A program made the translations under genes and the position numbers. Positions 1 to 64,000 of a stretch of 64,000 nucleotides of DNA are shown piece after piece. Each line of letters begins with the position of its first letter. Within the stretch, counting starts at the first letter, position 1. Under the pieces are notes generated by a model. It saw only the letters and a program-made list of their open reading frames with translations, did not search any database and had not been told where the DNA came from. Source of the DNA: Allomuricauda sp. (lineage in GTDB: Bacteria > Bacteroidota > Bacteroidia > Flavobacteriales > Flavobacteriaceae); assembly GCF_028280385.1 (NCBI RefSeq), contig NZ_JANQLX010000009.1:62001-126000 (forward strand). Direction: 5' to 3'.

Positions 1-5
1 AGGAC

Positions 6-1154
6 TTAGCTCTCGGCGAATTCCTTGAGTATCCCAATGGTATAGTCCAATTCCGCTTTGGTATTGTACTTGGAAAACGAAAACCGAAGGGAAGGTTTTT
101 CCAGTTCCGTGTTGGGAAGAATCTCCGTGAGCACATGGGAACCCATATTGCTCCCCGACTGGCAAGCACTTCCTTTGGAACAGGCGATCCCCTTAATATC
201 AAGGTGAAATAACAGCATTAAGGCTTTTTGCTTATCAAACGGCAAGCGAACATTGGCCAAGGTGTAGGTGCTTTTTTCCATATCGCCAGAAAGACCGTTG
301 AATTCCACAGCTGGGATGGCCTTTTTCAGTGCTTCCACAAAATGCTGTTTCAGGGATTTCACATATTGCATTTCAGCGTCCAGATTGGAATAGGCCTGAA
401 CAAATGCTTCCTCCAATCCCACAATATTATGGAAGGGTTCCGTGCCCGCTCGGTATCCCCTTTCCTGGGAACCCCCAAAAATCATGGGTTTTAAACCAGA
501 GTTTTTTCGAATAAAGGCAAAACCAATTCCTTTAGGTCCGTGGAACTTATGCGCTGCGGCCGTAAAGAAATCCACAGCCGTTTGCTGTACATCCCAAGGA
601 TAATGTCCTACGGATTGTACGGTATCTGAATGGAACAGGGCACCATGCTCATGGCAAAGGGTCCCGATTTCATGGATATCCACAAGATTGCCAATTTCAT
701 TGTTCACATGCATCAGGCTCACCAATTTTTTGGAGTCATCCTGGACCAACAGCTCCTTTAAATGCTCCAAAATTGGATTCCCATGCGCATCCAAGTCCAC
801 GAACAGCAATGTAATCCCGTATTCCTTTTCCAACTCCTCAGCGGTATGCAGTACAGCATGGTGTTCAATTTTGGAGGTAATTATGGTCTTTACCCCCAGA
901 TCTCTGACGGAACACCTCAAAATCATATTGTCTGCCTCGGTGCCCCCTGAGGTAAAAATAATCTCGGAGGGATGGGCATTCAAGGTCTTGGCAATGGTTT
1001 TTCTGGCTTGTTCCACGGCTGTTTTGGCCGATCTACCGTAACTATGTGTGGAAGATGGGTTGCCGTAGAATTCCGTCAACGCTTCCTGCATTTTGGCAAT
1101 CACCTCGGCTCTTACCTGGGTGGTCGCCGCATTGTCCAGATATACTTTTTGCAT
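6..1154 (-). CDS. Cysteine desulfurase, class V aminotransferase family
   Basis: PLP-dependent enzyme of the NifS/IscS type that takes sulfur from L-cysteine as an enzyme-bound persulfide for Fe-S clusters and thiolated tRNA; cytosolic. The 382-residue length is normal for the family. Visible features are the histidine pair near residue 98 that stacks on PLP, the Schiff-base lysine K203 in an AAHKFHGPKG context, and a C-terminal loop with C325 and C331, the latter in SACQSGS, the usual persulfide position. The ATG at 1152-1154 starts directly with the typical strand and DNAATT motif. It is divergent from the lipoprotein at 1265. No isc or suf scaffold genes lie nearby, so the exact role (iron-sulfur or tRNA thiolation) cannot be decided. 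Confidence 0.93.
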   Translation of the reverse strand: MQKVYLDNAATTQVRAEVIAKMQEALTEFYGNPSSTHSYGRSAKTAVEQARKTIAKTLNAHPSEIIFTSGGTEADNMILRCSVRDLGVKTIITSKIEHHAVLHTAEELEKEYGITLLFVDLDAHGNPILEHLKELLVQDDSKKLVSLMHVNNEIGNLVDIHEIGTLCHEHGALFHSDTVQSVGHYPWDVQQTAVDFFTAAAHKFHGPKGIGFAFIRKNSGLKPMIFGGSQERGYRAGTEPFHNIVGLEEAFVQAYSNLDAEMQYVKSLKQHFVEALKKAIPAVEFNGLSGDMEKSTYTLANVRLPFDKQKALMLLFHLDIKGIACSKGSACQSGSNMGSHVLTEILPNTELEKPSLRFSFSKYNTKAELDYTIGILKEFAES

Positions 1155-1252
1155 GGGTTAGCTATCAATTATGAGATCAACAAAAATAACTGAAATAAAG
1201 TTAATTTCTTTTAAAGTATTGGGCATCTTTAGGGTATTAAATTGGAACCTTT

Positions 1253-1260
1253 TAAATTTG
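1253..1260 (+). promoter_or_regulatory. Bacteroidota -7 element TAAATTTG ahead of the lipoprotein gene
   Basis: Exact match to TAnnTTTG. It ends only 4 bp before the ATG at 1265, so transcription would start at or next to the start codon and the mRNA would be leaderless or nearly so. No TTG lies at the expected distance upstream, so this could be a chance match. Confidence 0.35.
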
Positions 1261-1264
1261 GCCC

Positions 1265-1783
1265 ATGAGAAATTTTTTCTTGCCTTTCCTACTTGTATTG
1301 GCCTTGGTATCCTGCAGTGATGGGGACCTTCAAATTGAGACCATCGATTTTAATGATGTATTGCCCCAATTTTGCGACGCCCCGCAAGCAAGTAACCAAA
1401 ATATCCTGTTCAAGATCAACGACACCGAAGCCTTGATCCTTACCCTGCAAAGCGGTGTGCTGAACAACGGGGTAGTTGGCGAGACCATTACCACGGAAAG
1501 CACCATTCCGGGGCAATCCCAGCTCGTCTACCGAAACTTTTCTTCCACCGTAAGTTCCACATATTTCTGTTCGGACATCCCTCCTGCCAGTCCCACGGTC
1601 TCCCAAGAAATAGATGCGCAGGATGGCACGGTAAGCATTGTTACCGTTGCCAATGACGACAGCACTGAATTTGACCATACGATAAGTCTGAGCGGAATTT
1701 CCTTTGTGGCTGAAAATGGGGAGCGCATTACCAATTTGACCATTGACGAATTTGGGGAAGTAAGCACGGATGTCCCTAACTAA
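1265..1783 (+). CDS. Putative lipoprotein of unknown function
   Basis: A 172-residue protein with a typical lipoprotein signal: a hydrophobic stretch over residues 4-15 and a lipobox LVSC with the acylated cysteine at residue 17, followed by SDGD. An acidic start after the cysteine is common for surface-exposed lipoproteins in Bacteroidota. The mature part is rich in Ser, Thr, Asp and predicted beta strand, with two further cysteines, and I recognise no domain. The 3' end overlaps the convergent Smr gene by 4 bp (1780-1783). Probably an envelope protein; no substrate or partner can be read from the context. Confidence 0.75.
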   Translation: MRNFFLPFLLVLALVSCSDGDLQIETIDFNDVLPQFCDAPQASNQNILFKINDTEALILTLQSGVLNNGVVGETITTESTIPGQSQLVYRNFSSTVSSTYFCSDIPPASPTVSQEIDAQDGTVSIVTVANDDSTEFDHTISLSGISFVAENGERITNLTIDEFGEVSTDVPN

Positions 1784-2322
1784 GGATTCTGGAGCAGATA
1801 AACTTCTGTGGCCCCCAGACCATATTTTTGGTAATCGGCATCATACCATTTTAGCCCCTCATATTTTTTAAAAAGGTAGTGGAGTTCTTCCCTGAGCACC
1901 CCCTCGCCCACCCCGTGGATAAAGACCACTTTTTGGATTCTTTTTTCACGTGCAAACTCCAATTGGCGCTTCGCCGTTTCCAGTTGCAGTTCCAGCATGT
2001 CAAAATTGCTCAATCCCTTGGTAGATTTGACCAATTGGTGGATGTGAAGGTCCACCTCCATTTTTGGCGCATTGCGCTGTTTGGGCTTTAGGGTGGTTGC
2101 ATTCTTTTCTTGAGGTTTGTCCTTCTCCAATTTAATCCGATGGGCTTCAAAATTGCTTACCTGTATGCCCTGCTCCTTCAATACCAGTTCCCTTTTTTGG
2201 TATACCAAAGGAAATCCATCCTGGGTCAGTATGGTAATCTGATCTCCCCTAATTTCTTCAATGGTTCCTGCAATGTCCTCATCCAGCACCTCAACAGAAT
2301 CACCAACTTGAAAGTCCTTCAT
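1780..2322 (-). CDS. Smr-domain protein (MutS2 C-terminal-like)
   Basis: A 180-residue protein with an N-terminal beta-rich KOW/SH3-like segment (residues about 1-50, starting MKDFQVGDSVEVLDED) and a C-terminal Smr domain (about 100-180). The Smr signature is visible as VDLHIHQL and then IHGVGEGVL. Smr domains are nucleases or nucleic-acid binders in MutS2 and stand-alone proteins; here there is no MutS core. I chose the ATG at 2320-2322; a TTG four codons upstream is the only alternative. It converges on the lipoprotein gene with a 4-bp overlap of stop codons. The exact target is unknown. Confidence 0.82.
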   Translation of the reverse strand: MKDFQVGDSVEVLDEDIAGTIEEIRGDQITILTQDGFPLVYQKRELVLKEQGIQVSNFEAHRIKLEKDKPQEKNATTLKPKQRNAPKMEVDLHIHQLVKSTKGLSNFDMLELQLETAKRQLEFAREKRIQKVVFIHGVGEGVLREELHYLFKKYEGLKWYDADYQKYGLGATEVYLLQNP

Positions 2323-2400
2323 GGTATAGCCCAAAATAGTTTTAAAAATCCAACAGCATTATCAAAAATAATAGTAATTTACTTGATCGTAACCGAGACC

Positions 2401-2718
2401 ATGTTTTCACAACTGACCATTCTTCTTTTAAGTGCCAAGGACTATATGTTGCCTTGTCTCAACAAAAAGCTTTTTGGGTTCGATTGTCCGGGATGTGGTA
2501 TGCAAAGGGCCGTTCATCTCCTTTTTCATGGCGATTTTGTGGGTGCTTTTAAAATGTACCCGGCCATTTATCCCATTCTTGTTCTTTTAGTTTTTTTGAC
2601 GACCGGTTTGTTTGTGAAAATGAAATATGCCCAACAGATTAAATTCTTTTTGCTTATGGTCACCGCTGCGACCATAGTCATTAGCTATATAATAAAAATG
2701 AATAACCATTTCAATTAA
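2401..2718 (+). CDS. DUF2752 small membrane protein
   Basis: A 105-residue protein with the DUF2752 hallmark FDCPGCGMQRA near residue 30, followed by two hydrophobic segments (about 52-70 and 79-95). The ATG at 2401 was chosen because a longer frame upstream runs antisense through the Smr gene and has no membrane character. The family function is unknown; the paired CPGC cysteines suggest metal binding or a redox role, but this is not shown. The next gene starts 10 bp downstream and encodes another small Cys-containing membrane protein, so the three genes at 2401-3376 probably form one operon. Confidence 0.82.
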   Translation: MFSQLTILLLSAKDYMLPCLNKKLFGFDCPGCGMQRAVHLLFHGDFVGAFKMYPAIYPILVLLVFLTTGLFVKMKYAQQIKFFLLMVTAATIVISYIIKMNNHFN

Positions 2719-2728
2719 ATCTTACATT

Positions 2729-3052
2729 ATGGAAAAACAAAAACTCCCTAATTCAACGCTGATCCTCGTTTTTGGTATCGTGTCCATTGTTACATGTTGC
2801 TGCTACGGGGTATTGGGGCTAATATTTGGCATAATTGCCTTGGTCTTGGCAAATAAAGCCACCAAACTTTACATGGAGAGCCCAGAAATCTATGATGGGT
2901 ATGGAAATGTAAAGACCGGAAAGATATTGGCCATTATCGGTATTGTTTTGAACGTATTATATCTGGGGTATACCATTTTCCTTTTCAGTACCATTGGTAT
3001 GGAAGGCATTCAGGAAATGCAAAGGGAAATTATGGAACAATACGGGGGTTAA
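2729..3052 (+). CDS. CCC-motif membrane protein (DUF4190-like), copy 1
   Basis: A 107-residue protein with two hydrophobic segments (about 10-43 and 66-90). The first contains consecutive cysteines (TCCCYG), the mark of the flavobacterial CCC-motif membrane proteins. Between the segments is a conserved loop with YGNVKTGKILA. The protein ends in a short acidic/Met-rich tail. Role unknown. It is clearly a paralogue of the next gene (shared NxKTGKILAxIG block and the same two-helix layout), which suggests a tandem duplication, perhaps with the products working as a pair. It follows the DUF2752 gene by 10 bp. Confidence 0.8.
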   Translation: MEKQKLPNSTLILVFGIVSIVTCCCYGVLGLIFGIIALVLANKATKLYMESPEIYDGYGNVKTGKILAIIGIVLNVLYLGYTIFLFSTIGMEGIQEMQREIMEQYGG

Positions 3053-3064
3053 ACTTATAGAACT

Positions 3065-3376
3065 ATGAGTCAACAACCGTTACCAGGAGCAAGTACCGTG
3101 CTGACAATGGGAATTATTTCCATTGTTGGCACCTTTTTCTGCTGTGGGCCTTTTGGGGCCATTTTCAGCATCATTGCCCTTATGAAGGCCAAGACCGCCA
3201 ATGACCTGTATTTGCGGAACCCAGGGGCCTATACCGATTACAGCAACATAAAAACAGGAAAAATCCTAGCATACATAGGACTTGCACTGGCTTTGGTGTA
3301 TTTGGTACTTGGTATAATTTATTTTGGATTTATTTTGGCCGTTATAGGTGCCGAAGAATGGAACGGTGGCTATTAA
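3065..3376 (+). CDS. CCC-motif membrane protein (DUF4190-like), copy 2
   Basis: A 103-residue paralogue of the preceding gene: hydrophobic segment 1 (about 12-40) with FFCCGP instead of three cysteines, then the loop YSNIKTGKILAYIG, then hydrophobic segment 2 (about 68-92). It lies 12 bp after copy 1 and its TAA shares 4 bp with the TAA of convergent recQ (3373-3376). Function unknown. The two copies keep the loop sequence better than the rest, so the loop is the likely functional surface. Confidence 0.78.
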   Translation: MSQQPLPGASTVLTMGIISIVGTFFCCGPFGAIFSIIALMKAKTANDLYLRNPGAYTDYSNIKTGKILAYIGLALALVYLVLGIIYFGFILAVIGAEEWNGGY

Positions 3377-5580
3377 TTGGCCACCTCACTTATAAATTTG
3401 AGGCGGTAGAGCCGTAACTCTTCATCCTCATAATCCCCTTCAAACTCTTCAATGGCCTGAGATATGGAATCCGTTTCCGCTTCCAGGAAATAATCGTGGA
3501 TTTCTTCCTGTTGGTCCTCATCCAGGATTTCATCTATCCAATATCCAATGTTGAGCTTGGTGCCACTGAACACAATTTGCTCCATTTCCTTGATCAAATT
3601 GGGCAGTTCCAAACCTTTGGCGGAAGCAATATCGTCCAGGGGTAACTTTCGGTCCACATTTTGGATGATATAAAGTTTTAGTCCCGAGTTGGCACCGGTA
3701 CTCTTTACCACCAAATCATCAGGGCGGATTACATCGTGTTCCTCCACATATTTGGCAATGAGTTCCACAAACGGTTGACCATATTTTTTTGCCTTGCCCT
3801 CTCCTACCCCATGAATATTGAGCAATTCGGGCATGCTGATCGGATATTTAAGGGCCATGTCATCAAGGGACGGGTCTTGGAACACCACAAATGGAGGCAC
3901 TTCCATTTTTGCCGCTTCCCTTTTTCTCAAATCACGGAGCAATTTCAACAAATTTTCATCTGCTGCGCCACCTCCCGACTTGGCAGCCGTGATAATGGCA
4001 TCATTGTTGGCCTCGCTATATTCATGATCTTTGGTCATCATGAAAGATGATGGAGCGCTCAAAAAGGCATCCCCTTGTGGCGTGAGGTGCAAAATTCCAT
4101 ATTGCTCTATCTCTTTTTTCAAGAGGCCGGCCACCAAAACTTGACGCACGAGGGCCATCCAATAGGCTTCATCCCTTTCCTTGCCAATCCCAAAAAACTC
4201 TTTCTCATCTGTTTTGTGGGAAGAAATCATGGCATTGACCTTTCCTACCAAGACTTTTACAATTTCCTTGGTCTTGAATTTTTCATTGGTACCGCGGACC
4301 ACGCCCAGTAGTTTAACCACCTCGTCTTTGGCCTCTTCCTTGGGTTTGGGATTTCTTGCGTTGTCGTCCATATCGGCGCCTTCCCCATCTACCTCATCAA
4401 AAGCTTCCCCAAAATAATGCAGTATAAACTTTCGCCGGGACATGGAGGTCTCCGCATAGGCCACAATTTCCTGTAATAGTGCGTTTCCAATTTCCTGCTC
4501 CGCCACAGGTTTACCGGACATGAACTTTTCCAATTTTTCCACGTCCTTGTATGAGTAAAATGCTAGGCAATGCCCTTCACCACCGTCCCTACCGGCTCTT
4601 CCGGTTTCTTGATAGTAGCTCTCTATACTTTTTGGAATATCATGGTGGATCACAAAGCGTACATCAGGTTTATCAATTCCCATTCCAAACGCGATGGTGG
4701 CCACCACCACGTCCACTTCTTCCATCAAGAACATATCTTGGTATTTGGACCGGGTCTTGGCATCAAAACCGGCATGGTAGGGAACGGCACTAACCCCATT
4801 TACCTGAAGTACCTGGGCCAGTTCTTCCACGCGCTTTCGACTCAGGCAATAAACAATACCGGATTTGCCCTGGTTTTGTTTAATAAATCGAATGATATCT
4901 GCATCAACATTTTGGGTTTTGGGACGGACCTCATAGAACAGGTTTGGCCTATTGAAGGACGCCTTGAATACCTTGGCATTGGTCATCCCCAAATTCTTGA
5001 TGATATCTTCCTGCACTTTTGGTGTGGCAGTGGCCGTAAGCCCGATAATGGGAATATTGTCTCCCAACCGATTGATGATATTCTTTAAATTCCGGTATTC
5101 CGGTCTAAAATCGTGCCCCCATTCCGAAATGCAATGTGCTTCATCCACTGCTACAAAAGAAAGGGTCACCCCTTTTAGGAACTCAATGTTTTCTTCCTTG
5201 GTCAAGGATTCCGGGGCCACATAGAGCAATTTGGTAATTCCATTGCAGATATCCTCCTTTACCTGTTTCACCTCTGTCTTTGTCAGCGAAGAGTTGAGAA
5301 CGTGGGCAATACCGGGATTTTCAGACACTCCCCGTATGGCATCCACCTGATTCTTCATTAGGGCTATCAAAGGTGACACTACAATGGATGTACCTTCCTT
5401 CATAATGGCAGGAAGCTGATAGCACAACGATTTACCCCCGCCAGTTGGCATGATCACAAAGGTGTCATTGTTATCCAGGATATTTTGGATAACATTTTCC
5501 TGAAGCCCTTTAAACTGTGAAAAACCGAAGTATTTTTTAAGCGAGTTGTATAGATCAGTATTGGTACGACCCATTTCCAT
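3373..5580 (-). CDS. recQ: ATP-dependent DNA helicase RecQ
   Basis: A 735-residue superfamily 2 DNA helicase used in recombination and fork repair. Visible: Walker A GGGKSLCYQLPA near residue 48, DEAH box (VAVDEAHCISEWGHDFRPEY), TATATP motif III, the helicase C-terminal block ending QETGRAGRDG, an RQC winged-helix region, an HRDC domain (about 520-600) and a C-terminal helix-turn-helix tail. The position where RecQ normally has its four zinc cysteines reads SMSRRKFILHYFGEAF followed by an Asp/Glu/Gly-rich stretch with no cysteine, so the zinc site is lost. The start is ATG at 5578-5580; a second in-frame ATG lies two codons on. It is divergent from kdsD and convergent with the CCC-motif gene. 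Confidence 0.95.
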   Translation of the reverse strand: MEMGRTNTDLYNSLKKYFGFSQFKGLQENVIQNILDNNDTFVIMPTGGGKSLCYQLPAIMKEGTSIVVSPLIALMKNQVDAIRGVSENPGIAHVLNSSLTKTEVKQVKEDICNGITKLLYVAPESLTKEENIEFLKGVTLSFVAVDEAHCISEWGHDFRPEYRNLKNIINRLGDNIPIIGLTATATPKVQEDIIKNLGMTNAKVFKASFNRPNLFYEVRPKTQNVDADIIRFIKQNQGKSGIVYCLSRKRVEELAQVLQVNGVSAVPYHAGFDAKTRSKYQDMFLMEEVDVVVATIAFGMGIDKPDVRFVIHHDIPKSIESYYQETGRAGRDGGEGHCLAFYSYKDVEKLEKFMSGKPVAEQEIGNALLQEIVAYAETSMSRRKFILHYFGEAFDEVDGEGADMDDNARNPKPKEEAKDEVVKLLGVVRGTNEKFKTKEIVKVLVGKVNAMISSHKTDEKEFFGIGKERDEAYWMALVRQVLVAGLLKKEIEQYGILHLTPQGDAFLSAPSSFMMTKDHEYSEANNDAIITAAKSGGGAADENLLKLLRDLRKREAAKMEVPPFVVFQDPSLDDMALKYPISMPELLNIHGVGEGKAKKYGQPFVELIAKYVEEHDVIRPDDLVVKSTGANSGLKLYIIQNVDRKLPLDDIASAKGLELPNLIKEMEQIVFSGTKLNIGYWIDEILDEDQQEEIHDYFLEAETDSISQAIEEFEGDYEDEELRLYRLKFISEVAN

Positions 5581-5698
5581 TCATTCTGTTAGTATAAAAC
5601 AACTTAACCAGGAGGTGGCTAAAATTCCCAAATTAAAATTCAATTTATAAGAAGAAGCAATCTATCTTCCGTAAATGGTCTGTAAGAGATAGTTTGTT

Positions 5699-5706
5699 TA
5701 GTTTTG
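5699..5706 (+). promoter_or_regulatory. Candidate -7 element TAGTTTTG for the kdsD operon
   Basis: Exact TAnnTTTG match in the 183-bp divergent gap between recQ and kdsD, 57 bp upstream of the TTG start of kdsD. A TTG at the expected -33 distance is not evident. Confidence 0.45.
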
Positions 5707-5763
5707 TAAACTTAAATATAAGACATTCTTTTAGGAATACAATTAGATAACACGTTAATTACC

Positions 5764-6729
5764 TTGGACGAAACCCATTCCATTCTATCTATTGCAAAAA
5801 GAACACTGGAAACAGAAAGCAAGGCCATTCTTAATCTTGTTCCCCAATTGGACGAGCAGTTTGCCCAAGCCGTTCAGCACATATTAAAGTCGCAAGGCAG
5901 GGTGGTGGTCACAGGGGTCGGCAAAAGTGCCATTATAGCCTCTAAAATTGTGGCCACATTGAACTCAACCGGTACCCCGGCCATATTTATGCATGCTGCA
6001 GATGCCATTCATGGCGATCTTGGAACCATACAGAACAACGATGTGGTGGTCTGTCTCTCCAAAAGCGGAAATACGGCCGAAATCAAAGCATTGTTGCCCC
6101 TTATTAAAAATGGTGGGAACAAACTTATCGGGATTACTGGAAATATGGAATCCGTTTTGGCCAAACAAGCAGACTTTGTGCTTGGTGCGCATGTGGAAAA
6201 AGAAGCTTGCCCCAACAATTTGGCCCCCACTACCAGCACCTCGGCACAGTTGGCATTGGGAGATTCCATTGCCATTTGCCTATTGGAGCTCCGCGGTTTT
6301 AGCAGCGACGATTTTGCGAAATACCACCCTGGTGGTTCCTTGGGCAAAAAGTTATACCTCAGGGTGGCCGACATTGTGGTGAACAACCAAAAACCACAGG
6401 TGGATGCCAATTCCAGCGTAAAAGAGGTAATTGTAGAGATTTCTGAAAAAATGTTGGGGGTCACCGCGGTGATGGAAAACAATCAGGTGGTGGGTGTGGT
6501 GACCGACGGTGATATCCGAAGAATGTTGAGCAAATATGACAACATAGGCGAACTTACCGCAAAGGACATCATGACCCAGAACCCGAAAGCTGTTGATGTT
6601 GACACCCTGGCCGTAAAAGCACTTAAAATCCTCCAGGACAATGGAATTTCCCAATTGTTGGCTTTTGAGAATGGAACTTACTCCGGTGTCGTGCATATTC
6701 ATAACCTTGTAAATGAAGGCATCCTATAA
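5764..6729 (+). CDS. kdsD: Arabinose-5-phosphate isomerase (KpsF/GutQ family)
   Basis: A 321-residue cytosolic enzyme that interconverts ribulose 5-phosphate and arabinose 5-phosphate, the first step towards Kdo for lipopolysaccharide. It has an N-terminal SIS domain (about 30-175; GVGKSAIIASKI, the LSKSGNTAE phosphate-binding loop, and HPGGSLGKKL at the domain end) and two C-terminal CBS repeats (about 200-260 and 270-320). Start: TTG at 5764; I see no in-frame ATG nearby and the N-terminus aligns with the family there. The stop overlaps the tatC start by 1 bp. The context with lptB 1.2 kb downstream fits an outer-membrane biogenesis operon. Confidence 0.93.
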   Translation: MDETHSILSIAKRTLETESKAILNLVPQLDEQFAQAVQHILKSQGRVVVTGVGKSAIIASKIVATLNSTGTPAIFMHAADAIHGDLGTIQNNDVVVCLSKSGNTAEIKALLPLIKNGGNKLIGITGNMESVLAKQADFVLGAHVEKEACPNNLAPTTSTSAQLALGDSIAICLLELRGFSSDDFAKYHPGGSLGKKLYLRVADIVVNNQKPQVDANSSVKEVIVEISEKMLGVTAVMENNQVVGVVTDGDIRRMLSKYDNIGELTAKDIMTQNPKAVDVDTLAVKALKILQDNGISQLLAFENGTYSGVVHIHNLVNEGIL

Positions 6730-7565
6730 TGGCAGATCAGGAGAACAACAACCCCAACGAGATGTCCTTTTTGGATCATTTGGAAGAACTTAGATGGCAT
6801 TTGATCCGTTCTGTGGCGGCCATAGTAATTGTGGCATGTGGGGCATTCATCATGAAGGATTTTATTTTTGACACCATCATTTTCGGCCCCAAGAAGATGG
6901 ATTTTCCAACCTATCAGTTTTTCTGCAAAATCGCCACTTTTTTTGGGATTGAATCAGAGTTTTGTGGGGAATCACTACCGTTCACCATCCAAAACAGGAC
7001 CATGGCCGGGCAGTTTTCCGCCCACATCTGGACCTCTATCTGGGCTGGGTTCATTATTGCATTTCCGTATGTATTGTGGGAGCTATGGCGCTTTATAAGT
7101 CCGGGGCTCCATGAAAACGAACGAAAATATTCAAGGGGATTCATCTTGGTGGCCTCCTCCCTCTTCTTTCTAGGGGTGCTGTTCGGTTATTATGTAGTGG
7201 CTCCATTGTCCATCAACTTTTTGGGCACCTATCAGGTAAGCAAAGAGGTCCTTAATGAAATTGATATAAGTTCCTTTATTGCCACTGTACGTTCTTCTGT
7301 AATTGCTTGTGGGGTGATGTTTGAACTGCCCATCATCATCTTCTTTTTGACCAAGGTGGGGCTGGTGACCCCTGAAATTCTCAAGAAATATAGAAAAATG
7401 GCCTTGGTGGTGGTCCTTATCCTATGCGCTGTCATAACCCCACCAGACGTTACCAGTCAGATCATTGTGGCCATCCCGGTCCTGATGTTGTACCAAGCCA
7501 GTATTTATATCTCCAGTATTGTGGTAAAAAGAGAGGCTAAAAAAGAAAAAAAAGATGCCAAATAA
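6729..7565 (+). CDS. tatC: Twin-arginine translocase subunit TatC
   Basis: A 278-residue polytopic inner-membrane protein that recognises twin-arginine signal peptides and moves folded proteins with TatA. The family N-terminus is clear (MSFLDHLEELRWHLIRS), followed by six hydrophobic segments and the conserved block FISPGLHENER between segments 2 and 3. A periplasmic insertion after helix 1 (about residues 45-90, with two Cys) is common in Bacteroidota TatC. It starts inside the kdsD stop codon (TAATG) and overlaps the next gene by 11 bp, so translation is probably coupled. No tatA is in this window. Confidence 0.95.
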   Translation: MADQENNNPNEMSFLDHLEELRWHLIRSVAAIVIVACGAFIMKDFIFDTIIFGPKKMDFPTYQFFCKIATFFGIESEFCGESLPFTIQNRTMAGQFSAHIWTSIWAGFIIAFPYVLWELWRFISPGLHENERKYSRGFILVASSLFFLGVLFGYYVVAPLSINFLGTYQVSKEVLNEIDISSFIATVRSSVIACGVMFELPIIIFFLTKVGLVTPEILKKYRKMALVVVLILCAVITPPDVTSQIIVAIPVLMLYQASIYISSIVVKREAKKEKKDAK

Positions 7566-7905
7566 AGTAGAAGAGTTCAATAGCTATAGGGCTAGAATGA
7601 ACGACAAGCTCCTTGCGGAAAACAATAAGCTCATCAAACGTATCTTCAATTTGGACACCAATGCATTTATGGAAGGTGCCCTAGATGTAAAAACCAAGGA
7701 ACTTTTAGGCTTGGTGGCCTCTGCCGTTATGCGTTGCGACGATTGTGTGAAATACCATTTGGAAAGCTCCAAAAAAGAAGGGGCATCCAAAGAGGAAGTC
7801 ATGGAGACCCTGGGGATAGCTACTTTGATTGGCGGCACCATTGTAATCCCACACCTAAGGAGGGCTTACGAATATTGGGAGGCTCTGGAAGAACATCAGG
7901 CATAA
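7555..7905 (+). CDS. AhpD-like / carboxymuconolactone decarboxylase family protein
   Basis: A 116-residue alpha-helical protein with the AhpD-type CxxC motif in MRCDDCVKYHLES (Cys about residues 61 and 64, His 68), the redox site of this family. Such proteins are small peroxidase-like or thiol-redox proteins; decarboxylase activity is not implied by the CxxC. It overlaps tatC by 11 bp and lies 57 bp before lptB, so it belongs to the kdsD-tatC-lptB transcription unit. The substrate is unknown. Confidence 0.85.
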   Translation: MPNKVEEFNSYRARMNDKLLAENNKLIKRIFNLDTNAFMEGALDVKTKELLGLVASAVMRCDDCVKYHLESSKKEGASKEEVMETLGIATLIGGTIVIPHLRRAYEYWEALEEHQA

Positions 7906-7962
7906 AAAAATCCCAAAGTCCATGACCTACAAAGAGAATATGTTTAGTTTTGGCGAATTCAT

Positions 7963-8703
7963 ATGAAGCTACGTGCTGAAAATATCATGAAGGCCTATAG
8001 GGGCCGTAAAGTTGTAAAGGGTATTTCCCTGGAAGTGAACCAAGGTGAAATTGTTGGGCTGTTGGGTCCCAACGGCGCCGGAAAGACCACATCCTTCTAT
8101 ATGATCGTGGGGTTGATCAAGCCCAATGGGGGACAGATTTTTCTGGACAATATGGAAATCACCAACTTTCCCATGTACAAAAGGGCGCAACATGGTATTG
8201 GCTACTTGGCACAGGAAGCTTCCGTTTTCCGAAAGTTGAGCATAGAAAAAAACATTTTGAGTGTGCTCCAATTGACCAAGCTCTCCAAAAAAGAGCAACA
8301 TATGAAAATGGAGTCCCTTATTGACGAATTTGGGTTGGGGCACATTCGAAAAAATCGGGGAGATCTGCTTTCCGGGGGAGAACGAAGAAGAACCGAAATA
8401 GCTCGTGCCCTTGCCACCGACCCTAAATTCATATTGTTGGATGAACCTTTTGCTGGGGTTGACCCAGTTGCCGTTGAGGATATTCAGCGTATTGTGGCAC
8501 AATTGAAGAACAAAAACATTGGGATTCTAATCACCGACCACAACGTTCAGGAAACCTTGGCCATTACCGAACGTTCCTATCTTATGTTTGAAGGGGGAAT
8601 CCTAAAAGCTGGGATACCGGAGGAATTGGCCGTGGATGAAATGGTACGAAAGGTATACCTCGGGCAGAATTTTGAGCTTCGTAAAAAGAAACTGGATTTC
8701 TAG
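7963..8703 (+). CDS. lptB: LPS export ABC transporter ATP-binding protein LptB
   Basis: A 246-residue ABC ATPase that powers LPS extraction from the inner membrane with LptF and LptG. Walker A GPNGAGKTT (about residue 37), Q-loop LAQEASVFRKLS, signature LSGGERRRTEIARAL, Walker B FILLDEPFAGVDP and H-loop TDHNV are intact. The LAQEAS and DEPFAGVDP forms are specific to LptB among ABC ATPases. The TAG shares 4 bp with the stop codon of convergent pssA (8700-8703, sequence ctag). No lptFG genes are in the window. Confidence 0.95.
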   Translation: MKLRAENIMKAYRGRKVVKGISLEVNQGEIVGLLGPNGAGKTTSFYMIVGLIKPNGGQIFLDNMEITNFPMYKRAQHGIGYLAQEASVFRKLSIEKNILSVLQLTKLSKKEQHMKMESLIDEFGLGHIRKNRGDLLSGGERRRTEIARALATDPKFILLDEPFAGVDPVAVEDIQRIVAQLKNKNIGILITDHNVQETLAITERSYLMFEGGILKAGIPEELAVDEMVRKVYLGQNFELRKKKLDF

Positions 8704-9446
8704 GCGTTTTTGGAATTGGCCGACATCACTAGCGAGCTTACTATATAGAAGACGATTATCATTGGTATTGCCAAAAATCTCAAAGTAAGCAACAACACCA
8801 AACTTCCAATCAGGAAAAGATACCGAACTGCATTGTCCTTAAAACCCCAGTTGTCAAACTTTAATGCAAAAAGTTCAATTTTGGAATTGAGCAAATAAGC
8901 GCTCAGCACCGTAAGTCCAGCAAGAAACCAAGGGTTTAAAATCAGGCTGTTAAGTGTATCGTTGTGGTGGTACATCAAAATCAGGGGAAGTGATAAGATG
9001 AGCAAGGTATTGGCCGGGGTGGGCAATCCCACAAAAGAGGAAACCTGGTTTTCGTCCACATTAAATCGGGCCAGTCTGTACGCAGATGCCAGAGTGATCA
9101 CAAAACCAAAAAGGGCCAAAGGATTCATCTCAAATGTTTTCCAGCTATCACTAAGCACACTGATTCGTTCCCAACTGTTGGCCATGGACATATCCAGGAG
9201 TTGGAACATGACAATACCGGGCACCACACCACTGGTAACCATATCCGCTAAAGAATCCAGCTGGACCCCTACTTCACTCTGTACCTTTAAGACCCGGGCC
9301 GCAAGACCATCGAAGAAATCAAAAAAAATTCCGATGAAGACAAAAATGGCCGCCATTTCCAACTGGTTCAGCACCGCAAAAACTGTGGCAATACAGCCGC
9401 TAAAAAGATTTAATAGCGTTAATGCATTCGGAATATAGGCCTTCAT
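8700..9446 (-). CDS. pssA: CDP-diacylglycerol-serine O-phosphatidyltransferase
   Basis: A 248-residue membrane enzyme that makes phosphatidylserine, the precursor of phosphatidylethanolamine. The CDP-alcohol phosphotransferase motif is visible near residues 43-66 as DFFDGLAARVLKVQSEVG followed by QLDSLADMV (pattern DGxxAR...G...D...D). About seven hydrophobic segments follow. The start ATG is at 9444-9446, beginning MKAYIPNALTLLNLFSG, a typical family N-terminus. It is convergent with lptB (4-bp stop overlap). No phosphatidylserine decarboxylase gene is nearby. Confidence 0.93.
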   Translation of the reverse strand: MKAYIPNALTLLNLFSGCIATVFAVLNQLEMAAIFVFIGIFFDFFDGLAARVLKVQSEVGVQLDSLADMVTSGVVPGIVMFQLLDMSMANSWERISVLSDSWKTFEMNPLALFGFVITLASAYRLARFNVDENQVSSFVGLPTPANTLLILSLPLILMYHHNDTLNSLILNPWFLAGLTVLSAYLLNSKIELFALKFDNWGFKDNAVRYLFLIGSLVLLLTLRFLAIPMIIVFYIVSSLVMSANSKNA

Positions 9447-9547
9447 AAGGTTAAGATTTTCGTAAAAATAAACTAAAATTCAAAGTGAGTGGTTTTAAGG
9501 ATACACCCAGCCACATTTATTCTGATATTTGCTGGAGATTTTACCAG

Positions 9548-10717
9548 ATGAGGCAATCGTTATTCTTATTGGCGCTGTTACTTCTCCTAGGTGGGCGTTT
9601 ATGTGCCCAAGCTCCTTCACTTTCGGAAAAATCCCAAATAAGCGTGCTTACATGTTCCAAGGGAGACGAACTTTATTCCCTCTTCGGACATACCGCCTTT
9701 CGGGTTCAGGACACGGTTCTAGGTATTGATGTGGTCTACAATTACGGCACCTTCGATTTTAATAGGCCCAATTTCTATCTGAATTTTGTTAAAGGTAGAT
9801 TGATCTTTTGGATTTCGAGAAGGAGTTTCGACCACTTTTTGTTTGAGTACGAATTGGAAAAACGCTGGGTCAAAGAACAGATTCTCGATTTGTCCCTTGA
9901 GGAAAAAAACCAACTGCTCAATTTCTTTGAGACCAATTACCTTCCTGAAAACCGGGAATATCTGTACGATCCCCTGCTTAATAATTGTTCCAATATCACA
10001 GGCACCATTCTTAAAGATCAATTTGGCGATGCCATCGTATTTGATGGATCCTATTTGGACCAGCAGTACACCTTCCGGCAATTGGTTCGGCAAAATCTGG
10101 ACTTGAACTCCTGGTCCAGTTTTGGTATTGATGTGGCCTTTGGTTCGGTAGTGGACCGAAAAGCCACGGTCCAGGAACATATGTTCCTGCCTTATTATGC
10201 CATGAAACAGTTGCGACATACCTCCAAAAATGAAAAACCATTGGTGAAAAGGGAACGTACCATTTTGGATTATGCCGAAATCAAACAAAGTAGCTTCTTT
10301 CCCTTAACTCCTTTGTTCTGGTTTATCTTGTTGTTGCTTTTTACTGCAATCGTGACCTATCTTGATCATAAACACGGCACCAGAAGCAGATGGTTGGACC
10401 TAACACTTTTTGTGGTTACCGGTTTCATTGGGCTGTTCTTGATGGTCCTTTGGTTGGCAACGGACCACACATCAACTCCGTGGAATTTCAATGTGCTCTG
10501 GGCCCTCCCCACAAATTTATTTATGGCCTATGTATTTGCATTTTCCCAACAATTGCCCCATTGGTTTCAAAAATATCTTTGGATAGCCTTGTCCCTTATG
10601 GGAATCATGATTCTCCTTTGGATATTCAACGTCCAGATTTTTTCGCCAGTGCTTATTCCACTACTTTTAACCTTGGCAATGAGATATGGTTATCTTATGA
10701 AATTTGCCAAAGGCTAG
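9548..10717 (+). CDS. DUF4105 domain-containing membrane protein
   Basis: A 389-residue protein with a signal peptide (MRQSLFLLALLLLLGG, cleavage probably after CAQA), a long periplasmic DUF4105 domain (about 25-260) and about five hydrophobic segments at the C-terminus (about 275-385). The DUF4105 region has the conserved VLTCSKGDELYSLFGHTAFRV and NYGTFDF blocks. I chose the ATG at 9548 because it opens the signal peptide; a GTG 21 codons upstream would put a polar extension in front of it. The family is common in Bacteroidota and its function is not established. It is 11 bp before the ABC-F gene. Confidence 0.82.
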   Translation: MRQSLFLLALLLLLGGRLCAQAPSLSEKSQISVLTCSKGDELYSLFGHTAFRVQDTVLGIDVVYNYGTFDFNRPNFYLNFVKGRLIFWISRRSFDHFLFEYELEKRWVKEQILDLSLEEKNQLLNFFETNYLPENREYLYDPLLNNCSNITGTILKDQFGDAIVFDGSYLDQQYTFRQLVRQNLDLNSWSSFGIDVAFGSVVDRKATVQEHMFLPYYAMKQLRHTSKNEKPLVKRERTILDYAEIKQSSFFPLTPLFWFILLLLFTAIVTYLDHKHGTRSRWLDLTLFVVTGFIGLFLMVLWLATDHTSTPWNFNVLWALPTNLFMAYVFAFSQQLPHWFQKYLWIALSLMGIMILLWIFNVQIFSPVLIPLLLTLAMRYGYLMKFAKG

Positions 10718-10728
10718 CCTAGACCACA

Positions 10729-12618
10729 ATGAACTTACTTACCATAGAGGACATATCTAAATCGTATGGCGAACTCGTGTTGTTTTCGAACATCTCTTTT
10801 GGAATCAACAAAGGACAAAAGATTGCCTTGATTGCCAAAAATGGCAGTGGTAAAACCTCCATCCTCAACATTATTTCTGGTAAAGATCGTTCTGAAACCG
10901 GTCAAGTAGTATCCCGAAAAGGCATAACCATCTCATTTTTGGAACAAGAACCCAGGTTAGATCCCAATCTCACCATTGAGGAAACCATCTTTACCACCGA
11001 CAATGAAATATTGAAGGTCATTGCCAATTATGAACGGGCGGTACAGGACCCGGACAATACAGAGGCCTATCAAAGAGCTTTTGATGCCATGGAACGACAC
11101 AATGCCTGGGATTTTGAAACCCAGTACCGTCAAATCCTGTTCAAATTGCACCTGGATCAGTTGGATGCCAAAGTAAGTACCCTTTCTGGAGGACAAATTA
11201 AAAGATTGGCACTTGCAAACGCCCTTTTAAACAAACCTGATGTATTGATCTTGGATGAGCCCACCAACCATTTGGATTTGGAAATGATAGAATGGTTGGA
11301 GGCGTATTTCACCAAGGAGAATATAACCTTATTCATGGTAACCCACGATCGCTATTTTTTGGAAAGGGTGTGCAATGAAATTATTGAATTGGACAACAAC
11401 CAGTTGTACAGTTACAAAGGAAACTATTCATACTACCTCAAGGAAAAAGAAGCACGGATGGAGCGGGAAGCCGTGGAACAGCACAAGACCAAACTCTTGT
11501 TCAAAAAAGAATTGGATTGGATGCGCAGACAGCCCAAAGCCCGGACTACCAAATCCAAATCCCGAATAGATGATTTTAAGGAAATCAAGAAAAAAGCGCA
11601 TCAGCGAAGGCAAGACCATCAGGTACAGTTGGAATTGAACATGGAGCGGCTTGGGAGCAAAATTTTGGAACTGCACAATATTTCCAAAAGCTATGGCGAT
11701 AAAGTCATTCTCAACAAGTTTGATTACAACTTTACTCGCGGGGAAAGGGTTGGCATCATAGGAAGGAATGGAACCGGCAAATCCACTTTTCTAAACTTGA
11801 TTACGCAGACCGAACCCCCTGATGGTGGAAAAGTAGTAGTTGGCGATACCATTCGTTTTGGCTATTATACCCAAAAGGGCATTGATTCAAAAACGGGCCA
11901 AAAGGTCATAGATGTGGTCCGTGAATTTGGGGATTACATCCCATTGAAAAAGGGCAGGCAAATCTCGGCACAGCAGCTTTTGGAACGCTTTCTTTTTGAC
12001 CGAAAAAAACAATACGATTACGTAGAAAAATTGAGTGGTGGGGAAAGAAAACGGCTGTATTTGTGTACTGTGCTGATTCAAAACCCCAACTTCTTGATCC
12101 TGGATGAACCTACCAATGACCTGGATATCGTAACCCTAAATGTCTTGGAAGGATTTTTATTGGATTTTCCCGGTTGTTTGATCGTGGTCTCTCACGACCG
12201 CTATTTTATGGACAAAATTGTAGACCACCTTTTTGTGTTCAAGGGCGATGGACTGGTGGAAGATTTTCCAGGTAATTATTCGGATTATCGGGCCTACGAG
12301 AATAGTAGGATTACCGCTGAGAGGGAAGCCAAAAATACCTCCGCGGTGAAGGCTGAAAAAACTTCATGGAAAGAAAAGGACGACTCGCGCAAACTGTCCT
12401 ATCAGGAACAAAAGGAACATAAGCAGCTGGAAAAGGACATTCAAAAATTGGAAGAACAAAAATCCATGTTGCAAAACAAATTCTTGGAACCTGGTCTGGA
12501 AGGTGATGCCATTACTGAACTTTCCATAGCGCTCAAGGAAGTAACAGATGCCATTGAGACCAAAACAGAACGGTGGTTTGAACTTTCGGCCATTTTGGAA
12601 GGATATCCCATGGGATAA
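10729..12618 (+). CDS. ABC-F family ATPase (Uup-like)
   Basis: A 629-residue soluble protein with two ABC domains and no membrane segments, as in ribosome-acting ABC-F proteins. Domain 1 (about 1-250) has Walker A AKNGSGKTS, signature LSGGQIKRLALA and Walker B DVLILDEPTNHLDL; the linker (about 240-310) is the charged helical arm; domain 2 (about 315-535) has GRNGTGKST, LSGGERKRLYL and DEPTNDLDI. A C-terminal charged coiled coil (about 555-625) matches the Uup subgroup, which acts on ribosomes and structured DNA. Probably housekeeping rather than antibiotic resistance. Fifteen bp separate it from the next gene. Confidence 0.92.
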   Translation: MNLLTIEDISKSYGELVLFSNISFGINKGQKIALIAKNGSGKTSILNIISGKDRSETGQVVSRKGITISFLEQEPRLDPNLTIEETIFTTDNEILKVIANYERAVQDPDNTEAYQRAFDAMERHNAWDFETQYRQILFKLHLDQLDAKVSTLSGGQIKRLALANALLNKPDVLILDEPTNHLDLEMIEWLEAYFTKENITLFMVTHDRYFLERVCNEIIELDNNQLYSYKGNYSYYLKEKEARMEREAVEQHKTKLLFKKELDWMRRQPKARTTKSKSRIDDFKEIKKKAHQRRQDHQVQLELNMERLGSKILELHNISKSYGDKVILNKFDYNFTRGERVGIIGRNGTGKSTFLNLITQTEPPDGGKVVVGDTIRFGYYTQKGIDSKTGQKVIDVVREFGDYIPLKKGRQISAQQLLERFLFDRKKQYDYVEKLSGGERKRLYLCTVLIQNPNFLILDEPTNDLDIVTLNVLEGFLLDFPGCLIVVSHDRYFMDKIVDHLFVFKGDGLVEDFPGNYSDYRAYENSRITAEREAKNTSAVKAEKTSWKEKDDSRKLSYQEQKEHKQLEKDIQKLEEQKSMLQNKFLEPGLEGDAITELSIALKEVTDAIETKTERWFELSAILEGYPMG

Positions 12619-12632
12619 AAGTCAATGACCTT

Positions 12633-13133
12633 ATGTTGTTCCGAGTTCTATCATATCTGAAGTTCCTGCAAAAATCCACAAATGAACATGGGGTGCATTC
12701 CCCGTTTGTGTTCAAGTTTGTCACCCAGTGCTTGTACGCAAAAAAGAAGCTGCACAATAGAAAGGCTTTCAATGTCTTCCTAAAGACCGTGAATTTTTTT
12801 GATGCCAAAAGTGTTTCCGTACTAGATAATTTAGAAGCTGCCCAGGTGGTTATGCAGTCTGTTCCCGACCTCCATTTTGAGCAGCCACCCTTTGATCTTG
12901 TATATGCCGAAAATTTGGAAATATTCCATTTCAACCAGTTGCTTTCCGGAGGTAAATTGCACAACAACAGCTTGATTTTGGTTGAGGGCATTCATACATC
13001 AAGGGAAAAGTGGGAACAGTGGACATCATTGATTTCGGAAACCCCTATCACCGTAAGCATTGATATGTTCCATCTAGGTGCCATTTTTATCCGAAGGGAA
13101 CAGGAAAAGGAACATTTCACCATCCGAATATAA
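12633..13133 (+). CDS. Reduced methyltransferase-like protein (HGVHSPFVF family)
   Basis: A 166-residue protein. The N-terminus (YLKFLQKSTNEHGVHSPFVFKFV) matches, from memory, the start of a Bacteroidota family annotated as class I SAM-dependent methyltransferases, in which a Gly-rich SAM-binding loop follows. Here the corresponding stretch (about residues 56-72, VSVLDNLEAAQVV) has no ExGxxxG-type loop, and the protein is shorter than I expect for the family. The C-terminal part (FDLVYAEN, LILVEGIH) still has the spacing of late methyltransferase strands. Either a non-catalytic derivative or a distant family; no stop or frameshift breaks the frame. Confidence 0.6.
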   Translation: MLFRVLSYLKFLQKSTNEHGVHSPFVFKFVTQCLYAKKKLHNRKAFNVFLKTVNFFDAKSVSVLDNLEAAQVVMQSVPDLHFEQPPFDLVYAENLEIFHFNQLLSGGKLHNNSLILVEGIHTSREKWEQWTSLISETPITVSIDMFHLGAIFIRREQEKEHFTIRI

Positions 13134-13149
13134 AAAGGTAACTTTAGAT

Positions 13150-13305
13150 ATGGAAAGTTTAGGTACAGACAATACAATTTGGTACGTAGTCGGGGTTTTG
13201 TTCCTCATCTATTTCATCATACTTGTTCGAAACAAACGAGGCAATAAAAAGAGAAGGTCAAGACAGTTTATGGAAGGGAAACGGAGGCACAAAAAAGATC
13301 ATTGA
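13150..13305 (+). CDS. Small single-pass membrane protein
   Basis: A 51-residue protein: short polar N-terminus (MESLGTDN), one hydrophobic segment (about residues 9-27, IWYVVGVLFLIYFIILV) and a strongly basic tail (RNKRGNKKRRSRQ...KRRHKKDH). The ATG at 13150 lies 17 bp after the preceding stop; the in-frame extension upstream overlaps the neighbour and is less likely. The positive tail predicts an N-out/C-in topology. Function unknown. The heptad repeat array starts 10 bp after its stop. Confidence 0.6.
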   Translation: MESLGTDNTIWYVVGVLFLIYFIILVRNKRGNKKRRSRQFMEGKRRHKKDH

Positions 13306-13315
13306 CCACTTAGCA

Positions 13316-13364
13316 CCGACTTCCAACTACCGACTACCGACTACCGACTACCGACTACCGACTA
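13316..13364. repeat. Tandem heptamer array, CCGACTA type
   Basis: Seven 7-bp units in perfect register: CCGACTT, CCAACTA, then five exact copies of CCGACTA. It lies between the small membrane protein gene and the cobalamin adenosyltransferase gene and ends 11 bp before the latter's ATG. The same unit family appears at 52087-52135. Confidence 0.9.
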
Positions 13365-13375
13365 CAATTTAAAAA

Positions 13376-13936
13376 ATGAAGATCTACACCAAAACAGGGG
13401 ACAAAGGGACCACAGCATTGTTTACCGGAAAACGGGTCCCAAAGCACCATATTAGAATTGAAAGTTACGGCACCGTGGACGAACTCAATTCCTTTTTGGG
13501 ACTGCTGCGAGACCAAGAGATGAACACCCATTCCAGAGAAACCCTGGCCTGGGTACAATACCTGCTATTTACTGTAGGTGCAATTTTAGCCACGGAACCT
13601 ACAAAGGACAACAGGTTGAAAATCCCAAGAATCAGCACTGAAGATATAGAGCGGTTGGAAAAGGAAATGGATGCCATGAACGAGGAACTGCCCCAAATGA
13701 CACACTTTATTCTTCCAGGCGGACACCCGACCGTGTCATGCTGTCATATTGCCAGAACCGTATGTAGGCGAGCAGAACGGATGATATCCTATCTGCACGA
13801 AAACGAACCCGTTCCTGAAAATCTATTGTCATTCATCAATAGGCTTTCCGACTACCTTTTTGTGTTGGCACGAAAGTTGTCAAAAGATCTCCAGGCAGAA
13901 GAAGTCAAGTGGATACCCGAAAAACAGGGAGAATAA
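13376..13936 (+). CDS. Cob(I)yrinic acid a,c-diamide adenosyltransferase (PduO type)
   Basis: A 186-residue trimeric cytosolic enzyme that moves the adenosyl group of ATP to cob(I)alamin, giving coenzyme B12. The N-terminal ATP loop MKIYTKTGDKGTTAL, the SYGTVDELNSFLG block and the C-terminal RTVCRRAER and SDYLFVLAR motifs are all present, and the length fits the PduO family. It starts right after the heptad array. The window also encodes MeaB (28304), the chaperone of B12-dependent methylmalonyl-CoA mutase, but no cobalamin synthesis genes, so it probably serves salvage of imported cobalamin. Confidence 0.93.
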   Translation: MKIYTKTGDKGTTALFTGKRVPKHHIRIESYGTVDELNSFLGLLRDQEMNTHSRETLAWVQYLLFTVGAILATEPTKDNRLKIPRISTEDIERLEKEMDAMNEELPQMTHFILPGGHPTVSCCHIARTVCRRAERMISYLHENEPVPENLLSFINRLSDYLFVLARKLSKDLQAEEVKWIPEKQGE

Positions 13937-14000
13937 ATCCTAATTTTCTGCGTTTCAGATTAACACGCGTAAAATAATTTTGAAATAATGTCGATTTTAC

Positions 14001-14030
14001 TTGACAAATTCGGTTTAAAAATTATTTTTG
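14001..14030 (+). promoter_or_regulatory. Bacteroidota promoter, TTG-N19-TATTTTTG
   Basis: TTG at 14001-14003, a 19-bp spacer and TATTTTTG at 14023-14030, an exact match to the TTG/TAnnTTTG promoter of Bacteroidota with consensus spacing. Transcription should begin near 14036, about 20 bp before the ATG of the DUF2795 gene. Confidence 0.7.
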
Positions 14031-14057
14031 CAAAAAATTAAAAATCAAACCGCTACT

Positions 14058-14282
14058 ATGTACTGGACATTAGAATTAGCCTCATACTTAAGTGATGCGC
14101 CTTGGCCAGCCACCAAAGACGAATTGATAGATTATGCCATCCGCACGGGAGCTCCCCTGGAAGTTGTGGAGAATTTGCAGTCCATGGAGGAAGAAGGTGG
14201 CGAAATATATGAGTCCATCGAAGAAATATGGCCGGATTATCCCACGGAAGAGGATTATCTCTGGAACGAGGACGAGTATTGA
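14058..14282 (+). CDS. DUF2795 domain-containing protein
   Basis: A 74-residue, very acidic cytosolic protein starting MYWTLELASYLSDAPWPATK and ending in DYLWNEDEY. It is a strongly conserved small protein of Flavobacteriia; DUF2795 is thought to adopt a small helical DNA- or RNA-binding-like fold, but this copy is too acidic to predict nucleic acid binding. I chose the ATG at 14058, which follows a consensus promoter by 28 bp. It has its own promoter and a terminator right after its stop, so it is expressed alone, upstream of secA. Confidence 0.85.
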   Translation: MYWTLELASYLSDAPWPATKDELIDYAIRTGAPLEVVENLQSMEEEGGEIYESIEEIWPDYPTEEDYLWNEDEY

Positions 14283-14303
14283 ACATTAGATACAAACCGA
14301 ATT

Positions 14304-14330
14304 AAAAAGTCTCATTTGAGGCTTTTTTTT
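14304..14330 (+). terminator. Intrinsic terminator after the DUF2795 gene
   Basis: Stem AAAAAGTCTCA / TGAGGCTTTTT (one G-T wobble) with a 2-nt loop, followed by further Ts. It begins 21 bp after the stop codon and isolates this gene from secA. Confidence 0.75.
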
Positions 14331-14414
14331 ATGTAATTTTGACAGCCCTGCAAGCGGATTCCATGCCGTTCTGGACAATGGAACAACTTTTGCAATCCAA
14401 AAGAAAATTTATTC

Positions 14415-17400
14415 ATGAGCTTTATTAATTCCGTACTAAAGGTTTTTGTTGGGGATAAATCCGAGAAAGATGTAAAAGCACTACAACCTTTGGTAAAAGA
14501 GGTCAAATCCTTTGAAGAAGAACTTTCAGGATTGACGCATGATCAACTTCGCCAGAAAACAGACAGTTTCAAAGCCCAGATAGCACAAGACTGCGAGGAT
14601 ATAAATGATCAAATCGCCACCTTAAAGGAAGAAGTCCAAAACTCGACGGACATTGATCGGAATGAGGAAATCTACACAGAAATAGATAGGCTCAACGAAG
14701 AAGCCTACAAAATATCCGAAAACACCTTGAATACCATACTCCCAGAAGCATTTGCCGTGGTCAAGGAAACGGCAAAGCGATTTGCCAACAATACTTCCAT
14801 TACGGTTACGGCAACCGAGTTTGACCGATCACTTTCGGGCAGCAAGGATTATGTGGTACTGGAAGGCGACAATGCCGTTTGGTCCAACTCATGGGACGCT
14901 GCAGGAAAAGAAGTCACATGGGATATGATCCACTACGATGTGCAGCTTATTGGAGGAATAGCATTGCACCAGGGTAAAATTGCCGAAATGCAGACCGGGG
15001 AAGGAAAAACCTTGGTGGCCACCCTACCGCTTTACCTTAACGCCTTGGCCGGAAAAGGGGCACATTTGGTAACCGTAAACGATTATTTGGCCAAAAGGGA
15101 TAGCGCCTGGATGGCTCCCATCTTTGAGTTCCATGGGCTTTCAGTGGATTGTATCGATAAACACCAACCCAATTCGGATGGGCGTAGGGCAGCATACAAT
15201 GCTGATATTACCTATGGAACCAACAATGAATTTGGTTTTGATTATCTGCGGGACAATATGGCCCATACCCCTGGAGATTTGGTACAGCGCCCACACCATT
15301 ATGCCATTGTGGACGAGGTGGATTCCGTTTTGATCGATGATGCCCGTACCCCTTTGATCATTTCAGGGCCCGTACCAGAAGGTGACCGTCACGAGTTCAA
15401 TGAGTTAAAACCCAAGGTATCCGACATTGTTCAAAAACAGCGCCAATACCTCACCGGAGTGCTGGCAGAGGCTAAAAAATTAATTAAGGAAGGAGACGCC
15501 AAAGAAGGAGGTTTTCTTTTGCTCAGGGTCCATAGGGGATTGCCAAAGAACAAGGCCCTCATCAAGTTTTTAAGTGAGGAAGGCGTAAAACAATTGCTCC
15601 AAAAAACCGAAAATTTCTACATGCAGGACAACAACAGGGAAATGCACAAGGTAGATGCAGAGCTGTTGTTCACCATAGATGAAAAGAACAATCAAATTGA
15701 GCTTACCGATAAGGGAGTTGACTATATCTCAGGCGATCAGGATAAGGATTTCTTTGTGATGCCCGACATTGGTGCAGAAATTGCCAAAATTGAAGAACAA
15801 GAGCTGGAGATTGAAAAAGAAGCCGAGCTAAAAGAAGAACTGTTCAAGGATTTTGGGGTAAAAAGTGAGCGCATCCACACCATGAGCCAATTGCTCAAGG
15901 CCTATACCCTTTTCGAAAAAGATGTAGAATACGTGGTGATGGACAACAAGGTTATGATCGTGGATGAGCAAACCGGGCGTATCATGGATGGTCGCCGGTA
16001 TTCCGATGGACTCCACCAAGCCATTGAGGCCAAGGAAAATGTGAAGATCGAGGCCATGACCCAGACCTTCGCGACCATTACCTTGCAGAATTACTTCAGA
16101 ATGTACAATAAACTGGCCGGGATGACGGGTACTGCCGTCACCGAGGCAGGGGAGTTCTGGGAAATCTACAAGCTTGATGTGATGGAAATCCCAACCAATA
16201 AACCTATTGCAAGGGATGATCGCCACGATTTGATCTACAAGACCAAACGGGAAAAGTACAATGCCATCATTGAAGAAGTAACCGATTTATCCAAAGCCGG
16301 CAGGCCGGTGTTAATCGGTACCACTTCCGTTGAAATATCAGAATTGCTTTCCAAATTGTTGAGTGTGCGAAAAATACCCCACAACGTGCTCAATGCGAAA
16401 TTGCACAAGAAGGAGGCGGACATTGTGGCCGAAGCCGGAAATGCAGGAGTGGTTACCATAGCCACCAACATGGCAGGTAGGGGAACAGATATCAAGCTTT
16501 CCGATCAGGTTAAGGACGCAGGTGGTTTGGCCATTGTTGGAACAGAAAGACATGATTCCAGGCGTGTGGATAGACAGCTTCGGGGTCGTTCTGGGCGACA
16601 GGGTGATGTGGGAAGCTCCCAATTCTATGTGTCGCTGGAAGACAACTTAATGAGGTTGTTCGGTTCGGATAGGGTGGCTAAAATGATGGACCGTATGGGT
16701 CTTGAGGAAGGCGAAGTGATTCAGCATTCCATGATGACCAAGTCCATTGAACGCGCCCAGAAAAAAGTAGAAGAGAACAACTTTGGCATCCGTAAACGCT
16801 TGTTGGAATACGATGATGTTATGAACGCACAGCGTGAAGTGGTGTATAAAAGAAGAAGACACGCGCTGCAAGGGGAGCGTCTTAAAGTGGACATTGCCAA
16901 TATGATCTATGACACCTGTGAGGTCATTGCCGAAACCAATAAAATGGCGGAGGATTATAAAAATTTCGAGTTTGAGCTTATCAAATACTTCTCGGTAACA
17001 TCTCCAGTTACGGAAGAGGAATTCAACAAAATGAATTTCCAGGATATTGCCAACCAAGTGTACAAGGCGGCCTATGGTTTTTATCAGCAAAAGATGGAAC
17101 GCAGTGCCACCGTGGCCTTTCAGGTCATCAAAAAAGTATATGAAGACCAAACCAACAAGTTTGAGCGCATTGTGGTTCCCTTTACCGATGGCATCAAGAC
17201 CCTGAATGTGGTCACCAATTTGGAGGAAGCCTATAACAGCGACGGAAAACAGCTTATCACGGATTTTGAAAAGAACATTTCCCTGGCCATTATAGACGAT
17301 TCATGGAAGACGCATTTGCGCAAGATGGACGAGTTGAAACAATCTGTCCAACTGGCGGTACACGAGCAAAAAGACCCTTTATTGATCTATAAATTTGAGG

Positions 17401-17777
17401 CCTTTGAACTATTCAAGGGAATGATAGATAAGGTGAACAAAGAGGTTATTTCCTTCTTGTTCAAAGGAGAGTTGCCTTCCGAAAACACGAATCAAATCCA
17501 AGAGGCCAGAACTGTGAGACGCCCCAAGGAAAACCTTAAGACATCCAAGGAGGAAATCCCCAACAGCGATGAACTTGCTGCCCAAAACCGGGCTGCCGGA
17601 CAAACCCAAGGCAGAAGACCGCAGGTTACCGAAACGGTGGTACGCGAACGTCCCAAAATTGGAAGGAACGAACGGGTGACCATAAAAAATGTTATGTCGG
17701 GAGAAAGCAAGACTATCAAGTACAAACAAGCTGAGCCTCTGATAGATAAGGGTGAATGGGTCCTTGTGGACGAATAG
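14415..17777 (+). CDS. secA: Preprotein translocase ATPase SecA
   Basis: The motor that pushes preproteins through SecYEG. At 1120 residues it is the long Bacteroidota form. Visible: Walker A MQTGEGKTLVA (about residue 195), DEVDSVLIDDARTPLIISG, an inserted segment about residues 350-460 between NBD1 parts, VDEQTGRIMDGRRYSDGLHQAIEAKE, MTGTAVTEAGEF, NMAGRGTDIKL and GRSGRQGD, then the scaffold and wing helices. The C-terminus ends KGEWVLVDE and lacks the Cys-rich zinc/SecB-binding tail of E. coli SecA. Its N-terminal MSFINSVLKVFVGDKSEKD sets the start at 14415. Monocistronic: terminators lie on both sides. Confidence 0.97.
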   Translation: MSFINSVLKVFVGDKSEKDVKALQPLVKEVKSFEEELSGLTHDQLRQKTDSFKAQIAQDCEDINDQIATLKEEVQNSTDIDRNEEIYTEIDRLNEEAYKISENTLNTILPEAFAVVKETAKRFANNTSITVTATEFDRSLSGSKDYVVLEGDNAVWSNSWDAAGKEVTWDMIHYDVQLIGGIALHQGKIAEMQTGEGKTLVATLPLYLNALAGKGAHLVTVNDYLAKRDSAWMAPIFEFHGLSVDCIDKHQPNSDGRRAAYNADITYGTNNEFGFDYLRDNMAHTPGDLVQRPHHYAIVDEVDSVLIDDARTPLIISGPVPEGDRHEFNELKPKVSDIVQKQRQYLTGVLAEAKKLIKEGDAKEGGFLLLRVHRGLPKNKALIKFLSEEGVKQLLQKTENFYMQDNNREMHKVDAELLFTIDEKNNQIELTDKGVDYISGDQDKDFFVMPDIGAEIAKIEEQELEIEKEAELKEELFKDFGVKSERIHTMSQLLKAYTLFEKDVEYVVMDNKVMIVDEQTGRIMDGRRYSDGLHQAIEAKENVKIEAMTQTFATITLQNYFRMYNKLAGMTGTAVTEAGEFWEIYKLDVMEIPTNKPIARDDRHDLIYKTKREKYNAIIEEVTDLSKAGRPVLIGTTSVEISELLSKLLSVRKIPHNVLNAKLHKKEADIVAEAGNAGVVTIATNMAGRGTDIKLSDQVKDAGGLAIVGTERHDSRRVDRQLRGRSGRQGDVGSSQFYVSLEDNLMRLFGSDRVAKMMDRMGLEEGEVIQHSMMTKSIERAQKKVEENNFGIRKRLLEYDDVMNAQREVVYKRRRHALQGERLKVDIANMIYDTCEVIAETNKMAEDYKNFEFELIKYFSVTSPVTEEEFNKMNFQDIANQVYKAAYGFYQQKMERSATVAFQVIKKVYEDQTNKFERIVVPFTDGIKTLNVVTNLEEAYNSDGKQLITDFEKNISLAIIDDSWKTHLRKMDELKQSVQLAVHEQKDPLLIYKFEAFELFKGMIDKVNKEVISFLFKGELPSENTNQIQEARTVRRPKENLKTSKEEIPNSDELAAQNRAAGQTQGRRPQVTETVVRERPKIGRNERVTIKNVMSGESKTIKYKQAEPLIDKGEWVLVDE

Positions 17778-17797
17778 TAAGATTCCACCAAAAATAA

Positions 17798-17829
17798 AAA
17801 AGCGACGGTCATTTAAGGCCGTCGCTTTT
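17798..17829 (+). terminator. Intrinsic terminator after secA
   Basis: Perfect stem AAAAGCGACGG / CCGTCGCTTTT around a short loop, starting 21 bp after the secA stop and running into a T-rich stretch. Confidence 0.85.
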
Positions 17830-17882
17830 GTTTATAACGAAAACATAAGTAGTTTTACATCCCAAACACCCCCGTATAGCTA

Positions 17883-17918
17883 CTTTTACCGCCATTTTTC
17901 AACCATTTGCGGTAAAAG
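17883..17918 (+). promoter_or_regulatory. Perfect 10-bp inverted repeat before the histidine kinase gene
   Basis: CTTTTACCGC at 17883-17892 and its exact reverse complement GCGGTAAAAG at 17909-17918, separated by 16 nt. The distal arm ends 20 bp before the ATG at 17939 (14 bp before an alternative GTG). It may be an operator or an mRNA hairpin; there is no T-tract, so it is unlikely to be a terminator. Confidence 0.6.
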
Positions 17919-17938
17919 GGAATAACCATACCGTGACT

Positions 17939-19156
17939 ATGAACATGCCCAACGAGGAAAACCGTCGGTTGCAGGACAAAATCCAGTTGATCCTTAAGGT
18001 CAACCACAATTCCATTTTAACGTCGATACTATTCGGGTTGGTGTGCATGTTTCTGTTGGGCATCAAAGGCGTAATCCCCTATGTGTTTTTTGGTTACGCC
18101 CTTATCAACTTTTTGAATACGTATTTATACGGCAAGCACAAAAACCTTACGCTTACCTATAATATCGCCTCCATTCTGGCCATGATTGGCGGCATATTGA
18201 TCACCATTCACAGCGGCGGAATCCAAAGTCCATTCATTTTGGTTCTGGCCATCGTGGTATTTGCAGGCTATGTTACCACCAAAATGTACGGCCAATTTTA
18301 TCTCATAATCAACTTAGTGGTGGTCACTGCCATTTTTCTATATGATATGGGCAATTTTGATCTCACTGGAAATCAGGTTCCCTCAGAATCCCGCGGATGG
18401 TTCGCTTTTCTAAGCGTTGTATTTGCAGTTTACTTGCTGGGTGGGGTTTTTGGCCGGAATTTATTGAGAGCACATCACAATCTGTACAAATCCAGAAAAG
18501 AGGTACAGGAGCGTATTGATGAGAAGGAAACCCTATTAAAAGAAGTGCACCACCGTGTCAAGAACAATCTCCAGACCGTATCCAGTTTGCTGAGCTTACA
18601 ATCCAGGGCTGTTTCCGATGAAAAAATTAGTGGAATCATCAAGAGCAGTCAAAACCGGGTGGTGTCCATGGCCATGGTGCATGAAATGCTGTATAAACGT
18701 GATGATTACCTTTCCAAAATAGAACTTCGGCCTTATGTGGAGGAACTTTGCAGTTACCTGGTGCGGTCCGTAAAGGGAAATACCAATAAAATAAAGGTCA
18801 ACCTGCATATGGACGACCATAAGCTCAGTATCGACACAGTAATTCCGTTGGGTTTGATCATCAATGAGACCATTACCAACGCGCTTAAATATGGGATAAA
18901 GGATGATGAAGCTGGTGAAATTTTGGTTTCCCTACGGAAGTTATCCGACAAGCGATATGAGATGCATCTGGGTGACAATGGTGTGGGCTATGCGGATGAT
19001 ATCAGCCCAGAAACTTCAAAATCCCTTGGGCTAAAACTGATCTATAACCTGGCCCGCCAACTGAGAGGAAGCATTAATCGTGATCCAGAAAAAAAGGGCA
19101 CGTATTACCGTTTGGAGTTCGAGGAAATTATAGAGGAATTCAACGCCATCGATTAA
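17939..19156 (+). CDS. Membrane sensor histidine kinase (HisKA_2 type)
   Basis: A 405-residue kinase. The N-terminal half has about six hydrophobic segments (residues 20-185) and no extra sensory domain. Next come a short coiled coil and a HisKA_2 dimerisation domain whose phosphoacceptor lies in EVHHRVKNNLQTVSSLLSLQ (about residue 205), then a HATPase_c domain with N-box INETITNALKYG and G-box GDNGVG and GLKLI. This family phosphorylates stand-alone regulators. No response regulator gene is adjacent, so it is an orphan. The start is ATG 17939; GTG 17933 is possible. A perfect inverted repeat lies just upstream. Confidence 0.88.
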   Translation: MNMPNEENRRLQDKIQLILKVNHNSILTSILFGLVCMFLLGIKGVIPYVFFGYALINFLNTYLYGKHKNLTLTYNIASILAMIGGILITIHSGGIQSPFILVLAIVVFAGYVTTKMYGQFYLIINLVVVTAIFLYDMGNFDLTGNQVPSESRGWFAFLSVVFAVYLLGGVFGRNLLRAHHNLYKSRKEVQERIDEKETLLKEVHHRVKNNLQTVSSLLSLQSRAVSDEKISGIIKSSQNRVVSMAMVHEMLYKRDDYLSKIELRPYVEELCSYLVRSVKGNTNKIKVNLHMDDHKLSIDTVIPLGLIINETITNALKYGIKDDEAGEILVSLRKLSDKRYEMHLGDNGVGYADDISPETSKSLGLKLIYNLARQLRGSINRDPEKKGTYYRLEFEEIIEEFNAID

Positions 19157-19199
19157 ATCCTTTTCCTATCTTTAGAAGATTAACTAAATCTTCCCTAGC

Positions 19200-21713
19200 A
19201 TGTTGAAAAAACTACTTCCCGTGGTATTTTTAATAAGTACCACCCTTTCTGCACAAGATTATTTTTTCAAAAAGTACCACCCGTTTAATCCCCAAGTTCC
19301 CTCACCAGAGGAATTTTTGGGATACCCTGTTGGGCAACACCATACGCGGCACGATCTCATCGTGGCCTATATGGAAAAGCTTGCAGAAGCATCGGACAGA
19401 GCTAGTATCCATGAATACGGCAGGACGCACGAAGGTAGAAAATTGGTGATGCTCACTGTGAGCTCCCCTGAAAATTTGGGTAAGCTAGATAAAATCAAAG
19501 AGCAACACCTGCAATTTGTGGATCCCACCCAAAACCCTGCCAACTATGATGAAGTTCCCATTTTTGTGAACTTGGGATACAACGTACATGGCAATGAACC
19601 GTCCGGAGGTGAATCAGCTTTGCTGACCGCCTATACGTTGGCGGCCTCCAATCATCCGGAAATTCAAAATTACCTGGCAAATGGGGTATTTTTTGTTGAT
19701 CCCACAATCAACCCCGATGGACGGGACCGTCATACCCAATGGGCCAATATGTATCAAGGAAGTCCATTGGTGGCCGACCCACAGGACGCGGAGCACAACG
19801 AGTACTGGCCCAGGGGCCGCACCAATCATTACTGGTTTGACCTCAACAGGGATTGGCTTTTGGGTATTAATCCGGAAAGTCGTGGGAAACTTTCATGGTA
19901 CCACGAATGGTATCCCAATGTTGTGACCGATTTTCATGAAATGGGCACCCAAAGTTCCTATTTCTTTGAGCCGATGAAGGACAATGCTTCTTGGGACCCT
20001 ATCATGCCCAAGGAGAATTATGTGGAGCTCAACAACCTCTTCGGTGAATATTTTGCCAAGGCCTTGGACAGCATTGGCTCTTTTTATTTTTCAAAAGAAG
20101 TTTTTGATGGAACCTATCCAGGTTACGGTTCCTCCTACCCTGATCTTCAGGGTGGCTTGGCCCTTCTTTTCGAACAGGCCAGCTCAAGGGGGCACAAACA
20201 GACCACCGCTTTTGGGGAAATTACATTTCCATTCACTATAAGAAACCAATATGTTTCAAGTATGGCCACTATAAAGGCCTCGGTTGAAAACAAGGCTTAC
20301 CTGCGGAAATACCAACAGGATTTTTTCAAAAGCGCCTTACAGAATGCTTCCAAAAGTCGAATTCGCGGATATCGGTTCAGGGACGATCATGACCCCAACC
20401 GGGTAAAGGCTTTTGTGGACAAACTTCTCCTGCACAAAATTGATGTGTACAAATCGGGCAACCAATTTGTGGTCCCAACCAATCAACCCCAGTATAGAAT
20501 GGTCCAGACCATGTTTGAGACCTACGAAAAATATCGGGATAGTGTGTATTATGATGCTTCAGCTTGGTCCGTGGCCAATTTTTACAATATGAAATATCAA
20601 CCCACCAACTCCGTGAGTTTGGGCGAAAAAATCATCTCTATCGAAAATTTGGTGGCTCCAACGGCAGTATCCAAATCGGAATACGCCTACATTATCGACT
20701 ATGATGATTACAATGCCGTGGCCGCTCTGAATTACCTTCAAACTGAAGGTCTGGTCGTTTCTTCAGCTTTTAAGCCCTTTACGGCAAAGACCACCAGCGG
20801 CAATAAAAGCTTCAACTATGGGGCTTTGGTCATTCCTGTAAGTTTACAAAAGAAGGATAGCGGTGCGGTCTTTCAATTGATTTCCAAAGCCCAGCAAAAA
20901 TTTCAAGTACCCATCTATGCCACCGCTACGGGATATAGTGCCAATGGAATCGATCTAGGGAGTAGACATGTTAATCCCATCACCCAACCCAAGGCAGCTT
21001 TGCTTATTGGCGATGGAGTTAGATCTTATGATGCCGGAGAGGTATGGCATTTACTGGATACCCGGGTACACATGCCCATTACCAAGATTCCAATGCGAAA
21101 CTTTGGGTGGACCAATTTGGACAAGTACAATACCTTGGTGATGGTGTCTGGAAGTTATGACCTGAACAAAAAACAGTTGGAGAAAATTAAAAATTGGGTG
21201 TCAGCTGGAAATACACTCATTACCATTGGTACCGCTTCCAAATGGGCCATTGACAAAAAATTGGTCAAGGAAAAACTAACCGAAAAAGAAAAGGATACCA
21301 CCAAAGCAGTCGTTAGAAGACCTTATGTAGAAGCTCCTGAACATCTGGGCAAGGAAAGTGTGGGTGGTGCCATCTTTAGGGTGGATTTGGATATCACCCA
21401 CCCATTGGCGTTTGGCTATAGGGATAGTTCCATCCCCATATACAAGAACAATTCGGTTTGGTTGGCTCCTAGCAAAAACGAATATGCCACCGTGGCCAAA
21501 TATGCCAAAAACCCACATATTGATGGGTTTATTACCAAAAAGAACATGGAGGATTTTCTAAAACCGTCAGCATCACTCATCGTGAGCCAACTAGGAGGGG
21601 GCCGCGTGGTCATGTTTGCGGACAATCCCAATTTTAGGGGATCGTGGTACGGTACCAACCGTCTTTTTCTCAATGCCCTGTTTTTAGGCGATAAAATCGA
21701 AATACCCGAATAG
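19200..21713 (+). CDS. Secreted M14-family zinc carboxypeptidase
   Basis: An 837-residue protein with a signal peptide (MLKKLLPVVFLISTTLSAQ, about residue 19) and an N-terminal M14 peptidase domain (about 45-370). Zinc ligands: H130 and E133 in YNVHGNEPSGGES, and H246 in VTDFHEMGT. NPDGRDRH and FDLNRDW supply substrate-binding Arg/Asn positions. The C-terminal half (about 480-830) has an alpha/beta glutamine-amidotransferase-like fold often attached to this Bacteroidota subfamily (MVSGSYDLNKKQLEKIKNWVSAG). Probably periplasmic or outer-surface peptide degradation. It is followed after 4 bp by an amidohydrolase gene, so the two are co-transcribed. Confidence 0.88.
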   Translation: MLKKLLPVVFLISTTLSAQDYFFKKYHPFNPQVPSPEEFLGYPVGQHHTRHDLIVAYMEKLAEASDRASIHEYGRTHEGRKLVMLTVSSPENLGKLDKIKEQHLQFVDPTQNPANYDEVPIFVNLGYNVHGNEPSGGESALLTAYTLAASNHPEIQNYLANGVFFVDPTINPDGRDRHTQWANMYQGSPLVADPQDAEHNEYWPRGRTNHYWFDLNRDWLLGINPESRGKLSWYHEWYPNVVTDFHEMGTQSSYFFEPMKDNASWDPIMPKENYVELNNLFGEYFAKALDSIGSFYFSKEVFDGTYPGYGSSYPDLQGGLALLFEQASSRGHKQTTAFGEITFPFTIRNQYVSSMATIKASVENKAYLRKYQQDFFKSALQNASKSRIRGYRFRDDHDPNRVKAFVDKLLLHKIDVYKSGNQFVVPTNQPQYRMVQTMFETYEKYRDSVYYDASAWSVANFYNMKYQPTNSVSLGEKIISIENLVAPTAVSKSEYAYIIDYDDYNAVAALNYLQTEGLVVSSAFKPFTAKTTSGNKSFNYGALVIPVSLQKKDSGAVFQLISKAQQKFQVPIYATATGYSANGIDLGSRHVNPITQPKAALLIGDGVRSYDAGEVWHLLDTRVHMPITKIPMRNFGWTNLDKYNTLVMVSGSYDLNKKQLEKIKNWVSAGNTLITIGTASKWAIDKKLVKEKLTEKEKDTTKAVVRRPYVEAPEHLGKESVGGAIFRVDLDITHPLAFGYRDSSIPIYKNNSVWLAPSKNEYATVAKYAKNPHIDGFITKKNMEDFLKPSASLIVSQLGGGRVVMFADNPNFRGSWYGTNRLFLNALFLGDKIEIPE

Positions 21714-21717
21714 GACC

Positions 21718-23295
21718 ATGAAGTATTTGCTCTCACTTTTGATGCTTTTTCACTTTTCCCTGCTCCTAGGACAAGGTCAGCTTGGGGATGGGCCCCATTC
21801 CCAACTCATTATTAGGGGCGTGACCCTGATCAACGGAAATGGAGCGCCTCCCAGGGGCCCCATCGATATTGTGGTTGAAAACAACAATATTGTGACCATT
21901 CAAGTGGTAGGCTATCCTGGAGTTGCCATTGATGAGAGCAAAAGGCCCCAACTCAAAACCGGCGGCAAAGAATTGAATTGCGAGGGGATGTACCTACTCC
22001 CAGGATTTGTGGATATGCACGGCCATATTGGCGGGGTTGCACAAGGGGCGGATTCCGAGTATGTATTTAAACTTTGGATGGCCCATGGCATTACTACGGT
22101 AAGGGAACCTGCCGGCAGGGGCATTGAATGGACCCTGAAACTAAAGCGTAAAAGTGAAAAAAATGAAATAGTAGCTCCCAGAATCCAGGCATATACCGCC
22201 TTTGGGCAAACCACCAAAGGTTTTAACCCCTTGGATGATGGTCCTATAAGCACTCCGGAGCAAGCAAGGGAATGGGTAAGAAACAATGCCAAGAACGGTG
22301 CTGATGGAATCAAGTTTTTTGGTGCTCCGCCAGATATAATGGCCGCCGCTCTGGATGAAAACAAAAAATTGGGACTGCGATCCGCTTGTCATCATGCGCA
22401 AATGGATGTGGCCCGATGGAACGTGCTGCATTCGGCCAGGGCAGGACTGACCAGTATGGAACATTGGTACGGACTGCCAGAAGCACTCTTCGAGGATAGG
22501 ACAGTACAGGACTATCCATTGGATTACAATTATCAAAATGAACAGCATCGCTTTGAGGAAGCCGGGAAATTGTGGCAACAGGCGGCCAAACCCTTTTCCG
22601 AGCATTGGAATAAGGTTATGGACGAATTGATCGCCCTGGATTTTACATTGGATCCAACGTTCAATATTTATGAAGCCAGTAGAGATCTCCATCGCGCCCG
22701 GAGGGCAGAATGGCATGAAGAGTATACCTTGCCCACCCTTTGGAGTTTCTATCAACCCAGTAAAATATCCCACGGCTCGTATTGGCACGATTGGGGTACA
22801 GAGCAGGAAGTGGCGTGGCGCAACAACTATAACTTATGGATGACCTTTATAAACGAGTACAAAAACAGGGGCGGTAGGGTGACCACAGGCTCCGATTCAG
22901 GATTTATCTTCCAATTATATGGATTTGCCTATGTCCGGGAAATGGAACTGTTGCGGGAAGCAGGGTTTCATCCCCTGGAGATTATCCGTTCATCCACTTT
23001 AAATGGAGCCGAAGCTCTGGGAATGGACGACAGAATTGGCACCGTGGAAGTTGGAAAACTAGCCGACTTTGTGATTTTAAAGGAAAATCCACTAAAAAAC
23101 CTGAAAGTATTGTACGGAACAGGAGCCATCCGATTAACGGATGACAATAAAGTAGTTCGAGTGGGCGGTGTTACCTATACCGTGAAAGACGGTATTATTT
23201 ACGATGCGAAGGCACTTTTGAAAGACGTAAGGACAATAGTACAGCAGCAGAAACAAAAACTAAACTACAAAATAAAGCAACCGGGATTAGAATAA
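21718..23295 (+). CDS. Secreted amidohydrolase family protein
   Basis: A 525-residue protein with a signal peptide (MKYLLSLLMLFHFSLLLGQG). The amidohydrolase barrel is marked by the metal site VDMHGHIGG (about residue 98), a later histidine pair in ACHHAQMD, and TGSDSGF with the catalytic Asp near residue 400. The C-terminal EALGMDDRIGTVEVGKLADFVILKENPL is the usual end of imidazolonepropionase/prolidase-like amidohydrolases. It starts 4 bp after the M14 peptidase gene, which suggests joint breakdown of peptides in the periplasm. The exact amide substrate is unknown. Confidence 0.87.
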   Translation: MKYLLSLLMLFHFSLLLGQGQLGDGPHSQLIIRGVTLINGNGAPPRGPIDIVVENNNIVTIQVVGYPGVAIDESKRPQLKTGGKELNCEGMYLLPGFVDMHGHIGGVAQGADSEYVFKLWMAHGITTVREPAGRGIEWTLKLKRKSEKNEIVAPRIQAYTAFGQTTKGFNPLDDGPISTPEQAREWVRNNAKNGADGIKFFGAPPDIMAAALDENKKLGLRSACHHAQMDVARWNVLHSARAGLTSMEHWYGLPEALFEDRTVQDYPLDYNYQNEQHRFEEAGKLWQQAAKPFSEHWNKVMDELIALDFTLDPTFNIYEASRDLHRARRAEWHEEYTLPTLWSFYQPSKISHGSYWHDWGTEQEVAWRNNYNLWMTFINEYKNRGGRVTTGSDSGFIFQLYGFAYVREMELLREAGFHPLEIIRSSTLNGAEALGMDDRIGTVEVGKLADFVILKENPLKNLKVLYGTGAIRLTDDNKVVRVGGVTYTVKDGIIYDAKALLKDVRTIVQQQKQKLNYKIKQPGLE

Positions 23296-23360
23296 TATCC
23301 ATAATATGTGGGGTTTATGATTGGTTGAAGCTAAAATAGGGAACACGGGCAGCCAATGGC

Positions 23361-23507
23361 CTAATAATCGGTCTGTTGCGATTTAATCCGATTAAATGTC
23401 CCTTGATCGTGGTTTGGCCTCTTTTTGCGAAATGAAAAGATAATGGTGGCCACCACAAAGGCGGTACTCAAAAACAAGGTAAAGGGTATGGCGATCTCCA
23501 ATAACAT
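23361..23507 (-). CDS. Small single-pass membrane protein
   Basis: A 48-residue protein with one hydrophobic segment (about residues 2-24) and a basic/polar tail starting RKKRPNHD. The ATG at 23505-23507 lies one base beyond the stop codon of the small secreted protein at 23509, so it would be translated by coupling. A longer frame overlapping that neighbour is possible but unlikely. Function unknown; its reality is less certain than its neighbour's. Confidence 0.45.
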   Translation of the reverse strand: MLLEIAIPFTLFLSTAFVVATIIFSFRKKRPNHDQGTFNRIKSQQTDY

Positions 23508-23508
23508 A

Positions 23509-23745
23509 TTAAGCCAATTTAGACTTGTTTCTCTTTGTTCTAAAAGCAAGAGCCTTCTTGATTCTTGAATTCTTGAACATATAAAGTCTAGCAACTTCAG
23601 TTTCCTTAACAGTCTCTGTGTCGATTTCCACGTTCAATTCAACACCAACGGTTACGGTTTCAACTTTTACCTCTTTATTAAGGTCTTGTGCCATTGCAAA
23701 GGCTCCGAAAAAGATGATTGCGATAAAGGTTAAAATTGCTTTCAT
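23509..23745 (-). CDS. Small secreted protein of unknown function
   Basis: A 78-residue protein with a clean signal peptide (MKAILTFIAIIFFGAFAMAQ, cleavage about residue 19), an acidic Val/Glu/Thr-rich middle (VKVETVTVGVELNVEID) and a basic C-terminus rich in Lys/Arg. The mature chain is only about 59 residues. I recognise no family. It is transcribed away from a 326-bp gap and is followed by a tiny membrane protein gene on the same strand. Confidence 0.65.
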   Translation of the reverse strand: MKAILTFIAIIFFGAFAMAQDLNKEVKVETVTVGVELNVEIDTETVKETEVARLYMFKNSRIKKALAFRTKRNKSKLA

Positions 23746-24071
23746 GACTTGGGTTATTTTTACATGGTAAAGTTACCTTGGGGGATAGGCGCCCTAGATT
23801 TTCATCGCTTAACCTTCCTTTTTTTTCGGTATCGGGCCTTTTTTCGGCTGAAGTGTATTTTATCGTCGATGAAAATTTCCAGAGCGGAAAACACGCCACC
23901 GATTGCATGTGCATTTCATCGATAAATCCAATGATAGCAGCAATTCACAAGTATGTCGTTCATCCGGTTTTTTGGTGAGATAATCTGGAAAAACAGTTGT
24001 GCCTAAGCCGTATATTTTATAATTTCATGACGATTTGGGCCTTGGCCGACCATTTAAAAAAAACATCTGTT
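23746..24071. other. 326-bp divergent intergenic region with repeated TTTCATCG sites
   Basis: No convincing gene. It contains an exact 10-bp inverted pair, ATTTTCATCG (23798-23807) and CGATGAAAAT (23867-23876), and a third related copy ATTTCATCG at 23913-23921. The region separates the small secreted protein gene (minus) from the hydrolase gene (plus). These could be operator half-sites; chance cannot be excluded. Confidence 0.4.
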
Positions 24072-24755
24072 ATGAAAATTACCTTTCTGGGTCATTCCAC
24101 CCTTCTTTTGGAAATCGATACAACCAAAATCATTGTTGATCCCTTTATAAGCGGAAATGAACTTGCATCCCATATTGATGTATCATCCATCAAAGTGGAT
24201 TACATGTTACTTACCCACGGTCATCAAGATCATGTGCTGGATGCAGAAACCATTGCGCGGAACAATCCGGAAGCCATCATTGTTTCCAACTATGAAATTG
24301 TGCAATGGTATGCTGCCAAGGGCATAAATGGTCACCCTATGAACCATGGCGGGCAGTACGCTATGGATTTTGGCATCGTTAAATTTGTCAACGCCATACA
24401 TTCAAGTGTACTTCCAGATGGGACCTATGGAGGAAATCCAGGAGGTTTTGTGATTTCCACCGATTCTAGATGTATCTATATTGCCGGAGATACCGCATTG
24501 ACCATGGACATGAAACTCATTCGCAAAACTTCCCCACGCATTGATTTGGCCGTATTGCCCATTGGGGATAATTTCACCATGGGATATAAGGATGCCGACA
24601 TTGCCAGTGATTTTGTAAAGTGCGACCGGATTTTGGGTTACCATTACGACACTTTTCCCCCCATCAAGCTTGATAAGGAAAAAGCCAAAGCTTACTTTGA
24701 TTCTAGAAACAAAGAACTCATTTTATTAAATATAGGTGACAGTCTTGAGGTTTGA
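24072..24755 (+). CDS. Metal-dependent hydrolase, metallo-beta-lactamase fold (UPF0173 type)
   Basis: A 227-residue cytosolic protein matching the UPF0173/UlaG-like branch in length and motifs: MKITFLGHST at the start, then THGHQDH (H49, H51, D53, H54), a later AGDTAL with the metal Asp, and GYHYDTFPPI near the C-terminus. I chose the ATG at 24072; a longer frame begins 75 bp upstream but lacks family similarity. The substrate is unknown for the family in Bacteroidota. It sits 70 bp upstream of msrA on the same strand, with a separate -7 element between them. Confidence 0.88.
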   Translation: MKITFLGHSTLLLEIDTTKIIVDPFISGNELASHIDVSSIKVDYMLLTHGHQDHVLDAETIARNNPEAIIVSNYEIVQWYAAKGINGHPMNHGGQYAMDFGIVKFVNAIHSSVLPDGTYGGNPGGFVISTDSRCIYIAGDTALTMDMKLIRKTSPRIDLAVLPIGDNFTMGYKDADIASDFVKCDRILGYHYDTFPPIKLDKEKAKAYFDSRNKELILLNIGDSLEV

Positions 24756-24759
24756 TCCG

Positions 24760-24767
24760 TAAGTTTG
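24760..24767 (+). promoter_or_regulatory. Candidate -7 element TAAGTTTG for msrA
   Basis: Exact TAnnTTTG match starting 4 bp after the upstream stop codon and 58 bp before the msrA ATG. A TTG lies 12 bp upstream, closer than the usual 17-23 bp. Confidence 0.4.
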
Positions 24768-24825
24768 TGGCCAAGTCCGTAATGCGCTACCATGCCTAAC
24801 GACCAAAAGAAAAATTAAGAATTAT

Positions 24826-25500
24826 ATGAGAACATTTGTTTTTGCCATACTTTGTATTGTGTCCACCAGCTGCAAACCCAAGGCCATGTCGGAAAAAGCT
24901 GTGGCTGTGCAACCTGCCATGGAAGAACAGGCAGAATTAATGGCCCCCGACCTCAAAAAATATGAAACGGCTTATTTTGCCAGTGGCTGTTTTTGGTGTG
25001 TTGAAGCCATTTTTGAAAGTGTAAAAGGAGTAGCCGAAGTGCATTCAGGGTACTCTGGCGGTTCCGAGAAAAATCCAACATACGAGGAAGTGGCCTATGG
25101 AAGAACCCACCACGCCGAAGCCGTGGAAGTATACTATGATCCCGAAGTAATCAGTTTTACCCAATTGGTCCAGGTGTTTTTTGGTTCGCACGACCCCACA
25201 AGCCTAAACCGGCAAGGACCTGACAAGGGTGCTCAATACCGTTCCATTGCCTTTTATAAGAATGAAGAGCAGAAAAAAATCATATTGGACTACATGGAAG
25301 TATTGGAATCCTCCAACGTATACGGTCGTCCCATTGTAACGCAGGTAGTTCCCTTTGAGAAGTTCTATAAGGCGGAGAGATACCATCAAGACTTTGAACG
25401 AAGAAATCCGAACAACTCCTATATCAGGAATGTCAGTATCCCCAGGTTGAACAAGTTCAAGGAAAATTTTAAATCGTATTTAAAGGAAGAGGCCCACTAG
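24826..25500 (+). CDS. msrA: Peptide-methionine (S)-S-oxide reductase MsrA, exported form
   Basis: A 224-residue repair enzyme that reduces methionine-S-sulfoxide. The catalytic GCFWCVE motif (C55, C58) and the conserved GYSGGSEKNPTYEEVAYGRTHHAEAVEV block are intact. The first about 16 residues form a hydrophobic export signal ending in TSC, which could be a weak lipobox, followed by a low-complexity linker rich in Ala, Glu and Met up to about residue 45. The enzyme therefore probably works in the periplasm rather than the cytosol. The linker itself contains several oxidisable methionines. Confidence 0.92.
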   Translation: MRTFVFAILCIVSTSCKPKAMSEKAVAVQPAMEEQAELMAPDLKKYETAYFASGCFWCVEAIFESVKGVAEVHSGYSGGSEKNPTYEEVAYGRTHHAEAVEVYYDPEVISFTQLVQVFFGSHDPTSLNRQGPDKGAQYRSIAFYKNEEQKKIILDYMEVLESSNVYGRPIVTQVVPFEKFYKAERYHQDFERRNPNNSYIRNVSIPRLNKFKENFKSYLKEEAH

Positions 25501-25587
25501 GCTGAAGTTGTGCATTGGGCGGAAAGTTCCAAGCTGTAGGTAGGTGAATTCAGGACGAAGAGCTGACTAAGCATGTGCATACGCACG

Positions 25588-27033
25588 CTATTCCTTCAAT
25601 ACCACTTCACTGTACTTGGAATTAATATTGATGGTTTTGGACCCGTCATTTTTAATATGATATCCTTTGTGCACATTGGTATTGTAGTTCTTGGACGACC
25701 CAATGGCCAAAATTTCCGGGTAAGCAAAGTCGGAGGTGGTTTCGTTCACATAAATGGTAAAAGGCACGGAAGGGATGGTAAAGTCCACTTCTCCGTTTTC
25801 CACCGTAATGTCGATATTGGAAAATTCATCGGCAACGGAATTGATGCGCAAGGCTCCTAGATTGTTTGTGGCCAGGACCTTGTCCACTAATTTATTGATG
25901 GTTACATGGGAAGAAACCGCATTTAACCGTAGCTCGCCCACTTCCTTTAAATCAACTTTTTCAGAGAAATCGGTCTTTAGCTGGCCATAGTTCCATTTCT
26001 GCACTACCACTGGAGTATATGATGCCCTGATATCGGTTCTTACGCCATCAATAGTGGAAGCAAGCAAGCTTGCGTGTGACAAGCTTGCTTTGATGTTTTT
26101 GGTATTGGCGGATAATTTGACCTCCCCATGTCTAACATTCATTTTTAGTTTTACGGACTTGGGCATTTTTATCTTGATCCGCTTTTTCACTTTGTACTCC
26201 CTGTGCTCACCATCATCGGACGAAAAGTAAAAAATATTGGAATCGTCCCCGCTCCTAATGGTAAAGGTCCTTCTTTCCGCATATCGCTCCCTAAATTTTT
26301 GGTGTTCCTCTCTTTGGGCCGCTCTTGCTTCCTGCATTGCAGCCCGGGCTTCTTCGCGGGCGGCCCTTGCTTCCTCACGAACCGCCTCACGCTCTTCCAA
26401 CATTTTCTCGCGTTCCTGCTCCCGTTCCTCGGCCATTTCCTCTACTCTTTCCCGCCATTCCTCAATTTTTTTCTGATAGTCCTTGCTGAAACTCTTGTCA
26501 AAGGACTTTTTCCATTCCTTTAAATACTTGTCACCGTCCTTTTTGTAGGCATCATAATCGAAATCCGTAAAAGGTACCGGTGGTACAGGTGGCAACTCGG
26601 GCAGTACGAACACTTCTGGTATTTCTGGGATATGGAGCTCCTCAAAAAGCGGCTCGATTAAAGGGGCATCGGGAATTACAATTTCCATGTCATTAAATTT
26701 GAAAGAACCTGGGGCTACCACGCCAAATTGGGATCCAGAGGTACGTACCTGAATTTCCTTGCTGTTGCCCATGATCTTGATAGCATCGGATTCAAAAAAT
26801 TCCTTCGCCTCCTCATCTGTGGCCCCATCCAGTTCCACAACCGCGGTAATCTCCACTTCTTGCCTGTCCCATGTTTCAAATTCAATATCGGCATGCTTGG
26901 TATCAATGTTCAATACCGTTTCATCTCCCACATTGAAAGTTTCCTTGTAGGTCTTGGTCTTCTCCTGTCCCCAGCCTACATATCCGGCCAGGACAAAAAG
27001 AAGAACGCTAAATAATATTTGATTCCTGTTCAT
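25588..27033 (-). CDS. Secreted DUF4097-like beta-helix protein with Glu/Arg/Ala coiled coil
   Basis: A 481-residue protein with a signal peptide (about residues 1-22), an N-terminal beta-rich part (about 30-140), a Pro-rich stretch near 150-170 (PEVFVLPELPPVPPVPF), a long charged coiled coil (about 185-265) with near repeats of EARAAREEARAA, and a C-terminal repetitive beta region (about 285-475) like DUF4097 putative adhesins. It is the last gene of the ECF sigma operon and overlaps the preceding gene by 26 bp. It is probably the envelope output or sensor of that sigma system; the function is not known. Confidence 0.75.
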   Translation of the reverse strand: MNRNQILFSVLLFVLAGYVGWGQEKTKTYKETFNVGDETVLNIDTKHADIEFETWDRQEVEITAVVELDGATDEEAKEFFESDAIKIMGNSKEIQVRTSGSQFGVVAPGSFKFNDMEIVIPDAPLIEPLFEELHIPEIPEVFVLPELPPVPPVPFTDFDYDAYKKDGDKYLKEWKKSFDKSFSKDYQKKIEEWRERVEEMAEEREQEREKMLEEREAVREEARAAREEARAAMQEARAAQREEHQKFRERYAERRTFTIRSGDDSNIFYFSSDDGEHREYKVKKRIKIKMPKSVKLKMNVRHGEVKLSANTKNIKASLSHASLLASTIDGVRTDIRASYTPVVVQKWNYGQLKTDFSEKVDLKEVGELRLNAVSSHVTINKLVDKVLATNNLGALRINSVADEFSNIDITVENGEVDFTIPSVPFTIYVNETTSDFAYPEILAIGSSKNYNTNVHKGYHIKNDGSKTININSKYSEVVLKE

Positions 27034-27607
27034 TTTTTGATGATTTTAATTGATTCAACTTTGATTTTAATTTTTGTAGCAACTGCAATCGCAGCTGTAG
27101 GTTTTTGATCAGGGCATTGATGGTCTGGTCATTGGGGCCCACATTGTTCAGTTCGGCATTCAATGCCTTGTATTCGACATCCAATTCCGCCAACCGTTCC
27201 ATAAAACTGTCAATAATGGCCTTGTTGTCTCCTGAAAATTCCAATTCCGAAAGCTCCAGATTTATGTTGGTCACGTAGTAGCTCTCTATTTTCTTTAGAT
27301 CAGGGGAAAGATCTCCCAGCGATATGGTCTGTGTGGAAGACGCTTCGGAATCGTTGCCCACCACTTGGGTTTCCGGACCGGGGTCTATTGTACTACTTGC
27401 GGTAAAAAAGTATATGCCCAGCCCACATAGTACCACAACCGATGCTGCAATGCCGAACCACCATATTTTCTTGGATTTTTGCGGAACCGGCAGTTCCTGC
27501 AGCTCTTCCTCCAAACGGGTCAAAAAACGTGCTTCATGGCCCTCTTTCATGGAATATTTTTTCTGTTCCCTTTCCTGTTCAAACATTTTTCTAAGATCCT
27601 GTGCCAT
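27008..27607 (-). CDS. Putative anti-sigma factor, single-pass membrane protein
   Basis: A 199-residue protein with a charged cytoplasmic N-terminus (about 1-45; LRKMFEQEREQKKYSMKEGHEARF), one transmembrane helix (about 47-69) and a periplasmic part predicted to be coiled coil (about 105-195), rich in Leu, Asn and Gln. No HxxxCxxC zinc anti-sigma motif is seen. The assignment as anti-sigma is from topology and position: it overlaps the ECF sigma gene by 17 bp and the secreted coiled-coil gene by 26 bp. Confidence 0.68.
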   Translation of the reverse strand: MAQDLRKMFEQEREQKKYSMKEGHEARFLTRLEEELQELPVPQKSKKIWWFGIAASVVVLCGLGIYFFTASSTIDPGPETQVVGNDSEASSTQTISLGDLSPDLKKIESYYVTNINLELSELEFSGDNKAIIDSFMERLAELDVEYKALNAELNNVGPNDQTINALIKNLQLRLQLLQKLKSKLNQLKSSKNEQESNII

Positions 27608-28133
27608 ATGCCAAATCTTTTAGTTTATTCTTTAGTTGCGCCTTCCCCCGAAGCAATCGGGTCCTGGATGCGGTCTCGGATATATCCATGATCTGCGCAA
27701 TCTCACTATGGTCATATCCTTCCACCAGGAACAATTGGACCACAAATCTGTATTTGTCCGAAAGCGTTTCAATGGCTTCTATTACCTTTTCCACGCTAAC
27801 CTCATGGTCAATGGTCCAATCCTCGTCATCACTCACATGCATATAGGTTTCATCCAACGCTATTGTTCTTTGGTGTTTCGATTTTAGGAAATCGATACTT
27901 CGGTTCACCACGATCCGTTTTAACCAAGCGCCAAATGTCACTTCCCCTTTAAATTGGTGTATACGTTGAAATGCCTTTATAAATGATTCCTGCACTACGT
28001 CCTCGGCATCGTCGGCATCCTTCACAAATCGCATGGCCACGGCATTCATACCCCCGCAATACTGTTGGTACAATTGCATTTGTGCTTTCCGGTCGTTTGC
28101 CTTGCACTGTTCTACCAGTTCAATTTGAAACAT
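27591..28133 (-). CDS. RNA polymerase ECF sigma factor
   Basis: A 180-residue group 4 sigma factor. Region 2 (about 10-80) shows DADDAEDVVQESFIKAFQ and FGAWLKRIVVNRSIDFLK; region 4 (about 120-175) shows DKYRFVVQLFLVEGYDHSEIAQIMDIS and SRTRLLRGK. It is the first gene of a three-gene operon with a membrane anti-sigma-like protein and a secreted coiled-coil protein, joined by long overlaps. This is a common Bacteroidota cell-envelope stress layout. Self-regulation is likely but no clear ECF promoter could be picked out in the 170 bp upstream. Confidence 0.92.
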   Translation of the reverse strand: MFQIELVEQCKANDRKAQMQLYQQYCGGMNAVAMRFVKDADDAEDVVQESFIKAFQRIHQFKGEVTFGAWLKRIVVNRSIDFLKSKHQRTIALDETYMHVSDDEDWTIDHEVSVEKVIEAIETLSDKYRFVVQLFLVEGYDHSEIAQIMDISETASRTRLLRGKAQLKNKLKDLAYGTGS

Positions 28134-28303
28134 GGTGTGTTAAAGGTTTGGCATTTTAGTTGTTCAAGTTAAGGACGATACAAAAAAAAGGTCGTTGCAA
28201 AATAATGTGGTTTTTGGTGTTTTTTAACAAATGACCAAAAATCCAAGGCTTCGGAAAGCATCCCAAATCTTTATACCTTCGCAGAAATTCCATACATCCG
28301 CCC

Positions 28304-29350
28304 GTGGCCCATAAAGATTCCATACCTAAAAATGCCATTTCCAAGATAAAACAGCTGCGGAAAAAGGAAATTTCACCAGAGAGATTGGTAGATGGGATTT
28401 TGAAAGGTGACAAAACCTTGTTGGCCAAGGCAATCACCCTTTTGGAAAGCTCCAACCCCAAACACTTTGAGAAAGCCAATACCGTTGTGGAGCAATGTCT
28501 TGCGCATCCCAGCAATAGCATACGAGTGGGAATCACCGGAGTACCTGGAGTGGGCAAAAGCTCATTTATTGAGGTGTTGGGCAAAACACTTACAGGACTT
28601 GGCAAAAAAGTAGCCGTCTTGGCGGTAGATCCCACCAGCACGTTGAGCAAGGGCAGTATTTTGGGTGATAAAACCCGTATGCAGGCACTTTCCAAAGATT
28701 CCAACGCCTTTATAAGGCCCTCCCCTTCCGGCGAAACCTTGGGCGGGGTAGCACGAAAAACCCGTGAAAGCATTGTGCTTTGTGAAGCGGCCGGGTTTGA
28801 CATTATCCTGGTGGAAACCGTAGGTGTTGGTCAAAGTGAAACCTTGGTGCACAGCATGGTGGATTTCTTTCTGCTCCTAAAATTATCCGGTGCAGGAGAT
28901 GAGCTTCAGGGTATAAAAAGGGGAATTATGGAAATGGCCGATGCCATTGCCATCAACAAAGCTGATGGCCATAATATAGAAAAGGCCAAATTGGCGGAGG
29001 TTGAATTCTCCAGGGCACTGCACCTCTACCCTCCCAAGGAAAATGGCTGGACGCCAAAAGTGCTGCGTTGCTCTGCTATGGAAAATGTTGGGATTGGGGA
29101 GATTTGGGAAATGATTCGGGAATATACCGCACTTGTGCAGGAAAACGGTCATTTTAAGGTGAACAGGCAAACGCAGAACAAAAATTGGTTCCTTCAAACC
29201 TTGGATGAACAACTGCATCAACTTTTTCACCAACGGGAGGATTTCCAATCCAAAAAAGAGGAAATGCTACAGGCCATTGAATTGAACAAAGTATCCCCTT
29301 TTTATGCGGCAAAATCGCTAATACAGGAACTGGTGCAAGAACTTAAATAA
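28304..29350 (+). CDS. meaB: Methylmalonyl-CoA mutase-associated GTPase MeaB
   Basis: A 348-residue G3E-family GTPase that guards B12 loading and protects methylmalonyl-CoA mutase. Visible: P-loop GVPGVGKSSFIE (about residue 77), AVDPTSTLSKGSILGDKTRM, RPSPSGETLGGVA, ETVGVGQSE and the NKAD base-recognition motif. The start is GTG at 28304. The mutase itself is not in the window; together with the adenosyltransferase at 13376 it shows that this organism uses adenosylcobalamin for propionate or methylmalonate metabolism. It is followed after 34 bp by an unrelated glycosyltransferase. Confidence 0.93.
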   Translation: MAHKDSIPKNAISKIKQLRKKEISPERLVDGILKGDKTLLAKAITLLESSNPKHFEKANTVVEQCLAHPSNSIRVGITGVPGVGKSSFIEVLGKTLTGLGKKVAVLAVDPTSTLSKGSILGDKTRMQALSKDSNAFIRPSPSGETLGGVARKTRESIVLCEAAGFDIILVETVGVGQSETLVHSMVDFFLLLKLSGAGDELQGIKRGIMEMADAIAINKADGHNIEKAKLAEVEFSRALHLYPPKENGWTPKVLRCSAMENVGIGEIWEMIREYTALVQENGHFKVNRQTQNKNWFLQTLDEQLHQLFHQREDFQSKKEEMLQAIELNKVSPFYAAKSLIQELVQELK

Positions 29351-29384
29351 AAGAAGTAAATTTGCCCCGTCTATACGCCAATTC

Positions 29385-30347
29385 ATGAGCACTGTTACCG
29401 ATTCCTTCCTATCCATTGTGGTTCCCTTGTACAATGAAGAGGACAATGTGGTCTTGCTGACCCAAAAAATCCATGAGAGCCTGGAGGGTTACCATTACCA
29501 AATTGTATACGTTGACGACTTTTCCAAGGATAAGACCAGAAAAGTGGTCAAGGACATGAACGATTCCAAAGTGCACCTAATTGAACTGAAAAAGAACTAT
29601 GGCCAGAGCCTGGCATTGGCCGCTGGAATAGACTATGCTGAAGGGGAATATATCATCACCATGGACGGAGACCTGCAGAACGATCCCTCCGATATTCCAA
29701 AAATGTTGGCGGAAGCGGTAACCGGTGAATATGATGTGATCACTGGAATCCGTCAAAAACGAAAGGACTCCCTGGTCAAAAAAATTCCATCCAAAATTGC
29801 CAACTTTCTGGTTCGCAGGGTAACCAAATTGGACATAAAGGATAATGGGTGTGCGCTAAAAGTGTTCACCAAGGATATTGCCAAAGGACTGAATCTTTAT
29901 GGGGAAATGCACCGTTTTATAACGTTATTGGCCCATTTGGAAGGTGCCCAGATCAAACAAATTCCTGTAAAGCACCATGCGCGGCACGCCGGGGTATCCA
30001 AATATGGCCTGGAGCGTGTATTCAAGGTAGTGGCCGATATGATGTTGCTCCTTTTTATCCGGAAGTACTTTCAACGTCCTATACACCTATTCGGAATTTT
30101 TGGTGTGTTATTGATTATTTTGGGGATTTTCATCAACATCTACCTTCTTATTGTAAAGCTAGGGTTTGGCGAAGATATTGGTAGTAGGCCATTATTGATC
30201 TTTGGGATGATGTTCATTCTTGGGGGCATTCAGCTGTTCACCATCGGTATTGTCATGGAACTCCTGATTCGCACGTATTATGAGTCGCAACAAAAAAGGC
30301 CATACCGTGTTAAAAAAATAAGCATCGGTGACGGAAAAGCTTCGTAA
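29385..30347 (+). CDS. GT2 glycosyltransferase, polyprenyl-phosphate sugar synthase type
   Basis: A 320-residue enzyme of the DPM1/GtrB group: an N-terminal GT2 domain (about 8-215) with VVPLYNEEDN, VDDFSKD, the DxD-type metal motif in TMDGDLQNDP and the acceptor region ending in a basic segment, then two transmembrane helices (about 230-260 and 268-292). Such enzymes make undecaprenyl- or dolichyl-phosphate-linked hexose on the cytoplasmic side. It overlaps the next gene, a flippase-like protein, by 20 bp, which fits a lipid-linked sugar pathway. The sugar cannot be told from sequence. Confidence 0.87.
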   Translation: MSTVTDSFLSIVVPLYNEEDNVVLLTQKIHESLEGYHYQIVYVDDFSKDKTRKVVKDMNDSKVHLIELKKNYGQSLALAAGIDYAEGEYIITMDGDLQNDPSDIPKMLAEAVTGEYDVITGIRQKRKDSLVKKIPSKIANFLVRRVTKLDIKDNGCALKVFTKDIAKGLNLYGEMHRFITLLAHLEGAQIKQIPVKHHARHAGVSKYGLERVFKVVADMMLLLFIRKYFQRPIHLFGIFGVLLIILGIFINIYLLIVKLGFGEDIGSRPLLIFGMMFILGGIQLFTIGIVMELLIRTYYESQQKRPYRVKKISIGDGKAS

Positions 30348-31200
30348 ACAGCTCATTGGAGTACTTAAAGTGGTGGTAAGTGCCACTTTGATCTATTTTA
30401 TTTTTACCAAGATCAATTTTTCAGAAGTGGTGCTTGTTCTCAAGCGAAGCAATCCACTTTATTTGATATTGGCCGTTTTGTTGGTTGCACTGTCCAAGGT
30501 GTTGGCGGCATTACGATTAAATCTCTATTTCCATCAAATTGGCGTGCGTATTACCCAATTGAGCAACCTTAAACTGTATTTGTTGGGCATGTTCTACAAT
30601 CTCTTTCTTCCAGGAGGAATTGGAGGTGATGCCTATAAAGGATACGTAATCCAAAAGAAATACAAATCCGGCACCAAAAAAGTGGTTGCAGTGTTGGTCT
30701 TGGATCGTTTGAGTGGAATGTTGATCATTTTTATCTTTGGATGTGCACTGGCCCTTTTGTTGGAGGTGCCACTAGTAAAGGGTTTGGACTGGATCGTAGG
30801 AATATCGATTCCCTTGGCCATTGGTACTTTCTGGTTTTTGAACAAGCGTTTTTTCAACTATACCCTACCCATATTCTGGAAATCCGTAGGGTATTCCGCT
30901 CTGGTTCAGGGTATGCAATTGGTATGCATCCTTTGTATTCTGGCTGCGATTTCCATAGACTTGAACATCGTAGAATACCTTTTTATCTTCCTGGTTTCCT
31001 CCATAGTTTCTGTGATTCCGCTGACCATTGGCGGCTGGGGCAGTAGAGAAGTGACATTTTACTATGGTGCCATAATGCTTGGTCTTAACGAGGACATATC
31101 TTTTGCCATTAGCATAACTTTCATGAGCATTACCTCACTCATCTCCTTGTTCGGAATAGTGTACCACTTTAAAAAACCCAATTTGGAGACCCTCCCCTAG
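30328..31200 (+). CDS. Lysylphosphatidylglycerol synthase TM-domain family protein (flippase-like)
   Basis: A 290-residue membrane protein with about seven hydrophobic segments and the family block LPGGIGGDAYKGYVIQKK near residue 92, followed by VLVLDRLSGM and a C-terminal TIGGWGSREVTFYY. Members of this UPF0104/LPG_synthase_TM group lack the synthetase domain and are suspected lipid or lipid-linked-sugar flippases. It overlaps the polyprenyl-phosphate GT2 gene by 20 bp. Its stop codon shares 4 bp with that of the convergent GT39 gene (31197-31200). Confidence 0.83.
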   Translation: MTEKLRKQLIGVLKVVVSATLIYFIFTKINFSEVVLVLKRSNPLYLILAVLLVALSKVLAALRLNLYFHQIGVRITQLSNLKLYLLGMFYNLFLPGGIGGDAYKGYVIQKKYKSGTKKVVAVLVLDRLSGMLIIFIFGCALALLLEVPLVKGLDWIVGISIPLAIGTFWFLNKRFFNYTLPIFWKSVGYSALVQGMQLVCILCILAAISIDLNIVEYLFIFLVSSIVSVIPLTIGGWGSREVTFYYGAIMLGLNEDISFAISITFMSITSLISLFGIVYHFKKPNLETLP

Positions 31201-32855
31201 TCCATTTGCACCAAGTGCATTTTATTGAGCTTTTTGGCCCGGGTGCTTGGGTTTAAGAATTTTAATTGCAGACGGGTGATTCTGAACTGATCAACAGTAA
31301 TCTGATTGTGCCAGTGATAACCTTCACTATGCATTTGCTCCAGCTCCCCATCGGTGGCGTACACCCAAATGCCAGGTCTGTTTTCCAAATCTTCCAAGTC
31401 CAATAGCTGAAGTGGGTGTTGGTTATAGAAATCCAAAGCCCAGGTATGCCTTTTGGAAATCTTATAGATTTGATCCACCGGGATTTGCTCAACCTTTACT
31501 TTTTGAGCCATTGTGGAGCCTGCCTGATATTCCAATAAATTGGGGTAAAAATGCATGTTCAGCACAGCATTCAACAACAGCGAACTGTATACCGATAGGG
31601 TGATGATCCTGAGATAATATGCCTCCCTTTTTAAACAGAAAAAAGTGATCACACCCAACAAGGCCACAAAAAGTATATAGCAATGGAGCTTTTCAAACTT
31701 GAATACGTAAAAAACCATGAGCACAGTGGTAATGAACACCAAACTCAATATAAAATATTGGATTCCCAATATAACTTTGATGACCCTAGCCTTTTTGGCC
31801 TGATACAGTTCGTATAGAAAAGATGCTGATAAAATGGCGTAAAGTGGAATCAATATATTGATATAATGGGGCAGTTTAAATTGCGCCAAACTGATTAAAA
31901 AGAACAGGATGGTAATTCCTCCCAAGGTCAGAAATTCGAATCGGGGTTTATAAGCGAACTTCATTTTCCAAAACTGTTTTACCCGGGTCCAATAAGCTAT
32001 CAATGCCACCACGGTCCAAGGCAGGAAAACCCATAAAAAAGTGTGGAAAAAGAAAAAGAAATCACTGCTGTTCTTGCCGACGCCTTCACCGCTCATCCGC
32101 TCAAAACTTTGTTCCCAGAGAATGAACAAAATCCCGCTCCTGTGGTCCCTTCCCCGAACAACCTTTTCTGGGTGCAGGTCAAATTGAAGATAGTACGCAT
32201 AAAGCATTGGCGCAATGGTCAGACCAAAGACCAGAAGGGCCAACAATAACTTCCAGCTAAACAGTCGATTCCATTTTCGGGTATAGGCCAAATGGCAACC
32301 TATGGCCATTCCTATGACCACCAGGGCAATCTGCCCCTTAGTGGAAAAGGCCAAGCCAGCGCCCAGGGCACCCAATAAAATATTGGTTAAGCTGTTTTTT
32401 TCGACATATAAGGCCAACTGCCAAATGGCAAAAATCGTAAACCCGGTCAGTACCGCATCTGTACGCACATCAATTCCAGACAGCACAATGGTCTGGGCCG
32501 TAAGGAAAACAAGCGCCGCAATACGGCCCACATCCCGATTGTACAGTAATTTTCCCAACCCATAACAACTGAAGCCCCCTAAGAATAGGGTGAGTAAACC
32601 TGGAATGCGGTAGGCCCAGTCATGAATTCCAAAAATCTTATAGGAGAGGGCTGCCAACCAATAATGCATATGCGGTTTGTCCAGATATTCCTCGGTGCCC
32701 TTGATCAGGGTGAAGAAATCATTTTCCTGCACCATGCGCATGGCCATTACAGCAAATTGGGCAGAATCGTTTTCAAATAAAGTGACGAACAGACCAGCAA
32801 TGTAGACGGTTGCAACAAGGGCGATTAAGAACCAATATCTGGCATTTGAAATCAT
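31197..32855 (-). CDS. ArnT/PMT-like glycosyltransferase (GT39/GT83)
   Basis: A 552-residue inner-membrane glycosyltransferase with about 11-12 hydrophobic segments. The first periplasmic loop has the family's acidic motif (LFENDSAQFAVMAMRM and DKPHMHYWLAALSYKIFG), and a soluble C-terminal part follows from about 465. These enzymes use polyprenyl-phosphate sugars to modify lipid A, glycans or proteins on the periplasmic side. It is the last gene of a run MATE, acidic protein, PAP2, GT39; its ATG overlaps the PAP2 stop by 4 bp. The donor could be the product of the convergent GT2 gene. Confidence 0.85.
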   Translation of the reverse strand: MISNARYWFLIALVATVYIAGLFVTLFENDSAQFAVMAMRMVQENDFFTLIKGTEEYLDKPHMHYWLAALSYKIFGIHDWAYRIPGLLTLFLGGFSCYGLGKLLYNRDVGRIAALVFLTAQTIVLSGIDVRTDAVLTGFTIFAIWQLALYVEKNSLTNILLGALGAGLAFSTKGQIALVVIGMAIGCHLAYTRKWNRLFSWKLLLALLVFGLTIAPMLYAYYLQFDLHPEKVVRGRDHRSGILFILWEQSFERMSGEGVGKNSSDFFFFFHTFLWVFLPWTVVALIAYWTRVKQFWKMKFAYKPRFEFLTLGGITILFFLISLAQFKLPHYINILIPLYAILSASFLYELYQAKKARVIKVILGIQYFILSLVFITTVLMVFYVFKFEKLHCYILFVALLGVITFFCLKREAYYLRIITLSVYSSLLLNAVLNMHFYPNLLEYQAGSTMAQKVKVEQIPVDQIYKISKRHTWALDFYNQHPLQLLDLEDLENRPGIWVYATDGELEQMHSEGYHWHNQITVDQFRITRLQLKFLNPSTRAKKLNKMHLVQMD

Positions 32856-33421
32856 ACACCCAATTTTCGGAACGCAAATATAACCAACTTGAAAAACACC
32901 CAGCCAAAGAAGGTTCCAACCAAAGCACCCGTTATTACATCCAAGGGATAATGCACCCCGATGTAAATTCGGCTATAAGCCACGATAAAGGCCCAAAGTA
33001 GCATGATCAGCCCCATAATTTTAAGTTTGTCCTTGAACAACAACCAAAAGAATACGGCAGGGCCAAAGGAGTTGGCGGCATGTGCCGAGAAGTATCCAAA
33101 CTTACCTCCGCAATAACTCTTTACCAACCGCATTACCGGACTGATGTCAGGATCGTGGCAGGGTCTAAGCCGTTCCAGTCCGTACTTAAAAAAATTGGAA
33201 AGTTGGTCCGTGCAAGTGATGAGCAATGCAATACCGATCAAAACGACCACTGTCTTTTTGGTGCCAAAATTTTTATAGACCAAATAGAGTAAAAGGGCAT
33301 ATAGGGGTGCCGAATTCCAGGTCTTGGTCATAAACATCCAAAAGCCGTCCCAAGTCTGGGTACCCAAACTATTGAGGTACAGGAAAAGTTCTTGGTCCAA
33401 GTGGATGAGTTCCTCCAGCAT
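32852..33421 (-). CDS. PAP2-family phosphatase
   Basis: A 189-residue membrane phosphatase with about five hydrophobic segments. The three PAP2 signatures are present: a first motif KYGLERLRPCHDP (K and RP), SAHAANSFG (central His) and YSRIYIGVHYPLDVITG (SRxxxGxHxxxD). Candidate roles are undecaprenyl-pyrophosphate recycling or lipid A phosphate removal. The 4-bp stop/start overlap with the GT39 gene suggests that they act together on lipid-linked substrates. Confidence 0.9.
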   Translation of the reverse strand: MLEELIHLDQELFLYLNSLGTQTWDGFWMFMTKTWNSAPLYALLLYLVYKNFGTKKTVVVLIGIALLITCTDQLSNFFKYGLERLRPCHDPDISPVMRLVKSYCGGKFGYFSAHAANSFGPAVFFWLLFKDKLKIMGLIMLLWAFIVAYSRIYIGVHYPLDVITGALVGTFFGWVFFKLVIFAFRKLGV

Positions 33422-33423
33422 AA

Positions 33424-33651
33424 CTATTCTTCGTATCTAGAGACTTCCCTATCGTAAAATGCAGTGGCTGCCTTAATCAAGGATTCGGCCTCAGATTCCA
33501 ATTCTTCCTCATCTTCCCTGGAAAATTCCTCCAACCATTCCACCTCATCATTTTCTAGGTTGATTATAAACCTAGGATATTCGGTATGGACAATAAATAT
33601 GGAATTGGGATGGTCCGTATTATCGCCCAACAAAAATTTTGGTAGTTCCAT
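33424..33651 (-). CDS. Small acidic protein of unknown function
   Basis: A 75-residue cytosolic protein with a Pro/Asp N-terminus (MELPKFLLGDNTDHPNS) and a very acidic centre (EEFSREDEEELESEAESLI). The ATG at 33649-33651 was chosen; a TTG two codons upstream is possible. It sits between the MATE gene (2-bp gap) and PAP2 (2-bp gap), so it is in a tightly packed operon. I recognise no domain with known function. Confidence 0.72.
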   Translation of the reverse strand: MELPKFLLGDNTDHPNSIFIVHTEYPRFIINLENDEVEWLEEFSREDEEELESEAESLIKAATAFYDREVSRYEE

Positions 33652-33653
33652 GA

Positions 33654-35039
33654 TCAAGCGTTTGAATGTGAGCTGTTTCTAATCAATTTTTTGGTCAGAT
33701 AGTTAAATCGAATATACAACATTAGGGCCGATGCTGTTAATCCAAGCAGCAATCCCATCCAGATACCGGTGCTCTTCACTTCAGTGAACAATCCGAAATA
33801 ATAGGACACCGGAAAGCCGATCAACCAATAGGCCACAAATGTGATAAAAGTGGGAATCTTTACATCCTGCAGTCCGCGAAGTGCCCCGAGTACCACTACT
33901 TGGATGCCATCAGAAATCTGGAAAAATGCGGCCACCAACAATAGTTTGGCCGCTATAATGATCACTTCGGCATTATCCGCCTGGTTGGCCACATCGTCCA
34001 CATCCAGATAAATAGTGGGGAGCCAATGTCTTCCTATTAAAAAAAGTGCGGCAAAAACCACTTCCAAAAGTAGGGTCAAATAGAATATGGACTGCGCAAT
34101 ACGTCTCAGTTCCCCAAATCGCTGCAGGCCTTTTTGGTTCCCAACCCTTACCATCGCGGCCACGCTCAATCCCATGCCCACCATAAAGGTCATACTACTA
34201 AGGTTCAGCGCAATCTGGTTGGCCGCTTGCGCATTTTTACCCAGGACGCCACTAAGCCAAATGGCTGCAGTGAAAATGGCCACCTCAAAGAACATCTGCA
34301 AAGCAGAAGGAAAACCAAGGCTGATGATTTTATTGATGATTTTTTTCTCTATGGACTTAAAATTGAATCCCGTAACATAGAATTGGAACTTCTTTTTCCG
34401 TTTTAGCAGGAACCAGATATAACCCACCATAATAAACCTGGATACCAAGGTACCTATGGCAGCACCTACGATACCCAACTTTGGAAATCCGAATGAGCCG
34501 AAAATAAGCAGGTAATTGACAAGAATATTAATCACATTGGCCAGGACCGTGGCATACATGGGGTATTTGGTCTGGCTCAAGCCTTCCGAAAACTGTTTAA
34601 ATGCCTGGAACATGATCAAGGGGACCAAGGAAAAAGCCACCAATTCCAGATAAGGAATGGCCAATTCCACCACCTCCTCAGGCTGCTTCATGTAGTGCAG
34701 AAATGGCTTGCAGAAAAGAATGATAATGAACAGGGATATGCCCAACAAAGTGCAGAGCACCAAACCGTGTTTAAGGGCGCTTTTACCTGCAATTTTGTCC
34801 CCTGCCCCATCGGCTTCGGCAACCAAAGGTGTGATGGCCGTGGAGAACCCAATACCCAAGGACATGGCAATAAACACAAAACTATTACCTAAGGAAACGG
34901 CTGCCAACTCGGCCGTACCCAATTGCCCTACCATGATGTTATCCGCAAAGGCAACAAAGGTGTGACCCAACATTCCCAAAATCACGGGATAGGCCAGTTT
35001 TAGGTTGTATGCAAACTCTCTGGTGTAATTGGAAAGCAA
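33654..35039 (-). CDS. MATE family efflux transporter
   Basis: A 461-residue inner-membrane transporter with 12 predicted hydrophobic segments in two halves, of the NorM/DinF type. Typical sequence: GMLGHTFVAFADNIMVGQLGTAELAAVSLGNS in the first helices, and repeats of G-x-P-x-A and MVGMGLSVAAMVRVGNQ in the second half. MATE proteins export cationic drugs or, in the related MurJ/Wzx branches, lipid-linked sugars; this sequence reads as NorM-like. First gene of a four-gene operon with PAP2 and GT39. Confidence 0.92.
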   Translation of the reverse strand: MLSNYTREFAYNLKLAYPVILGMLGHTFVAFADNIMVGQLGTAELAAVSLGNSFVFIAMSLGIGFSTAITPLVAEADGAGDKIAGKSALKHGLVLCTLLGISLFIIILFCKPFLHYMKQPEEVVELAIPYLELVAFSLVPLIMFQAFKQFSEGLSQTKYPMYATVLANVINILVNYLLIFGSFGFPKLGIVGAAIGTLVSRFIMVGYIWFLLKRKKKFQFYVTGFNFKSIEKKIINKIISLGFPSALQMFFEVAIFTAAIWLSGVLGKNAQAANQIALNLSSMTFMVGMGLSVAAMVRVGNQKGLQRFGELRRIAQSIFYLTLLLEVVFAALFLIGRHWLPTIYLDVDDVANQADNAEVIIIAAKLLLVAAFFQISDGIQVVVLGALRGLQDVKIPTFITFVAYWLIGFPVSYYFGLFTEVKSTGIWMGLLLGLTASALMLYIRFNYLTKKLIRNSSHSNA

Positions 35040-35109
35040 TGCTGCTGGTTTAGGCAGCCAAAGATACTGCTTCCCTAAACCTTAACCATATCAATTTCAA
35101 TTTAAAAAA

Positions 35110-36687
35110 CTACTCAAATGCAGTGGTCATGATTTCCTGCATTACCGGGTAATCTTCATCTAAATCACCATATTTGACCCGCTCCTTGATAATCTCATTT
35201 TTCATGGCAGAAATGATGTCTGCATACTTTTCATCATCTATGGCATTATGCAGTTCCTTGGGGTCTTCCTGCAGGTCGTAAAACTCCCATTGCGGCGGTG
35301 TGGTTTCTTGGGAAGTTCCATGTTTACCCAAATCCTGCCCGTAGAACAAGGCCAGTTTATAGCGGTCATTCCGCACCCCAAAATGGGCCGGACGATAAGG
35401 GTGGTGCAGCCAATAGCGGTAATACATTTGTTTTCTCCAGTCGTTCTGTGGTTGACCTTCAAGGATAGGCCGAAAACTCTCCCCTTGCATATAGGATGGT
35501 TTTTCAATCCCAGCATAATCGGCCAATAAGGGGGCAAAATCAATGTTTAGAATGATGTCATCTATGCGTTGGCCGCCCTTGATTTTTTTTGGATATCGAA
35601 TCACAAATGGCATTCTCAAGGACTCTTCGTAAATAAGTCTTTTATCAAAAAATCCGTGTTCGCCCAAAAAATACCCTTGGTCTGCGGTGTAGATCACAAT
35701 GGTGTTGTCGGCGATGCCTTCTTTTTCCAGCCAATCCAACAATTTTCCAATATTGTCATCGATGGCCGCCCCGCAACGCATAAAATCCTTAACCAATTTC
35801 TGGTAGATCTTTTTCCGCTTTTGAATGCTGTCCAACCCATCCAACGGATAGGGCAACCCTGGATATTGGGTCCAAAATTCGTCGGGATTTTTTGTGGCTT
35901 CCTCCCATCTTGCTGCCAAACGCTCCAAAATCTGCCCACCAAAGGTCCTTCCTGTGGTTTCCTTGCCAAAATCCATTAGAGATTCCGGCTCGGGTATCTC
36001 CTCATCTTGATACAGATGGGCAAAACGTTCAGGATATTCAAAGGGTTCATGGGTCGCTTTAAAATTGCAGAACATCAAAAATGGTCTGTCGGTATCCCTC
36101 TTCTCCAGATGGGAAATTGTCAAATCGGTTATAACGTCCGTGGAAAAGCCTTCGTGTACCGTCCCTTTTGAGCTGTCATATCCATCCACCCAGTCTTCCT
36201 TGGTCTTCATAATGGGGTTCCAATACAACCCCTGTCCGGGCAACACATTAAAGTAGTCAAATCCTTCCGGCTGGCCTACCAAATGCCATTTGCCGATCAC
36301 CGCGGTCTGATATCCTTGGCTGCCCAAGGTTTTGGCAATATTCGGATGTCCAACAGGCAGCGGTTCACTAAGGGTATACACCTGGTTTACATGACTATAT
36401 TGTCCGGTGAGAATTGCCCCCCGGCTTGGGGTACAAATGGAATTGGTACAAAAGGCATTGTTCAGTACAGCTCCTTCATTGGCCAATCGCTTTAAGTTTT
36501 CATTTTTTACATAATCTTCCAGAATTCCACCATAAAGCCCCCAGGATTGGGAGGTATGGTCATCAGAAAGGATAAAAAGAATATTGGGCTGTTCTACAAC
36601 GTCTTTCTCTGGTTTGGGAGAACACATGACAAGTAGGGTGGATCCCAAAAACAGAAGACCCATTTTAATTTTGGAAAAGCAATTCAT
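35110..36687 (-). CDS. Family S1 sulfatase, lipoprotein
   Basis: A 525-residue formylglycine-dependent sulfatase. The lipoprotein signal has a lipobox LLVMC (C22). The active-site motif CTPSRGAILTGQ has C85, which must be converted to formylglycine, and R89. Metal ligands start in NILFILSDDH; later come GKWHLVGQPEGFD and TADQGYFLGEHGFFDKR. The C-terminal subdomain includes the YDLQEDPKELHN block. It removes sulfate from a glycan in the periplasm or at the cell surface. No SusC/SusD pair is next to it, but a GH20 hexosaminidase lies 2 kb away on the other strand, which hints at sulfated amino-sugar glycans. Confidence 0.92.
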   Translation of the reverse strand: MNCFSKIKMGLLFLGSTLLVMCSPKPEKDVVEQPNILFILSDDHTSQSWGLYGGILEDYVKNENLKRLANEGAVLNNAFCTNSICTPSRGAILTGQYSHVNQVYTLSEPLPVGHPNIAKTLGSQGYQTAVIGKWHLVGQPEGFDYFNVLPGQGLYWNPIMKTKEDWVDGYDSSKGTVHEGFSTDVITDLTISHLEKRDTDRPFLMFCNFKATHEPFEYPERFAHLYQDEEIPEPESLMDFGKETTGRTFGGQILERLAARWEEATKNPDEFWTQYPGLPYPLDGLDSIQKRKKIYQKLVKDFMRCGAAIDDNIGKLLDWLEKEGIADNTIVIYTADQGYFLGEHGFFDKRLIYEESLRMPFVIRYPKKIKGGQRIDDIILNIDFAPLLADYAGIEKPSYMQGESFRPILEGQPQNDWRKQMYYRYWLHHPYRPAHFGVRNDRYKLALFYGQDLGKHGTSQETTPPQWEFYDLQEDPKELHNAIDDEKYADIISAMKNEIIKERVKYGDLDEDYPVMQEIMTTAFE

Positions 36688-36754
36688 TTCGGAGGTTTTA
36701 GTTAGAAGCGCTATAAAACTATTGAAAATTATGGACTCTGGGGCAGGCCTATGG

Positions 36755-37528
36755 TCAGGCTTTTTTGGCTTCTTCCCAAAATACGTCCATTTCTGCCAAG
36801 GTCATTTCCTTTAAGGTCTTACCTTTTTCCTTGGCCTTTTGCTCCAAATATTGAAACCTTTTGATGAATTTCTTATTGGTTCGCTCCAGGGCATTTTCTG
36901 GATTGATATCCAGAAACCTAGCATAGTTGACCATTGAAAAGAGCACATCCCCAAATTCAGACTCCAGTCGGTCGGCATTCCCCTGTTTCAATTCGTCTTG
37001 CAGCTCTGAAAGTTCCTCTTGTACCTTTTCAAAAACTTGCTCTGGTTGTTCCCAATCAAATCCCACACCAGCCACTTTTTCTTGTATTCTATTGGCCTTG
37101 ACAAGGGCTGGCAAACTATGGGGCACTCCTTGCAAAACACTTTTCTTGCCTTCCCTTAATTTAATGTTCTCCCAGTTTTGCTTTACCTCTTCTTCATCCT
37201 CCACCTGTACATCACCATAGATATGTGGGTGTCTATTGATGAGTTTTTCGGAGATGCCCTCAGCCACATCGGCAATATCAAAATCCTGTGTTTCCGAACC
37301 GATCTTTGCATAAAAGATGATATGGAGCAATAGATCTCCCAATTCTTTTTTGACCTCTTCCATATCGTTGTCCAAAATAGCATCGCCCAGCTCATAGGTT
37401 TCCTCAATGGTCAAATGTCGTAAGGACTGCATGGTCTGCTTTTTGTCCCAAGGACATCCTTCCCGCAATTCATCCATGATGGTAAGCAGTCTATCAATGG
37501 CCTTTAGCTGTTCAGATCTTGCGTTCAT
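36755..37528 (-). CDS. mazG: Nucleoside triphosphate pyrophosphohydrolase MazG
   Basis: A 257-residue all-alpha NTP pyrophosphatase that hydrolyses (d)NTPs to NMP and PPi. Both tandem MazG halves are present: N-terminal GCPWDKKQTMQSLRHLTIEETYEL with the metal motif KKELGDLLLHI, and a C-terminal copy with LEEELSEL-like QEELSELQDEL and SEFGDVLFSMVNYARF. Length matches the E. coli enzyme. It is divergent from the SGNH gene, with a gap of 104 bp. Confidence 0.95.
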   Translation of the reverse strand: MNARSEQLKAIDRLLTIMDELREGCPWDKKQTMQSLRHLTIEETYELGDAILDNDMEEVKKELGDLLLHIIFYAKIGSETQDFDIADVAEGISEKLINRHPHIYGDVQVEDEEEVKQNWENIKLREGKKSVLQGVPHSLPALVKANRIQEKVAGVGFDWEQPEQVFEKVQEELSELQDELKQGNADRLESEFGDVLFSMVNYARFLDINPENALERTNKKFIKRFQYLEQKAKEKGKTLKEMTLAEMDVFWEEAKKA

Positions 37529-37632
37529 CTATAAAATTTTATCTAAAAGTACAAAGACCATAATTTACAGCTTGATGGATTTTGGGTAAATTTAGTTTTT
37601 GCTAAAAACGTTCAACTTATCCATTTAAAATC

Positions 37633-38301
37633 ATGAAATTCAAAGCTATCCCATTCTGCATTCTCTCCCTCTTTTTGGCTTTTGGCCTTAAGGCACAAAA
37701 CCAGGCATTGCCCTTTGCAGATGAAGTCAAGGAAGTACAGGAAAGAATTGCCACCACCTGGAACCCTACAGAAAAGACCATAGTTTTTACGGGGAGTTCC
37801 AGCATAAGGATGTGGCACGATCTGCAAGAGCGATTTCCGGGAGCACAGGTGCTGAACACCGGTTTTGGGGGATCCCAATCATCGGACCTGGAACATTTTC
37901 TTAATGAATTGATCTTGGATTATAGTCCGGCGCAGGTGTTTATCTACGAAGGCGACAATGATATCAACGCCAAAAAAAGCCCCCGTTCCATCATTGGCAC
38001 CATGGAGGATATTTTGAAAGAGCTTCAAAGCAACAGACCTGAAATGGATATTGTCCTGATTTCCGCCAAGCCCAGCATAGCCCGCTGGCACTTAAAGCGA
38101 AAATATATGCGCCTCAACAAAAGGCTTAAAAAATTGGCAGCCCAAACACAAGGGGTCCGTTATGTTGATGTATGGAAAACCATGCTCAATAAAAGAAAGC
38201 TCAAAAGAGATCTTTTTATCGAGGATGGACTCCATATGAACACCAAAGGATATGACCTATGGTACGCTGCACTAAAAGATTACGTAAACAACACTTTATA
38301 A
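37633..38301 (+). CDS. Secreted SGNH/GDSL hydrolase
   Basis: A 222-residue protein with a signal peptide (about residues 1-22, ending GLKAQ). The SGNH blocks are visible: block I FTGSSSIRMW with the catalytic Ser in GSSS, block II GFGGSQSSD, block III YEGDNDINAKK (Asn), and block V DGLHMNTKGYDLW with the Asp-x-x-His pair. Such enzymes are esterases that often deacetylate glycans. The stop is 2 bp before the GH20 gene, so the two act together, plausibly removing acetyl groups before hexosamine release. Confidence 0.9.
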   Translation: MKFKAIPFCILSLFLAFGLKAQNQALPFADEVKEVQERIATTWNPTEKTIVFTGSSSIRMWHDLQERFPGAQVLNTGFGGSQSSDLEHFLNELILDYSPAQVFIYEGDNDINAKKSPRSIIGTMEDILKELQSNRPEMDIVLISAKPSIARWHLKRKYMRLNKRLKKLAAQTQGVRYVDVWKTMLNKRKLKRDLFIEDGLHMNTKGYDLWYAALKDYVNNTL

Positions 38302-38303
38302 CT

Positions 38304-39884
38304 ATGATCACTAGAGTAATTTGGGTTTTTATACTGATAGTTGGCCTAGCCGCCTGTCAGCCCCAAAAGGAAGAAATCAATTTTCCCAAAACCGATATGG
38401 GAAAAGTGGCCCTGATTCCCAAACCCTTGAAAACCATACCTACCCATAGCGCCTTTGCACTGGATGGAGAGACTGCGATATTCACTTCCCAGGGTAATCC
38501 AGGATTTGAATCTGTGGCAAAATTCCTTTCTTATGAAATTAAGGCGAAGACAGGTCTGGTACTCGGGGTCAATTCCGAAGCGGACAAAAAAACCATCGAG
38601 CGGGTGGTCTATATCAACCAATCGGATAGTGAAGATTTAGCATCACCCGAGGCCTATCAACTTTATGTGAAAAAGGACTCCATCTTTTTGAATGCCAAAA
38701 CCGCGGCCGGTGCATTCCGGGGAATACAAACCCTAAGGCAGTTAATTCCGGAACAGACCAATGACACCTTAACGGACCACCCCTTGTGGTTGATTCCGAC
38801 CGGTAAAATTTTGGATGAACCCAGATATGCATACAGAGGCTCCATGTTGGATGTGGCCCGCCACTTTTTTACAGTGGAAGAAATCAAAAAGTATCTGGAT
38901 ATCCTGGCCTATTACAAATTTAATGTACTGCACCTTCATTTAACTGATGATCAAGGGTGGCGCATAGAAATAAAATCCTGGCCGAAACTGACCGAAATTG
39001 GGGGAGCAAGTGAAGTTGGCGGTGGTCCTGGCGGGTTTTATACCCAAGAGCAATTTAAGGAAATTGTGGCCTATGCCGCAGAAAGACATATCAGCATTGT
39101 ACCTGAAATTGACACCCCTGGCCATACCAATGCCGCATCCTTAAGCTATCCGATTTTGCATGCTGGTGGAAAAGCCGACAAACCACGGGTACGCACGGAT
39201 ATGCTTGTAGGCTACAGCTCCTTGCATACCCGGAAAGATACCGTATACGCGTTTCTTGATGACGTAATCCGGGAAATTGCCGCGATCAGCCCCAGTCCAT
39301 ACATCCATATTGGAGGCGATGAAAGCCATGTGACCAAAAAGAAGGATTACATCCATTTTGTGGAAAAAGTGGAAAAAATCGTGCAAAAACACGGTAAACA
39401 AATGATGGGTTGGAACGAAATTGCCCAAGGCGAAATAAGCGCTGAAAGTGTCATCCAACTATGGAATGAGCCCCACAACGCCCTAAAAGCTGCCAAGAAT
39501 GGTTCTAAAATTGTTGTTTCCTCCGCGGAGAAAATGTATTTGGATATGAAATACGATTCCATCTCGGAATATGGCCTTACTTGGGCCGGACTTATTCCTG
39601 TTGATGTGGCCTACAACTGGGACCCAAAAACATATTTGGAGGAACTGCCCCAGGAAAACATTATTGGTATTGAGGCTCCGTTATGGTCAGAAACCATCAG
39701 CAACAGTCGCGAACTGGAATATTTAGCATTCCCGAGAGTCATTGGGTTTGCTGAAATGGGATGGTCCGCACCGGAACACAGAAGCTGGGATGAGTATAAA
39801 GTGCGTCTTGCCCAGCAGCTTCCGTATTTAAAAAGCATGAAGGTCAACTATTATCCAACCAAGCTAGTTGATTGGGGGGAGTAA
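38304..39884 (+). CDS. Beta-N-acetylhexosaminidase, GH20, lipoprotein
   Basis: A 526-residue family GH20 enzyme that removes terminal GlcNAc/GalNAc from glycans. A lipoprotein signal (lipobox GLAAC, C18) places it at the membrane. An N-terminal GH20b-like domain (about 30-165) precedes the barrel (about 170-510). The catalytic Asp-Glu pair is D339-E340 in HIGGDES; HLHLTDDQGWRIEI, PEIDTPGHT and W in QLWNEPHN support the active site. ATG 38304 is 2 bp after the SGNH stop; an upstream frame overlapping that gene lacks a signal peptide. The stop directly abuts that of convergent DUF5606. Confidence 0.93.
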   Translation: MITRVIWVFILIVGLAACQPQKEEINFPKTDMGKVALIPKPLKTIPTHSAFALDGETAIFTSQGNPGFESVAKFLSYEIKAKTGLVLGVNSEADKKTIERVVYINQSDSEDLASPEAYQLYVKKDSIFLNAKTAAGAFRGIQTLRQLIPEQTNDTLTDHPLWLIPTGKILDEPRYAYRGSMLDVARHFFTVEEIKKYLDILAYYKFNVLHLHLTDDQGWRIEIKSWPKLTEIGGASEVGGGPGGFYTQEQFKEIVAYAAERHISIVPEIDTPGHTNAASLSYPILHAGGKADKPRVRTDMLVGYSSLHTRKDTVYAFLDDVIREIAAISPSPYIHIGGDESHVTKKKDYIHFVEKVEKIVQKHGKQMMGWNEIAQGEISAESVIQLWNEPHNALKAAKNGSKIVVSSAEKMYLDMKYDSISEYGLTWAGLIPVDVAYNWDPKTYLEELPQENIIGIEAPLWSETISNSRELEYLAFPRVIGFAEMGWSAPEHRSWDEYKVRLAQQLPYLKSMKVNYYPTKLVDWGE

Positions 39885-40319
39885 TTATTCCTCTTCAGAT
39901 GAGGGGGCGACAGCCTCCTCATTTTTTTCTTCCACAAAGTCGGTGATATTGTTATCCAAGAGAATGTTATACCACTGGATTATTTTCTTGATATCGCTGG
40001 CATACACGCGATCTTCATCGTAATTGGGCAAAATACCAAAGAAGTACTCTTCCAACTCAATTTTTTCGGCTTTATGGCTTATCCCTGTTTTTTTGCCTCC
40101 TTCTTTTTCCTTGATTTTTGAGAATACCTCGCGAAGGGGCACCTCTTCTTCCAGGGTGTAAATGGCAATTTCTGAAAGTACACTAACGTTGTTCCGCATC
40201 CCTACGGTTATGCGCTTACCGTCCAATAGGGACTCACCAACAAAACCAGTACGGGTTTGGGTGAGCAATTTGTACAGTCCAGGTTTACCTGCAATCGATA
40301 AAATTTTGTCCAGAGCCAT
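39885..40319 (-). CDS. DUF5606 domain-containing protein
   Basis: A 144-residue cytosolic protein starting MALDKILSIAGKPGLYKLL, the standard N-terminus of DUF5606 (an SH3-like domain about residues 1-50, then an all-alpha segment). The C-terminal tail is acidic (EEKNEEAVAPSSEEE). The function is not known; the family is nearly confined to Bacteroidota and travels with def and ruvX, as here. Its stop codon touches the GH20 stop with no gap. Co-directional with def, 53 bp downstream of it. Confidence 0.88.
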   Translation of the reverse strand: MALDKILSIAGKPGLYKLLTQTRTGFVGESLLDGKRITVGMRNNVSVLSEIAIYTLEEEVPLREVFSKIKEKEGGKKTGISHKAEKIELEEYFFGILPNYDEDRVYASDIKKIIQWYNILLDNNITDFVEEKNEEAVAPSSEEE

Positions 40320-40372
40320 AGTTTGGGTTTTATGCGCGCAAAATTATGCTTTTATGCCAAACAGCATTTTTT

Positions 40373-40963
40373 TTAACGTCCTTTTTTGATATTTGGAAAT
40401 CTCATTTTATAGTCCACGCTGATCTTGCCCTTGGAGATCTTGTCCAGTCTACTTTTCAACAACCTTTTTTTGAGCGATGAAAGTTTATCGGTGAACAGTA
40501 CGCCTTGTATGTGGTCATACTCATGTTGGATTACCCGCGCCAAAAGCCCATCATAGGTTTCGGTATGGGTCTGGAAATCCTCGTCTTGGTAAGTAATGGT
40601 GAGTTTGGGTTTGCGTTTTACGTCTTCCCGAATATCCGGAATGCTCAAACATCCTTCGTTGAAGTCCCATGCCTCTCCAGATTCTTCCTCTATCCGGGCA
40701 TTGATAAAGGCCTTCTTAAAACCATTGAGTTGTTCCTGTTCTTCGGGGCTTAGTTCCTCATCATCGGAAAAAGGCGTGGTATCTACCAAGAACAGGCGAA
40801 TGGGCAGCCCAATTTGCGGAGCGGCAAGTCCAACCCCATGGGCATTGTACATGGTCTCCCACATATTGGCGATCAATTCCTCCAATTTTGGATAGTCTTC
40901 GTCAATATTCTTGGCCACTTTCCTCAGCACAGGATCTCCATAGGCAACAATAGGTAATATCAT
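40373..40963 (-). CDS. def: Peptide deformylase
   Basis: A 196-residue Fe(II)/Zn metalloenzyme that removes the N-formyl group from new proteins. All three motifs are present: GVGLAAPQIG (motif 1), EGCLSIP (motif 2, metal Cys) and QHEYDHIQG (motif 3, two His ligands and catalytic Glu). An insert between motifs 1 and 2 (about residues 55-95, acidic) is common in Bacteroidota deformylases. It begins 3 bp after the ruvX stop. Confidence 0.97.
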   Translation of the reverse strand: MILPIVAYGDPVLRKVAKNIDEDYPKLEELIANMWETMYNAHGVGLAAPQIGLPIRLFLVDTTPFSDDEELSPEEQEQLNGFKKAFINARIEEESGEAWDFNEGCLSIPDIREDVKRKPKLTITYQDEDFQTHTETYDGLLARVIQHEYDHIQGVLFTDKLSSLKKRLLKSRLDKISKGKISVDYKMRFPNIKKGR

Positions 40964-40966
40964 AAA

Positions 40967-41377
40967 TCAGTATCTGTTTAAGTAGGCCTGCAAAATAAGG
41001 GTTGCACTTATTTCATCGACCAGGGCCTTATCTTGGCGCTTTTTCTTTTTCACTCCACCCTGTATCATGGATTGAACCGCCATCTTTGACGTAAAACGTT
41101 CATCTTGGCGATCTAAGGGCATTGTTGGGAATTGGGCCTTAAATTTCTTTAAAAAACCCTGAATCAGTCCTTCGGATTCCGACGGGGTATTGTCCATCTG
41201 CTTGGGAAGTCCCACCACAACCTTTTCAACTCGCTCAGTGGCAATATAATCCTTAAGAAAGCTGAGCAAGTCCTTGGTGGCCACTGTGGTAAGCCCTGAG
41301 GCAATCAATTGCAGCTCGTCAGTGACTGCTATTCCTGTTCTCACCTTCCCATAATCCAAAGCCAAAATTCGCGCCAA
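40967..41377 (-). CDS. ruvX: Holliday junction resolvase-like protein RuvX (YqgF)
   Basis: A 136-residue RNase H-fold nuclease, essential in many bacteria, linked to pre-16S rRNA processing. Motifs ILALDYGKVRTGIAVTD (catalytic Asp), VVVGLPKQMDNT, DERFTSKMA (Glu) and KALVDEISATLILQ (Asp) match the family. It is the first gene of the operon ruvX-def-DUF5606 and is divergent from dapD with a 99-bp gap. Confidence 0.95.
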   Translation of the reverse strand: MARILALDYGKVRTGIAVTDELQLIASGLTTVATKDLLSFLKDYIATERVEKVVVGLPKQMDNTPSESEGLIQGFLKKFKAQFPTMPLDRQDERFTSKMAVQSMIQGGVKKKKRQDKALVDEISATLILQAYLNRY

Positions 41378-41452
41378 TTCTTAATTTTTGGCAAAAATAA
41401 CCTTAAAAATGTTATGCCATTAAATTAAGGTCGATTATTCTTTGGAGCCGAT

Positions 41453-41460
41453 TATCTTTG
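41453..41460 (+). promoter_or_regulatory. Candidate -7 element TATCTTTG for dapD
   Basis: Exact TAnnTTTG match 16 bp before the dapD ATG, giving a very short leader. No well-placed TTG upstream. Confidence 0.5.
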
Positions 41461-41476
41461 TCAAAATTTTCGATGT

Positions 41477-42292
41477 ATGACACAGCTTAGGGCACTTATT
41501 GAAGCCGCATGGGACAACAGGGAACTTCTTAAGGAGGAAAACACGCAAAAGGCCATCAGGGAGGTAATCAACCTTATTGATCAGGGAGAATTGCGCTGTG
41601 CCGAACCTGTTGAAGGCGGTTGGCAAATTAACGAATGGGTCAAAAAAGGGGTAGTCCTGTATTTTCCCATTCAAAAGATGGAAGTGCTGGAAGCTGGTAT
41701 TTTCGAATATCATGACAAAATACCCTTAAAAAAAGGCTATCAAGAAAAAGGGGTCAGGGTGGTTCCACATGCCGTGGCCAGACACGGGGCCTATATTTCC
41801 TCCGGGACCATTCTTATGCCCAGTTATGTGAATATTGGTGCCTATGTGGACGAAGGTACTATGGTGGACACCTGGGCAACAGTGGGCAGCTGCGCACAAA
41901 TTGGTAAAAACGTCCACTTGAGTGGAGGCGTGGGAATCGGCGGGGTTTTGGAACCCTTGCAGGCAGCTCCGGTCATTATTGAAGACAATGCGTTTATAGG
42001 TTCCCGCTGTATTGTGGTGGAAGGTGTTCGTGTTGAAAAAGAAGCCGTTTTAGGCGCCAATGTGGTCCTTACCGCCTCTACCAAAATTATTGATGTTACC
42101 GGTGATGAACCTGTGGAACTCAAAGGGCGTGTTCCTGCCAGATCGGTGGTTATTCCAGGAAGCTATACCAAAAGATTTGCTGCTGGTGAATTTCAGGTTC
42201 CCTGCGCCCTGATCATTGGCAAACGAAAGGAGAGTACTGATAAAAAAACATCCCTGAACAATGCGCTTCGGGAGCACGATGTAGCAGTCTAG
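41477..42292 (+). CDS. dapD: 2,3,4,5-tetrahydropyridine-2,6-dicarboxylate N-succinyltransferase
   Basis: A 271-residue cytosolic enzyme of the succinylase branch of diaminopimelate/lysine synthesis. An N-terminal helical domain (about 1-95) precedes the left-handed beta-helix of hexapeptide repeats (about 100-240), with VVPHAVARHGAYI, VNIGAYVDEGTMVDTWATVGSCAQIG and LSGGVGIGGVLEP. Length and the C-terminal strand KRKESTDKKTSLNNALR are typical. It has its own candidate promoter and is followed by a 287-bp non-coding gap. Confidence 0.96.
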   Translation: MTQLRALIEAAWDNRELLKEENTQKAIREVINLIDQGELRCAEPVEGGWQINEWVKKGVVLYFPIQKMEVLEAGIFEYHDKIPLKKGYQEKGVRVVPHAVARHGAYISSGTILMPSYVNIGAYVDEGTMVDTWATVGSCAQIGKNVHLSGGVGIGGVLEPLQAAPVIIEDNAFIGSRCIVVEGVRVEKEAVLGANVVLTASTKIIDVTGDEPVELKGRVPARSVVIPGSYTKRFAAGEFQVPCALIIGKRKESTDKKTSLNNALREHDVAV

Positions 42293-42456
42293 ATGCTGCA
42301 TTTATTTGATTTCGAAGACATTTTTTCCGGCTTTTGTACAAGGTTTTCAGGTGCTGATCGTTGAACCGCACTTTTGGCTTTAATATTTTTTGAAGCCAGC
42401 AAGCAACCTATTGCAAATTTCCCATCTTCGAAATACAAAACCACCTACATTGTTAA

Positions 42457-42513
42457 AATTTCTTGGAGAAATTGAAGGATTTCGAAAATCGAATCTGTGT
42501 AAGAAAATTACAC
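42457..42513 (+). repeat. Cluster of three short perfect inverted repeats
   Basis: Within 57 bp: AATTTC-TTGGA-GAAATT (42457-42473), TTCGA-AAA-TCGAA (42481-42493) and GTGTAA-GAAAA-TTACAC (42497-42513). All lie in the 287-bp gap 42293-42579, upstream of a -7 promoter element. I see no gene in the rest of that gap. Confidence 0.55.
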
Positions 42514-42545
42514 TTTAAAACAATTTTCTCCTGATTATTTTGTTA

Positions 42546-42553
42546 TAGTTTTG
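42546..42553 (+). promoter_or_regulatory. Candidate -7 element TAGTTTTG for the GT2 gene at 42580
   Basis: Exact TAnnTTTG match, 26 bp upstream of the ATG and 32 bp after the cluster of inverted repeats. No TTG at the usual distance. Confidence 0.5.
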
Positions 42554-42579
42554 TAATCACCAAACCCTGACCAAAGAAT

Positions 42580-43383
42580 ATGGCTGGATTGAGCACCCCA
42601 AAGCAAAAGTTATCCGCACTTGTCATTACCTACAATGAAATAGGATACATCGAACGTTGTATCGAATCGGTTTCTTTCGCCGATGAAATTCTCGTGGTGG
42701 ATTCCTACAGCACGGATGGCACCTATGAATACCTTCTAAACCATCCAAAGGTGAAGGTAATCCAACATCCCTTTAAGGATTTTACGGCCCAAAAATCCTA
42801 TGCCCTTAAACAAGCTACCAACGATTGGATCTTGTTTTTGGACGCAGATGAGGTTGTAGGTGAAAAACTCCAGAACGAAATTGTTTCCACGATAAACGAT
42901 CCCAAAGCCTGTGAGGCCTATTGGTTCTACAGGAAATTTATGTTCCAGGATACCCAACTGAACTTTAGCGGTTGGCAAACCGATAAAAATCACCGCCTTT
43001 TTAGGAAAAGTAAGGCCAAGTTTACCGATAAAAAACTGGTTCACGAAACCTTGGAAGTGGACGGGAAATCCTGTATCCTAAGAGAAAGGCTGACGCATTA
43101 CTGCTACAAAAATTACGAAGATTACAAGGGCAAAATGCTTCGATACGGGCAGCTAAAGGCCAAAGAGGCGTTTTACAAGGAGAAACAGTTCAATTATTTG
43201 TTGCTGGTTTTTAGGCCCCTTTGGAAATTCTTCAACCATTATGTAATCCGTCTTGGATTTTTGGATGGCAAAAAGGGCGTCATAATTTCCTATCTGAACG
43301 CTTTGAGCGTTTTGGAGCGCTACCGGGAACTAAAAAGGCTGGAAAAGAAAAACGAGCTTACCTATTATTTGGTAATGCCATAG
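42580..43383 (+). CDS. GT2 glycosyltransferase (WaaE/KdtX-like)
   Basis: A 267-residue glycosyltransferase close to LPS-core WaaE/KdtX proteins. It opens with KLSALVITYNEIGYIERCIESVSFADEIL, has VDSYSTDGT and the metal motif LFLDADEVV, and a FNHYVIRLGFLDGKKG block in the C-terminal third that is standard for this group. Cytosolic face of the inner membrane. Its 3' end overlaps the convergent GT2 gene by 19 bp. Probably adds a sugar to the LPS core or another surface glycan next to the nonulosonate genes. Confidence 0.9.
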   Translation: MAGLSTPKQKLSALVITYNEIGYIERCIESVSFADEILVVDSYSTDGTYEYLLNHPKVKVIQHPFKDFTAQKSYALKQATNDWILFLDADEVVGEKLQNEIVSTINDPKACEAYWFYRKFMFQDTQLNFSGWQTDKNHRLFRKSKAKFTDKKLVHETLEVDGKSCILRERLTHYCYKNYEDYKGKMLRYGQLKAKEAFYKEKQFNYLLLVFRPLWKFFNHYVIRLGFLDGKKGVIISYLNALSVLERYRELKRLEKKNELTYYLVMP

Positions 43384-44177
43384 GGTGTCCACACACTTTT
43401 GTTGAGCTTTACATCCCGTCGTATACCCCTATTTACAGCAAGGGCTTCTTCATCTATATAACTGCGGTCATGATCTAAATGAATACAAACCGCACTATAT
43501 CTTAACTGCTTTGGTTTTATACCGTTGTTGACCAAACGCTCTCCCATTTCCCGATCTTCGCCGCCATACTTCATGCGTTCGTCAAAACCGTTCACATTTA
43601 AGATATCATTTTTCCAACCTGAGGAATTATGACCGTTCCAACTGGCATTGGTAGGGGTGATGGTATTCAAGAGCTTGGATATAAATCCACTGGCCGTGAG
43701 CTTATTGTTCTTAAAGCTCTTGGGAATTCCTTTTTCCTTCAACCAATTGATATTAAAGCAATTTTGTTGCTCAATATCCTCTTTGGTGATGGCCTGGGAT
43801 ATATTCATGGGCAACATATAGTAGCCGCCGGAAATAAACATTGTCGGTTCTTTGTTGATATAATGAACCTCCACAAAATCCTCCCTGGGAATGCAGTCCC
43901 CGTCGGTCATGATAATATAATCCGTCTCGGTAGCGGTTATGGCCTTGTTGAGAATTTTGCACTTTTCAAAACCTTGATCTTCCTGCCATACATGTTTTAT
44001 GGGAAAATGAAGTTGGTCTTTTAAGACATCAATCCGCGATTTGGTCTCCTGGGTGGAGCCATCATCGGCAATCACCACCTCAAAATCCTTATAGGTCTGA
44101 TAGTTAAAGCCCCAAAGGACTTTCTCCAGCCAGTCCGGTTTATTATATGTGCTAATGACTACGCTTACCGATGGCAT
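43365..44177 (-). CDS. GT2 glycosyltransferase with galactosyltransferase-type C-terminus
   Basis: A 270-residue enzyme. N-terminal GT2 signature PSVSVVISTYNKPDWLEKVL, IADDGST and DGDCIPREDF (metal motif), and a C-terminal Glyco_transf_7C block GFDERMKYGGEDREMGERL. I chose the ATG at 44175-44177 because the family starts there; an upstream extension of 20 residues has no similarity. Divergent from the sialyltransferase-like gene (73-bp gap with a -7 element), so it may share regulation with the nonulosonate genes. Confidence 0.88.
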   Translation of the reverse strand: MPSVSVVISTYNKPDWLEKVLWGFNYQTYKDFEVVIADDGSTQETKSRIDVLKDQLHFPIKHVWQEDQGFEKCKILNKAITATETDYIIMTDGDCIPREDFVEVHYINKEPTMFISGGYYMLPMNISQAITKEDIEQQNCFNINWLKEKGIPKSFKNNKLTASGFISKLLNTITPTNASWNGHNSSGWKNDILNVNGFDERMKYGGEDREMGERLVNNGIKPKQLRYSAVCIHLDHDRSYIDEEALAVNRGIRRDVKLNKSVWTPYGITK

Positions 44178-44194
44178 TAATTGCAGTTTTTCAG

Positions 44195-44202
44195 TACTTT
44201 TG
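44195..44202 (+). promoter_or_regulatory. Candidate -7 element TACTTTTG for the nonulosonate gene cluster
   Basis: Exact TAnnTTTG match, 48 bp before the ATG at 44251. A TTG lies only 11 bp upstream, which is short of the usual spacing. Confidence 0.45.
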
Positions 44203-44250
44203 CAAATGTAGTTTTTTGAGGTATATCTCCAATACAATTCCCTTTATTAT

Positions 44251-45294
44251 ATGAATCGAACCTACGTAGGGTCCACCATATACCACATTTACCTCTCCCT
44301 AATCCATATCAGTAAAAATTCTGGGTACAAGCCAGATGACAGGGGCAACAATTTGCTGTTTTTGGTAGAGAGCACACCTATGATAGAATCCTTGATACCC
44401 AACCTGAAGAAACATTTTTTCAGGGATGTGCATGTTATTTCGGAACGAAAGGACCATGTTAGGGATTTGGGAAAATTCAATTATTCGCTGCGCAGAAGGG
44501 CCAAACTACCACCTTATCTGGAAGAAAAACATCCGGAATTGCTCCAAGAAAAGGGGTTTATCCAAAATTCCCAACTATATCTTTGCGATACCGATTCTTC
44601 CAAAAGCTATTTTCTGTACGAATTTGGGCGGAACAACATTGAAATGATAGAGGATGGGGCAAGAACCTACCGTCAACGACATTCCACATTTGAACAGTTG
44701 ATGAAGACCTACATCACAAAAACTCCCTTGGGAGGCGGGTTTGACAAGGAAGTCAAGACCATTCATGCACAGTTTCCGGGCAAATTGCCTAAAGGCATCC
44801 AATCCAAGGCTGTGGAGTTGAACATTAAAAAGGAAGTGGCCAAATTCCCCGAAACCCTTAAAAAGGAAATATTCAATCTGTTTATTGGCGACAACACCAT
44901 TGATATTCCCAAGCATAACACGGTCTTGATCCTGACCCAACCTATATCCGAGGACAAAGTGGTGAAAAATGAAGCGGTGAAAATTGAGATCTACAGGGAC
45001 CTTATATCCAAAATTCCAAAGAACGCCAAGGTTATCTTGAAGACACACCCCAGGGAAATCACCAAATATGAAGAACACTTTCCCGACATTACCGTTTTGC
45101 CCGCACTTTTTCCCATTGAGATTTTGGGCTTAAAAAGTGGGTTTCATTTTGAAAAAGGCTATACCTTATTCTCCACTGCACTGTCCAATCTGGAGATTGT
45201 GAAGCAACGGTTTTTTCTGGGTAAGGATTATTTGGATAAATTTACCGCCAGTGCAACCAGGGACTTGATCAAAAACATGGAAACCCCTACCTAA
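44251..45294 (+). CDS. Putative sialyltransferase (polysialyltransferase/GT52-like)
   Basis: A 347-residue protein without membrane helices. It carries the motifs shared by several bacterial sialyltransferase families: an acidic-acidic-Gly motif EDG at 134-136 (MIEDGARTYR), an HP motif at 266-267 (LKTHPRE) and a Ser/Thr pair near 308-309 (LFSTALSN). The GT-B-like fold is expected. It probably moves a CMP-activated nonulosonic acid to a surface glycan or lipooligosaccharide. The next two genes supply CMP-activation and synthesis of that sugar. Assignment rests on motifs plus context; the acceptor is unknown. Confidence 0.72.
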   Translation: MNRTYVGSTIYHIYLSLIHISKNSGYKPDDRGNNLLFLVESTPMIESLIPNLKKHFFRDVHVISERKDHVRDLGKFNYSLRRRAKLPPYLEEKHPELLQEKGFIQNSQLYLCDTDSSKSYFLYEFGRNNIEMIEDGARTYRQRHSTFEQLMKTYITKTPLGGGFDKEVKTIHAQFPGKLPKGIQSKAVELNIKKEVAKFPETLKKEIFNLFIGDNTIDIPKHNTVLILTQPISEDKVVKNEAVKIEIYRDLISKIPKNAKVILKTHPREITKYEEHFPDITVLPALFPIEILGLKSGFHFEKGYTLFSTALSNLEIVKQRFFLGKDYLDKFTASATRDLIKNMETPT

Positions 45295-45304
45295 AAACAA
45301 CACA

Positions 45305-46471
45305 ATGGGCAAAAAGAGCATAGGTTTTATCCCGTTACGAAAAAATTCAAAGGGAATTCCGGGCAAAAACAAAAAAAAGCTACTGGGCCGGCCATTGTTT
45401 TCATGGGTGCTTACAGAAGCCATATTTTCCAAACTGGATGAGGTTTATGTGTTCAGTGATGACCAAGAAATCATAGATTATATCGGCAAAAACTACGCAT
45501 GGACCAAGAAGGTAAAGACCCTACAACGATCTTCGGAAAATGCATCTGACACCGCATCCACGGAAGCAGCCATGTTGGAATTCTCGGAAATGATCCAGCA
45601 CGATTACGAAGTGTTTTGTTTGCTTCAAGCCACGTCCCCACTCACCCAAAAGGAACATATAGATCAAGCGCTATCAAAACTTGAACAGGAAAACCATGAT
45701 TCCGTTCTTAGTGTTGTAAGAACACATCGGTTTATCTGGTCGGAAGATGGCAAAAGCGTCAACTATGACCATACCAAAAGACCACGCAGACAGGATTTTG
45801 AGGGTCTTTTGATGGAAAATGGTGCCGTGTACGCCACCAATAAGTCTTCTCTCCAAGAATCCAACAACAGATTAAGCGGTAACATTGGGCTTATTGAAAT
45901 GCCTGAGGACGGTTTGGTGGAAATAGATTCTGAAACTGATTGGCAGATTGTTGAACAACTTTTGGTTGCCAAATTTCAATCCCAAAAATCTGCCCAAAAA
46001 CTCTCGCATTTGGTCTTGGATGTGGACGGAGTGTTTACGGATGGCAGGGTGGTTTATGATAAAAACGGCGAGTTTTCCAAAACATTTGACATGAGGGATG
46101 GTATGGGGCTGGAAATTCTTAGACAACACAATATGAACGTAGTGGTCATGACTTCCGAAGACTCGGAAATTGTGGCCCAACGAATGAAAAAACTAAAAAT
46201 CGAGGATGTATTTCTGGGCATCAAGGACAAATATTCCTTCCTGGAAAACCTGCTTTTGGAGCGTAATCTAAGTCCAAATGAAGTTGCCTACATTGGGGAC
46301 GATGTAAACGATATGGCCAATATGCTGCGGGTCGGCTGGTCATTTTGCCCATCAAATGCAACAAATCCCATTAAAAACATAGCAGATATCGTACTCAACA
46401 GGCCTTCCGCCCAAGGCGCCATACGAGAAGCTTGCGAATTCATTATGCAATACAATAGAAGATTTCAATGA
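45305..46471 (+). CDS. CMP-nonulosonate synthetase fused to a HAD phosphatase
   Basis: A 388-residue fusion. N-terminal domain (about 1-225): NeuA-type cytidylyltransferase with IPLRKNSKGIPGKNKK (CTP-binding loop), LLQATSPL and ENGAVYATN. C-terminal domain (about 232-388): KdsC-like C0-type HAD with nucleophile D239 and acid/base D241 in LDVDGVFTDG, K307 and the metal motif GDDVND at 331-336, so it looks catalytically intact. The fusion matches the domain order of vertebrate CMP-sialate synthetase, whose HAD part is not known for phosphatase activity. It suggests that the sugar is made as a 9-phosphate, dephosphorylated and activated by one protein. Confidence 0.88.
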   Translation: MGKKSIGFIPLRKNSKGIPGKNKKKLLGRPLFSWVLTEAIFSKLDEVYVFSDDQEIIDYIGKNYAWTKKVKTLQRSSENASDTASTEAAMLEFSEMIQHDYEVFCLLQATSPLTQKEHIDQALSKLEQENHDSVLSVVRTHRFIWSEDGKSVNYDHTKRPRRQDFEGLLMENGAVYATNKSSLQESNNRLSGNIGLIEMPEDGLVEIDSETDWQIVEQLLVAKFQSQKSAQKLSHLVLDVDGVFTDGRVVYDKNGEFSKTFDMRDGMGLEILRQHNMNVVVMTSEDSEIVAQRMKKLKIEDVFLGIKDKYSFLENLLLERNLSPNEVAYIGDDVNDMANMLRVGWSFCPSNATNPIKNIADIVLNRPSAQGAIREACEFIMQYNRRFQ

Positions 46472-47337
46472 CTTTCAAAGAACCCTATATCATAGCAGAA
46501 ATTGGCTGTAACCATAAAGGCGATATGAAAATCGCCAAGGAGATGATCTATATGTCCAAAATTTTTGGGAATGCCAACGCCGTCAAATTCCAAAAAAGGA
46601 ACAACAAGGAACTGCTTACCGAAAAGCAATACAATGAACCCCATCCCAACCCAGTAAACTCTTATGGCAGCACCTATGGCGAGCATCGGGAGTTTTTGGA
46701 GTTTGATGTGGACCAACACCGGGAATTGAAAGCATATTGCGAAGAAGTGGGTATTACCTACTCCACTTCGGTATGGGAAACCACATCTGCCAAGGAAATA
46801 GCATCCCTAAACCCGGAGTTCATCAAAATTCCTTCTGCCTGCAACAACAATTATGAAATGTTGGGATGGTTATGCGAAAACTACGACGGAGAGTTGCACG
46901 TTTCCACTGGAATGACCACCAAAGATGAAATTTCGGAACTGATCAACTTCTTTGCCGAAAAAGGTAGGGCCAAGGATTTGGTGGTATACAATTGTACCTC
47001 CGGTTACCCTGTCCCTTTTCAAGATATCTGTCTTCTAGACATCCTAAAACTCAAGGAAAAATATGGAGATAAGGTAAAAAGCATCGGTTTTTCCGGCCAT
47101 CACCTAGGTATCGCCGTGGATGTGGCAGCATATACTTTGGGAGCCCATATCATAGAAAGACATTTTACCTTGGACAGGACCTGGAAAGGCACGGACCATG
47201 CGGCATCCTTGGAACCAATGGGGCTCAGAAAACTTAGCAGGGACCTACGGGCCACATACGCAGCGCTCACCTACAAATCCAAGGACATTTTGGACATTGA
47301 GAGCGTACAAAGGGATAAGCTGAAATACAAAAAGTAA
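46468..47337 (+). CDS. NeuB-family nonulosonic acid (9-phosphate) synthase without SAF domain
   Basis: A 289-residue PEP-dependent synthase with the NeuB barrel motifs: YIIAEIGCNHKGD, VKFQKRNN, HVSTGMTT, IGFSGHH and GAHIIERHFTLDRTWKGTDHA. The family's usual C-terminal SAF (antifreeze-like) domain is missing: the chain stops shortly after the barrel. Its ATG overlaps the fused NeuA-phosphatase stop by 4 bp, so translation is coupled. Substrate (ManNAc-6-P, Man-6-P or another) cannot be read from the sequence; no NeuC/NeuS-type epimerase is nearby, which makes a mannose-6-phosphate/KDN route attractive. Confidence 0.87.
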   Translation: MTFKEPYIIAEIGCNHKGDMKIAKEMIYMSKIFGNANAVKFQKRNNKELLTEKQYNEPHPNPVNSYGSTYGEHREFLEFDVDQHRELKAYCEEVGITYSTSVWETTSAKEIASLNPEFIKIPSACNNNYEMLGWLCENYDGELHVSTGMTTKDEISELINFFAEKGRAKDLVVYNCTSGYPVPFQDICLLDILKLKEKYGDKVKSIGFSGHHLGIAVDVAAYTLGAHIIERHFTLDRTWKGTDHAASLEPMGLRKLSRDLRATYAALTYKSKDILDIESVQRDKLKYKK

Positions 47338-47910
47338 GTGAAGTACGACTTTACCTCAGAAATCAACAAGGCATTTGATACTTTGTCAGCTGGCGGACTG
47401 ATCCTCTATCCGACAGATACCGTTTGGGGCATTGGTTGCGATGCCACCAATCCAGAGGCCGTAAAAAAGGTCTACACCCTAAAAAACCGGGAAGACAGTA
47501 AGGCCCTTATATGTTTGGTGGCAAACCAGGCCATGCTGGAGCGCCATGTCAAAAACATTCCCGATGTGGCGTATGATATTATGGATTTTGCCACAAAACC
47601 CACCACCATTGTCTTTGACAATCCCCTTGGTATAGCGCCCAATCTTGTGGCCGAGGACAATACCATTGCCATCCGTGTGGCATCGGACAAGTTCTGCCAA
47701 TATCTCATCAACAACTTTGGAAAGCCCATTGTTTCCACATCCGCCAACATTTCCGGGTTTCCAACCCCAAAAAGCTTTAACGGGATTTCCCCGGAAATTT
47801 TAAAAGGAGTGGACTATGTGGTAAATTTGCCGGACGAAAACAAAGACCCAAAGCCATCATCCATCATTAAATTGAGCGCGGATGGACAGGTCAAGGTAAT
47901 CCGGGAGTAG
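47338..47910 (+). CDS. L-threonylcarbamoyladenylate synthase (Sua5/YrdC family)
   Basis: A 190-residue enzyme that makes threonylcarbamoyl-AMP for the t6A37 modification of tRNA. The N-terminal [18 protein letters not shown] and KALICLVA blocks and SANISG loop match YrdC/Sua5; the short length means that there is no C-terminal Sua5 domain. It starts with GTG directly after the synthase stop (TAAGTG), so it depends on the nonulosonate genes for translation. A housekeeping tRNA gene in this position is unusual. Confidence 0.9.
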
Positions 47911-47911
47911 C

Positions 47912-49348
47912 ATGATGCAGGAGTATCATAAAGAAGCCATACAACATCCAATTTTTAAGCTTATAGGTCAAACTTCTGAAGAATTGGGAGTGGACTGCTT
48001 TGTAATTGGAGGTTTTGTTCGGGATTATTTGCTTCAAAGGGGTACTCCCAAAGATATCGATATTGTTGCTGTTGGCAGCGGCATAGAACTTGCCAAAAAA
48101 GTAGCGCTTAAACTTGATGGCAAACCCCAAGTATCGGTTTTCAAAAATTTTGGCACCGCCATGATCAAACACGGAGATTTGGAGTTGGAGTTTGTGGGAG
48201 CCAGAAAAGAAAGCTACGATCGCAATAGCAGAAAACCCATCGTAGAGGATGGCACATTGGAAGATGACCAAAACCGGCGGGATTTCACCATAAATGCCAT
48301 GGCCATCTCGCTCAATGAAAAGAATTTTGGGGAGCTAATTGATCCCTTTGATGGTAGGGCCGACTTGGAAAAGAAAACCATACGAACGCCCTTGGAACCC
48401 GGAATCACCTACTCGGATGACCCCTTACGGATGATGCGCGCCATTCGCTTTGCCACCCAGCTCAATTTTGAGATCGAGCTGAAATCTCTACAAGCCATCA
48501 CGGAACATCAAGAGCGCATCAAAATAATCTCCAGGGAACGTGTTGTAGACGAATTGCACAAGATCTTATTGAGCAAAAAGCCGTCCATTGGCTTTGCACT
48601 TATGCACAAAACAGGACTTTTACCCATTATTCTTCCTGAATTGACCGCATTGCAGGGGATAGAAGAAATAGAAGGCCAGCGACACAAGGATAATTTTTGG
48701 CATACCTTGGAGGTTGTGGACAATATCTCGGAGACCACGGACAACCTTTGGCTGCGATGGGCGGCATTGTTGCACGATATTGGAAAAGCGCCCACCAAAA
48801 GATTTCATAAAAGAATTGGGTGGACCTTTCACGGTCATGAGTTTGTGGGTTCCAAAATGGTGTACAAATTGTTCAAACGACTGCGCATGCCCTTGAACGA
48901 CAAAATGAAGTTTGTCCAAAAGATGGTTTTGATGAGTTCCAGACCCATCATACTTTCCGAAGACCATGTTACGGATTCTGCAGTACGCCGGTTGGTGTTC
49001 GATGCAGGGGAATTCGTGGATGATTTAATGACCTTGTGTGAAGCGGATATCACCACCAAGAATCCCAAAAAACAGAGGAGGTATAAGAACAACTTCAAAA
49101 TTGTCCGCCAAAAAATTGTGGAAGTGGAGGAACGGGACCATATCCGAAATTTCCAACCTCCGGTGAGCGGGGAGGAAATCATGAGGGTCTTTAACCTAAA
49201 ACCCTCCAAGGAAATTGGCATCATAAAGGAAGCGATAAAGGAAGCCATCTTAGAGGGAGAAATCCCCAACGAATACGAGGCTGCTTATGTTTATATGTTG
49301 CAAAAAGGTAAAGAACTGGATCTAAAGCCCCATACGAATGAAGAATAA
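47912..49348 (+). CDS. cca: CCA tRNA nucleotidyltransferase / poly(A) polymerase family, HD domain
   Basis: A 478-residue nucleotidyltransferase that repairs or adds the 3' CCA of tRNA. The N-terminal head has [11 protein letters not shown] and the catalytic DIDIVAVG, followed by EGTL-like [20 protein letters not shown] (class II motif), [12 protein letters not shown], an HD domain (about 245-360) with [10 protein letters not shown], and a helical tail. The HD domain can hydrolyse phosphoester bonds. ATG at 47912 or 47915. It overlaps ctaA by 11 bp and follows the Sua5-like gene by 1 bp. Confidence 0.92.
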
Positions 49349-50351
49349 CAAATATGTGGTATACTGGTTGCTAACGGGTTGTGCCCTAATCTTTATTATG
49401 GTTGTGGTTGGCGGCATCACCCGACTGACCCATTCCGGGTTGTCCATGTCTGATTACAATCTTATTTCCGGCACGCTCCCCCCTATGAACGAACAGGAAT
49501 GGCAGGAAGCTTTTGAACTCTATAAACAGTATCCAGAATTTCAAAAACTGAACTATCACTTTACCTTGGAGGATTTTAAGTCCATCTATTTCTGGGAGTG
49601 GCTCCATCGTGTGATAGGACGTTTCATTGGCATTGTTTTTATACTTCCCTTTATTTTTTTCCTGGTGACCAAAAGATTGGACCGCTCCACAACAAAAAAA
49701 TGTTTGTTGCTGCTGTTCCTAGGTGGGTTTCAAGGGTTTTTAGGCTGGTACATGGTGAAAAGCGGTCTGGTAGACCGACCCGATGTATCTCACTATAGAT
49801 TGGCCGCACATTTAACAACTGCATTTGTAACCTTTGCATATAGTTTGTGGGTGGCGCTGGACCTTATTTATACTGAAAGGAAACAAATCGCAAAGTCCTT
49901 TAGAAATCTAATCAGAATTGGCCTGGTCCTGTTGTTGGTCCAAATTATTTGGGGAGCATTTGTTGCGGGTCTGGATGCAGGATTTATCCACAACCACTGG
50001 CCTTTGATGAGCGATGGAAAACTGATCCATGAAACGGTCTATATTGAACAACAGCCCCTTGTCAAAAACTTTTATGAAGGAAAGAGCGGAGTGCAATTTG
50101 TACACCGCTATTTGGCCTATTTGGTGGTAGGCATGGTCGTGGCCGTTTGGTATCGTAGTCGAAAAATAGAGTTATCCGCAGCGCAATCCAATGGAATAAA
50201 ATCATTGATGGTTTTGGTGGGATTGCAATTTTTATTGGGGGTTCTGACCTTAATTTATGCGGTTCCGCTGTGGTTGGGTGTCTTGCACCAAGTCGGTGCC
50301 TTTTTTCTTTTGGCCGCCATGACCTTTACCTTGCATAGGTTCACCAAATAA
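49338..50351 (+). CDS. ctaA: Heme A synthase (COX15/CtaA family)
   Basis: A 337-residue eight-helix inner-membrane enzyme that oxidises heme O to heme A for aa3-type cytochrome oxidases. The family marks are present: [17 protein letters not shown] near the N-terminus, [11 protein letters not shown] with heme-liganding His, [11 protein letters not shown], and later FVHRYLAY and VLHQVGA, giving the four conserved His. It overlaps cca by 11 bp. Last gene of the run that starts with the sialyltransferase-like gene; ctaB is not in the window. Confidence 0.94.
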
Positions 50352-50394
50352 TGCCGATTTATCGTAACTTTGACCCCACTGTAATTTTAGCTTG

Positions 50395-50889
50395 ATGATT
50401 TATAAAATCAGGATAATTCTTGATGCCGAGGAGGATATTTTCCGGGATTTGGAGGTTGAGGCGACCAACACCTTAGAGGAGTTCCATAACGCCATAACCC
50501 AAGCTTTCGGATTTGGCGGGAGTGAAATGGCCTCGTTCTATACATGCGACGAAGAATGGAACCAGGATGAAGAAATTGCCCTGTTTGATATGGGTGAAAA
50601 TGGCGCGGATGTCCGATTGATGAACGAGACCGTATTAGCTGATGTGTTGTCCGAACCCAGTCCAAAAATGATCTATGTCTACGACTTTTTAAGTATGTGG
50701 ACCTTTTTTGTGGAATTAGCCGATATCGTTGAAAAAGAAGATGGCCGATCATATCCCAATCTGCTATTCAGCTTTGGAGAACTTCCCGATGCTCCACCTG
50801 AAAAGAAATTCGAGTCCAAACCCAACATGGACTTTGACGACTCCTTTGACAGCTATGATGACTTTGATTTTGATGAAAATTGGAATTAG
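50395..50889 (+). CDS. pRiA4b ORF-3-like protein (IS1096 passenger TnpR family)
   Basis: A 164-residue acidic cytosolic protein matching the plasmid pRiA4b ORF-3 family: MIYKIRIILDAEEDIFRDLEVEATNTLEEFHNAITQAFGF near the start, then FLSMWTFFVELADI. The last 40 residues are very rich in Asp, Phe and Ser. The name comes from a plasmid and an insertion element, but the family is widespread in chromosomes and there is no sign of mobility here. Start ATG at 50395 (a TTG just before is possible). Function unknown. Confidence 0.8.
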   Translation: MIYKIRIILDAEEDIFRDLEVEATNTLEEFHNAITQAFGFGGSEMASFYTCDEEWNQDEEIALFDMGENGADVRLMNETVLADVLSEPSPKMIYVYDFLSMWTFFVELADIVEKEDGRSYPNLLFSFGELPDAPPEKKFESKPNMDFDDSFDSYDDFDFDENWN

Positions 50890-50956
50890 TCGGGGCCAAA
50901 ACTCAAGCCGAACTTCAAGAATCTAAATAAATTTACCTTTAACCTTTCACCCAAAA

Positions 50957-52015
50957 ATGCTAAACCTATATCCCGCCCAAATCGAAAGTGTTTCCCTTCA
51001 CCGAGTTGGCAACAAGAGCAAAAACGAATCGATCTTCCTATCGGAGAAACCCTTTGGATTGAACGACGAAATGTCCGGTCTGCTCAAGGAGTACTTTTTT
51101 AAGCCTTTTAGGGAGAAAGAGGAGAACTATTTTAGGTTTGATCATGAGGTAGACCTTGAATTCAATGAGGTGTACAAAGCCGTTTCCGAAATATTTGCGG
51201 ATTCAGGGAATATCCATGCCCTCTCCAAAAAAATCACCACCCACCTCTTTGAGCAATCCAACCATCCACATATTAAAAGTGGGGAGGTCTACGTGGTCCA
51301 TTTTTCTGACATGGTGTTGGACAATGCGAAAGTGGAGGCCATTGGGATATTTAAAAGTGAGTTAAAGCATGACTTTCTCCAATTTAAAGAAGATGGGCAA
51401 AATTTGGAGATTTTGATCAAGCAGGGAATCAACATCAATAAATTGGACAAAGGCTGTATCGTATTCAACGTATCCAAAGAAGAGGGGTACAAAGTGTTGT
51501 CCGTGGACAGCAATAGATATGACGCCAAATACTGGTTGGAGAACTTTTTGGGACTAGCTGCGCTAACAGATGAAAACTTCTACACCAAGAACTATCTGAA
51601 ATTTTGCCAGAATTTTGCCAAGGACGTGGTGTTGCCTGCCGAAGACAAACAGCAGGAAGTTCTTTTTATGAACCGTGCGGTGAACCATTTTGCGAAAAAC
51701 GACGCTTTTGAAGAAACCTCGTTCCTCAACGAAGTGATGGAAAATCCGGAATTGATTCCTGAATTCAAGCATTACAAAGTAGAAAAAGGGCCCAAATATA
51801 GTATTGAAGACGTCTCCAACTTTGACATTGCCAACAAAGCCGTCTCCGATGCCCGAAAAAAAATCAAGAATGTGATCAATCTAGACACCAACATTCAAAT
51901 CAAAATGGATTTTATCAACCCGGAATCTGCCGAGAAATTTGTTGAAAAGGGATGGGATGAAGAAAGGCAAATGTATTATTACCTGGTTTACTTCAACAAA
52001 GAACAAAAAAGCTAA
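50957..52015 (+). CDS. Nucleoid-associated protein (NdpA/YejK family)
   Basis: A 352-residue protein of the 37-kDa nucleoid-associated family. Typical N-terminal region SVSLHRVGNKSKNESIFLSEKPF, the central block SGEVYVVHFSDMVLDNAKVEAIGIFKSE, and LNKLDKGCIVFN. In E. coli the homologue binds DNA without clear sequence preference; here probably chromosome organisation. It ends 15 bp before the mixed heptad array and is convergent with the unknown gene at 52133-53203. Confidence 0.87.
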   Translation: MLNLYPAQIESVSLHRVGNKSKNESIFLSEKPFGLNDEMSGLLKEYFFKPFREKEENYFRFDHEVDLEFNEVYKAVSEIFADSGNIHALSKKITTHLFEQSNHPHIKSGEVYVVHFSDMVLDNAKVEAIGIFKSELKHDFLQFKEDGQNLEILIKQGININKLDKGCIVFNVSKEEGYKVLSVDSNRYDAKYWLENFLGLAALTDENFYTKNYLKFCQNFAKDVVLPAEDKQQEVLFMNRAVNHFAKNDAFEETSFLNEVMENPELIPEFKHYKVEKGPKYSIEDVSNFDIANKAVSDARKKIKNVINLDTNIQIKMDFINPESAEKFVEKGWDEERQMYYYLVYFNKEQKS

Positions 52016-52030
52016 TCCCACATACCCCAG

Positions 52031-52135
52031 ACTTTAGACTTTGGACGTTAGATTTTGGACTTTAGACTACACACCACCAACCACTACCGACTTCCGACCA
52101 CCGATTTCTGACCACCGACCACCGACTTCCGACTA
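52031..52135. repeat. Mixed heptamer array, ACTTTAG and CCGACTT types in one register
   Basis: Fifteen consecutive 7-bp units read from 52031 without a phase shift: ACTTTAG, ACTTTGG, ACGTTAG, ATTTTGG, ACTTTAG, then ACTACAC, ACCACCA, ACCACTA, then CCGACTT, CCGACCA, CCGATTT, CTGACCA, CCGACCA, CCGACTT, CCGACTA. The last three bases are the stop codon of the gene at 52133-53203 (minus strand). It fills nearly the whole gap between two convergent genes. Confidence 0.8.
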
Positions 52136-53203
52136 ACTATCAAAAATCTGTCTCATGTTCACATCTTGGTAGTTCCGCTTCACAAAATCCAGCGCCAGTG
52201 CCAAAACCTCGCCCATGGTATTGCATTTTTTAAAATTGATGTCCTTGGCCAGCTCATAAATTTCAAGCTTAAGCTTGGTGATATTCTCCTCCAATGAAAT
52301 GTGGTCAATAACACAGGCATCCAGTAATCTCTTTATCCGATCACCGGAACTCAGAATTCGTTTGGCCACAATGGAACGTTCCTCAATTTTATACTGATCC
52401 ACGGAATTTTTCTGCAATTTGGTGCGAACCAATTCCACCATTTGAAAATTCTCCTTAAAAAACTGTGGGCGGTATACTTTTAACTTGCCTTCAAAACACT
52501 GTTGGTCAAAATCTATTGCACGAATCTTGTAGACCACATGGTCAAAATCGTGAACCGGAACAATTACATAGTTGTAGGATCGCATATCGCCCAATAAGCG
52601 AATCATGCAACGCTCATTGAACTTCACAAATTCCTTTGCTAATTGCGCCTTCTCGGGCTCGGTGCATTTGGGCAGCATGTCCTCGATAAAAACATCGCCC
52701 GGAATTCCGGCAATATGTTCTTCAATAAGCGTATCCCCATGTACCAAAAAATTGAGGTTGTAGGGAGAAAGCATATGCTCCAGTTCCAGGCCATAGACCC
52801 TGGACGCATCGGTCTTTTTTACATAAAAATAGGTATAGTTGTCATTCAGGATGTTTCTCACTTTGATCCTAAACGGCTTCGAATTTCCGAAAGTGCAGTA
52901 ATCCACGGCATCCACATTCAAAAATTCCAAAATCCGGTCACTTCCATCAGAATGCAAAATGGAATACACCTTCTTCAAGCTCAAATCTATTTCCTCCCGA
53001 TCAAAGTCAGAATAATAGACCCGTACCCAAAGGGTATCTTCCCCATCGGTATCATATACCACAACCGAACCTGCAAATCGCAATAAGTCTTCATAAAAGA
53101 TGGGAATTTCAATTTTACGGCTGTATCGATTCAGGTATCCATCCAACTTTTTGTTGACCGGAAACGCTGGTTTTTTCTTTGACATCAATTTTTCTTCGGA
53201 CAT
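52133..53203 (-). CDS. Conserved protein of unknown function
   Basis: A 356-residue cytosolic protein starting MSEEKLMSKKKPAFPVNKKL. No signal peptide or membrane helix. A mixed alpha/beta region about 40-270 contains VVVYDTDGEDTLWVRVYY, SYNYVIVPVHDFDHVVYKIRAIDFDQQCFEGK and a helical C-terminus (about 295-356). The pattern ...IDFDQQ... after a run of strands recalls the metal-binding end of a kinase-like fold, but the other kinase motifs are not seen. The ATG at 53201-53203 was chosen over an upstream TTG; a GGGAAAG stretch lies before it. The 3' end touches the heptad array. Confidence 0.7.
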   Translation of the reverse strand: MSEEKLMSKKKPAFPVNKKLDGYLNRYSRKIEIPIFYEDLLRFAGSVVVYDTDGEDTLWVRVYYSDFDREEIDLSLKKVYSILHSDGSDRILEFLNVDAVDYCTFGNSKPFRIKVRNILNDNYTYFYVKKTDASRVYGLELEHMLSPYNLNFLVHGDTLIEEHIAGIPGDVFIEDMLPKCTEPEKAQLAKEFVKFNERCMIRLLGDMRSYNYVIVPVHDFDHVVYKIRAIDFDQQCFEGKLKVYRPQFFKENFQMVELVRTKLQKNSVDQYKIEERSIVAKRILSSGDRIKRLLDACVIDHISLEENITKLKLEIYELAKDINFKKCNTMGEVLALALDFVKRNYQDVNMRQIFDS

Positions 53204-53277
53204 TCTTTCCCTACTTTGTAACAAAAATGACTATATCTCGTCAAGTTACTATAAACTAATCAAAAAACGATTCCGTC

Positions 53278-54174
53278 TTGGAAACAATACTTTCCGTACA
53301 CAATCTGACCAAAAAATTTGATTTCCTGACAGCGGTCAAAAACTTGTCTTTTGATATTGAAAAAGGCAATGTTTATGGCATTTTGGGGCCAAATGGCAGT
53401 GGTAAATCCACCACTTTGGGGATAATCTTGAATGTGGTAAACCGAACCCATGGCGAGTTCAGTTGGTTTGGGGGAAACACCTCTACCCATGAAGCCCTAA
53501 AAAAGGTAGGGGCCATCATTGAACGGCCCAATTTTTACCCCTATATGTCCGCTATGCAAAACTTACGATTGGTCTGTAAGATCAAGGAAGTTCCGGAAAG
53601 CAAGATTCAGGAGAAACTGGAGCTGGTTGGGCTCTGGGATCGTAAGGACAGTAAATTCAGGACCTATTCCTTGGGCATGAAACAGCGGTTGGCCATTGCC
53701 TCAGCTTTGCTGAACGACCCTGAAATTCTTATTCTGGATGAACCCACCAACGGCTTAGATCCACAAGGAATACATCAAATCAGGCAAATCATCAAGAAAA
53801 TTGCGGGCCAAGGAACCACGATTCTATTGGCATCGCACTTGTTGGATGAAGTAGAGAAAGTGTGCTCCCATGTGGTCATACTAAGAAAGGGAGAAAAACT
53901 GTATTCCGGTCCCGTGGATGGTATGCTGGCCAGTTACGGCTTTTTTGAGTTGCGCACGGCACAGATGGAAAAACTCGAGGATTTTCTTGAAAAGAGTGCA
54001 AGTTTCGGAAAAATAACCCGCGAAAATGGTACCCTTACCGCCTATCTCAAGCAAGAAATGGATGCAGAGGAGCTCAATAAACTGCTGTTCGAAAAAGGTC
54101 TTGTCCTTTCCCACTTGGTAAAACGCAAAGAAAGTCTGGAAGAGCAATTCCTGGCCCTGACCAAAAACAACTAA
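53278..54174 (+). CDS. ABC transporter ATP-binding protein
   Basis: A 298-residue ATPase: Walker A GPNGSGKSTT (about residue 38), signature YSLGMKQRLAIASALL, Walker B EILILDEPTNGLDPQGI and H-loop LASHLLDEV. The C-terminal extension (about 215-298) is typical of DrrA/CcmA-type exporters. It starts with TTG at 53278. It is paired with the ABC-2 permease that starts 12 bp downstream. The substrate is unknown; bacteriocin, antibiotic or lipid export are common for this type. Confidence 0.9.
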   Translation: METILSVHNLTKKFDFLTAVKNLSFDIEKGNVYGILGPNGSGKSTTLGIILNVVNRTHGEFSWFGGNTSTHEALKKVGAIIERPNFYPYMSAMQNLRLVCKIKEVPESKIQEKLELVGLWDRKDSKFRTYSLGMKQRLAIASALLNDPEILILDEPTNGLDPQGIHQIRQIIKKIAGQGTTILLASHLLDEVEKVCSHVVILRKGEKLYSGPVDGMLASYGFFELRTAQMEKLEDFLEKSASFGKITRENGTLTAYLKQEMDAEELNKLLFEKGLVLSHLVKRKESLEEQFLALTKNN

Positions 54175-54185
54175 TCAAAAAACGA

Positions 54186-55013
54186 ATGATACGTTTACTA
54201 CAAATAGAATTCATAAAGCTTTGGAACAATAGAACAAGTAGGATTCTAATACTCACTTCCTTTATATTCCCGTTTTCCATACTTATTTTATCTTCCATCA
54301 AGATTCCATTTTTTGGTTTTTTCACACTTGATTTAGGTAAAACAGGAATTTTTAATGTTCCCATTGTATGGCATATTAGCACCTTCTTTATTGCATTCTT
54401 TAAAATTTTCTTTGCTATAGTGGTAGTTTCCATGATAGGAAATGAATACAGCAATCGGACAATCAAGCAAAATTTAATTGATGGATTGTCTAAAAAGGAA
54501 TTTGTTCTTTCCAAGTTTTATTTTATTCTCACCTATGCCCTAGTTTCCACCCTTGTTGTCTTTGTGATAACCTTCCTTATCGCTTTATTCCATTCAAGTT
54601 ATACAGAAATCAACTTGTTGTTTAGAGGAACAGAATTTGTGCTGGCCTACTTCTTTAAGCTTGTAGGTTTCTTTAGTTTGTGTTTCTTTTTGGGAGTCCT
54701 AATTAAAAGGTCTGCCTTCGCACTTGGATTTTTGTTTATCTCCTTTATTGTCGAGATGATTTTGTATGCGATGTTCAAATGGAAATGGTTCAACGACCAA
54801 ATTGCCGATCAAATAATGCAATTTTTTCCCTTTACATCACTTTGGTTTTTAATTGACCAGCCCATTCAAAGAGTGGTAGCTATGTCTGTTCCTAATAAAA
54901 AGGATTTGATATATGATTATGCTGTGCATTGGCACGAAGTGCTCATTGTGATTGGTTGGACCGCTCTTTTTGTCTATTTGTCCTATGCATTGTTGAAAAA
55001 GCGGGATTTATAG
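54186..55013 (+). CDS. ABC-2 type permease
   Basis: A 275-residue membrane protein with six hydrophobic segments (about 18-40, 62-90, 108-135, 145-170, 178-200, 245-270) and a typical ABC-2 N-terminus MIRLLQIEFIKLWNNRTSRI. The block MIGNEYSNRTIKQNLIDGLSKKEF is characteristic. Partner of the ATPase just upstream. Its base composition is clearly lower in G+C (about 32-40% in four 60-base lines counted by hand) than the upstream ATPase gene (about 45%) or tatC (about 50%). Confidence 0.9.
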   Translation: MIRLLQIEFIKLWNNRTSRILILTSFIFPFSILILSSIKIPFFGFFTLDLGKTGIFNVPIVWHISTFFIAFFKIFFAIVVVSMIGNEYSNRTIKQNLIDGLSKKEFVLSKFYFILTYALVSTLVVFVITFLIALFHSSYTEINLLFRGTEFVLAYFFKLVGFFSLCFFLGVLIKRSAFALGFLFISFIVEMILYAMFKWKWFNDQIADQIMQFFPFTSLWFLIDQPIQRVVAMSVPNKKDLIYDYAVHWHEVLIVIGWTALFVYLSYALLKKRDL

Positions 55014-55041
55014 TATCTTGTCCGGTACTGTTATCCGCTGA

Positions 55042-57756
55042 ATGCTATATAGATATGTAATTTTTTTATGGGTTTTTCTTACCTCCCTGGCCATGTCGGC
55101 ACAGGGCGAAACCTCTAACTGGTATTTTGGGAATAGGGCGGGAATCAGCTTTAACAATGACGGTTCCGTAACCGCCTTGACCGATAGCCGTATAAGTACC
55201 TTTGAAGGATGTACCTCCATTTCCGATGGCATTGGTAATCTTTTGCTCTATACCGATGGTATTACGGTCTATGACCGTACCCACAGCATTATGCAAAATG
55301 GAACGGCCCTATACGGAGATCCCTCCAGTACCCAATCGGCCATTGTGGTCCAAAAACCGCAAGATCCCAATATCCTTTACATTTTTACGGTTGACACCTC
55401 AACCGCGGAGGACGATCCCGATCGCGGGCTCAATTACTCTGTGGTAGACCTAACATTGAACGGTGGCAACGGAGCCATAACCCAGAAGAACGTTAATTTG
55501 CTGTCCGATTGCTCGGAAAAGATTACAGCCGTCATCAAGGATTGCTCCGATGAATCCATTTGGGTGGTGACCCTTGGCCATGAAAATCCGGGAGGCGAAT
55601 TCTTCAATACCTATCATGCTTTTGAGGTAAGCACGGCCGGGGTTAATACCACAGCCGTAAAATCCACATTCAACACGCTGGACATTTTGGACCCAAGAGG
55701 CTATCTGAAATTCTCAGCGGATGGCAAAAAACTGGCTAGTGCCAATATGGCCTTTGGCCTATACCTCTACGATTTTGATACCACCACAGGAGTGGTTACC
55801 AATCAAGAACTGGTTCAGGTCACAGCACCCAATAAAGTGCCCTATGGATTGGAATTTTCACCCAATCAACGTTTTTTATATGTTCATACCTCCAACAATC
55901 AATCGGCCATTGAGGAAACAGGACATTCCTCTTCCCTACTGCAGTATGACCTAAATGCAGCCAATGTTGCCGCTTCGGAAATTGAGATTGATCGGCGCGT
56001 TATCTACAGAGGGGCCCTGCAATTGGGGCAAAATGGGAAAATCTACAGAACCATCGCAGAAAATTATATTCAGGGAACCAACTATTTGGGAGTGATAGAA
56101 AACCCCAACGAGCTGGGAAATGCAGCGAATTATATACATAATGCCGTTTTCCTGGGAACAGGTCGGGCCACACAAGGTTTACCGCCCTTTATCCAATCGT
56201 ATTTTGACAGGGTTGCCATTATTAAAAATGACGATGGTTCGGAAAGTACCTCAGGAACCATTTGTGAAGGAGAGGATTTCACCTTTGAGGCTGATGTGGT
56301 GCCCAACGCCACCTACCATTGGGAAAAAGACGGCACCCCCCTTGCCAATCCTGGAAATTCCCTTACCGTAAGCAATGCCAATACAACGGACGCTGGTCGT
56401 TATAGCTTGGAAATTGTTCCCAACGACCCAAGTCAATGCCCCATCATTGGCGAAGCTTTTATTTCTGTCAGCCCATTGCCCGATGCGCCTGACCTGGAAT
56501 TGGCACAATGCGATTTGGTACTCAACGGCATGGAGGATGGGATTTCCATTTTTAATTTAGAGGAGGCCATTTTGGATTCCAACCTTACCTATACATTTTA
56601 TGAATCCCTTGCTGATCTAGCCTCCGGAAACTTTATTACCAATCCTATCGGCTATTCCAATACCGTTCCTTTTGACCAAACCATACACTATCAAGTAGAA
56701 GATGCCAACGGATGTCTTAATTTCGGAGAGCTCCAACTGGAGGTTAGATCCATAGTGGTGACCCCAGGCAATGAAAGCACTTTTTATGCCTGTGATGTAG
56801 ATCCTGAGGATTCCGTTCTTGAAGGTATTTTTGATATGGCATTCATCCGGGATCAGGAATATCCTGGAATGGACATGAATTTCTATGCCACTGTGGAGGA
56901 CGCCCTATTGGAACTTAACCCCATAACGGGGGATTACCTCTCTCCCTCCGCAACGATCTACGCAAGATTGGAGACCAATAACGAATGTCAAGACATAGAT
57001 TTGATAGATTTGGTGGTCAATCCAACACCTGCTTTGCAATTTGAGGAAGAAGTGCTCTGGTGTACCGATGGGCCTCCTGTCCCCGTCACTGCCCCCGGCG
57101 GATTTGATACTTATCGCTGGTATAAAAGAGAAGGTGGCAGTTTTCAGACCGTGGGCAGTCAACAAGAAATTATGGTATCCAGTATTGGAGATTATATGTT
57201 GGAAGTGGGATACGAATACAACACGCCTGAAGGTCTTTTCGAATGTCTGAATGCCGCAACTTTTGAAGTCTTGCCGTCCAACAGGGCCGTAATTCAAGAT
57301 GTGGATATAAAAGACCTTTCTGACAATAATACCGTGGAAATTTTGGTAAGTGGAGATGGGGACTACGAGTACTCCATTGATGGAACCAACTACCAGGACA
57401 CTGCCATTTTTGACAATGTATTGCCCGGTTTTCTGACGGTAAGCGTACGGGATAAAAACGGATGCGGGATAACCAAGGAAAAAATCTCCGTGATTGGCTA
57501 TCCCAAATTTTTCACACCAAACGGGGACAATATTAACGATACATGGCAACTTGAGGGAATTAACGAGGATTTTCAGGCCAACAGCATGATTTCCATATAC
57601 GACAGATATGGAAAATTAATGGCGCTCATAAGTCCCAAAACCAGTGGTTGGAACGGTACTTCCAATAATAGTGAAGTCCCTGCATCCGATTATTGGTTTA
57701 AGGTAAATTTGGAAGATGGCAGGATTTACAAAGGCCATTTTACCCTGAAAAGGTAG
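55042..57756 (+). CDS. T9SS type B sorting domain protein with beta-propeller-like and Ig-like domains
   Basis: A 904-residue secreted protein. Signal peptide about residues 1-21 (ending MSAQG). The N-terminal half (about 25-395) has propeller-like repeats (LKFSADGKKLASA, LEFSPNQRFLYVH). An Ig-like domain follows (about 405-485; CEGEDFTFEADV, TDAGRYSLEIV). Further adhesin-like repeats extend to about residue 820. The C-terminal type B sorting domain (gliding-motility-associated; FFTPNGDNINDTW to the end HFTLKR) sends it through the type IX system to the surface. The next gene encodes another such cargo; they may be used together in adhesion. Confidence 0.9.
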   Translation: MLYRYVIFLWVFLTSLAMSAQGETSNWYFGNRAGISFNNDGSVTALTDSRISTFEGCTSISDGIGNLLLYTDGITVYDRTHSIMQNGTALYGDPSSTQSAIVVQKPQDPNILYIFTVDTSTAEDDPDRGLNYSVVDLTLNGGNGAITQKNVNLLSDCSEKITAVIKDCSDESIWVVTLGHENPGGEFFNTYHAFEVSTAGVNTTAVKSTFNTLDILDPRGYLKFSADGKKLASANMAFGLYLYDFDTTTGVVTNQELVQVTAPNKVPYGLEFSPNQRFLYVHTSNNQSAIEETGHSSSLLQYDLNAANVAASEIEIDRRVIYRGALQLGQNGKIYRTIAENYIQGTNYLGVIENPNELGNAANYIHNAVFLGTGRATQGLPPFIQSYFDRVAIIKNDDGSESTSGTICEGEDFTFEADVVPNATYHWEKDGTPLANPGNSLTVSNANTTDAGRYSLEIVPNDPSQCPIIGEAFISVSPLPDAPDLELAQCDLVLNGMEDGISIFNLEEAILDSNLTYTFYESLADLASGNFITNPIGYSNTVPFDQTIHYQVEDANGCLNFGELQLEVRSIVVTPGNESTFYACDVDPEDSVLEGIFDMAFIRDQEYPGMDMNFYATVEDALLELNPITGDYLSPSATIYARLETNNECQDIDLIDLVVNPTPALQFEEEVLWCTDGPPVPVTAPGGFDTYRWYKREGGSFQTVGSQQEIMVSSIGDYMLEVGYEYNTPEGLFECLNAATFEVLPSNRAVIQDVDIKDLSDNNTVEILVSGDGDYEYSIDGTNYQDTAIFDNVLPGFLTVSVRDKNGCGITKEKISVIGYPKFFTPNGDNINDTWQLEGINEDFQANSMISIYDRYGKLMALISPKTSGWNGTSNNSEVPASDYWFKVNLEDGRIYKGHFTLKR

Positions 57757-57803
57757 GTTCAATCCAGTAAAATCACTAAATTAAAGGGTCAGTTCAGGAA
57801 GAA

Positions 57804-59540
57804 ATGATAAAAAAATTGCTACAAATATTGGTCTTCGGTTTGGCAGGCTTTGGCTTTGGCCAAGAATGCCCGGATTTGATAAGTCCGGTCAATGGAGCGA
57901 CCAATGTACCTGTGGATGCCACCATAACTTGGAACGCATCTGATGGGGTACCAGGGTATATCATCCGATTGGGTACTACGCCGGGCGGTGCAGATTTAGG
58001 TGAGCAATCCGTAGGGGGTGCCACCTCCTTCACTCCTTCCTTGGGACTCCCTGAGAATACCACCATTTATGTGACCATCATCCTGGATTTTCTCTTTCAG
58101 GGAGGTGATGACATTGTTTGTAGCAGCCAAAGTTTTACCACGGAAGATGTGGTGACCGTTCCCGATTGCACTTCGTTTCGATTTCCCTCGGATGGTGGCG
58201 TGGATGTCAGTGTCTTTTCCAATGTTTCCTGGTTTTATGCACCTAGGGCAACAGGATATTTGATTTCACTGGGCTCTGGCCCTGGACTTTCCGATATCGT
58301 ACCACAGACCGATGTTGGCAACTCTCTATTTTTCAATCCTCCCGGGGAATTGCCCACAAATACCCTGATCTATATGTCGGTGATTCCGTACAATGAAAAC
58401 GGCAACGCGGTGAGTTGTTCTGAAATAAGCTTTACCACCGGTGATTTGGCCCCCCTCCCAGGGTGTACGTCCATGGTGACTCCATCCAATGGGGCTATCA
58501 ATGTGCCTTTGACGCCCTTTTTGGAATGGCTGCCAGTACCAGGGGCCACGGGATATAGGGTAACTATCGGGACTACTCCGGATGGTAGTGATATTTTGGA
58601 TAACACCGCATTCAATACTAACTCTACCTTTGTACTCAACTTTGAGCCCAACAGGACATTTTTTATTACCATCGTACCTTTTAACGATGCCGGGGATGCC
58701 ATTGGGTGCGGGCAGGAAACCTTTTCCACCCTATTGGGCTGTGGTCCGTATCTAGACCCCAGTACCGGTGAATTTGTAACCTTTAGCCCGGAGGTGAACA
58801 TCGCGAACACATTCTCGTTCTGCGAAAATGAAGACCCATTGACCATCACGGCGCCCGATGTAGCTGATGGCTATAGATGGTTCCAAATTGACGATTTTGA
58901 CAATGAGGTAATGATATCCAATTCCAATGAAGTCACAATAAGTGAAAACGGACGATATCGATATTTGGCCTATAATGTGATTTCCCAGGCAGGCGATATC
59001 TTGGAATGTCATAATTCCCAGGTGTTTGAAGTGGTCTCCTCAGAAGCCCCAACCATCACCAATATTTCCGCTACAGATACCGCTCTGGGCTTGGATGTGA
59101 CCGTTAGCGTATCCGGTATAGGTGACTATGAATATGCCATTGACGACAGTAATGGCCCTTATCAGGATAGCAACAGATTTAACGCGGTGCGCCCCGGAAG
59201 CCATACGTTTTATGTTAGGGATAAAAACGGATGTGGGGTGGTTAGCGAAATGTTCGTTCAAGATTTGACCGTGGAAGGCTTCCCTAAATTCTTTACTCCC
59301 AATGGGGACAACATCAACGATTTTTGGCAATTTATACAACCTAAGGAAGGAGATGCCATTGTACTTCGGGATATCAAAATCTTTGATCGCTTTGGAAGGC
59401 TGCTTTCGGTGATCACACAAGATTCCGTGGGTTGGGATGGAAACTATGGAGGTAGACCCCTCCCGGCGGGTGACTATTGGTTTAGTGCCATCGACCTTTT
59501 GGACCGTGAAATTAAAGGTCATTTTTCTTTAAAAAGATAG
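57804..59540 (+). CDS. T9SS type B sorting domain protein with three Fn3-like repeats
   Basis: A 578-residue secreted protein. Signal peptide about 1-20 (ending GFGQE). Three tandem repeats of roughly 90-100 residues follow (about 22-305), each beginning with Cys (CPDL, CTSF, CTSM), with a G-x-T/S-P-x-x-x-D motif and a second Cys near the end, so each probably holds one disulfide. Then comes a linker with a YRWF Ig-like part, and the type B sorting domain (about 470-578; FFTPNGDNINDFW ... HFSLKR). Its last 150 residues resemble those of the upstream cargo protein. Surface adhesion is the likely role. Confidence 0.9.
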   Translation: MIKKLLQILVFGLAGFGFGQECPDLISPVNGATNVPVDATITWNASDGVPGYIIRLGTTPGGADLGEQSVGGATSFTPSLGLPENTTIYVTIILDFLFQGGDDIVCSSQSFTTEDVVTVPDCTSFRFPSDGGVDVSVFSNVSWFYAPRATGYLISLGSGPGLSDIVPQTDVGNSLFFNPPGELPTNTLIYMSVIPYNENGNAVSCSEISFTTGDLAPLPGCTSMVTPSNGAINVPLTPFLEWLPVPGATGYRVTIGTTPDGSDILDNTAFNTNSTFVLNFEPNRTFFITIVPFNDAGDAIGCGQETFSTLLGCGPYLDPSTGEFVTFSPEVNIANTFSFCENEDPLTITAPDVADGYRWFQIDDFDNEVMISNSNEVTISENGRYRYLAYNVISQAGDILECHNSQVFEVVSSEAPTITNISATDTALGLDVTVSVSGIGDYEYAIDDSNGPYQDSNRFNAVRPGSHTFYVRDKNGCGVVSEMFVQDLTVEGFPKFFTPNGDNINDFWQFIQPKEGDAIVLRDIKIFDRFGRLLSVITQDSVGWDGNYGGRPLPAGDYWFSAIDLLDREIKGHFSLKR

Positions 59541-59586
59541 CCCTCCAACACTTCTTCAAACCCTGTCCCTTTAGTATTTTTATAGC

Positions 59587-61575
59587 ATGAAATTTCAAGT
59601 CGTATCCGATTTTGACCCCACTGGGGACCAGCCCCAGGCCATTCAACAATTGGTAACGGGAATTGAAGAGGGAGAACCCCATCAGACCCTATTGGGTGTC
59701 ACAGGTTCCGGTAAGACCTTTACCGTGGCCAATGTGGTGGAGCGAGTGCAACGTCCAACCTTGGTATTGGCACACAACAAAACCTTGGCCGCCCAATTGT
59801 ATTCGGAATTCAAGCAGTTTTTTCCCAATAATGCGGTAGAGTACTTTGTCTCCTACTACGATTATTATCAGCCAGAAGCCTATATACCCACCAGTGGACT
59901 TTATATTGAAAAGGACCTTAGTATCAATGAAGACATTGAAAAACTGCGGTTGAGCGCCACTTCTTCCCTACTCTCCGGAAGAAGGGATGTTTTGGTGGTG
60001 GCATCCGTTTCCTGCCTATATGGAATTGGCAACCCGGTTGAATTTCAAAAAAATGTGATATCCATCCGAAGGGACCAGGTCATATCCAGGACCAAATTCC
60101 TAAAGCAACTGGTACAAAGTCTGTATTCCAGAACCACGGCGGATTTTAAAAATGGAAATTTTAGGGTAAAAGGGGATGTTGTGGATGTTTTCCCTGGCTA
60201 TGCGGACCATGCCTTCAGAGTTCATTTTTTTGGGGATGAAATTGAGGAAATTGAGGCACTTGACCCTTTCAACAACAAGGTTATCGAAATCTATGATGCG
60301 TTAAACATCTATCCCGCCAACATGTTTGTGACCTCACCGGACATCTTGCAAAATGCCATTCATATGATCCAGGATGATTTGGTAAAACAACTCGATTATT
60401 TTAAGGAAATTGGACGGCCCCTGGAAGCCAAGCGGTTGGAGGAACGCACCAACTTTGACCTTGAAATGATTCGGGAATTGGGATATTGTTCCGGAATAGA
60501 GAATTATTCCCGCTATCTGGATGGGCGTGAACCCGGCACCAGACCTTTCTGTCTCCTGGATTATTTCCCGGACGATTATTTAATGATCATAGACGAAAGC
60601 CATGTGACCATTCCGCAGGTGCATGCCATGTATGGCGGTGACCGTTCCAGAAAAGAGAATTTGGTAGACTACGGTTTCCGCTTGCCTGCTGCATTGGATA
60701 ACCGGCCACTAAAATTTGAGGAATTTGAGGCCCTTCAGAACCAAGCCATATATGTAAGTGCCACCCCGGCCGATTATGAACTTCAACTTAGCCAAGGAGT
60801 GTATGTGGAACAAGTGATTCGACCTACCGGACTATTGGATCCCATTATTGAGGTGCGCCCCAGCCTGAACCAAATAGATAATCTGGTAGATGAAATACAA
60901 CAACGCGTAGAATTGGATGAACGTACCCTAGTAACCACCTTGACCAAGCGTATGGCTGAAGAATTGGCAAAATATCTCGCTAGAATAGATGTTCGCTGTA
61001 GATATATCCATAGCGATGTGGATACCCTGGAACGCGTTGAAATCATGCAAGACCTAAGAAAGGGATTGTTTGATGTGCTCATCGGGGTAAACCTGCTACG
61101 CGAAGGCTTGGATTTGCCCGAAGTATCGTTGGTAGCCATATTGGATGCCGATAAAGAAGGATTTTTACGAAGCAACCGATCATTGACCCAAACTGTTGGG
61201 CGCGCCGCAAGAAATCTGAACGGAAAGGCCATCATGTATGCTGATACCATAACGGAAAGCATGCAAAAAACCATCGACGAGACCAACTACAGAAGGGAAA
61301 AACAACTTGAATACAACAAGGAAAACGGAATTGTCCCCAAAGCGCTGAACAAGAACCTTGATAACGCCCTGGCCAAGAACTCTGTCTCCACCTACCATTT
61401 TGAAAAAGAGGAACTACGGGCCGCAGAACCGGATTTGGCCTATCTGACCCAAGATCAAAAAGAAAAATTGATTCGGGAAAAACGCAAAGCCATGGAAAAG
61501 GCCGCCAAGGAGCTCAACTTTATGGAAGCCGCCAAATTGCGGGATGAGATAAAAACCCTCCAGGAACAAGAGTAA
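59587..61575 (+). CDS. uvrB: Excinuclease ABC subunit B
   Basis: A 662-residue DNA repair helicase-like protein that loads onto damage found by UvrA and recruits UvrC. Walker A GVTGSGKT (about residue 38), beta-hairpin YYDYYQPEAYIP, DESHVTIPQ, helicase motif V GLDLPEVSLVAILDADKEG and motif VI QTVGRAARN are present, along with the C-terminal UVR domain (about 620-660; EKAAKELNFMEAAKLRDEI). Length is normal. It starts 46 bp after the T9SS gene and is followed by two hairpins. Confidence 0.97.
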   Translation: MKFQVVSDFDPTGDQPQAIQQLVTGIEEGEPHQTLLGVTGSGKTFTVANVVERVQRPTLVLAHNKTLAAQLYSEFKQFFPNNAVEYFVSYYDYYQPEAYIPTSGLYIEKDLSINEDIEKLRLSATSSLLSGRRDVLVVASVSCLYGIGNPVEFQKNVISIRRDQVISRTKFLKQLVQSLYSRTTADFKNGNFRVKGDVVDVFPGYADHAFRVHFFGDEIEEIEALDPFNNKVIEIYDALNIYPANMFVTSPDILQNAIHMIQDDLVKQLDYFKEIGRPLEAKRLEERTNFDLEMIRELGYCSGIENYSRYLDGREPGTRPFCLLDYFPDDYLMIIDESHVTIPQVHAMYGGDRSRKENLVDYGFRLPAALDNRPLKFEEFEALQNQAIYVSATPADYELQLSQGVYVEQVIRPTGLLDPIIEVRPSLNQIDNLVDEIQQRVELDERTLVTTLTKRMAEELAKYLARIDVRCRYIHSDVDTLERVEIMQDLRKGLFDVLIGVNLLREGLDLPEVSLVAILDADKEGFLRSNRSLTQTVGRAARNLNGKAIMYADTITESMQKTIDETNYRREKQLEYNKENGIVPKALNKNLDNALAKNSVSTYHFEKEELRAAEPDLAYLTQDQKEKLIREKRKAMEKAAKELNFMEAAKLRDEIKTLQEQE

Positions 61576-61577
61576 AA

Positions 61578-61617
61578 AAAGCGCGCCCCCACGTAGAAGT
61601 GTGCAGGAACGCGCTTT
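61578..61617 (+). terminator. Hairpin after uvrB
   Basis: Eight-bp perfect stem AAAGCGCG / CGCGCTTT enclosing 24 nt that can form a small inner hairpin; starts right after the uvrB stop. The T-run is short, so termination efficiency is uncertain. Confidence 0.5.
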
Positions 61618-61639
61618 CAAACTAACCAACTAAACCAAC

Positions 61640-61660
61640 CCTGCCCGAACATCGGACAGG
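61640..61660. terminator. Second hairpin between uvrB and hsp20
   Basis: CCTGCCCGA-ACA-TCGGACAGG, nine-bp stem with one mismatch (C-A). No T-tract on either strand. It lies in the 124-bp gap between the convergent genes uvrB and hsp20 and may help to stop transcription from either side. Confidence 0.4.
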
Positions 61661-61699
61661 CATCATGAAACACCTAAGCTGGTGTAACAATTCTTTTAT

Positions 61700-62125
61700 T
61701 TACCCAATGGATATCAATCGTTTGGGAGCAGGCAAGGCTTCCTCTTTTTTAGGCAAGCTTACACGAAGTACCCCGTCCTCATATTTTGCGTCAATTTTGG
61801 TACCATCAACAGTTTCAGGAAGGGTAAATGCCCTTTTAAATGAGGAATAAAAGAACTCCCTACGGGTATAATTGTCCTCATTTTCCGAATTTTCAGATTT
61901 TACCTCGCTGGAAATGGTGAGTATATCATTATCCACTTCCACTTTAAAATCGTCCTTCTTACCTCCTGGAACCGCTAGTTCCAATTCAAAACCTTCCGTA
62001 TTGTCTTTTATGTTGACGGCGGGAAGATTTGTATTCCAGTTTTCTGTTCCCCCAAACCAATCAGGTTTTAAAAAGTCGTTCATCAAGGATGGGAAAAACA
62101 GATTGTTTCTTTTTACTATACTCAT
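61700..62125 (-). CDS. Small heat shock protein, Hsp20/alpha-crystallin family
   Basis: A 141-residue ATP-independent chaperone. The alpha-crystallin domain (about 35-130) has NIKDNTEGFELELAVPGGKKDDFKVEVDNDILTI and ends in YEDGVLRVSLPKKE. The C-terminal KRLISIG supplies the I/L-x-I oligomerisation motif. N-terminus MSIVKRNNLFFPSLMNDFLK is common in Bacteroidota. It has its own promoter with a palindrome upstream and a hairpin at the start of the 5' leader. Confidence 0.94.
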   Translation of the reverse strand: MSIVKRNNLFFPSLMNDFLKPDWFGGTENWNTNLPAVNIKDNTEGFELELAVPGGKKDDFKVEVDNDILTISSEVKSENSENEDNYTRREFFYSSFKRAFTLPETVDGTKIDAKYEDGVLRVSLPKKEEALPAPKRLISIG

Positions 62126-62193
62126 GGTGATTCAATTTTTTATTAGACGTTAAATCATCTAGCTATAGTCAAATGGTATACCAACCCCGAATC

Positions 62194-62210
62194 AATGCCA
62201 TTTTGGCATT
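62194..62210 (-). promoter_or_regulatory. Hairpin at the 5' end of the hsp20 leader
   Basis: AATGCC-ATTTT-GGCATT, perfect 6-bp stem. Given the -7 element at 62218-62225, the transcript should start near 62212, so the hairpin would lie at its very 5' end, about 70 nt before the start codon. It could protect the mRNA or sense temperature. Confidence 0.45.
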
Positions 62211-62217
62211 TTCTTAA

Positions 62218-62241
62218 CAAATTTACATGTCATTGTGACAT
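62218..62241 (-). promoter_or_regulatory. hsp20 promoter element with an adjacent palindrome
   Basis: On the minus strand TAAATTTG (62218-62225) is an exact TAnnTTTG element. Immediately upstream is a perfect palindrome ATGTCA-TTG-TGACAT (62227-62241) that ends next to the stop codon of the TerB-like gene. There is no TTG at -33, so the palindrome may bind a regulator that replaces it or blocks the promoter. Confidence 0.55.
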
Positions 62242-62643
62242 TTAGTTGTAGTGTGCCTTGAAGATATTGATCAGCACGTCTACCGGAACCACCTTGTTGG
62301 GATATTGGTGCATAACCTCCAATACCTGCCATATGGCAGAAGGTGGTAAGCCCATGGCCAATCCGATGTTGTGCAAAGTGCGGATTTCCTTTTGGTGCTG
62401 TTCCTGATCGATGTTCATAAGTAAAAGTAATCGATGAAACTGCACAATTCGGTCTGCCTGTGATTTCAGCATCACCTTTGGCGATTTCTCTTGAAGTAGA
62501 TTGTCAAAAGTCATCTTATCCACCCCTAAATGCGATGCTACCCCAAGCAAAAACTGGTATTCTGAATCCTTCAATGAATGATCCACTCTGGCAAAAGCAA
62601 TCATCTCCGAAAGAATACTCAATTTCTCTTGGTAGGCTCCCAT
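62242..62643 (-). CDS. TerB-like helical protein
   Basis: A 133-residue all-alpha cytosolic protein resembling the TerB (tellurite resistance/DjlA N-terminal) fold: helix patterns KLSILSEMIAFARVDHSLKDSEYQFLLGVASHLGV and a second EF-hand-like acidic turn. No cysteine, no signal peptide. Function unknown; tellurite resistance should not be assumed. It lies between sucC and hsp20 on the same strand, with a terminator before it and the hsp20 promoter right after. Confidence 0.68.
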   Translation of the reverse strand: MGAYQEKLSILSEMIAFARVDHSLKDSEYQFLLGVASHLGVDKMTFDNLLQEKSPKVMLKSQADRIVQFHRLLLLMNIDQEQHQKEIRTLHNIGLAMGLPPSAIWQVLEVMHQYPNKVVPVDVLINIFKAHYN

Positions 62644-62769
62644 ATTGGTGGTTTACGGATAGGTTTTGTATTACATAACTCCAAAAGACCTCCTTTTAGT
62701 GCCCAAAACGCCAGAATTAACGATTTAGCCCAATCATTTGACTTTCACTGAAAACGAAGGGATTGCAAC

Positions 62770-62800
62770 AAAAAAAGGCAACATTTTTCAACGTTGCCTT
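62770..62800 (-). terminator. Intrinsic terminator after sucC
   Basis: On the minus strand an 8-bp perfect stem (AAGGCAAC / GTTGCCTT) with a 10-nt loop, ending in seven Ts. It lies 21 bp after the sucC stop codon. Confidence 0.85.
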
Positions 62801-62821
62801 ATCATATGTTCATAGGGAAAT

Positions 62822-64000
62822 TTATCCCAATACTTCCTTGACCTTATCTGCTGCTTCCTGGAATTGAACCGCTGAATGCACTGCCAATCCGGAATTGTCT
62901 ATGATTTCCTTGGCCAATTCGGCATTGGTACCTTGCAATCTTACAATAATGGGCACCTTAATGGCGTCTCCCATATTTTTATAGGCATCCACAACACCCT
63001 GTGCCACCCGGTCACAGCGTACGATACCCCCAAATATGTTGATCAAGATAGCCTTTACATTAGGGTCCTTCAAAATAATGCGGAACGCTTCCTCCACCCT
63101 TTTTGCATCGGCTGTACCACCAACATCCAAGAAGTTCGCTGGTTCCCCACCGGCCATTTTTATCAAATCCATGGTGGCCATGGCCAATCCGGCTCCGTTG
63201 ACCATACAGCCAACATTACCATCAAGATCCACGTAGTTCAACCCAACTTCACGGGCTTCCACCTCAATGGGATTCTCCTCGCGCAAATCGCGCATTTCCG
63301 CATATGATTTTCTGCGATAGAGTGCATTATCATCAATGGAAACCTTGGCATCAACCGCCATAATCTTATCATCAGAGGTCTTTAGCACCGGGTTGATCTC
63401 AAACAAACTGGAGTCACTTTCCTGATACGCCCTGTACAATGCGGTCACAAATTTTACCATATCCTTAAAGGCAGCTCCGGACAAGCCCAGATTAAAGGCA
63501 ATCTTTCTAGCCTGAAACGGCATAAGCCCCACGGCAGGGTCTATCTCTTCCGTATAAATAAGGTGCGGTGTCTTTTCTGCCACTTCCTCAATATCCATAC
63601 CTCCTTCGGTGGAATACATGATCATGTTCCTTCCGGTGGCCCGGTTCAACAATACAGACATATAAAACTCGGAAGTCTCACTATCCCCAGGATAGTACAC
63701 ATCTTCCGCAATCAAGACCTGGTGTACTTTTTTTCCTTCGGCGGAGGTCTGTGGGGTTATCAGGTTCATCCCGATGATATCACCGGCCAACTCTTCTACT
63801 TCCTTAAGATTTTTGGCCAATTTTACACCACCACCTTTTCCACGGCCACCTGCATGTACCTGAGCTTTGATCACATGCCATCCAGTGCCTGTTTCCTGGG
63901 TGAGTTGTTTTGCGGCATCAACGGCCTCCTTAGCATTTCGCGCAACGATTCCCCGTTGGATGCGCACACCAAAACTGGCTAAAATTTCCTTTCCTTGATA
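62822..64000 (-). CDS. sucC: Succinate-CoA ligase (ADP-forming) beta subunit, 5' end outside the window
   Basis: TCA-cycle enzyme that makes ATP from succinyl-CoA with SucD. The reading frame stays open to the window edge; the first codons visible read YQGKEILASFGVRIQRG, so only about five N-terminal residues (family start MNLHEYQGK) are missing. ATP-grasp features: VHAGGRGKGGGVKLAK, and the ligase domain ends with GLAMATMDLIKMAGGEPANFLDVGG and NIFGGIVRCDRVAQG. An intrinsic terminator follows 21 bp after the stop. sucD is not adjacent on this side. Confidence 0.96.
   Translation of the reverse strand, partial: YQGKEILASFGVRIQRGIVARNAKEAVDAAKQLTQETGTGWHVIKAQVHAGGRGKGGGVKLAKNLKEVEELAGDIIGMNLITPQTSAEGKKVHQVLIAEDVYYPGDSETSEFYMSVLLNRATGRNMIMYSTEGGMDIEEVAEKTPHLIYTEEIDPAVGLMPFQARKIAFNLGLSGAAFKDMVKFVTALYRAYQESDSSLFEINPVLKTSDDKIMAVDAKVSIDDNALYRRKSYAEMRDLREENPIEVEAREVGLNYVDLDGNVGCMVNGAGLAMATMDLIKMAGGEPANFLDVGGTADAKRVEEAFRIILKDPNVKAILINIFGGIVRCDRVAQGVVDAYKNMGDAIKVPIIVRLQGTNAELAKEIIDNSGLAVHSAVQFQEAADKVKEVLG

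What the first reader, a model, noticed from the sequence alone, without database searches (positions are those of the whole stretch)
44251..47337. Compact three-gene nonulosonic acid module with a predicted 9-phosphate route
A sialyltransferase-like protein, a CMP-synthetase fused to an intact C0-type HAD phosphatase, and a SAF-less NeuB-type synthase are translationally packed (10-bp gap, 4-bp overlap). The phosphatase implies a 9-phosphate intermediate as in the eukaryotic route, and no UDP-GlcNAc epimerase is present, so KDN from mannose 6-phosphate and PEP is a plausible product. Surface KDN or sialic acid in a marine flavobacterium with a single three-gene cassette would be notable.
Basis: partly seen in the sequence, partly recalled or inferred. 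Interest (0 to 1): 0.72.

Follow-up and report, generated by a model that had tools for sequence, protein, structure and literature searches.

The report
SAF-less KDN-making cassette in marine flavobacterium
A flavobacterium, probably marine, carries three tightly packed genes, kept in the same place in related genera, that are predicted to turn mannose 6-phosphate into the sialic acid KDN and likely to attach it to the cell surface, by a stripped-down version of a route known from a gut bacterium.

Summary
In detail: a GT52-type transferase, a CMP-sugar synthetase fused to a KdsC-type phosphatase, and a 289-aa NeuB synthase without SAF domain. (1) In 199 Flavobacteriaceae genomes the hydrolysing epimerase NeuC occurs in 59 of 72 with other NeuB synthases only, in 0 of 92 without NeuB, but in 2 of 35 with this synthase clade; N-acylglucosamine epimerase is not enriched either (3 of 35). 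(2) The phosphatase carries the Glu/Lys pair that was mutated in crystal structures of Bacteroides KDN-9-phosphate phosphatase (41 of 41 clade A domains); the genome's own KdsC does not. (3) The synthase shares a basic signature with KDN-cluster synthases that NeuC-linked ones lack. (4) The transferase has the sialyltransferase motifs and fold. The cassette is widespread: the trio stands in one row in 25 of 28 near loci, with related trios in other phyla. It differs from the known KDN route by the missing SAF cap and the fused enzyme. Against: the phosphatase misses the curated KDN cut-off, and this genome has an N-acylglucosamine epimerase. No product was measured.

The parts
44251..45294 (+). 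GT52-type glycosyltransferase, predicted KDN (sialyl) transferase
44650..44658 (+). (D/E)DG motif E134-D135-G136
   Evidence: E134 and G136 invariant, D135 at least 90% in 54 sequences; motif name recalled
45046..45051 (+). HP motif H266-P267
   Evidence: invariant in 54 sequences; motif name recalled
45172..45177 (+). S(S/T) motif S308-T309
   Evidence: invariant in 54 sequences; motif name recalled
45305..46471 (+). bifunctional protein: CMP-nonulosonate synthetase (NeuA) fused to KdsC-type HAD phosphatase
   Evidence: PF02348 residues 7-182; TIGR01670 residues 236-384
45323..45850 (+). CMP-synthetase domain
   Evidence: best solved relatives PpNeuA 9t4z and CMP-Neu5Ac synthetase 1qwj
46010..46456 (+). 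C0-type HAD phosphatase domain, D239 and D241 in place
   Evidence: the name C0 is recalled
46157..46192 (+). stretch with E285, R293, K296, equivalent to E56, R64, K67 of Bacteroides KDN-9-P phosphatase
   Evidence: alignment; 41 of 41 clade A domains; 4hgq shows A at 56, 4hgr A at 56 and 67
46468..47337 (+). SAF-less NeuB-type synthase, predicted KDN-9-phosphate synthase
   Evidence: PF03102, no SAF; predicted barrel, mean pLDDT 95.4
46594..46599 (+). K43-R44, part of the signature shared with KDN-cluster synthases and absent from 20 NeuC-linked ones
46774..46776 (+). W103, residue of the short synthases at the site of Phe112 of N. meningitidis NeuB
47338..47910 (+). sua5 (threonylcarbamoyl-AMP synthase), directly abutting; possible operon neighbour, not part of the pathway
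   Evidence: TIGR00057 144.3 over cut-off 123.2
43365..44237 (-). divergent GT2 glycosyltransferase, conserved neighbour; probable true start near 44177
   Evidence: PF00535; beside the trio in 25 of 25 near loci
42580..43383 (+). GT2 glycosyltransferase, conserved neighbour (LPS-core-like, recalled)
   Evidence: PF00535; in 25 of 25 near loci

Best explanation
The three genes encode a SAF-less NeuB-type synthase, a CMP-sugar synthetase fused to a HAD phosphatase, and a GT52-type transferase, which together would condense mannose 6-phosphate with phosphoenolpyruvate to KDN-9-phosphate, likely dephosphorylate it to KDN, likely activate it to CMP-KDN, and are predicted to transfer it to a surface glycan, probably the lipopolysaccharide core. 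Shown: the genes, domains, catalytic residues, motifs, synteny and distribution. Inferred: substrate, product, phosphatase specificity, donor and acceptor. Without the SAF cap there is no equivalent of Arg314, the residue that places the N-acetyl group of ManNAc in the meningococcal enzyme, which fits a substrate without an N-acetyl group.
For: NeuC (TIGR03568 over cut-off) in 59 of 72 genomes with other NeuB only, 0 of 92 without NeuB, 2 of 35 with this clade, both of which also hold a second NeuB (Fisher p about 1e-14, not corrected for kinship). No NeuC homologue at E 1e-10 in the fetched stretches of 42 clade A loci or 37 GT52 loci. No NanE in this genome; mannose-6-phosphate isomerase model over cut-off, its two pieces summed. 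Phosphatase pair E/K in 41 of 41 clade A domains, 17 of 17 clade B domains, E in 17 of 18 and K in 18 of 18 KDN-cluster domains, not in the genome's own KdsC (G/G) nor in the four KdsC-like solved chains printed; 37 of 37 in GT52-linked copies. 4hgq and 4hgr show Ala at exactly these sites. The clade A fusion L120 passes the KDN-9-P phosphatase cut-off: 190.4 against 180. Synthase signature: K43, R44, H73, R74 and K284 in 0 of 20 NeuC-linked synthases, K240 and R258 in 1 of 20 each; in the 18 KDN-cluster synthases all seven in 18, except K43 in 16. GT52 motifs in 54 sequences; fold. Arg314: PMC6795526, passages.
Against: The window's phosphatase scores 134.8 against the KDN-9-P phosphatase cut-off of 180. 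The KDN-cluster synthases are long, 344-355 aa, so SAF loss is not itself a mark of KDN. This genome encodes an N-acyl-D-glucosamine 2-epimerase (629.5 bits, cut-off 600) that could give ManNAc. 2 of 42 clade A loci (L136, L190) gave no HAD in the fetched stretch, and in 5 of 42 the synthetase-phosphatase fusion was not found. The E/K pair also occurs in clade B, whose product is unknown. The best solved relative of the CMP domain has no sugar stated in the listing (9t4z). Lipopolysaccharide as acceptor rests on recalled family knowledge. No chemistry was measured.
Confidence: 0.66

Rival explanations
1. The cassette makes Neu5Ac by the animal-like route: N-acylglucosamine epimerase gives ManNAc, a kinase gives ManNAc-6-P, then Neu5Ac-9-P, Neu5Ac and CMP-Neu5Ac.
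For: NF052547 over cut-off in this genome; the human synthase uses both sugars (recalled; reference title seen).
Against: That epimerase is over cut-off in 3 of 35 clade A genomes against 13 of 164 others (Fisher p 1.0) and 30 of 35 have neither it nor NeuC; it lies on another contig; SAF Arg314 is missing; no NanE. A ManNAc kinase was not searched for.
Confidence: 0.15
2. The synthase accepts another phosphorylated hexose and makes a different, possibly undescribed, nonulosonate 9-phosphate.
For: Clade A differs from all 18 KDN-cluster synthases at W103 (C there), A124 (R there) and G210 (D there); long stem branch in the quick tree.
Against: The same residues are shared by all 18 clade B synthases and may reflect SAF loss; the HAD pair matches the KDN-9-P type.
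Confidence: 0.12
3. The HAD domain is a vestigial oligomerisation platform, as in vertebrate CMP-sialic acid synthetase, and the route is unphosphorylated.
For: Same domain order; the mouse C-domain showed no phosphatase activity (PMC8636478, passages).
Against: Both Asp present in all 40 clade A domains aligned beside the window's and basic signature in the synthase.
Confidence: 0.05
4. The GT52 protein transfers some other sugar (some GT52 members are not sialyltransferases, recalled) and the KDN goes elsewhere.
For: Two GT52 loci (L213, L216) have no NeuA or NeuB beside them; 27 of 42 clade A loci hold another candidate transferase one to three genes from the synthase.
Against: In 37 of 79 GT52 loci a clade A synthase, NeuA and HAD lie in the same stretch, in several gene orders; sialyltransferase motifs and fold.
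Confidence: 0.2

Closest known systems
KDN pathway of Bacteroides thetaiotaomicron (BT1714 synthase; UniProt Q8A712 phosphatase, Q8A711, Q8A710; PMC6200933, passages)
   Same: NeuB-type synthase, HAD with E56/R64/K67, CMP synthetase; no amination step; basic synthase signature shared with such clusters
   Different: SAF domain absent; phosphatase and synthetase fused; GT52 beside them; phosphatase under the curated cut-off
Prymnesium parvum Kdn pathway (PMC6200933, passages)
   Same: Man-6-P plus PEP to Kdn-9-P, then CMP-Kdn
   Different: eukaryote, no phosphatase homologue found there; separate enzymes
Serratia marcescens KL1/KL2 neuA-neuB KDN capsule (PMC9000132, passages)
   Same: KDN made with two named genes, neuA and neuB
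   Different: its NeuB carries an extra isomerase/epimerase domain, the word phosphatase does not occur in the text; capsule
Vertebrate CMP-sialic acid synthetase (CMAS)
   Same: N-terminal synthetase plus C-terminal KdsC-like domain; the C-domain is said to occur in vertebrates and some bacteria
   Different: vertebrate C-domain reported inactive as phosphatase (PMC8636478, passages); here both Asp are intact
GT52 lipooligosaccharide sialyltransferase NST of Neisseria (2yk7)
   Same: Pfam family, motifs, GT-B fold
   Different: 14% identity in the Foldseek alignment; predicted donor CMP-KDN instead of CMP-Neu5Ac
Leptospira borgpetersenii synthetase 6ncs
   Different: 28% identity; activity not known to me; whether the chain is the whole protein was not checked

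Membership tests
B. thetaiotaomicron-type KDN-9-P pathway | Synthase of the NeuB family with active-site residues | tested here: met
   PF03102; E11, K40, Q42, N64, K120, Y180, H211, E230, H232, D243 kept; Asn184 is S178, Thr110 S101, Phe112 W103, Glu134 C125
B. thetaiotaomicron-type KDN-9-P pathway | SAF domain on the synthase (18 of 18 KDN-cluster synthases are long; 14 of them were among the 62 scanned for it) | tested here: not met
   289 aa, no PF08666
B. thetaiotaomicron-type KDN-9-P pathway | Phosphatase over the NF058599 equivalog cut-off | tested here: not met
   134.8 against 180; own KdsC 95.4, clade A L120 190.4
B. thetaiotaomicron-type KDN-9-P pathway | Phosphatase pair E56/K67 | tested here: met
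   E285/K296
B. thetaiotaomicron-type KDN-9-P pathway | Activity on Man-6-P, PEP and KDN-9-P | not testable with these tools
   needs enzyme assay
GT52 sialyltransferase | Pfam PF07922 over cut-off | tested here: met
   77.9 against 26.1
GT52 sialyltransferase | (D/E)DG, HP and S(S/T) motifs (recalled) | tested here: met
GT52 sialyltransferase | GT-B fold nearest to sialyltransferases | tested here: met
GT52 sialyltransferase | Transfer from a CMP-nonulosonate | not testable with these tools
   needs assay
Neu5Ac synthase NeuB (TIGR03569) | Equivalog cut-off 399.65 | tested here: not met
   200.9
Neu5Ac pathway with NeuC | Hydrolysing UDP-GlcNAc epimerase in the genome | tested here: not met
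   best 97.8 and 89.8 against 235.9
Pseudaminic acid synthase PseI / PseF | Equivalog cut-offs 340.25 / 205.7 | tested here: not met
   141.5 / 90.1
Vertebrate-type CMAS | Synthetase plus KdsC-like C-domain | tested here: met
   3ewi matches the HAD

The most novel reading that the evidence does not exclude
This is a second, streamlined lineage of the KDN pathway: losing the SAF cap removed the N-acetyl clamp and locked the synthase to mannose 6-phosphate, a fused enzyme does dephosphorylation and CMP activation, and a dedicated GT52 branch is a KDN transferase. It has spread through Flavobacteriaceae and beyond, making KDN, not Neu5Ac, a common surface nonulosonate of these bacteria.
Probability: 0.5. 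Interest if true: 0.66.

Novelty: new variant of a known kind. Interest (0 to 1): 0.52.

Why it matters
If true, a large group of flavobacteria, many of them marine, makes KDN by default, which bears on where KDN in marine and algal samples comes from. The cassette would give a compact one-operon kit for CMP-KDN and KDN transfer. It would also make testable whether the antifreeze-like (SAF) domain is what makes sialic acid synthases prefer N-acetylated substrates, and it shows a version with intact catalytic residues of the phosphatase domain that vertebrate CMP-sialic acid synthetase carries in inactive form.

Tried and rejected
SAF loss alone as a mark of KDN: rejected, because KDN-cluster synthases are full length. 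The curated KDN-9-P phosphatase cut-off as decisive: rejected both ways, since the window misses it and a clade A relative passes it. First idea that the genome has no ManNAc source: weakened by the N-acylglucosamine epimerase over cut-off, then tested by distribution. GT52 as part of every such cluster: rejected; the window's GT52 has a match in 7 of 199 family genomes, four of them (56-100% identity) with clade A, three (29-36%) without. In one search the two N-acylglucosamine-epimerase queries were wrong ORFs (neighbouring genes), so that part is void; of the four 'NeuC' query ORFs one was a NeuB, the other three overlap NeuC places and stand. The tree is the quick one; the careful search was not finished. 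Comparing the GT52 sequence with PDB chains gave no relative, 3 chance-like rows at E 0.034 or worse. Dropped before the group counts: the 571-aa synthase of G119 (L125, L076; 43% identity, its HAD over the KDN cut-off), which fits no group by length. NeuC-linked synthases in the signature count are 20 fetched places out of the 63 NeuC places over cut-off listed. KDN in flavobacteria: in searches of the held library no listed title or abstract start reports it (two of these searches returned nothing; lists are capped); I read passages only of PMC6200933, PMC6795526, PMC9000132, PMC8636478 and PMC4052302, the last naming pseudaminic acid in Cellulophaga fucicola and no sialic acid term; most subscription journals are not held. 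The papers on the Bacteroides KDN route and on the human synthase (PMC4425688, PMC1479744) were not held and are known to me by recall and citation.
Full report
What is there. Three genes on the + strand are packed as described: 44251-45294, 45305-46471 and 46468-47337, with a 10-bp gap and a 4-bp overlap. They encode a GT52-family transferase (PF07922), a CMP-sugar synthetase fused to a KdsC-type HAD phosphatase, and a NeuB-family synthase of 289 aa that lacks the C-terminal SAF domain. The sua5 frame starts at the base after the synthase stop codon. A GT2 gene runs divergently upstream. The organism is close to Flagellimonas (synthase 92% identical to a F. flava protein).

How common it is. 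In 199 Flavobacteriaceae genomes the search with the window's synthase gave 107 genomes with a match; 35 of them hold a relative of at least 62% identity and the next best hit is 43%. I call this clade A. It also occurs in 7 genomes of other families among 395 Bacteroidia searched. A search of named genomes with a GT52 alignment kept 79 loci. Of the 28 nearest (56-77% identity), 25 hold GT52, NeuA-HAD and the clade A synthase in one row. All 25 have dapD and both GT2 genes upstream; downstream, sua5 is found in 22 and cca in 24 of the 25 (the contig of L205 ends there). The three exceptions are Robiginitalea aurantiaca (L213) and Maribacter vaceletii (L216), where no NeuA or NeuB lies beside the GT52, and L221, whose contig ends. 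A further 12 loci have a more distant GT52 with a clade A synthase, NeuA and HAD in the fetched stretch, in other gene orders, including Clostridium caldaquaticum (L262), a Roseburia MAG (L273) and a Neomarinimicrobiota MAG (L236), which suggests horizontal transfer. So 37 of 79 loci hold the set.

Is the sugar aminated? Canonical bacterial sialic acid synthesis uses the hydrolysing epimerase NeuC. NeuC over the curated cut-off is in 61 of 199 genomes: 59 of the 72 with other NeuB synthases only, 0 of the 92 without any NeuB match, and 2 of the 35 with clade A; both of those (G010, G031) also carry a second NeuB of another kind. The p value (about 1e-14) takes no account of kinship. Searches with three NeuC proteins found none in the fetched stretches of 42 clade A loci or 37 GT52 loci; WecB-type epimerases turned up in 3 of the 42 and an FnlC-like one in 1. 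The window's own genome has no NanE. Its two UDP-GlcNAc 2-epimerase-family genes pass the non-hydrolysing WecB model and miss the NeuC model; they sit in one cluster with genes that I read, from recall, as WecC-like and FnlA/FnlB-like. Against the reading, the genome does encode an N-acyl-D-glucosamine 2-epimerase over cut-off. That gene is over cut-off in 3 of 35 clade A genomes and 13 of 164 others, that is, not associated, and 30 of 35 clade A genomes have neither it nor NeuC. A mannose-6-phosphate isomerase gene is present.

Is there a 9-phosphate? The HAD domain keeps its Asp pair. Aligned to the Bacteroides enzyme (3e81), its E285, R293 and K296 fall on E56, R64 and K67. Two PDB chains of that enzyme, 4hgq and 4hgr, show Ala at 56 and at 56 plus 67; that 3e81 is the KDN-9-phosphate phosphatase and that these residues set its specificity is recalled, the papers were not held. 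The pair is present in 41 of 41 clade A domains (40 from 42 fetched loci plus the window; L136 and L190 gave none), 17 of 17 clade B domains (18 loci), and E in 17 of 18 and K in 18 of 18 of the KDN-cluster set. It is absent from the genome's own KdsC (G/G) and from the four KdsC-like solved chains printed. The window's domain scores 134.8 for the KDN-9-P phosphatase model, its own KdsC 95.4, the cut-off is 180, and the clade A fusion L120 reaches 190.4. The fusion itself was found in 37 of 42 clade A loci.

Verdict. The best account is a KDN route: Man-6-P plus PEP to KDN-9-P, to KDN, to CMP-KDN, to a surface glycan. The LPS core as acceptor is inference from the GT52 family and the two neighbouring GT2 genes. 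The kind is known from Bacteroides thetaiotaomicron and Prymnesium (PMC6200933, passages), and KDN capsules are known in Serratia (PMC9000132, passages). Synthetases with a HAD-like C-domain are known from vertebrates and some bacteria (PMC8636478, passages). What I did not find described are the SAF-less synthase clade, the fused enzyme with an intact KDN-type phosphatase site, the GT52 partner and the breadth of the set (searches named under Tried and rejected). Nothing here measured a product.

Noticed in passing
L107:6491-7885 (-) and relatives in 27 of 42 clade A loci: A GT-B-like protein of about 464 aa (weak PF04464) lies one to three genes from the clade A synthase; candidate second family of KDN transferase.
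   Followed up: partly
L077-L096: Clade B: another short synthase group (288-299 aa; one ORF start gives 333) with a HAD that carries the E/K pair, in several Bacteroidia families; product unknown.
   Followed up: partly
L216 (Maribacter vaceletii), L213 (Robiginitalea aurantiaca): GT52 present but no NeuA or NeuB beside it; in L216 sua5 and cca follow directly, as if the two genes were lost.
   Followed up: no
L262, L273, L236: Clade A synthase with NeuA, HAD and GT52 in Clostridium, a Roseburia MAG and a Neomarinimicrobiota MAG, 60-71% identical synthase: likely horizontal transfer.
   Followed up: no
window 44177-44237: The GT2 gene on the - strand probably starts at the later ATG near 44177 (a relative in L097 begins there), leaving about 73 bp for two divergent promoters.
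   Followed up: no
window 47337-47338: sua5, a housekeeping tRNA-modification gene, abuts the synthase and may depend on the same transcript.
   Followed up: no
L101, L104, L187, L188: MBOAT and DUF1574-like proteins side by side near clade A synthases; possible O-acylation of the nonulosonate.
   Followed up: no
L125 (G119): A 571-aa protein whose NeuB part is 43% identical to the window's, near a HAD over the KDN-9-P phosphatase cut-off; a possible further fusion architecture.
   Followed up: no
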